This document shows positions 1 through 22,314 of a DNA stretch of 22,314 bases, piece after piece. Source of the DNA: a virus; the IMG/VR virus record IMGVR_UViG_3300017706_001628, positions 1-22,314 of that record; one strand, 5' to 3'. A program made the position numbers and the translations under genes. Positions within the stretch are counted from its first letter, which is position 1. Every line of letters begins with the position of its first letter. A model generated the notes under the pieces. It was not told the DNA's origin, did no database searches, and was given only the letters and a program-made list of their open reading frames with translations.

Positions 1-45
1 AACAGATTTTAAGTCTGGTGCGTCTACCGATTCCGCCATACTCGC
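1..45 (-). tRNA. tRNA-Leu (anticodon UAA), 5' part, cut by window edge
   Basis: Read on the minus strand, the segment starts with GCGAGTA (acceptor 5' strand), followed by a D-arm with GGAATCGGTAGAC and an anticodon arm CCAGA-CTTAAAA-TCTGT, with UAA in the loop. The leucine-type D-arm and the position of the anticodon resemble bacterial tRNA-Leu(UAA). The variable arm, T arm and 3' acceptor strand lie outside the window, so completeness cannot be judged. The outermost anticodon-stem pair is a C-U mismatch. It sits seven bases after the stop of the preceding minus-strand gene, so it is probably cut out of the same early transcript. Confidence 0.88.
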
Positions 46-51
46 AAGGAA

Positions 52-342
52 TCAAGGACAATACTCCTTGTAGATATTATTGTCATCATCGTCTAATGAC
101 ATTTCCACCGTTTCATCAAGTTCCCAAGAATCTTCACCTTCCAGATAATTGATCATCTTATCCCATAATTCCGGTGGAAAGTCATCAATGAACATTCCCC
201 AAGTTCCAGGATTCTCGTCATCACCGTTAGGTTCCCAAGTACAGTATTTGATGTCATTTTGATATTCGCAAAAAAGAAAGTCAAATACGTTAGATTGGTC
301 CTCTTCAGTTTGACAATAGATTTTAAGATTGTTCAATTTCAT
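52..342 (-). CDS. Small acidic hypothetical protein (96 aa)
   Basis: I do not recognise this family. The product is strongly acidic, with a run DDDDNN near the C-terminus, and rich in Trp and aromatic residues (CTWEPN, PGTWGMF, PPELWDKM). There is no signal peptide or membrane segment. No good Shine-Dalgarno sequence precedes the ATG at 342. It is the last protein gene before the tRNA-Leu and follows two other small genes on the same strand, in what looks like an early transcript started at 815-843. Small acidic early proteins of phages often bind host enzymes, but nothing in this sequence shows that. Confidence 0.6.
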   Translation of the reverse strand: MKLNNLKIYCQTEEDQSNVFDFLFCEYQNDIKYCTWEPNGDDENPGTWGMFIDDFPPELWDKMINYLEGEDSWELDETVEMSLDDDDNNIYKEYCP

Positions 343-395
343 AGGTACATGGATGAAGACTACAATATTCGTTAAAAGTGATTTTCATCTCTTTA

Positions 396-536
396 TCAGT
401 CAGGCCTGCGTTTCTTGCTGCTTTTGGGATATTCCACTTTGCATAGAATAACATTTCCATAGACTGTCGGGTTTCTGGTCTCATAATTGTAGCAAACTAG
501 GATTTCTTCGTAAAATGATGGTTTGTAATAATTCAT
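396..536 (-). CDS. Small basic hypothetical protein (46 aa; longer start at 602 unlikely)
   Basis: The open frame extends to an ATG at 602 (68 codons), but I prefer the inner ATG at 536. The DNA from 537 to 608 is a repeated non-coding element. Its second copy (18269-18339) ends exactly at the ATG of gp59, and the aligned position here is the ATG at 536. From that start the protein is 46 aa, begins MNYYKPSFYEE and ends in a basic tail KSSKKRRPD. With the long start, the first 22 residues would be a translation of the element (KKGRKK...). Function unknown. No Shine-Dalgarno is seen before either start. Confidence 0.5.
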   Translation of the reverse strand: MNYYKPSFYEEILVCYNYETRNPTVYGNVILCKVEYPKSSKKRRPD

Positions 537-608
537 AAAAAAGGTAATAGGGCGATTTTTTGCCGGAATTTTTTTGCGCCCTTTTTTGGAATTAAAATCC
601 AATTTTGC
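537..608 (-). repeat. Repeated intergenic dyad element, copy 1
   Basis: On the minus strand this runs from GCAAAATT through GGGCG, an A-rich loop and CGCCC to TATTACCTTTTTT directly before an ATG. The arms GGGCG (577-581) and CGCCC (550-554) pair perfectly. A second copy of almost equal length lies at 18269-18339, and most positions match by eye. There the arms are GGGTG and CACCT, so pairing is kept through a T-A for C-G change plus a G-U wobble. This favours a structured RNA or DNA element over coding sequence. It lies between two small genes and abuts the next start codon. Confidence 0.65.
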
Positions 609-791
609 TCAGAGTGGAGTTGCATATGCCAGGGTATCTTCATCCAGCATGGCACGACATAGTTCTAGTACACCCATAAATTGATCTACGGTATCACACT
701 CTACCACTTTTTCATCACCTTGCTCAGAGTAGAGATAAAACTTACGGGCCACGGGGTCAACAACGCAGCGGGAAAGAAAGTCGTCTTGCAT
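609..791 (-). CDS. Small acidic hypothetical protein (60 aa)
   Basis: It begins MQDDFLSRCVVDPVARKFYL and has a C-terminal helix-like part (DQFMGVLELCRAMLDED). I recall similar 60-residue proteins in other T4-like cyanophages but can give no function. It is the first gene after the perfect-consensus promoter at 815-843, about 20 bases upstream of its ATG, and is followed by repeat copy 1. This position marks it as an early gene downstream of the late tail operon. No clear Shine-Dalgarno stands at the usual distance; an AGCAGG lies further upstream. Confidence 0.7.
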   Translation of the reverse strand: MQDDFLSRCVVDPVARKFYLYSEQGDEKVVECDTVDQFMGVLELCRAMLDEDTLAYATPL

Positions 792-814
792 TAGGTTTGT
801 TTGATTACCTGCTT

Positions 815-843
815 ATTATAGGAACAAAAGGGTCAGGTGTCAA
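815..843 (-). promoter_or_regulatory. Perfect-consensus sigma70-type promoter (early promoter)
   Basis: The minus strand reads TTGACA (838-843), a 17-base spacer (821-837) and TATAAT (815-820): both hexamers are exact and the spacing is ideal. The -35 box overlaps the last codons and stop of the upstream tail gene (stop at 840-842). Host RNA polymerase with its primary sigma factor should recognise it, so the small genes at 52-791 and the tRNA can be expressed early, independently of the late operon that ends here. Confidence 0.9.
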
Positions 844-1436
844 GCATCTTGTTCTATCTCAAGAGGTGGTACATCTTTTCTAGTTGCATTGACGGTGTAA
901 TAGCAGTCAATCGCAGCTGCATTCCCAGACTTGAGATAAATGGTTTTACCCCACTCAATTTTATCCACCATTAGATCCTGAGATGATCCAATTTGAGTGA
1001 CAGAAACTGTGATTGTAGTTGGATCAATCAATCCGTTCCAGTAATCAGGTAATATAATTCTATTATCTCCTGTTAGATGACCACGAACATAAACCCCATA
1101 TTCGGGACCTTCCAAACACCCGTGCCACAGTCTCTTTCCATCTTTAGTTGGGTGGGGGATATTGAATGCTTTAACAGTAGCATTTACCCCAGAGGTTGCG
1201 TTAATAGTTCCCGCAGTGATAGTCCCAGTTACACCCAAATCATTATTGACAGTTAAATTATCAATCTGTGCATTACCATGAACTAATCTACCACATGCAT
1301 CATCTGGGTAACTAGTATCATCTGTCCCTGCATATGCAATGTATTGCAAATTGGTTTTCTTAGATCCAGTTATATTACCACCGCAACTCTTAGTTGATTC
1401 TGGTTGGCCAGGTGGTACGAATTGTTCTGCTGCCAT
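840..1436 (-). CDS. Tail/virion structural protein, paralog A (198 aa)
   Basis: The C-terminal half (about residues 88-190) carries a signature known to me from cyanophage tail and fibre proteins: FNIPHPTKDGKRLWHGCLEGP, then VYVRGHL, ILPDYWNGLIDPTTITVSVT and IDCYYTVNATR. The N-terminal part has short beta repeats (DNLTVNNDLGVTGTITAGTI) that suggest a fibrous stalk. The 264-aa protein directly upstream shares the same C-terminal domain, so the pair is a tandem duplication. Its ATG overlaps the upstream stop by one base (TAATG), pointing to translational coupling. It is the last gene of the late operon. I infer a baseplate-distal fibre or spike-associated protein; the exact place in the virion is unknown. 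Confidence 0.75.
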   Translation of the reverse strand: MAAEQFVPPGQPESTKSCGGNITGSKKTNLQYIAYAGTDDTSYPDDACGRLVHGNAQIDNLTVNNDLGVTGTITAGTINATSGVNATVKAFNIPHPTKDGKRLWHGCLEGPEYGVYVRGHLTGDNRIILPDYWNGLIDPTTITVSVTQIGSSQDLMVDKIEWGKTIYLKSGNAAAIDCYYTVNATRKDVPPLEIEQDA

Positions 1437-2230
1437 TACTTAGTCTCCTTTACGTCATAGTGATATCCAGAGATAGAATACTGATCGTTATCTCCTGGGT
1501 AGTCTGCTGGAGAGTCTCCTTCATATTCAGAGATGAGTCTCTCACCATCTGCACGAGTTCCGAACACATGGTAGTAACAATCGATGGGTAATCCACCATT
1601 CGATTGTAAGTGAATCTTGTTCTCTCCGATTCTCTTTACGATGATGTGCTGATGAGCACCAATCGGTGTTAAGTTTACCGTGATTGTTGTTGGGTCAACC
1701 AATTTTTCCCAATATCCAGGGAGAACAATCTCAGTTTTATTTTTTACACGACCTCTAAAGTATACATCATTGGATGGACCTTCAGGACATGTATGTCTTA
1801 GACGATATCCATCTCGTGTTGGGTGAGGAATATCAAAGTTCTTCTTAGCAGACAGAATGTGTGCGCCACAGCGTGATTTTACTTCACCCTGAGCAGTGAT
1901 GTTTCCTCTTGCTAAAATATCAGATGAAACAAAAAGGTTTGCTTTGATTGCCGTGTTTCCTTTCACATACAACGATAAATTACTTGCCGGAACACCACAA
2001 ATAGATCCAGTAAGAGAACCCTTTGGTCCAGCATCTACTCTAGGACCAATCATCACTGTAGCAGATGGTGGAAATGGAAATCCAGTATCTCCTACATTCA
2101 ATGGACCTTGAATATAAGAAGATCCGATAATTTTTTGTGGCCCAATACCTAATGCTGTTGGTATAACATTCTCTGGACATACCAACAGTTGTCCATCGTA
2201 GATATGCCCTTCATCAAACTGAAATGCCAT
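1436..2230 (-). CDS. Tail/virion structural protein, paralog B (264 aa)
   Basis: It has the same domain as its downstream neighbour: FDIPHPTRDGYRLRHTCPEGP, VYFRGRV, VLPGYWEKLVDPTTITVNLT, then PIDCYYHVFGTRADGERL, here followed by an extra acidic tail (SEYEGDSPADYPGDNDQY). The N-terminal 120 residues include a Gly-rich stretch and a beta-repeat segment (GNTAIKANLFVSSDILARGN) similar to phage fibre shafts. No chaperone-type S74 peptidase domain is visible. Likely a trimeric fibre or baseplate-attached structural protein. It lies seven bases downstream of the beta-helical protein gene in the late operon. Confidence 0.78.
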   Translation of the reverse strand: MAFQFDEGHIYDGQLLVCPENVIPTALGIGPQKIIGSSYIQGPLNVGDTGFPFPPSATVMIGPRVDAGPKGSLTGSICGVPASNLSLYVKGNTAIKANLFVSSDILARGNITAQGEVKSRCGAHILSAKKNFDIPHPTRDGYRLRHTCPEGPSNDVYFRGRVKNKTEIVLPGYWEKLVDPTTITVNLTPIGAHQHIIVKRIGENKIHLQSNGGLPIDCYYHVFGTRADGERLISEYEGDSPADYPGDNDQYSISGYHYDVKETK

Positions 2231-2237
2231 GATACTC

Positions 2238-2783
2238 CTATTTTATTTGTCCTGGTTTTTTCTTTGGATTGGTCGCACAAGAGACTCCATTAATTATAGG
2301 CGATATAAGTTGCGTCCCCAATTTACCATTTATAGTCAAAACTCCTGTGGTAAGAAGTTTAAGTGACTGCTTTGCATCAAGGGTGATATTTTTTGAATCA
2401 AGTTTAATTGATTGATTTCCCTCAACCCAGACTACACCCTCTGGATCTCCTCCAGTAGCAACAATCTCTACATCGGTGCCTTCGATGCGAACTTTTCCAT
2501 CTCTGGCTCTTATTATTATATCACCATTTTCTGCATTTAGAAAGATAGCATTTTGGCCTTTGCTTAAATCTTCACCTGAGTTTATTTGTGTTGCTCCTGG
2601 AGAGTTCATGGTAGTCCAACCCTCACGAACACCATCCTCAGTCATATCAAAGAAGTGTCTACCATCAAGTCCCTTGAGTTCAACACTAGACGTGACACAT
2701 TTATCCTTGCTGATACCTCCAAAGGAGATAGCACCATTCATCGCTCCAATAACTTGTGTCCAAAAATTTCTCTTTTCTGCCAT
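2238..2783 (-). CDS. Beta-helical virion protein, baseplate spike-like (181 aa)
   Basis: From about residue 75 to 165 the protein is a run of short alternating hydrophobic strands (AIFLNAENGDIIIRARDGKV, VRIEGTDVEIVA, VWVEGNQSIKLDSKNITLDA, LKLLTTGVLTING). This is the pattern of the triple-stranded beta-helix in T4 gp5 and VgrG needles. The gp5-type protein two genes upstream has the OB-fold part but lacks a recognisable beta-helix, so this separate protein may supply the needle; that is inference. The C-terminus is short and basic (NPKKKPGQIK). A late-type box AATAAATA lies 20-27 bases upstream of the ATG, but no Shine-Dalgarno is visible. Confidence 0.65.
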   Translation of the reverse strand: MAEKRNFWTQVIGAMNGAISFGGISKDKCVTSSVELKGLDGRHFFDMTEDGVREGWTTMNSPGATQINSGEDLSKGQNAIFLNAENGDIIIRARDGKVRIEGTDVEIVATGGDPEGVVWVEGNQSIKLDSKNITLDAKQSLKLLTTGVLTINGKLGTQLISPIINGVSCATNPKKKPGQIK

Positions 2784-2809
2784 AAACTAAAATTAGGAGG
2801 GATTCTTAG

Positions 2810-2817
2810 TATTTATT
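2810..2817 (-). promoter_or_regulatory. Late promoter-like box (AATAAATA)
   Basis: The minus strand reads AATAAATA, matching the NATAAATA form of the T4-type late promoter. It is about 27 bases upstream of the ATG at 2783 and overlaps the stop region of the upstream structural gene. In T4 such boxes are used by host polymerase carrying gp55, with gp33 as co-activator. In AT-rich DNA an 8-base box can occur by chance, but position before a gene start supports it. Confidence 0.5.
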
Positions 2818-4045
2818 AGTAACCTCCATAGCCTCCGCCACCACCAGGTGATGGTGAAGGAGATGGACTTGGAGATGGACTTGGAGATGGTCCGGGAGAA
2901 GGTGTGGATGTAGGTGTTGTAGTTGTGGTCGTAGTTGCTCTCGCTGGTGCTGTTTGCCTACTTCCTGTTGATCTGGTTACAGTTGAAGTTGCTGTTGTTT
3001 GTTCTGCGGTTTGAACTTCCTCTGCGGTAGTTTCTGTCTGAGTAATCGTAGTTGTTACTCTTTCAGTAACACCTGTGACACTCTCTTGAAGAGTGTTATA
3101 AACTCTCACACCAGTATTTCTAACTCCAGCATATTTTACACCATTATCAAAGAATACATTACCATAGTAAGGTTTACCGTCAAGATATCCATTGATTTGT
3201 AGACCAACAAGGTCATAAACCTGAACAACTTCTCCTGGGCCTGCAACTTCAGGAACTAGTGGATCACGAATAACCTCAAACACTGGAATGAATTGTGCAT
3301 TTACACCTGTTTCGGTGTCCATAAAAATTGTTGGAAGACTTGTATAGTTTCCGCCAGTATTAACCTTTACAGAATTAATTTTTCCAAATGGATTACAATT
3401 ATATGTCAGAGTTGTTCCATTCTTAGGTTCAATCACTATCTGATCTACACCACAGTTGTGATTGATACCAGGATTTGTGACGATAACATCTGTTAATTTA
3501 ATCAATGCAGGATATTGAGGCACCGTTTGTCCTGGTGGAAGATATCCTGTTCCACTATCTCGAACTAAAACACGACGAACTCTACCAGTATTCTTTCCAT
3601 CCGAATTGAATAAAAGTTCCGTCTCTAATACCGCACCACTTCCATTGTTACATGGGTCAATAACTTGAATTCTTGGTGGACTTGTATATCCATATCCACC
3701 ATCGACGATATCAACAGCGATAATATTTCCCTCTAGGTCAATGATTGGGTTTGCTTTTGCTCCAATCCCACCACCACCAAAAACGTTGAGTGTTGGAGGT
3801 CCACATGGTTTTGGAGAGACATCACAAGGATCCTTCCTTTTTAAATCATTAGTGGTGAGAGCATTGATATCATTAATTGAAAGATATTTTACTTCATTAT
3901 CGCCATTAATAAACACAAATGTAGTCCCTGGAGACATTTTCTCATAATTATTTGCTTCTTCAATAGTAATTCCCTGAACATATCCGTCAAACTGACTAAT
4001 ATATCCAACTTTTATATTATCTCTTGATGGTGGTTGTATTGGCAT
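2816..4045 (-). CDS. Virion structural protein with GG-x-GY repeats and a Thr/Pro-Ser/Gly tail (409 aa)
   Basis: The central region repeats a beta motif: IVDGGYGYTSPPRIQV, VRDSGTGYLPPG and VNTGGNYTSLPTIFM. It is a motif I associate with cyanophage structural proteins. From about residue 325 the composition changes sharply to Thr-rich (TTTITQTETTAEE, TTTTTTTPT), then Pro-Ser repeats (PSPSPSPS), and ends in a Gly/Tyr cap. This tail looks like an extended, mucin-like linker. The start ATG at 4045 overlaps the gp5 stop (TAATG), so it is translationally coupled to gp5. I infer a baseplate or tail-tip protein; the precise role is unknown. Confidence 0.72.
   Translation of the reverse strand: MPIQPPSRDNIKVGYISQFDGYVQGITIEEANNYEKMSPGTTFVFINGDNEVKYLSINDINALTTNDLKRKDPCDVSPKPCGPPTLNVFGGGGIGAKANPIIDLEGNIIAVDIVDGGYGYTSPPRIQVIDPCNNGSGAVLETELLFNSDGKNTGRVRRVLVRDSGTGYLPPGQTVPQYPALIKLTDVIVTNPGINHNCGVDQIVIEPKNGTTLTYNCNPFGKINSVKVNTGGNYTSLPTIFMDTETGVNAQFIPVFEVIRDPLVPEVAGPGEVVQVYDLVGLQINGYLDGKPYYGNVFFDNGVKYAGVRNTGVRVYNTLQESVTGVTERVTTTITQTETTAEEVQTAEQTTATSTVTRSTGSRQTAPARATTTTTTTPTSTPSPGPSPSPSPSPSPSPSPGGGGGYGGY
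2859..2890 (-). repeat. 12-bp tandem repeat coding Pro-Ser
   Basis: The plus strand has GGAGATGGACTT twice in full and a further eight bases, about 2.7 units. On the coding strand it encodes the Pro-Ser run in the tail of the 409-aa protein. The exact units suggest recent slippage, so the length of the linker is likely to vary between relatives. Confidence 0.85.
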
Positions 4046-6303
4046 TATGTGCTTCCTCTCGATGTAATCGTTCCGATGGTATTTCCTTGTTCATCAATAA
4101 TTCTACCTTCTCTCACTGCTTGTCTTTCAGCATCAGTAACAGGTTTAGCTAAATCATTTCCAATATCATCTGTCTCTGGTGTTGGCTCTGGGTTTTCTGC
4201 TTGTGCTGCTGCATTATCAGCAACCTGATTTGGATTTGGTTTCTCTTCTCCAGGTTTACCACTGCCTCCATCTTGTAATGTATGTGTGTCGTTCGGAGAA
4301 CACATTGGTTTTGGATCACAATCGAAGAATTGAGTGATCGATGAAATAAATCCAAGTGATGCTGCGATATCTAGGTTTATACCACCCAGAGCACCAAGTC
4401 CTCCAGCAAGACCAGCGATTGCTCCACCACCAGTAATTGCTCCAAGTATTGCTGGATTTGCTCCGGCAAGAGGTCCTATAATTCCAACCAGTGAGTTAAG
4501 ATCTCCAGATGCGATAGCAGAGAATGCCTGTCCGTAAGCGGCCACTTGAGGACCAAAGAGTGATGTAATACCACCAACAACGTCTCCGCCATTGAGAATA
4601 TCAGTAGCGGTAAAAACTATTCCAGGATCAACTCCTGCCAAACCAGCAAGAGATGAAAGACCACCGATAACATCACCAGTTTGCAGAGCAGATGTTACAT
4701 CACCAATCAATCCAGGATCAACACCTAGTTGTTGTGCTAAAGCAGTTGATAATCCTCCGACTAAACCACCTGATGCCAGTGCAGCGGCAACGGCAGGGAC
4801 TGTGATGCCATTAGCAGAAGTGGTTGCTTGAGGAGACGATCCTGCTGCCTGAGTTCCTGCAGCAGAACCTGCACCAGATAAGGAAGTTGAAACTCTGTTA
4901 ATCATCGGTGCTATTGCAGTATCAACCGATGCCATGATTGTCCCTAGAGTTGATCCTAAAACTTCACCAACTAGTTCTTCAGTAGAACAGATTGGGTTTG
5001 GTGTGTAGTATCCTTCAGGTGGAAGTGGTGGAACATTAAAGTTGGGGTCAAATTCTGATACAGTTCCAACCTCAGGTGACGTGGAGTTTACCTCAGTAGG
5101 TGCCAATGAAGGAGCAGGTCCAACTGGAGGTGACGAATTTCCTTTTCTGCCAAGAATATTGAGAAGTGCTCCTAAGATCGTTCCAGCCAGTCCACCAACG
5201 ATACCATTGAAAGCACATACCAATCCTTCAAAACCCTTCACCAAATCATCTAAAAGTTGAATACGAATTGATGGCGGTGAAATCTTTAATAGAGGTCCAG
5301 CAATATCATTAATTTGTTCTGTTACAAAGTTTTGAACTTTGCCAAAAATTTTCTTCATGTGCTTTGAGATTTCTCCCGCTGCTTCACTCAGAATTTCATT
5401 TATGTCTTTGAACGCATTTTTGATTGGTAGAGAAACAGCACTTGTATACTGCTGCAGTGCTTTCTGTGCATCCTGCATTTTTTCAGTCATATTTTCAATG
5501 ACTGTTTGAATAGCAGTCATCTCTGAACTTTGTTCTGGATCAGGACATGCTAGAGCGTGCTTTCTTTTTAGAATTTTTTCTTTTTTATTATCCTCTGCTG
5601 TCTCTTGATGAATAGAATCAGAAGATTCTTTTGTTGGTAATGTGCCAGATGAGGGTTCTTCGGATGCTAACTCAGTATCAGCAACTTTCTTTGTGGTATC
5701 TTTATCTGCTCCCTTTGAATGATGACTTTGTGGAGTGAAGTTCTGGGCATCCGTGGATGCTTTAGTTTCCTGCTCCTTCTGCCATCTGTTTAATGCTTTT
5801 TGATAACGTTTGGCCCCAGATCTTGTGCTTGGAAAATTATCCCTACTAGGTCTCTCTGTATTTTGATTGACTGCAGCGACTGATCTGCCTCCTGGACCAC
5901 CAAGTCCAGTTTTAGTTTTTAATCTAGTGGTCGCATTATTTCCTAACACTCCCATGATGACAGGAACTTGACGATCCTGACTATCAAGGAAGAATCCAAA
6001 GACAAAATTACCTTGCTTAAGCGCAGGTGTTTGGAATGATCCACCCTGACCACCACCAGCGGTGATCGGATACATTACTTGCGCCCAAGGTAATTGTTCA
6101 GATTTAATTGACGATTCACCTTGATCGTGAATACCAATAATCCTTACTTTATATCTGTACCCCCAACCAGGGGTATCATTTTTACTCTTTGTCTTTCCGG
6201 CACTTATGTTTTCTCTCCAAGTAGAATCGTCAGCGATTTGACCAACCCACCAAAGAAAATTGCCCCCAAGAAATCCTGGATTAAATAGTGCTCCTCCTTC
6301 CAT
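4045..6303 (-). CDS. 5: Baseplate hub subunit, gp5-like, lacking the lysozyme domain (752 aa)
   Basis: The N-terminus (MEGGALFNPGFLGGNFLWWV) and an OB-fold stretch at about 46-121 (GWGYRYKVRIIGIHDQ, LPWAQVMYPI, GNFVFGFFLD, VPVIMGVLG) identify T4 gp5 / VgrG-type hub protein. It trimerises with gp27 at the tip of the tail tube. T4 gp5 carries a lysozyme domain after the OB fold; here residues 130-750 show instead a charged linker, a helical region (about 265-350) and a long Gly/Ala-rich part with repeats such as SLAGLAGVDPG and GVDPGLIGDV. I see neither a T4-lysozyme signature nor a C-terminal beta-helix. The C-terminus is DEQGNTIGTITSRGST. Both ends overlap neighbouring genes by one base (TAATG). 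Confidence 0.85.
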   Translation of the reverse strand: MEGGALFNPGFLGGNFLWWVGQIADDSTWRENISAGKTKSKNDTPGWGYRYKVRIIGIHDQGESSIKSEQLPWAQVMYPITAGGGQGGSFQTPALKQGNFVFGFFLDSQDRQVPVIMGVLGNNATTRLKTKTGLGGPGGRSVAAVNQNTERPSRDNFPSTRSGAKRYQKALNRWQKEQETKASTDAQNFTPQSHHSKGADKDTTKKVADTELASEEPSSGTLPTKESSDSIHQETAEDNKKEKILKRKHALACPDPEQSSEMTAIQTVIENMTEKMQDAQKALQQYTSAVSLPIKNAFKDINEILSEAAGEISKHMKKIFGKVQNFVTEQINDIAGPLLKISPPSIRIQLLDDLVKGFEGLVCAFNGIVGGLAGTILGALLNILGRKGNSSPPVGPAPSLAPTEVNSTSPEVGTVSEFDPNFNVPPLPPEGYYTPNPICSTEELVGEVLGSTLGTIMASVDTAIAPMINRVSTSLSGAGSAAGTQAAGSSPQATTSANGITVPAVAAALASGGLVGGLSTALAQQLGVDPGLIGDVTSALQTGDVIGGLSSLAGLAGVDPGIVFTATDILNGGDVVGGITSLFGPQVAAYGQAFSAIASGDLNSLVGIIGPLAGANPAILGAITGGGAIAGLAGGLGALGGINLDIAASLGFISSITQFFDCDPKPMCSPNDTHTLQDGGSGKPGEEKPNPNQVADNAAAQAENPEPTPETDDIGNDLAKPVTDAERQAVREGRIIDEQGNTIGTITSRGST

Positions 6304-6524
6304 TAATCCTCGTAAATTCTACATTCGTCTGTTTCTGGATTTTCATCACAATACATTTCAAGTGGGGTAGGATCATGGTCGTCGTTTGGATGCGATGCAT
6401 AATACAACTCTAGGTGATGCAACTCGTCTTCTGTATGACGGCGCATCTGTGGTGACAATGTTGGATTTTCCAGCAAATCTTTGTCATCATTAATATGTTG
6501 CTGAATACTTTTCTCTTTACTCAT
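6303..6524 (-). CDS. CP12-like small protein in the baseplate operon (73 aa)
   Basis: The last 21 residues (53-73; TPLEMYCDENPETDECRIY then ED) match the C-terminal motif of cyanobacterial CP12, including the redox pair C59 and C68 with eight residues between and the ECRIY ending. In CP12 this part binds GAPDH within the GAPDH-CP12-phosphoribulokinase complex that shuts down the Calvin cycle. The N-terminal Cys pair of full CP12 is absent. The first 50 residues are a charged helical segment (SPQMRRHTEDELHHLELYY). The gene sits between the hub genes 27 and 5, overlapping both (ATGA and TAATG), so it is expressed late with structural genes. A virion or assembly role is as possible as a metabolic one. 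Confidence 0.75.
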   Translation of the reverse strand: MSKEKSIQQHINDDKDLLENPTLSPQMRRHTEDELHHLELYYASHPNDDHDPTPLEMYCDENPETDECRIYED

Positions 6525-7840
6525 AATGGAATACTAGTAGTGTGGTTTCCTTTTCGACCGAAAGAATCTCTAACAAGATTCAACTTCGTATACGTTTCCT
6601 TAGATGATATGTAATGACATAGATCAGCTATAATATATAGACCCCCTGATTCCTTGTCAAGGTCATCACCTTTTTCTGCACGGAGGCCTGGTTTATCAAA
6701 AAACACAACGTCTCCTGCATGAAGACTAAAGTCTCCTGCGATTGTAACTGTCTGCATTCCAGTAAACATTTGATTGTATCTACGGATTGCTTGGTTCAAT
6801 ACCTTTTGAGATTCAAAGTTTTGTTCTGTTGAACCATCAATTTGCTGCTCTGTTGTTCCTGTTGGGAGAGTGCCAGTATCAATCAACATGTATGTTGTTC
6901 TTGTGAAAGTTTCTTTCGGATCAAACTTTTCATTTAGTGTCGGTAACTCCTTACCTCCCAACTGGGTTCCCTCTTCCGTTTCGTCTGCAGTTTGCTTAAT
7001 AACTTCATAGTGACAGTTAAATGGATCAAAGACAACTATCCTTGTGCCATATGCACCCATCTTAAATTTTTCTTGTGCATGGATTCGATTATCACCCTCT
7101 TGATCTAAAACCTTAGTATCATAACCTGCAGGCAGTTCAGAAGATTGATTGAAAATCAGAGATTTTTTCTGCTTCTGATCAAAAAGACCATCGATTGATT
7201 TAAATTTAAATCCATCGGCAGTTTCAAAGAAGAAGAACCCAGCAGACTTACCTTTTTCTCCAGCAGTGGATGGAACAGATGCTTTTGAAAGCCAGTTGAT
7301 TACATAGTATGGTTTTTGATTGTTCCCTAAGAAATTATAGTTGTTGCTAGTCTCTTCAATATCCAACTCTTTCTCTGTCAACAAAAAGTCTTCACATACT
7401 CTCCTAATGTGATCAGATATTTTCCCATCGAATCTAATATTGACTCTTGACTTACCTTCCTCATTTCTAATTAATTCTTCTGATACCAAGTCTAGTTGCA
7501 CTAATGTTCCGACTGTATCCTCTGCTCCTGGAGTAACTTTATTTACATACAGTGTTGCCTTCACACTGTTTTCATTATTATCTCTAAACTTGAGTGTGAC
7601 CTCTTCAGTTCCTACAAGAGGTAGTCCTTCAATAACACTCTTACCATCAATCGAATTGCCAGTATCAATAAACGTTACTTCTGCTTTTACTGTGTCTTGA
7701 AGAATACTTTCATAATACATGACACGAACAATTCCAGTAGCAAGACTGACATTCTTACTCTGATCTTTGTTAGAGGTTACCTCTAATTTGTCTATAAAAG
7801 CAGGTACTGCTTGCTTGGATCCTGATGGTGTTTGCGTCAT
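6521..7840 (-). CDS. 27: Baseplate hub protein, gp27-like (439 aa)
   Basis: A 439-aa beta-rich protein without Cys-rich or membrane segments, lying just upstream of gp5. Its features fit the gp27 / gpD-like hub family: an N-terminal beta domain (VRVMYYESILQDTVKAEVTF, IEGLPLVGTEEVTLKF), a central domain (PYYVINWLSKAS, SAGFFFFETADGFKFKSIDG), then FKMGAYGTRIVVFDPF and a C-terminal GDFSLHAGDVVFFDKPG. In T4, the gp27 trimer forms a ring that joins the tail tube to the gp5 spike. A clear Shine-Dalgarno (AAGGAG) lies nine bases before the ATG. The assignment rests on size, context and remembered cyanophage sequences; T4 gp27 itself is very divergent. Confidence 0.75.
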   Translation of the reverse strand: MTQTPSGSKQAVPAFIDKLEVTSNKDQSKNVSLATGIVRVMYYESILQDTVKAEVTFIDTGNSIDGKSVIEGLPLVGTEEVTLKFRDNNENSVKATLYVNKVTPGAEDTVGTLVQLDLVSEELIRNEEGKSRVNIRFDGKISDHIRRVCEDFLLTEKELDIEETSNNYNFLGNNQKPYYVINWLSKASVPSTAGEKGKSAGFFFFETADGFKFKSIDGLFDQKQKKSLIFNQSSELPAGYDTKVLDQEGDNRIHAQEKFKMGAYGTRIVVFDPFNCHYEVIKQTADETEEGTQLGGKELPTLNEKFDPKETFTRTTYMLIDTGTLPTGTTEQQIDGSTEQNFESQKVLNQAIRRYNQMFTGMQTVTIAGDFSLHAGDVVFFDKPGLRAEKGDDLDKESGGLYIIADLCHYISSKETYTKLNLVRDSFGRKGNHTTSIPL

Positions 7841-7863
7841 TCTTTATTTCTCCTTATCTCTAT

Positions 7864-10059
7864 TTAAGCACCTTGATACAGAGTATCAAAAGATGAATTT
7901 TCTGTTCGACCAACTAGGACAGGGACAATAGATTTAGATCCAGATCCAGATGAACCACCTGACATCGCTGGCATTGGAACGACGACAGTTTCATCAGCAC
8001 CAGACTCATAGGAAGCATATGCTCTCAAAACATTTACTGCTTCTCTACCCTTTGCTTTGTTCAAATCATACAAGAATCCAGGAACTTGGGACTCAAGAGC
8101 TGCTGTAGAATCAGCATCAATGACAAATTCTCTTCCTTCTTCACCAAGGAGTGCTCTGTGTGTCATTGCTTTGGTAAATCCACCTCTTGCGTATGCAAGG
8201 TCTCCATGTCCTGTCATTGCAACCATCTTCCCTGATGAATCAAAAATTTCAGCACTCTTTCCATATCCACCATAAGCAGAACCAACTTTAGTTTCTCCAC
8301 CCATTTGTGGTAAGAGAATTTCTGCTCCCTCTGTTGATGAGTGATATAAATCTTTGTTAGCAGAAATATCTGGAATGTAATAATCAAATGGTTTAAATCC
8401 CTGCGCTCTCATAAAAGTAGAATGACTGTGAGCGTCTATGGCGCTGCTCAATAATCTCTTCTTCTCTCTAGAATCTAAGTCAGACTTATATGCTTTTAAT
8501 CTAGCATATCCCTGGCCAGAGAAAACCATCTCTTTATTTCTTGCAGTATAAGCATCAGCCATCTTATCCATAGCAGCAATCATCCCACTCATTCCTATGC
8601 TTTGATGGAACTTGGTATCAACGTGATATGCAGCACCCGCACCAATTCTATCATATCCAGCAGGTCCAGTTTGCATACCACCACCACTAGCACCTGTCAC
8701 ATTTGCACCAGAACCCTTTCCAATTCCATCTTCATCACCTCCCTTCAGTCCCATCATCGATTGACTACTTTTATCTGCTTTAGAACTACTCTTCTTATCA
8801 GAGTCTCCAAACAATCCACCAAATGCTCCCTCGCCACCAAAGTCACCAAGCATTCCAAAAGTAACAATTTCTAATCCTTGCCTTATCTGCTCTCTGATTC
8901 TTGCATCAAACTTGCCAAGATTCTTTCTTTGCTTTAACCTACCTTCGTCAGATAAGAATGGATATCTAATTAACTCAACTGCATATCTAAATGGTGCTCC
9001 AACAATATCAAGCAATGTTCCAACTGACAATAAATTATAATTTATAAATTGTGCCCCTCTGTAAAGAAGACCATCAATGACCTTTCTGGGATCACCTGGG
9101 ATCTTTTCTTCATATCTCTTCTTAGCACCCTCCTCTAACTCGGTTCCCATCTTCCTGAGTTGGAAAGCACCTTCACCAAGACCAGAAGCAAGAAGGCCAA
9201 CACCTGCAACAATACCAGCTGCGGCCGCACCACCACCAGTGACGAATCCTACGAGTGATTTTCCTGCACTGATAACTCCACTACCAATCTTTCCAGCAAC
9301 ACTAATAAGTCCACCAACACCCTGGAACTTAAGTATTGCTAAACATGCAATTAGAGTTGCATTTAAGAATGTATTTAAATGCTCCGAAAGTTCATCAAAT
9401 TTTTTGAGTCCATCCTCTCCAAAAGTATTTCCAACCCAACCTCTAAAGTTATCATACAAGGAATATCCCCAATCAATAAACGTCACTAACCCATTGAAAA
9501 TTGTACCTGCGATGTCCTCAATTGTTTGAACAACACCTTTCATGGTGTCCAAAAATCCTTCCAGTTTAGGAATGAGATCAACTGCTCTTACAGCAAGGAA
9601 ACCTAGCAGAGTATTTACTAGGAAGTTCATTATCCTGTCCATAAATGACAGTTGTTTGCCGCCGCCACCCCCTCCAGATTCTGTTTCCTTAGATTTCTTA
9701 GTTTCAAGTGCTGCTTCTCTTGCCCGTGCTTTTTGCTGTTGCTGCTGTCTTCTTCTTTGATCTGCTCTCATTTGGTCTAGAGCAAGAGATCCCTTTAAGA
9801 GAGTTTGAATTTTAGTTAATGACTGATTGATAGACTGAAGTGGATCTCCACTAACAGAAGTTGATGTGCTGATGGAAGATCTTGGTGCTGAAGGAGATGC
9901 TGTTGGTGAGGCAGAGGACATTGAAGTAGAGGATCCACTTCTACCAATTAGTTTATCTTTTGAAACTTTTGTAGTCTTTGCTTTTACTCTAGAAGTTATC
10001 TTCTTTGCTACAGCACCTTTTGCTGCTCTACCGCCAATTCTACCAAGTGCAGCTAACAT
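7864..10059 (-). CDS. Tape-measure-like tail protein, longer paralog (731 aa)
   Basis: Domain order: a basic N-terminus (1-40), a Ser-rich linker (41-72), an amphipathic helix with a Gln run (about 74-122), a Gly run (about 129-134), helices with membrane-like character (about 139-160, 230-295), a Gly-rich linker, and a C-terminal part with LLGEEGREFVID (637-648). The last motif resembles the VPAMLTAGEYVISK motif of the neighbouring 557-aa protein, and such motifs are common in phage tape measures. The order basic N-terminus, Gln-rich coiled coil, ARE-x-x-LE, hydrophobic helices, Gly linker and G-E-E/Y-V-I motif is shared by both proteins, so I read them as diverged paralogs. One or both may replace T4 gp29. 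Confidence 0.6.
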   Translation of the reverse strand: MLAALGRIGGRAAKGAVAKKITSRVKAKTTKVSKDKLIGRSGSSTSMSSASPTASPSAPRSSISTSTSVSGDPLQSINQSLTKIQTLLKGSLALDQMRADQRRRQQQQQKARAREAALETKKSKETESGGGGGGKQLSFMDRIMNFLVNTLLGFLAVRAVDLIPKLEGFLDTMKGVVQTIEDIAGTIFNGLVTFIDWGYSLYDNFRGWVGNTFGEDGLKKFDELSEHLNTFLNATLIACLAILKFQGVGGLISVAGKIGSGVISAGKSLVGFVTGGGAAAAGIVAGVGLLASGLGEGAFQLRKMGTELEEGAKKRYEEKIPGDPRKVIDGLLYRGAQFINYNLLSVGTLLDIVGAPFRYAVELIRYPFLSDEGRLKQRKNLGKFDARIREQIRQGLEIVTFGMLGDFGGEGAFGGLFGDSDKKSSSKADKSSQSMMGLKGGDEDGIGKGSGANVTGASGGGMQTGPAGYDRIGAGAAYHVDTKFHQSIGMSGMIAAMDKMADAYTARNKEMVFSGQGYARLKAYKSDLDSREKKRLLSSAIDAHSHSTFMRAQGFKPFDYYIPDISANKDLYHSSTEGAEILLPQMGGETKVGSAYGGYGKSAEIFDSSGKMVAMTGHGDLAYARGGFTKAMTHRALLGEEGREFVIDADSTAALESQVPGFLYDLNKAKGREAVNVLRAYASYESGADETVVVPMPAMSGGSSGSGSKSIVPVLVGRTENSSFDTLYQGA

Positions 10060-10060
10060 C

Positions 10061-11734
10061 TTATACTACGACCCCCAATGTTTGTGTCTTAGTTCTAGAT
10101 CCAGAAGTTGTAGCACTGAATGCAGGAGGTTTGCTTCCTAAGGTTTGCTCACCACCACTAGCATCTCCCCCTCCCTGTTGTGGTGCGGCAATGACAACAT
10201 TAGATTTCTTTGCCATTGGAGGATCAACTCTTGGTGCCTTATAATTTTGATTTGAACTCATTTGCATAGAATGTTCTTGACCATTATCAGGAGATCCTAC
10301 AAAATAATTTCTTACAGTTTTTGCAAAGTTTATCAAAGGCTCTATTTGTTTCTGACCAAACATACTAATCACATTGATAACCGGAGTTTCTGGTTTTCCA
10401 AAGTCTGATAAAGTAGGTCTCTCCATATCTTCTACTGGATCTGGAAGATTCTTTGGAACATGACCTCCCTCAGCAAACTTGAAATAAAAATGTTCTGCTT
10501 TTAGTGGAGTAACGGGCCCACCAGTTTTATAATACCTTGGTGTAACGAATCCACCAGTTTTGTAATGTCTAGGAGATGCTACATTAAAAGTTTTCTTAGG
10601 ATTTAAATTAAATACCATCCCACCAGTGGAATAATTTCCACCAGTTGGTTGACCACTACCACCACCAGCAGCATTCAGTGATGCAAACATTCCAGAACCA
10701 AACTTGTCTACAGCACCCTTACTGATGACATATTCACCAGCGGTTAGCATTGCAGGCACATTATCGATACCACCAGGTCCTTTGACCATACCACCTGTTG
10801 CCAATTTGGCGGGAGGTTTTTCGGGCGTTTCACCTGGTCCTGATAGTTCAGATGTTTTTTGTTGAATTGCTGCTAGATCTGGTGAAGGAATTTCATTTGA
10901 ATCTTTTGGAGCACCTATTTTTTTCTCTGAATCCTCTGTTGCTTTCTTTGCTTCCTTTACACCTTTTTCTACATCATTTCCAAATCCAAATATTTTCTTG
11001 GTTGCATCAACGAGTTTTGGAATGAATCCAATTGCTAGTGCAGTAATGCCTATGATCAAACCAGCAGGACCAAGAAGTGCTCCTCCAAATAAAATCAAAC
11101 CTGCAAGGAGGGTTGGCCACCAATCCTTAATGAACCTGAATATTGATTCTATTTTCCCTTTATTTTCATCATCCTGGAACCACTCGAACATTTTAAATAT
11201 TGCTCTACCAAGAACAACATTTACTATAAAATTGAACAGTTTTTCAAACATGCCCTTTACAGGACTTGCAATTTTTTCTGCTGTACCTTTAATTGCATCT
11301 AAAGCACCACCACCGGCTTCCAGCATTTTTTCTCTGGCGGTTGCTTTCTTTTTCTGTTGTTGCTGTCCACTCTGAGTTGCTTGACCTCTATCAAACTTCT
11401 GCTGTTGCTCTAATGTAGATGCTATTGATTGAACTTTACCTGCGATCTCAGTAAAAACTACACTATTATTCTGTGTCTTTAATTTATCTGCAACATTTTT
11501 TCTATTGGCCTGTATTATATTTTTAATTCTAGTAATCTTTTCTGCATTTACCTTTGTCGCCTTCTCATTCTCATTTACTTTAACACGGGTAGTTCTAAGA
11601 ATGCGAGAGAGTTTACCAATCTTTGACTCTCCTCCCATTCCACCCAAATTAGATCCACCACTATCCCTACCCGTCAATTTTGATGCGGATATTGTTGTAG
11701 ATCTAGTTTGTGGTGTACTTACCGTATCATCCAT
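10061..11734 (-). CDS. Tape-measure-like tail protein, shorter paralog (557 aa)
   Basis: An N-terminal charged coiled coil (about 40-130, with QQQQKKKATAREKMLE) is followed by a helix (about 160-185) and a strong hydrophobic segment (206-238, LLAGLILFGGALLGPAGLII). A C-terminal Gly-rich part carries GGIDNVPAMLTAGEYVISK (about 321-339), a motif typical of siphophage and myophage tape-measure proteins. At 557 aa it is close to T4 gp29 (590 aa). It starts eight bases inside the small frameshift ORF (ATGGATGA overlap), directly downstream of the gp26 chaperone, the place a tape measure occupies in lambda-like tail operons. Three GG-FVTPRYYKTGG-like repeats lie at about 365-410. Confidence 0.62.
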   Translation of the reverse strand: MDDTVSTPQTRSTTISASKLTGRDSGGSNLGGMGGESKIGKLSRILRTTRVKVNENEKATKVNAEKITRIKNIIQANRKNVADKLKTQNNSVVFTEIAGKVQSIASTLEQQQKFDRGQATQSGQQQQKKKATAREKMLEAGGGALDAIKGTAEKIASPVKGMFEKLFNFIVNVVLGRAIFKMFEWFQDDENKGKIESIFRFIKDWWPTLLAGLILFGGALLGPAGLIIGITALAIGFIPKLVDATKKIFGFGNDVEKGVKEAKKATEDSEKKIGAPKDSNEIPSPDLAAIQQKTSELSGPGETPEKPPAKLATGGMVKGPGGIDNVPAMLTAGEYVISKGAVDKFGSGMFASLNAAGGGSGQPTGGNYSTGGMVFNLNPKKTFNVASPRHYKTGGFVTPRYYKTGGPVTPLKAEHFYFKFAEGGHVPKNLPDPVEDMERPTLSDFGKPETPVINVISMFGQKQIEPLINFAKTVRNYFVGSPDNGQEHSMQMSSNQNYKAPRVDPPMAKKSNVVIAAPQQGGGDASGGEQTLGSKPPAFSATTSGSRTKTQTLGVVV

Positions 11735-11897
11735 TAGATGCTTGCTGTTGTTTTAGTTTTTCTTCCTCAAGATGTTGCTGCAGCAACCCGACATAAATGT
11801 CTCTTTCCCAAGGCATCCAATTTTCAATCTCGGTTAAACTATATTTATGGTACTGTACCAAGGCAAAATTAAGTCGGAAATAATTTTCCAGATCCAT
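11727..11897 (-). CDS. Small -1 frame ORF downstream of gp26 (56 aa; likely C-terminal extension of gp26)
   Basis: This open frame begins MDLENYFRLNFALVQYHKYS and ends LKQQQASNG. It is in the -1 frame relative to gp26, and the frame is open right back to the slippery site at 11915-11921. Slippage would give a 300-aa product: 238 residues of gp26, six linker residues (RLGMIH) and these 56 residues. There is no convincing Shine-Dalgarno before the ATGs at 11906 or 11897, which favours expression by frameshifting, though reinitiation after the gp26 stop is possible. By position it matches lambda T in the G/GT pair, which loads the tape measure. T4 gp51 lies at the same place, but I cannot show homology. 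Confidence 0.7.
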   Translation of the reverse strand: MDLENYFRLNFALVQYHKYSLTEIENWMPWERDIYVGLLQQHLEEEKLKQQQASNG

Positions 11898-11921
11898 ATG
11901 GATCATGCCTAGGCGAAAAAA
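11891..11921 (-). promoter_or_regulatory. Predicted -1 programmed frameshift site (T TTT TTC plus hairpin)
   Basis: Near the 3' end of gp26 the minus strand reads AG-T-TTT-TTC-GCC-TAG in the gp26 frame. T TTT TTC (11915-11921) is a canonical X XXY YYZ heptamer in the correct phase, one codon before the stop. Ten bases further on is the perfect palindrome GATCCATATGGATC (11891-11904), which can form a 5-bp stem with loop ATAT and could act as stimulator. The spacing is slightly long against the usual 5-9 bases and the stem is short, so efficiency is uncertain. Confidence 0.7.
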
Positions 11922-12628
11922 CTTGCTAGTCCCTCAATTACAACATCATTTTCCTTTTTAGTATTAGGATTTTTAACTTTAACCGTGTGAGATAATTTAG
12001 GCATAGTCTCAAAGAATTTCTCAATATCTTTGAACTGAGAGGAGTTCATAGATTCTAAGAATTCATTCAACTCTTTTTTAGTACAATCAGCAGCTACCCA
12101 AACTTCATCCTCAGTGAAGATCGTACCAATGCAGGATGCGATCAGCTCAAATGATTGGTCCATTGCACTTTGTTCTTTAAGATCAAAGTTGTTCTTAATG
12201 AACTCATCAAGAGATGGATACTTCATCTCCATCATGATTGAACCATCAAGTTCAATTCTGTTTGAGTGGTTATCACTTCTCTTCACCTTAATATCATCAA
12301 GGTTAATAGTAACTGCTACTTGTGTCTCCCCATCATCTGGACAGATGAGATTAACTTCAAGTTCTTCACCAACAGACTTACCACGAATGTTAAGGAACAA
12401 GTATTCAATATCAAACGTAGGGAGTTGTTCTACCTTGATACCTTTAGTAAGAATACAGTTTTTGATAACAGCTCTGATTGCTGTTGAGATCTGTTTTGTG
12501 TCCTCACTCTCCAGTGCGATAACAAGTAACTTCTCCTCTTTTACAAGAAACGGTCTGTACTTAATCGTTTCTCCTGTTGATGGCAACTCAAGTTCATATG
12601 TAGGAGTCGCAATTTTTGGTAAAGGCAT
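11909..12628 (-). CDS. 26: Baseplate hub assembly chaperone gp26 (239 aa)
   Basis: The N-terminus MPLPKIATPTYELELPSTGE and the following KYRPFLVKEEKLLVIALESE are the hallmark of the T4 gp26 family. The rest is a soluble, mainly helical acidic protein of usual length (T4: 208 aa). In T4, gp26 is needed for hub assembly. Its position just before tape-measure-like genes, and its -1 frame extension, suggest it is the equivalent of the lambda gpG tail chaperone. The ATG at 12628 has no strong Shine-Dalgarno. A late-type box (AATAAATA) lies 28 bases upstream. The last codons SFFA contain the slippery run. Confidence 0.88.
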   Translation of the reverse strand: MPLPKIATPTYELELPSTGETIKYRPFLVKEEKLLVIALESEDTKQISTAIRAVIKNCILTKGIKVEQLPTFDIEYLFLNIRGKSVGEELEVNLICPDDGETQVAVTINLDDIKVKRSDNHSNRIELDGSIMMEMKYPSLDEFIKNNFDLKEQSAMDQSFELIASCIGTIFTEDEVWVAADCTKKELNEFLESMNSSQFKDIEKFFETMPKLSHTVKVKNPNTKKENDVVIEGLASFFA

Positions 12629-12655
12629 AATATCTTATAAAGATTTCAGTGTGAT

Positions 12656-12663
12656 TATTTATT
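12656..12663 (-). promoter_or_regulatory. Late promoter-like box (AATAAATA) before gp26
   Basis: The minus strand reads AATAAATA, 28 bases upstream of the gp26 start and next to the stop codon of the gp54-like gene. It fits the NATAAATA late motif of T4-like phages and may start a second late transcript covering the chaperone, tape-measure and hub genes. Motif and position are the only evidence. Confidence 0.5.
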
Positions 12664-12666
12664 GGG

Positions 12667-13404
12667 TTATCTGAAGAGTCCAGATACACCTGCACCGATG
12701 GCAAGACCTGCATTAATAGCTTGATTGAGATTGAAACTATTTCTTGCTGCTTGATTAAATGGATTTAGACCAGGTGGTGCATCATAGTTCTCATTACTGA
12801 TGAAGTATCTGGTGTAGTTTAGTGACACACTACACTTTAGTATTGATGATACATCATATGAAACTGGTATCGCAGATATTGCAACTGGGAATATATTAAC
12901 AAACTTATAAGTAAGAGGTTTGACTGAAGTGCTCTGATTTATGTTTTTTTCAAATTTGGTAACCTCTAAGTCTCCTTTGTATTCTTCGGGAAACTTTACT
13001 CTATAAGCATAATTTTCATTCTTAAGATCTCCGGTTTCGTTCATAATAAATTTAATCCACGACTCAAAGAATCTAATCGGCATATATTGTTCGGCATCAC
13101 AATAGAATGTTAAATCAATTCTATCTTGATAGATACGACGATATGCATGTCTCTCAGTAACCCCACTTCTATCGTTTGTTAACTCTGTAGTTGCAAGAGA
13201 AGATCCTGGTAAAGTTGCCTCTGAACACATCAGTTGCAATCTATCCTGATTCAGAGCAAGACCATTCTCTGCCATGTATTGTCTGAACCCTGCCTCATCT
13301 CTCGGCAATCCCAGATAAATTGAGAAGTGAGATGTGGTCGCAGGATTGAGTAGTTTGCTCTTTATCTGAGATACACTTTGTGGTTGTGGGGCAACGGAAG
13401 CCAT
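12667..13404 (-). CDS. 54: Tail-tube-fold baseplate protein, gp54-like (245 aa)
   Basis: The segment FSIYLGLPRDEAGFRQYM, then RLQLMCSEATLPGSSLATTE, TERHAYRRIYQDRIDLTFYC and YMPIRFFESWIKFIMNE has the order of strands found in the tail-tube family (T4 gp19, gp48, gp54). The neighbour on the other strand is gp48, its partner in T4. T4 gp54 starts tail-tube polymerisation on the baseplate. At 245 aa it is shorter than T4 gp54 (320 aa). The hydrophobic C-terminus (INAGLAIGAGVSGLFR) is typical of cyanophage versions as I remember them. It is the first gene of the leftward late operon and diverges from gp4 across 27 bases. Confidence 0.62.
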   Translation of the reverse strand: MASVAPQPQSVSQIKSKLLNPATTSHFSIYLGLPRDEAGFRQYMAENGLALNQDRLQLMCSEATLPGSSLATTELTNDRSGVTERHAYRRIYQDRIDLTFYCDAEQYMPIRFFESWIKFIMNETGDLKNENYAYRVKFPEEYKGDLEVTKFEKNINQSTSVKPLTYKFVNIFPVAISAIPVSYDVSSILKCSVSLNYTRYFISNENYDAPPGLNPFNQAARNSFNLNQAINAGLAIGAGVSGLFR

Positions 13405-13405
13405 T

Positions 13406-13413
13406 TATAAATA
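13406..13413 (+). promoter_or_regulatory. Late promoter (TATAAATA) for the gp4-gp53 operon
   Basis: An exact match to the T4 late promoter core TATAAATA on the plus strand, 18 bases upstream of the ATG at 13432. It stands in the short space between two divergent late operons. It would drive gp4, the 115-aa gene, gp48 and gp53. The opposite strand reads TATAAATG here, which runs into the start codon of the gp54-like gene and cannot serve it. Confidence 0.7.
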
Positions 13414-13431
13414 ATTTTTGACTTATATATT

Positions 13432-13887
13432 ATGTATAAGAGAATGGCGGAAAGTATTAAGAGTAGATATAAACCATCTTACCCACAAAAATACAAAGGC
13501 AACCCTAATAATATTATCTGTAGAAGTAGTTGGGAAAGAAGATTCTGTAAATGGTGTGATCTCAATGAGAATATTATCTCATGGGCTTCAGAGGAGTTTA
13601 GCATACCATATGTTTCACCTGTTGACAATAGAGTGCATAGATACTATCCAGACTATTTGATTAAAGTTAAGGAGTTTGATGGTAAGATCAAAACTTATGT
13701 GGTTGAGGTAAAACCTAAAAAGCAAACTGCACCACCTAAGAAATCGAAACGACAGACTAAATCATATCTTTATGAGTGTAAGATGTATGCAGTCAACCAA
13801 GCAAAATGGAAAGCTGCTGATGAATTTTGTAAAGACAATCTTATCGAATTCAAAATCATCACTGAAAAGGAGTTAGGTCTCAAATGA
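13432..13887 (+). CDS. 4: Head completion protein gp4 (151 aa)
   Basis: Closely follows T4 gp4 (150 aa): KYKGNPNNIICRSSWERRFC, ISWASEEFSIPY, HRYYPDYLIK and VVEVKPKKQTAPP. The residues E35, D74 and E92-V-K94 form a PD-(D/E)XK-like set as in TnsA-type nucleases. The family acts on the filled head, probably trimming or sealing DNA before tail joining. The ATG at 13432 gives MYKRMAES; an ATG at 13444 would start MAES, closer to T4's MAYS, and I cannot choose firmly. Neither has a well-spaced Shine-Dalgarno. Its stop overlaps the next start (ATGA). Confidence 0.9.
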   Translation: MYKRMAESIKSRYKPSYPQKYKGNPNNIICRSSWERRFCKWCDLNENIISWASEEFSIPYVSPVDNRVHRYYPDYLIKVKEFDGKIKTYVVEVKPKKQTAPPKKSKRQTKSYLYECKMYAVNQAKWKAADEFCKDNLIEFKIITEKELGLK

Positions 13888-14231
13888 GTCGTTTAGAAGG
13901 AAACAAAATTAACAATGGTACAAATGATCAAGAAGACATGATGATAAAGATCATGGGCACTCTGAATGGAACGGTTACTCTTATTCCTGATGTGGGTCAG
14001 TTATGTACCTTTGTTTATAATGCAAAGACTCCTAATATTACGTATGATCAACATCCCTTAGTCGTAGTGACTGAAGTATTTCGTTGGGGATTTCGTGGAT
14101 TGAATTTTCATTGGCAAAAACATAGACAATATACCTGGGAAGAAGTGGCAGGACAGGTGTATATTGTGATGCCAGATGAACTGGATGACCTGATTGCTAT
14201 TCCATATGCGAAAATGATACTAAATAAATAA
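13884..14231 (+). CDS. Conserved-looking cyanophage protein of the gp4-gp48 interval (115 aa)
   Basis: The N-terminal 25 residues are polar. The rest is beta-rich and aromatic (GQLCTFVYNAKTPNITYDQH, VVVTEVFRWGFRGLNFHWQK, YTWEEVAGQVYIV). I recall similar proteins at the same place in other cyanophages but no function. Lying between gp4 and gp48, translated with a 4-base ATGA overlap from gp4 and under a late promoter, it is most likely a structural or assembly protein of the neck or baseplate. In T4 gp4 is followed directly by gp53, so this gene and gp48 are an insertion relative to T4 order. Confidence 0.7.
   Translation: MSRLEGNKINNGTNDQEDMMIKIMGTLNGTVTLIPDVGQLCTFVYNAKTPNITYDQHPLVVVTEVFRWGFRGLNFHWQKHRQYTWEEVAGQVYIVMPDELDDLIAIPYAKMILNK
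14223..14230 (+). promoter_or_regulatory. Late promoter-like box (AATAAATA) before gp48
   Basis: The plus strand reads TAAATAAATAAA across the stop of the 115-aa gene, containing AATAAATA 15 bases before the gp48 ATG. It fits the late motif, though the leader would be very short and the run is low in complexity. Confidence 0.35.
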
Positions 14232-14245
14232 AAAGTCCTGACATA

Positions 14246-15637
14246 ATGGCTGTAACAAGCAACCCCACACCAGTCAAACTACCTGCTGTTAAGATTAAAA
14301 CTTTTAGTAAAGGAAAAGTACAGGTTCCTTACCTCCGTATAGTAGCACCTAAGAAGACGGTATATACTGCCACAAAAGTGGAGAAAGTAACCAGCACTGA
14401 CGGTAAGGTTCAGTACCAAACCACCGTCATTCAATATGATAATGCGAATAAAGAAAATCCAAAAACAATCGCAACTGGTTACACATATACAGATGCAAAT
14501 GGTAAATCAAAGACTGTATTAGAACCAGCAGCTGGACTAGATGAACAAACAAGAAGGGCACTAACAAAAGGTGGTAAGGGTACAGAGAATGGTGCCATAG
14601 CCAATGCATCACAACAACAGGTTAAACAATCTAAAGAGATACAAGATTTAGCAAAGAATTCTTCAGAACAAGAAACTCTTGATTCTACTAGTGGACCTGA
14701 AAAAGAAACTGAAACTAATACTAATGAGAATGTTAATTCATTATCTTCAGATGATGTCGCAACGATAGGTGCTGCAGTAGGAGATAAGGCAAGAAAACAA
14801 TATGATCTTAATCTCGCATACCCAATCGATTTACAACCATCTCTCCAAGATACGTTAAAAATTTCTGTTTATAAATTTGTCCCAAGAAGGTTAGAGGGTT
14901 TAACTATTGCTGCAAGAGAAAAACCTGGGGATGGAAATCGCACACCAATAGGTGGTGTTGTCTTACCAGTTGTAGGACCCCAAGACTCTAATAAAGTTGG
15001 TTGGGGTGGTAAACCCATGAGTGCCATAGATATCGCAACATCTCAGGCAGCACTCGGATTCATAAAAGGTGGTGGTGAAGGTTTAGCGCAGGCAGGGAAA
15101 GATATAGCATCAGATATCCAAAGTGATAGTGGCAATGTAAAAAAAGGACTCGCTACTTTCTTTGCTCAACAAGCAACAGGAGTACAAGGTCTTCTATCAA
15201 GAACTGAAGGTATCATTGTCAATCCAAACTTAGAGTTATTGTTCAATGGACCAACACTGAGAAATTTTGGTTTTTCGTATAAGATGAGTCCTAGAAATGA
15301 ACCCGAAAGTAAAATGATTAGAAAGATCATAAGAATGTTCAAGCAATCAATGGCTGCTCAAAGATCAACATCAAACCTTTTCTTAAAAACTCCCAACACA
15401 TATAGATTGCAGTTTATAACTGGAGGTACTACTGAGCATACATTCCTCCCAAAAATTAAGGAGTGTGCTCTAACATCTTTCGATGTAAATTATGCCGCTG
15501 ATGGAACATATGCAACCTTTGGTAATACATCTCCTGTTGCATATGAACTACGATTCTCATTCCAGGAGTTGACTCCAATATTTAATGACGACTATACAAT
15601 ACTTGATAAAGATGAAGACACTAGCATAGGATTCTAA
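14246..15637 (+). CDS. 48: Baseplate tail-tube cap / hub-tube junction protein gp48 (463 aa)
   Basis: The C-terminal third is diagnostic: NPNLELLFNGPTLRNFGFSY, SPRNEPESKMIRKIIRMFKQ, NLFLKTPNTYRLQFITGG, and VNYAADGTYATFG. This is the tube-like domain shared by gp48 and gp54, which caps the hub and starts the tube. The central part has FVPRRLEGLTIAAREK and a Gly/Ala-rich segment. The N-terminal 180 residues are basic then polar (EQETLDSTSGPEKETETNTN), longer than in T4 gp48 (364 aa). Only one base separates its stop from gp53, so the two are made together. Confidence 0.85.
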   Translation: MAVTSNPTPVKLPAVKIKTFSKGKVQVPYLRIVAPKKTVYTATKVEKVTSTDGKVQYQTTVIQYDNANKENPKTIATGYTYTDANGKSKTVLEPAAGLDEQTRRALTKGGKGTENGAIANASQQQVKQSKEIQDLAKNSSEQETLDSTSGPEKETETNTNENVNSLSSDDVATIGAAVGDKARKQYDLNLAYPIDLQPSLQDTLKISVYKFVPRRLEGLTIAAREKPGDGNRTPIGGVVLPVVGPQDSNKVGWGGKPMSAIDIATSQAALGFIKGGGEGLAQAGKDIASDIQSDSGNVKKGLATFFAQQATGVQGLLSRTEGIIVNPNLELLFNGPTLRNFGFSYKMSPRNEPESKMIRKIIRMFKQSMAAQRSTSNLFLKTPNTYRLQFITGGTTEHTFLPKIKECALTSFDVNYAADGTYATFGNTSPVAYELRFSFQELTPIFNDDYTILDKDEDTSIGF

Positions 15638-15638
15638 A

Positions 15639-16313
15639 ATGGCAAATCCATACTTCCGCAATCTACCAGACTTTGAATATGTAAACCGTACAACTGACGG
15701 TAGAAACATATCAGATTATACCACTGTCAAAAATTTCTTTAAGAAGGGAAAGTTAAGAGAAGATATCTTCCAAAATGTCACATTCTTTGACAAGTACTAT
15801 ATCAAGGGTAATGATCGTCCAGACAATGTTGCCAATGAAATTTATGGAGATCCTACTTTAGATTGGATTGTTCTTTCATCAAATAATATTTTAAACATTC
15901 AAAGTGAGTGGCCTATAGATCAATTATCATTTAATGATTTCTTGCTCGATAAGTATGGAAATACAACAGAAGTATTTGGTGGAATTCACCATTATGAATC
16001 TTTAGAGGTAAAAGATAATGATGGTGTTATGGTGTTCCCAAAGGGTCTCAGAGTAGATGAAGACCAGACAGTAACATTCTTTGATAGAGGTTCATCATCA
16101 TATATTGAAGTGACTGACATGACTCTTGGTATCACTAACTATCAACACGAAGAAAAATTAAATAACGCAAAGAGAGAGATATTTGTTTTAAAACCAAGGT
16201 ATCTGAATATCGTGGTTGATGATCTTGAAGAAATGATGGAATACAAAAAAGGTTCCACTCAATATGTGAATGGAACCCTTAAGCGTGCTCAGAATAGTAG
16301 ACTATTTCAGTAA
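15639..16313 (+). CDS. 53: Baseplate wedge subunit gp53 (224 aa)
   Basis: The N-terminal motif (NPYFRNLPDFEYVNRTTDGR, then FFKKGKLREDIFQN, FFDKYYIKGNDRPDNVANEI, YGDPTLDWIVLSSNNI) is typical of gp53. In T4 it completes each wedge and lets the six wedges close round the hub. The middle holds FGGIHHYES and a short beta domain. The C-terminal segment (LKPRYLNIVVDDLEEMMEYK) is as expected. The 224 aa compare with 196 aa in T4. It ends the rightward operon and faces gp32 across 53 bases. Confidence 0.88.
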   Translation: MANPYFRNLPDFEYVNRTTDGRNISDYTTVKNFFKKGKLREDIFQNVTFFDKYYIKGNDRPDNVANEIYGDPTLDWIVLSSNNILNIQSEWPIDQLSFNDFLLDKYGNTTEVFGGIHHYESLEVKDNDGVMVFPKGLRVDEDQTVTFFDRGSSSYIEVTDMTLGITNYQHEEKLNNAKREIFVLKPRYLNIVVDDLEEMMEYKKGSTQYVNGTLKRAQNSRLFQ

Positions 16314-16366
16314 ATTAATATATGCTGCGATAACCAATAAGGTTAAGCACAACTGATTATATCTCA
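16314..16366. other. Convergent intergenic space between gp53 and gp32
   Basis: The 53 bases between the two converging genes hold one small hairpin, AACC-AATAA-GGTT (about 16331-16343), without a T-run on either strand. I see no convincing terminator, promoter or ORF here. Confidence 0.5.
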
Positions 16367-17278
16367 TCACTCTTCAGCAAGTTTCTGGAAGTAGGACAGT
16401 GCATCATCTTCGTCTTCAGATGAGGATGCAGTTGCAGCAACCACAGTCTCTTCTGCCTTACGAGTTTGGAATTCGGGAGTGAAAGAACCACGATCGCTGT
16501 CTTCGTTCTCAGTCTCTTCATCGAAGCGACGGGCAGCAGGTTTCTGTCCAAGGACATACTTCAGACGCTTCTGAAGTTCATCATAAGTCTTGAACTGGTC
16601 TGCAGCAACAATCTCTTGAAGAGAATATTGCTTCTTCCAGACGGCTTCAAGAGCATCATCATCATCCAGAAGTGGTGTAACTTTATCAAACTCAGAAGAA
16701 TCATAGTTCCAGTAACCTGCAACCTTCTTCAGTTTCAGTTTGAAGTTAGCACCCTGCCAGAAATCAAAAGGATTGATTGGACTCTCATCCTCAAACTCAG
16801 GTTGCATTGCTTCCATGACCTTATCAAAGATCTTCTTACCGAACTTGTATAAGAACACACGACCTTCATTCTGAGGGTTTGCTTTGTCCTGCATAACATA
16901 GATGTTAGCATAGTAGGACAGTTTGCGCTTCTGCTTACGAACAGTGTCTTTGTCTGCTTCATTACCACTGTTCCAGAGTTCACGATTGTACTCAGAGACA
17001 GGATCCTTACCACCATTAGTGGTCAGGGAATTTTCGATGTACCAACCACCAGGACCTTGGAAGGCATGGGAGTACATCTTGACCCAAGGGAGATCTTCTC
17101 CATTAGGTGCGGGAAGGAAACGGATGACTGCATAACCGTTGCCAGTCTTGTCCATTTCAGGTTTCCAGAGACGGTCATCACCACCGCCGCCAGTATTACT
17201 TTGCTTCTCTACTTCTTTGACTAACTTCTGGGTCAGTGAACCAAGAGAAGACTGCTTTTTAAGGTCTGCGAAAGACAT
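16367..17278 (-). CDS. 32: Single-stranded DNA-binding protein gp32 (303 aa)
   Basis: The frame is open to an ATG at 17353, but the true start is the ATG at 17278, with GAGG nine bases upstream and the expected basic N-terminus MSFADLKKQSSLGSLTQKL (LAST-like KKQSS). The core follows T4 gp32: WVKMYSHAFQGPGGWYIENS, KRKLSYYANIYVMQDKANP, GRVFLYKFGKKIFDKVMEAM, GANFKLKLKKVAGYWNYDSS. The tail is acidic (SSSEDEDDALSYF), as needed for contacts with gp59 and other replication proteins. The T4 zinc ligands C77, C87 and C90 are not present and the protein has no cysteine at all, so it should fold without zinc. It coats ssDNA in replication, repair and recombination. Confidence 0.95.
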   Translation of the reverse strand: MSFADLKKQSSLGSLTQKLVKEVEKQSNTGGGGDDRLWKPEMDKTGNGYAVIRFLPAPNGEDLPWVKMYSHAFQGPGGWYIENSLTTNGGKDPVSEYNRELWNSGNEADKDTVRKQKRKLSYYANIYVMQDKANPQNEGRVFLYKFGKKIFDKVMEAMQPEFEDESPINPFDFWQGANFKLKLKKVAGYWNYDSSEFDKVTPLLDDDDALEAVWKKQYSLQEIVAADQFKTYDELQKRLKYVLGQKPAARRFDEETENEDSDRGSFTPEFQTRKAEETVVAATASSSEDEDDALSYFQKLAEE

Positions 17279-17327
17279 AGGATTACCTCGGATTAGTTTG
17301 GATTTGGCTTGTGTGTACCTTGTTATT

Positions 17328-17672
17328 CTACTGCTCAGACTGCTGTGTGTCAATCTGTGCTTTCATAATATCAAGCATCTTATTCATTTGGTCAAAGACT
17401 TTCGTAATTTCAACGTCAGGTGGCAGACCCATCATTTTAGCAGACTCTATAATATTTTGTTTCATCTGCTTTGCTTCAGGATCATCTGATAGAGAGAGTC
17501 TTGCATAAAGAACGTTTTGTTTGTTAAGTAACTTTTCAAGAAGTTCTACATGGTGCAATTTATCACGATTATTCATAGAGGCAAAGTTCATTACACTAGA
17601 ATATACTTCTTCTTGTAGTTCAGAGATTTCAACCATCTCTGCTCTTACTATTTCAGAATCAAAAAAACTCAT
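17328..17672 (-). CDS. Small helical protein between gp32 and gp59 (114 aa)
   Basis: An all-helical soluble protein: SEIVRAEMVEISELQEEVY, KLHHVELLEKLLNKQNVLYA, then SLSDDPEAKQMKQNII and a C-terminal helix. I first considered gp33 for it, but gp33 is clearly the gene at 18322. I remember a protein of this kind in the same place in other cyanophages. Its start overlaps the gp59 stop (ATGA), so it is made with gp59 and sits directly before gp32. A role in replication or late transcription is suggested by location only. It is not present in the T4 order 32-59-33. Confidence 0.72.
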   Translation of the reverse strand: MSFFDSEIVRAEMVEISELQEEVYSSVMNFASMNNRDKLHHVELLEKLLNKQNVLYARLSLSDDPEAKQMKQNIIESAKMMGLPPDVEITKVFDQMNKMLDIMKAQIDTQQSEQ

Positions 17673-18268
17673 TTAGCTCCAATTACCACTTCTTTTAAAA
17701 TGCTTTTATACTTAGGCACATCAATATTTAGAAACGGAGAATATTTCTTCATTCTCATACTGACGGTTTCCCACACCGGGTCAGTGAGATTTTTATCCCA
17801 TTGTTTCTGATATCCTAAGATGCCATTTAGGATTACCATAGTCTCAATAGAAATATTTCCACGAAGATATTCTTTGAGTATTTGAGGATGCCGTAATCCA
17901 TCCATAGCAAACATAGAATCAAAATTACTATCATCAAAGATGGTTTCTACCTCTTCTTTAAAAAGATATGAAAGAGATTGAGTTCTTTTTTTCCATGCGG
18001 TGTATCTACCTTCACCTTCTTTAATCATTTCACCAATCCAAAGCTTACTTGGATCAGTACATGTGATAAAATTAGATACAAAAAAATCTATTACTTCATT
18101 GTCATCTTTATTACGTGATATCTTTTCAAACCAGAAACGATCTTTACGTTTATAAAATGATTTAACAGTTGCACGACTCTTTCCATTGTATTTGTGATAG
18201 TCATAAGAATCTTTTGTAAAATGATTCTTCATCGACAAATAACAACGATATGCATCAAAGGGCATCAT
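17669..18268 (-). CDS. 59: Helicase loader gp59 (199 aa)
   Basis: Resembles T4 gp59 (217 aa): an N-terminal half with YRCYLSMKNHFTKDSYDYHK, FYKRKDRFWFEKISRNKDD and FFVSNFITCTDPSKLWIGEM, and a C-terminal half with RHPQILKEYLRGNISIETMV and DPVWETVSMRMKKYSPFLNI. gp59 binds fork DNA and gp32 and loads the gp41 helicase. Two ATGs in a row (18268, 18265) are possible starts and neither has a Shine-Dalgarno; repeat copy 2 abuts the first. The gene order gp33, gp59, gp32 along transcription is as in T4, apart from the inserted 114-aa gene. Confidence 0.85.
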   Translation of the reverse strand: MMPFDAYRCYLSMKNHFTKDSYDYHKYNGKSRATVKSFYKRKDRFWFEKISRNKDDNEVIDFFVSNFITCTDPSKLWIGEMIKEGEGRYTAWKKRTQSLSYLFKEEVETIFDDSNFDSMFAMDGLRHPQILKEYLRGNISIETMVILNGILGYQKQWDKNLTDPVWETVSMRMKKYSPFLNIDVPKYKSILKEVVIGAK

Positions 18269-18339
18269 AAAAAGTAATAAGGTGATTTTTTTGGCGAAAA
18301 TTTTTTCGCACCCTTTTGAAATTAGAAGACTAATTTTGC
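18269..18339 (-). repeat. Repeated intergenic dyad element, copy 2
   Basis: The minus strand runs from GCAAAATT, overlapping the last codons of gp33, to TATTACTTTTT directly before the gp59 ATG. Outer arms GGGTG (18309-18313) and CACCT (18280-18284) pair with one G-U. An inner perfect stem GCGAAAA / TTTTCGC (18294-18309) competes with or extends it. The 5' part also has AATTAG-TCTT-CTAATT, a 6-bp stem. Copy 1 is at 537-608. Possible roles are weak terminator, RNA processing site or translation signal for the next gene. Confidence 0.65.
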
Positions 18340-18579
18340 ACGGGAAGTTTTCTTCAAGAAGTTGAGTTCCATAGCCTCACACTTAATTTTATCCTTTAAC
18401 GGTTTGGAAATTAGTTTTGGTACAGATTCAAGATCAATTGAATTGGATTCACAAAAATGCACGATGGCATCAATGTAACTCAAATTTTGATTATCCTTTA
18501 CAAGATTTTCAATTTCTTGTGCGAAACGAGCAGGACAAAAAAACTTATTCTCAAATGCTTTTTCTAGTTCATTCTCCAT
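18322..18579 (-). CDS. 33: Late-transcription co-activator gp33 (85 aa)
   Basis: The pattern IENLVKDNQNLSYIDAIVHF, CESNSIDLESVPKLI and KDKIKCEAMELNFLKK parallels T4 gp33 (IEKMVEEFGMSYLEATTAFL ... FAKFIPSGIIEKIQSEAIDE). gp33 bridges RNA polymerase and the sliding clamp to activate late promoters, such as the TATAAATA boxes seen in this window. The frame opens at 18603, but I choose the ATG at 18579, which gives MENELEKAF and overlaps the nuclease stop by 11 bases. T4 gp33 is 112 aa; here the N-terminal extension is shorter. Its position next to gp59 is as in T4. Confidence 0.82.
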   Translation of the reverse strand: MENELEKAFENKFFCPARFAQEIENLVKDNQNLSYIDAIVHFCESNSIDLESVPKLISKPLKDKIKCEAMELNFLKKTSRAKLVF

Positions 18580-19249
18580 GGTGCCCAATATTGTGAGATA
18601 CAAATTCTTTAATATAACGAACTAATAATTTAATATAGTCCCCTTTGTTTCTTTTGTCAAATACTTTAACCTCACCACCAGGAGTAACCATGATGGTAAT
18701 TAGTTTTTTAACAGGAATACCAGTGAGTTCATAGTAAGCAGAAGCATAGAACATTTCTTGAACGAAATAATTCTCTAACCATTTTTCAGGTTTAATTTTT
18801 TCTGAGGTCTTAAAGTCGATGACTGCAAGCTCACCTTCATACTCTGCGATACAGTCAACTCGACCCGCTAAACCAAGGTACTCTGAGTACAGGGTTCTTT
18901 CTATAGCGTGTACGTTATTTATCTTATCCAGATATGGTTTGGCATGATGAAACATGAACTGAGTCGCAGGACGAAAGTCGTCCCAGTTGATCTCATTGTT
19001 TCTCATGTAAACTTCAACTGCTTCATGAAAATCAGTTCCACGGGCAGTTGCTTTTTTTGTGATACGGTTTGCTTCTTCAATACCGATACGGGCACGCCAT
19101 TTAACAAAAATTTGTCTGTTGTAGAAAGAAGTTACAGACGTAATAGACGGCACCCACTGTCCATCAGGAAGATTGTACAGTCGGATGCCGTTTGTTTCTT
19201 TCTTATTCAGTTCAAGTTCACCGAGATAATTATGATGGGTAAAAGTCAT
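18569..19249 (-). CDS. PD-(D/E)XK exonuclease, RecB/Cas4-like (226 aa)
   Basis: Catalytic features in order: GTDFHEAVE (H75), LAGRVDCIAEYEGE (D132), AVIDFKTSEK (D145-F-K147) and the QxxxY motif of helix 5 (Q164-E-M-F-Y168). This set defines the RecB-type nuclease fold (PDDEXK_1). No helicase or iron-sulphur cysteines are visible. Such nucleases occur in cyanophages near phoH and the gp32 block and probably process DNA ends during recombination or host DNA breakdown. The start overlaps the phoH stop (ATGA), so both are made from one message. Confidence 0.85.
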   Translation of the reverse strand: MTFTHHNYLGELELNKKETNGIRLYNLPDGQWVPSITSVTSFYNRQIFVKWRARIGIEEANRITKKATARGTDFHEAVEVYMRNNEINWDDFRPATQFMFHHAKPYLDKINNVHAIERTLYSEYLGLAGRVDCIAEYEGELAVIDFKTSEKIKPEKWLENYFVQEMFYASAYYELTGIPVKKLITIMVTPGGEVKVFDKRNKGDYIKLLVRYIKEFVSHNIGHHGE

Positions 19250-20001
19250 AGGCCAAGTTCTAATTTTGCGAGGAGATATTCTTTACACAATCCAGATCTA
19301 ACAATATCGTCAACACCAAATTCAACTAGATCAACAGATGGCATAACTCTAAGAATTTTCATAAAGTCTGCAATACCATTTCTCTCATTTTGTTTTGTCA
19401 AGTCAGATTGAGTTGCGTCACCGCAGAACATAATCTTGGTGTTTTCTCCAACTCTGGTAATAATGCTATCAAGTTCATGATAGTTTAAGTTTTGGAATTC
19501 GTCAACAATAACAATGGCATTATCAAGTGTTGTTCCACGAATGAATGAAGTAGACCAGAATGAAATTGTTCCCTGAGTTTTGAGATTACCATACAGCATC
19601 TCAAAGTCTGACTCTGTAGAAAGTTCAAACATATACTTCACCATATTCTTATAAGGAATTTGATAAAGAGAAGATTTATCTTCATGGTCTCCAGGAAGGA
19701 AACCAATCTCTCTGGTGGCCACAAGAGACCTGACGAGATAGATCTTTTCGTATGGTGTGGTCGGATCTAAAACGTCACAGAGAGCATTGTAGAGGGTAAT
19801 AAAAGTTTTACCTGTGCCTGCTGACCCATATGCAACAACATTCTTACCAGCATCATAGGCATCAAATAAAACTTTTTGATTATCTGTTAATGGTTCAATG
19901 TCACGAAGAAAATCAGAGTTGATTGGTTTCTTTCTTTTCATCTGTTTGGCAGTTAGACCAACTCCAATTGAACTATCAGATACTTTTCTTTTTCTTGGCA
20001 T
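19246..20001 (-). CDS. phoH: PhoH-like P-loop ATPase (251 aa)
   Basis: Walker A GSAGTGKT (59-66) and Walker B VIVDEFQN (164-171) in the PhoH arrangement, with EKIYLVRSLVATREIGFLPG between them and MFCGDATQSDL after. The first 35 residues are basic (PRKRK, KQMKRKKP), as in other phage PhoH proteins. phoH is common in marine phages; the biochemical role is not settled. Phosphate control is known for the E. coli gene, but no Pho box could be recognised in front of this one. It is coupled to the nuclease gene downstream. Confidence 0.93.
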   Translation of the reverse strand: MPRKRKVSDSSIGVGLTAKQMKRKKPINSDFLRDIEPLTDNQKVLFDAYDAGKNVVAYGSAGTGKTFITLYNALCDVLDPTTPYEKIYLVRSLVATREIGFLPGDHEDKSSLYQIPYKNMVKYMFELSTESDFEMLYGNLKTQGTISFWSTSFIRGTTLDNAIVIVDEFQNLNYHELDSIITRVGENTKIMFCGDATQSDLTKQNERNGIADFMKILRVMPSVDLVEFGVDDIVRSGLCKEYLLAKLELGL

Positions 20002-20006
20002 AATTA

Positions 20007-20255
20007 TTAAACAGGTTTTACACGGGAACCGGGTGCTTTTGAAGCCTTGTAAAGAACGTCATTCCACCCTGGATGAGACTTCTTCAGTTTGTCGTAGACT
20101 TCTCCAAGTTCTCCACAATTAGGTGCTGTAGATGGATCACTCCAGTCTCTTTTCCACTCAGGGTTATCTTCACACCATTTTGTCCATTCATGCACGCTGA
20201 TGACAACATCTTTTTGTTCACCAGTTTGTTTGTTAATTACAGGATATGTAGCCAT
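20007..20255 (-). CDS. Small conserved-looking protein, FmdB-like outline without the zinc ribbon (82 aa)
   Basis: It begins MATYPVINKQTGEQKDVVIS and continues SVHEWTKWCEDNPEWKRDWS, ending WNDVLYKASKAPGSRVKPV. The N-terminal outline (short strand, TGE turn, strand, helix, DNP) resembles phage FmdB-type proteins, but the CxxC pairs of that family are missing; only two isolated Cys remain. I recall relatives in many T4-like cyanophages. It lies five bases before phoH on the same message. Function unknown. Confidence 0.7.
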   Translation of the reverse strand: MATYPVINKQTGEQKDVVISVHEWTKWCEDNPEWKRDWSDPSTAPNCGELGEVYDKLKKSHPGWNDVLYKASKAPGSRVKPV

Positions 20256-20279
20256 GTTTGATATTATGTGTAGTTTTAT

Positions 20280-20921
20280 TTAGACCCATTCAAGGGCTTC
20301 TGAGACTATTGGAAATTGTTCACTAAAGATCTTTTTACAACCTTCAGCAACCTCCATGTGCTCCTTCTGTGTGCCGTTAGCAGTCCTCAGAGTGATGTAG
20401 TGAAGCCATGATCTACATGAACCCGTCATGTAGATTCTGGTGGGGGTACAGAGTGGAAGCACATTTCTTGCACATTCCTTTGCCACACCACGATCAAGCA
20501 TCTGCTGATACAGTGACATGGCAGAATCAAACAGAGTGGCCATCTGTTTCTCTAGAATCTGAACCTCAAAAGGATCTAGATCGTCAATAGAGTTTTGACG
20601 ATTCTTATCATCCTGACGACGTAGTTCTGGTAGAGGAATTTCTTTTGCAAGCATTGAGGAATCCGCATACCGCTGTGAAAATTCCTGAAAAGTGAAACTA
20701 CGATGACGTAATATCTGAGCCGCAATGGCACGAGTGGTCTCAATCTCCAAGGTCATTGTAGATTGCTCAAATACACTCCAATGATTATGCTTAATACAGT
20801 ACTTTAACAATCCTGCAAAGTTATCATTTTTTTGATTACTTGGATTAGACACACGGGCAATAAAGGCCATGGTTTTTTCTGCGTCAGGAGTGACACTAAT
20901 TAGTTTTATGTTCTCGTTCAT
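20280..20921 (-). CDS. thyX: Flavin-dependent thymidylate synthase ThyX (213 aa)
   Basis: Contains the ThyX signature RHRSFTFQEFSQRY (72-85) in the form RHR-x7-S (FAD/dUMP binding), plus HNHWSVFEQSTMTLEIETTR upstream and CARNVLPLCTPTRIYMTGSC downstream. ThyX makes dTMP from dUMP using methylenetetrahydrofolate, NADPH and FAD, and supplies thymidylate for phage replication. Length is usual. The frame extends one codon further to a TTG at 20924, but ATG at 20921 is the better start. The beginning overlaps the preceding small gene by 26 bases. Confidence 0.95.
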   Translation of the reverse strand: MNENIKLISVTPDAEKTMAFIARVSNPSNQKNDNFAGLLKYCIKHNHWSVFEQSTMTLEIETTRAIAAQILRHRSFTFQEFSQRYADSSMLAKEIPLPELRRQDDKNRQNSIDDLDPFEVQILEKQMATLFDSAMSLYQQMLDRGVAKECARNVLPLCTPTRIYMTGSCRSWLHYITLRTANGTQKEHMEVAEGCKKIFSEQFPIVSEALEWV

Positions 20922-21072
20922 CAAGTGTCTCGTTAATAATGTCCTTTAATTCTTGTCTTTCTAAATCAGTAAAGACATTTCGTTTTGGTATTACCAATGG
21001 TGGATAAGATTTCTTTGATGATGTTTTACCACCACTAGAAATACTCATTCCTTGTGTATCTATCTTATCCAT
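20896..21072 (-). CDS. Small hypothetical protein before thyX (58 aa)
   Basis: The frame opens at 21096, but the ATG at 21072 has GAGG six bases upstream and overlaps the preceding stop as ATGGATAA, the same overlap found at 22053-22060. The product begins MDKIDTQGMSISSGGKTSSK, has a basic middle (KKSYPPLVIPKRN) and a C-terminal acidic helix (DLERQELKDIINETLDE). No known family. It is translated in a chain with the gene before and thyX after. Confidence 0.65.
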   Translation of the reverse strand: MDKIDTQGMSISSGGKTSSKKSYPPLVIPKRNVFTDLERQELKDIINETLDEREHKTN

Positions 21073-21241
21073 CGTCATCCTCAAAAACTTCGTCATAATC
21101 TAATATGTAGTTGGTAGGAGAATTATCAAAATTTTCTGATCTATCTACATATGATCCAACATCAGAGTATACTTCTGATTCTAAGGCATCAACAAGCAAT
21201 TTTAAGTTATTAACTATTAATTTAAGTTTGTCTTTGTCCAT
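21065..21241 (-). CDS. Small acidic hypothetical protein (58 aa)
   Basis: Starts MDKDKLKLIVNNLKLLVDAL, a clear amphipathic helix, and ends in an acidic tail (LDYDEVFEDDDG). It is the first gene behind the strong promoter at 21263-21291, about 22 bases from the -10 box, and it overlaps the next gene by eight bases. No known family; the helix plus acidic tail could mediate binding to another protein. Coding nature is supported by the overlap and by the promoter placement. Confidence 0.65.
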   Translation of the reverse strand: MDKDKLKLIVNNLKLLVDALESEVYSDVGSYVDRSENFDNSPTNYILDYDEVFEDDDG

Positions 21242-21262
21242 AATAAGGATATACTTCGTTCA

Positions 21263-21291
21263 ATTATAGACAAAAAAAGAGGACCCGTCAA
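21263..21291 (-). promoter_or_regulatory. Strong sigma70-type promoter with -35 inside a hairpin loop
   Basis: On the minus strand TTGACG (21286-21291), spacer of 17 bases, TATAAT (21263-21268). Five of six and six of six consensus bases with ideal spacing. The -35 hexamer is exactly the loop of the terminator hairpin at 21278-21299. It drives the two 58-aa genes, thyX, and probably the genes that follow. The arrangement is like the promoter early stem-loop (PeSL) cassettes described for T4-type phages. Confidence 0.88.
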
Positions 21292-21299
21292 GGTCCTCT
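21272..21299 (-). terminator. Rho-independent terminator
   Basis: Minus-strand RNA: perfect 8-bp stem AGAGGACC / GGTCCTCT with a 6-base loop TTGACG, followed at once by seven T. It ends the transcript of the riboswitch-controlled 53-aa and 55-aa genes, 26 bases after the last stop codon. The loop doubles as the -35 box of the next promoter. Confidence 0.92.
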
Positions 21300-21324
21300 A
21301 CAAATTTATAGATGTAGTTTCAAC

Positions 21325-21492
21325 TTACTTTACGTAAGTTTGACCACGATAACAGAAAGTCCCATGGGACTCTTTGTTTTCTACACAACGAGTAGAATAC
21401 TCAACACCACGATATGAAGTGTGAGTAATCTGTGCGTTATGCAGTGCAGCAGCTTTATTAAGTTGCTTTTTGATGAGATTTAAGGTGTTCAT
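21325..21492 (-). CDS. DUF4278-like small protein with two YRG motifs (55 aa)
   Basis: The open frame extends to 21588, but the ATG at 21492 has a perfect AGGAG nine bases upstream and is chosen. The protein has a helical N-terminus (MNTLNLIKKQLNKAAALHN) and two copies of a YRG-x-x-Y motif, SYRGVEYSTR and CYRGQTYVK. These are the hallmark of DUF4278, a family of very small proteins in cyanobacteria and their phages. Function unknown. It is the second gene behind the riboswitch and is followed by a strong terminator. Confidence 0.75.
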   Translation of the reverse strand: MNTLNLIKKQLNKAAALHNAQITHTSYRGVEYSTRCVENKESHGTFCYRGQTYVK

Positions 21493-21563
21493 TTTAGTTA
21501 CTCCTGAAGTTGGGTGAAAATTAACCTTCTCTCGTTTCCGAGGATCCGTTTTTTCCCGTTCCT
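21493..21563 (-). other. Structured leader of the DUF4278-like gene
   Basis: The 71 bases between the 53-aa and 55-aa genes contain, on the minus strand, a CTCG-GAAA-CGAG tetraloop hairpin and a possible stem GAAG-TT / AA-CTTC just before the AGGAG site. The segment at 21555-21580 repeats parts of the riboswitch 3' half (GACGCAA and AGGAACGG). It may be a decayed or partial second aptamer, but no partner for its P1 strand is obvious. Confidence 0.35.
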
Positions 21564-21725
21564 TCAGTCGTTTGCGTCCCAATAGCACTCAGGTGTAGAT
21601 TCCTTTAAGGCTTCTACCAGTTCAATCTTAACTTGGTTGCTAAGATTTTCATGGTTCCGTGCCCGTAGCATAATTGCATCGGCATCAGAACAACTGATCG
21701 ATGAATATAAAAGAAATTCAATCAT
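21564..21725 (-). CDS. Downstream peptide of the riboswitch (53 aa)
   Basis: Begins MIEFLLYSSISCSDADAIML and ends KESTPECYWDAND. Helical, soluble, with three Cys. I recall close relatives in other cyanophages, with the same ECYWDAND-like end, but no function. It is the first gene after the riboswitch leader; GGAG lies ten bases before the ATG and falls in the loop of a possible alternative hairpin. The downstream-peptide RNA class is defined by short proteins of this size directly after the aptamer. Confidence 0.75.
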   Translation of the reverse strand: MIEFLLYSSISCSDADAIMLRARNHENLSNQVKIELVEALKESTPECYWDAND

Positions 21726-21781
21726 GGGATGAACGCTCCGTTCCTACGACTTACTTGCGTCCTCCTTTCGGGGGATGAACG
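21726..21781 (-). promoter_or_regulatory. Glutamine riboswitch (downstream-peptide / glnA class) with expression platform
   Basis: Minus-strand RNA starts CGUUCAUCC (21773-21781), then a GAAA-capped stem UCCCCC-GAAA-GGAGGA with one C-A mismatch, GACGCAAGUA, and AGGAACG (down to 21739). This order of conserved blocks is that of the glutamine-binding glnA and downstream-peptide RNAs. P1 is CGUUC/GAACG. Following it, CGUUCAUCCC recurs (21726-21735), so GAACG can instead form GAACG-GAG-CGUUC (21731-21743), which places the Shine-Dalgarno GGAG in the loop and stem edge. Ligand binding would free the site. The promoter at 21790-21819 starts RNA within a few bases of P1. The short distance after GUA and the peptide downstream favour the downstream-peptide subtype. 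Confidence 0.83.
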
Positions 21782-21789
21782 ATAGGTCC

Positions 21790-21819
21790 ATTATAGACCT
21801 TCATATAGTATATAGTCAA
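21790..21819 (-). promoter_or_regulatory. Sigma70-type promoter of the riboswitch transcript
   Basis: TTGACT (21814-21819), 18-base spacer, TATAAT (21790-21795) on the minus strand. The expected start, six to eight bases beyond TATAAT, falls at about 21782-21784, right at the first base of the riboswitch P1. The -10 box lies between AGGTC and GACCT, which could form a small hairpin, and a stem AGTAG/CTACT (21819-21837) lies directly upstream of the -35 box. Confidence 0.85.
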
Positions 21820-21856
21820 GTAGGGACGTATTCTACTGTACAGTTTACTGATCGCA

Positions 21857-22060
21857 TTAATCAGTCTCCCTAGATTTTCGGTTAAATTTAATTACATATT
21901 TTTCATATTGAACATTTTCATCACCATAGTCATAACAATTAAAGTGTTCAAGATTACCATCAAGTAATCTCACAACATTATCTAATTGCCATTCAGTAGC
22001 AAACTTTTTAAAAGTATCATCAATCCCTTTTGATGATCCTGGTTTGTTAAAATTATCCAT
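21857..22060 (-). CDS. Small hypothetical protein (67 aa)
   Basis: Begins MDNFNKPGSSKGIDDTFKKF and continues TEWQLDNVVRLLDGNLEHFN, ending in a basic strand-rich part YEKYVIKFNRKSRETD. No recognised family. Its start overlaps the stop of the zinc-ribbon gene as ATGGATAA. A small dyad CTGAT-TAATGCG-ATCAG begins at its stop region, without a T-run. It precedes the promoter of the riboswitch transcript. Confidence 0.62.
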   Translation of the reverse strand: MDNFNKPGSSKGIDDTFKKFATEWQLDNVVRLLDGNLEHFNCYDYGDENVQYEKYVIKFNRKSRETD

Positions 22061-22196
22061 TATTCTTTTTTATCCAGCAAGGTTTGCATAACGAATTTGT
22101 CCAACTACCATCAGGTGCTTGATGTCCTATCTGAGGTGCTTGGTTCGCTGGTGTCATCTTACCACACCCAGAGCATTTTGTCTCCCACATCTTCAT
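22053..22196 (-). CDS. Zinc-ribbon small protein (47 aa)
   Basis: Begins MKMWETKCSGCGKMTPANQ and ends LCKPCWIKKNNG. Two CxxC pairs (C8-x2-C11 and C37-x2-C40) make a Cys4 zinc ribbon, with SWTNSLCKPCW typical of this fold. Small zinc ribbons bind nucleic acid or proteins; the partner is unknown. The start overlaps the preceding stop (ATGA) and the stop overlaps the next start (ATGGATAA), so three tiny genes are translated as a chain. Confidence 0.78.
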   Translation of the reverse strand: MKMWETKCSGCGKMTPANQAPQIGHQAPDGSWTNSLCKPCWIKKNNG

Positions 22197-22314
22197 AATG
22201 TTCTCTCTAATCTATTTTCTGCTTGATCGGGGAAATCTCTTGGTCTACTATCAGTAGCATTATCAGTCTTAGGAGAACCTTCGTTCGCCTTCATAGTATG
22301 CTGATAGTTTGGTC
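22193..22314 (-). CDS. Small or partial hypothetical gene at the window edge
   Basis: The frame ends at 22193 (TGA) with an ATGA overlap to the zinc-ribbon gene. Within the window an ATG at 22294 gives 33 aa (MKANEGSPKTDNATDSRPRD then FPDQAENRLERTL), but the frame stays open to the edge, so a longer gene is possible. No good Shine-Dalgarno precedes that ATG. Polar, probably disordered. No family recognised. Confidence 0.45.
   Translation of the reverse strand, partial: PNYQHTMKANEGSPKTDNATDSRPRDFPDQAENRLERTL

Follow-up and report, generated by a model that had tools for sequence, protein, structure and literature searches.

The DNA analysed here, from a virus of marine cyanobacteria (22,314 nucleotides in all, hereafter the window), carries a gp26 gene followed, in the -1 frame, by a small reading frame homologous to gp51, and the question is how this second frame is expressed: as a gene of its own, or as a C-terminal extension added to gp26 by ribosomes that change frame. 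Both gene names come from the annotation of the same pair of reading frames in cultured cyanophages. The features of the locus that bear on the question are the following.

11909-12628, minus strand: gp26, putative short chaperone form (TAC-N, 239 aa; PF12322 T4_baseplate, E 8e-77; phrog_150, E 1e-82)
11931-11935, minus strand: Shine-Dalgarno-like (SD-like) element GAGGG, 9 nt 5' of the heptamer (GAG-GGN or GAA-GGG in 127/132 relatives)
11915-11921, minus strand: predicted slippery heptamer T_TTT_TTC in the gp26 phase (kept in 132/132 relatives, codon entropy zero, 0 changes on the tree)
11909-11911, minus strand: TAG stop of gp26 in the 0 frame, one codon past the heptamer (read from the sequence; distance to the heptamer constant in 132/132)
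11891-11904, minus strand: hairpin 3' of the heptamer, with 5 bp, an ATAT loop and a 10-nt spacer (codon-preserving shuffles, covariation)
11727-11915, minus strand: predicted -1 frame extension (TAC-C, the gp51 homologue) of 62 post-slip codons and a stop (phrog_634, E 2e-27)
10061-11734, minus strand: 557-aa protein, candidate tape measure or chaperone client (position, partial phrog_3547 match)
7864-10059, minus strand: 731-aa protein, second candidate client (position only; phrog_35997, of unknown function)

On the minus strand, gp26 ends with AGT TTT TTC GCC TAG. The initial annotation had placed a T TTT TTC heptamer in phase with gp26, one codon ahead of the stop, and these coordinates (11921-11915) are correct, as is the perfect palindrome GATCCATATGGATC at 11891-11904. 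It had also described the -1 frame as open beyond the heptamer, and this frame indeed continues as CGC CTA GGC ATG ATC CAT ATG GAT (SFF-RLGMIHMD at the junction) until the stop ending at 11727, which yields a fusion of 238 + 62 = 300 aa. The -1 ORF exists as described, but it is not anonymous: its 59 aa are homologous to gp51, the 'baseplate hub assembly catalyst'. A profile search detected a single PF12322 gene in this 22-kb fragment, and the 557-aa gene lies directly 3' of TAC-C, its start overlapping the TAC-C stop.

Taken as a bare 7-mer, TTTTTTC is unremarkable, with 15 occurrences in the window for 12 expected. As the bare heptamer is common in this AT-rich window, the significance of the gp26 site rests on its conservation. 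We collected 157 IMG/VR loci with both gp26 and gp51 parts (window included), and compared a non-redundant set of 132 cyanophage-type gp26 genes sharing less than 93% of their nucleotides (median pairwise identity 73%). TTTTTTC precedes the gp26 stop in all 157 loci, and gp51 lies in the -1 frame in 156 of them. The initial annotation had reasoned that conservation of an in-phase X_XXY_YYZ site and of the -1 ORF would favour frameshifting, and both are conserved. It had also held that a relative with a broken heptamer or another relative frame would speak against it; no cyanophage-type locus has a broken heptamer, and we attribute the displaced gp51 frame of one locus (L122) to an indel in the contig. 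The canonical heptamer is missing from Kuttervirus and Vibrio phage K447, which lie outside the cyanophages and retain the -1 arrangement.

In the non-redundant set, the Phe codon pair is TTT and then TTC in every gene, and the spacing between heptamer and stop is invariant. The second Phe codon shows 0 parsimony changes on a gp26 tree of length 28.7; among the ten further conserved Phe columns, six show 27-42. The codon preceding the heptamer changed 25 times among TCT, AGT, GCT, GGT and GAT, and its last base is T throughout. Nowhere else in gp26 do more than 24 of the 132 sequences have a slippery-type heptamer in this phase. The phase, position and conservation of the heptamer are thus beyond chance. 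Could the two Phe codons owe their conservation to constraints on the protein or on local codon use, with no recoding involved? Phe column 211 is likewise almost invariantly TTT, which such an explanation would accommodate. It does not account for column 243, which is all TTC although about 73% of gp26 Phe codons elsewhere are TTT, nor for a wobble base that remains T across five different preceding codons, nor for the non-slippery TTC TTT that encodes Phe-Phe in T4 and two relatives; we therefore give it hardly any credence.

The heptamer does not stand alone. An SD-like sequence, GAGGG or GAAGGG, lies 9-10 nt 5' of it and is encoded by a Glu-Gly codon pair. Among the 132 relatives, pairing with the anti-SD exceeds the synonymous background (z = -10.8), and the strongest anti-SD windows within gp26 coincide with this site, which ranks first. 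The sequence comparison thus indicates that the element is maintained via synonymous codon choice. On the 3' side, the hairpin stem has a fold energy of -6.3 to -6.9 kcal/mol. RNAalifold, applied to the full alignment, did not arrive at a consensus structure, because the register of the stem varies, and we consequently folded each sequence separately and compared 129 relatives with shuffles that left the encoded protein of every sequence and the codon usage of every column unchanged. The mean stem energy is -6.3 kcal/mol, versus -4.4 kcal/mol in the shuffles (z = -10), with z = 0.08 in a control stretch. Both this z-score and that of the SD-like element assume independent relatives and thus overstate significance, the zero-result control stretch from the same relatives being a better guide. 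In some relatives the hairpin is weak or its register is different, and in 36 of the 129 it is no more stable than in their own shuffles. Stem pair 20-27 is the strongest covarying pair when neighbouring positions are excluded, and it couples a wobble base with an Asp/Asn/Ser change.

These flanking signals also bear on the possibility that RNA polymerase, instead of the ribosome, slips on the T6 run and adds a base that joins the two frames. A homopolymer run does exist, and it is extended to T7 in four lineages. Six bases are nevertheless short for polymerase slippage, the run is exactly T6C with a constant codon phase across the 132 cyanophage-type genes, and an SD-like element and a hairpin on either side are stimulators of ribosomal frameshifting. 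Transcriptional slippage is thus a very improbable explanation of the locus.

The remaining alternative is that gp51 is a small gene in its own right, expressed by termination-reinitiation or from a separate start (ATG at 11906 or 11897), the heptamer being incidental. Several observations are in its favour: an in-frame ATG occurs near the TAC-C start in 129 of the 132 relatives, gp51 is annotated separately in sequence records, and there are stop-start overlaps outside the cyanophage set (TAATG in phages CZ01 and K447, TGATG in Mendera). Yet an SD-like site precedes the first TAC-C ATG in only 1 of the 129 relatives, for 61 of 132 before gp26 itself, and the start codon is missing in some relatives: we found none in the junction region of L049 and P-HM2, and only GTG/TTG in that of L025. 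In P-HM2, the annotated gp51 is only 30 codons long, while the -1 frame is open far further upstream and lacks a start codon where one is normally found. Furthermore, an independent gene would leave unexplained both the invariant TTTTTTC and an SD-like element about 25 nt from the ATG, the hairpin would enclose its start, and the heptamer is lost precisely where a full-length gp51 gene occurs. We consider this explanation very unlikely, although some free gp51 may be made by independent initiation. As regards the records themselves, the gp51 domain is unannotated in KJ019054, NC_031935, NC_020837 and other cyanophage records, and the P-HM2 feature is shortened; such missing or shortened annotations are consistent with an absent start site. 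Most likely, what is annotated as gp51 in cyanophages does not constitute a gene of its own.

The comparison with T4 provides an independent view of the locus. T4 gp51 (249 aa) combines PF12322 (E 8e-55) and the phrog_634 domain in a single frame. The profile alignment of cyanophage gp26 with T4 gp51 extends to the junction (E 5e-8), and the -1 ORF aligns with the remaining C-terminal tail of T4 gp51 (hhalign, E 5e-8). On this sequence evidence, T4 gp51 is the in-frame equivalent of the predicted gp26 fusion. T4 gp26 and gp51, known as 'hub subunit' and 'hub assembly catalyst', would then respectively be the short and the long version of a single tail chaperone.

The distribution of the two arrangements amounts to a replacement experiment performed by nature: wherever a second full-length gene occurs, the slippery site is missing. 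T4-type genomes have two PF12322 genes, while there is one in each of the complete genomes of cyanophages S-PM2, P-SSM2, P-HM2 and MC09. The heptamer is absent from all eight lineages with two PF12322 genes (T4, Mosigvirus, Hadassahvirus, Tulanevirus, Bragavirus, Jiaodavirus, Pseudotevenvirus and Slopekvirus). Conversely, the C-domain lies in the -1 frame in 16 of 16 genomes with a single PF12322 gene (judged by the open -1 frame only in Phosso and K447, where phrog_634 is unmatched, and with weak matches in Mendera, E 0.008, and Kuttervirus, E 9e-4). Fourteen of these genomes have T_TTT_TTC or T_TTT_TTT: the four cyanophages, Cronobacter S13, Stenotrophomonas Mendera, Vibrio CZ01, Vibrio VH7D, Aeromonas AsFcp_1, Sinorhizobium Phosso, Sinorhizobium phiM19, Melnitz, HTVC008M and Ochrobactrum OC.

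The other two genomes point to a possible -1 shift at a non-canonical site. Kuttervirus (L185-L202, L166, L176) has a conserved R_ATT_TTC_AT(T/C)_TAA with the C-domain in the -1 frame, and in many of its genomes a conserved C-domain block has no preceding start codon. Similarly, Vibrio phage K447 (L164) has A_CTT_TTC_AAG_TAA, also with the C-domain in the -1 frame; no relatives of its gp26 were found among viral contigs. At such sites, a single tRNA-Phe would re-pair well, from TTC to TTT within R_ATT_TTC or A_CTT_TTC. We tentatively suggest, as a scheme somewhat less probable than its opposite, that one chaperone pair is expressed in three modes: by a tandem-slip heptamer, which cyanophages combine with an SD-like element and a hairpin and which also occurs in other groups; by two paralogous genes, as in T4; and, in Kuttervirus and Vibrio K447, by a -1 shift of the non-canonical kind.

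The claim of the initial annotation that gp26 undergoes -1 programmed frameshifting by analogy with lambda G/GT is strongly supported by comparative evidence from the heptamer, the frame, the SD-like element, the hairpin and T4 gp51. We thus consider it very probable (probability of about 0.92) that gp26 encodes tail assembly chaperones of two lengths, a short and a long one, by way of -1 programmed ribosomal frameshifting. The slippage itself and its efficiency are inferences. In this model, the majority of ribosomes would terminate at the TAG and release the 239-aa short form, and some would slip on U_UUU_UUC, where tRNA-Phe would re-pair from UUU-UUC to UUU-UUU, aided by the SD-like element upstream and the hairpin downstream. 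Slipped ribosomes would produce the long form of about 300 aa, with the gp51 domain. The two forms would probably cooperate in the manner of lambda gpG and gpGT, keeping a tape-measure or hub protein encoded downstream competent for assembly.

A chaperone role fits the position of the gene before large tail proteins, and the 557-aa and/or 731-aa protein is a candidate client. The 557-aa protein matches phrog_3547 ('tail length tape measure') with E 3e-5 over part of its length only, and in HTVC008M the annotated tape measure lies two genes downstream. The AlphaFold model of gp26 is confident (pLDDT 86), and its most probable PDB match in Foldseek is the HK97 tail assembly chaperone 2OB9 (probability 0.75, TMt 0.42), with a non-significant E of 0.86. 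A fold search with the T4 gp51-type model returned nothing relevant, 2OB9 being absent among the 50 matches listed, and a sequence search for relatives of solved structure returned none that were relevant.

Other genes of the window deserve mention. Between tail genes lies a CP12-domain gene (6303-6524, minus strand; PF02672, E 1e-13), encoding a Calvin-cycle regulator, which fits a cyanobacterial host. The adjacent ORFs 840-1436 and 1436-2230 (minus strand) have a repeated stretch in common (F-IPHPT-DG-RL-H-C-EGP...) and look like paralogous fibre or tail proteins. A 409-aa ORF (2816-4045, minus strand) ends with a Pro-Ser repeat and a Gly-rich tail.

Tail assembly chaperones of T4-like phages were identified in a 2022 paper by Vladimirov, Gautam and Davidson (Virology 566:9-15), whose abstract reportedly points to genes 26 and 51 and to frameshifts in several T4-like groups. 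The statement of the initial annotation that no such report was known for T4-like phages is contradicted by that work (Vladimirov, Gautam & Davidson, Virology 2022), and the concept of a frameshifted chaperone is thus already known for these phages. According to the account given with PRFect (PMC10885494), Vladimirov et al. 2022 describe some T4-like phages in which the short and the long chaperone have a gene each, in place of frameshifting; as cited in PMC12846349, the same study is the source for poly-T slippery sequences in T4-like TAC-N genes. In the searchable literature (most subscription journals being outside the search), we found no report of the cyanophage frameshift, of the SD-like element or of the hairpin. 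These flanking signals and the non-canonical Kuttervirus site may therefore be new details. The concept itself being published, what is added here is breadth (132 non-redundant genes) and a three-part signal.

How does the window compare with known systems? The -1 signal of E. coli dnaX consists of an SD-like element about 10 nt upstream, the slippery heptamer A_AAA_AAG and a downstream hairpin. The layout is common to both, with an upstream SD-like element and a downstream stem that are both under selection in gp26, but the window has U_UUU_UUC, and its frameshift product would be extended, whereas that of dnaX is shortened. The slippery sequence of lambda is G_GGA_AAG. With lambda gpG/gpGT (Xu, Hendrix & Duda 2004), the window shares an in-phase X_XXY_YYZ near the end of the first ORF and a second ORF in the -1 frame, but no sequence homology of gp26 to the lambda proteins emerged here, its slippery sequence is different, and it has a 239-aa N domain of the T4_baseplate family in a phage with a contractile, T4-like tail. 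For the TAC locus of Pseudomonas phage Adele and Vandenendeviridae (PMC12846349), a similar inference was drawn from a -1 ORF open in all genomes and a conserved poly-T motif, although in another phage family and with GTTTTT as the motif. Finally, the closest likeness in genes is with the T4-like chaperones of Vladimirov et al. 2022, which, as far as the secondary accounts of that study go, have in common with the window genes 26 and 51, the short/long logic and a poly-T slippery site. The window also has what characterizes this class, namely a TAC-N family member, TAC-C homology and one gene with a frameshift signal; in T4's own group the two forms are separate genes, whereas the window has one gene and a heptamer.
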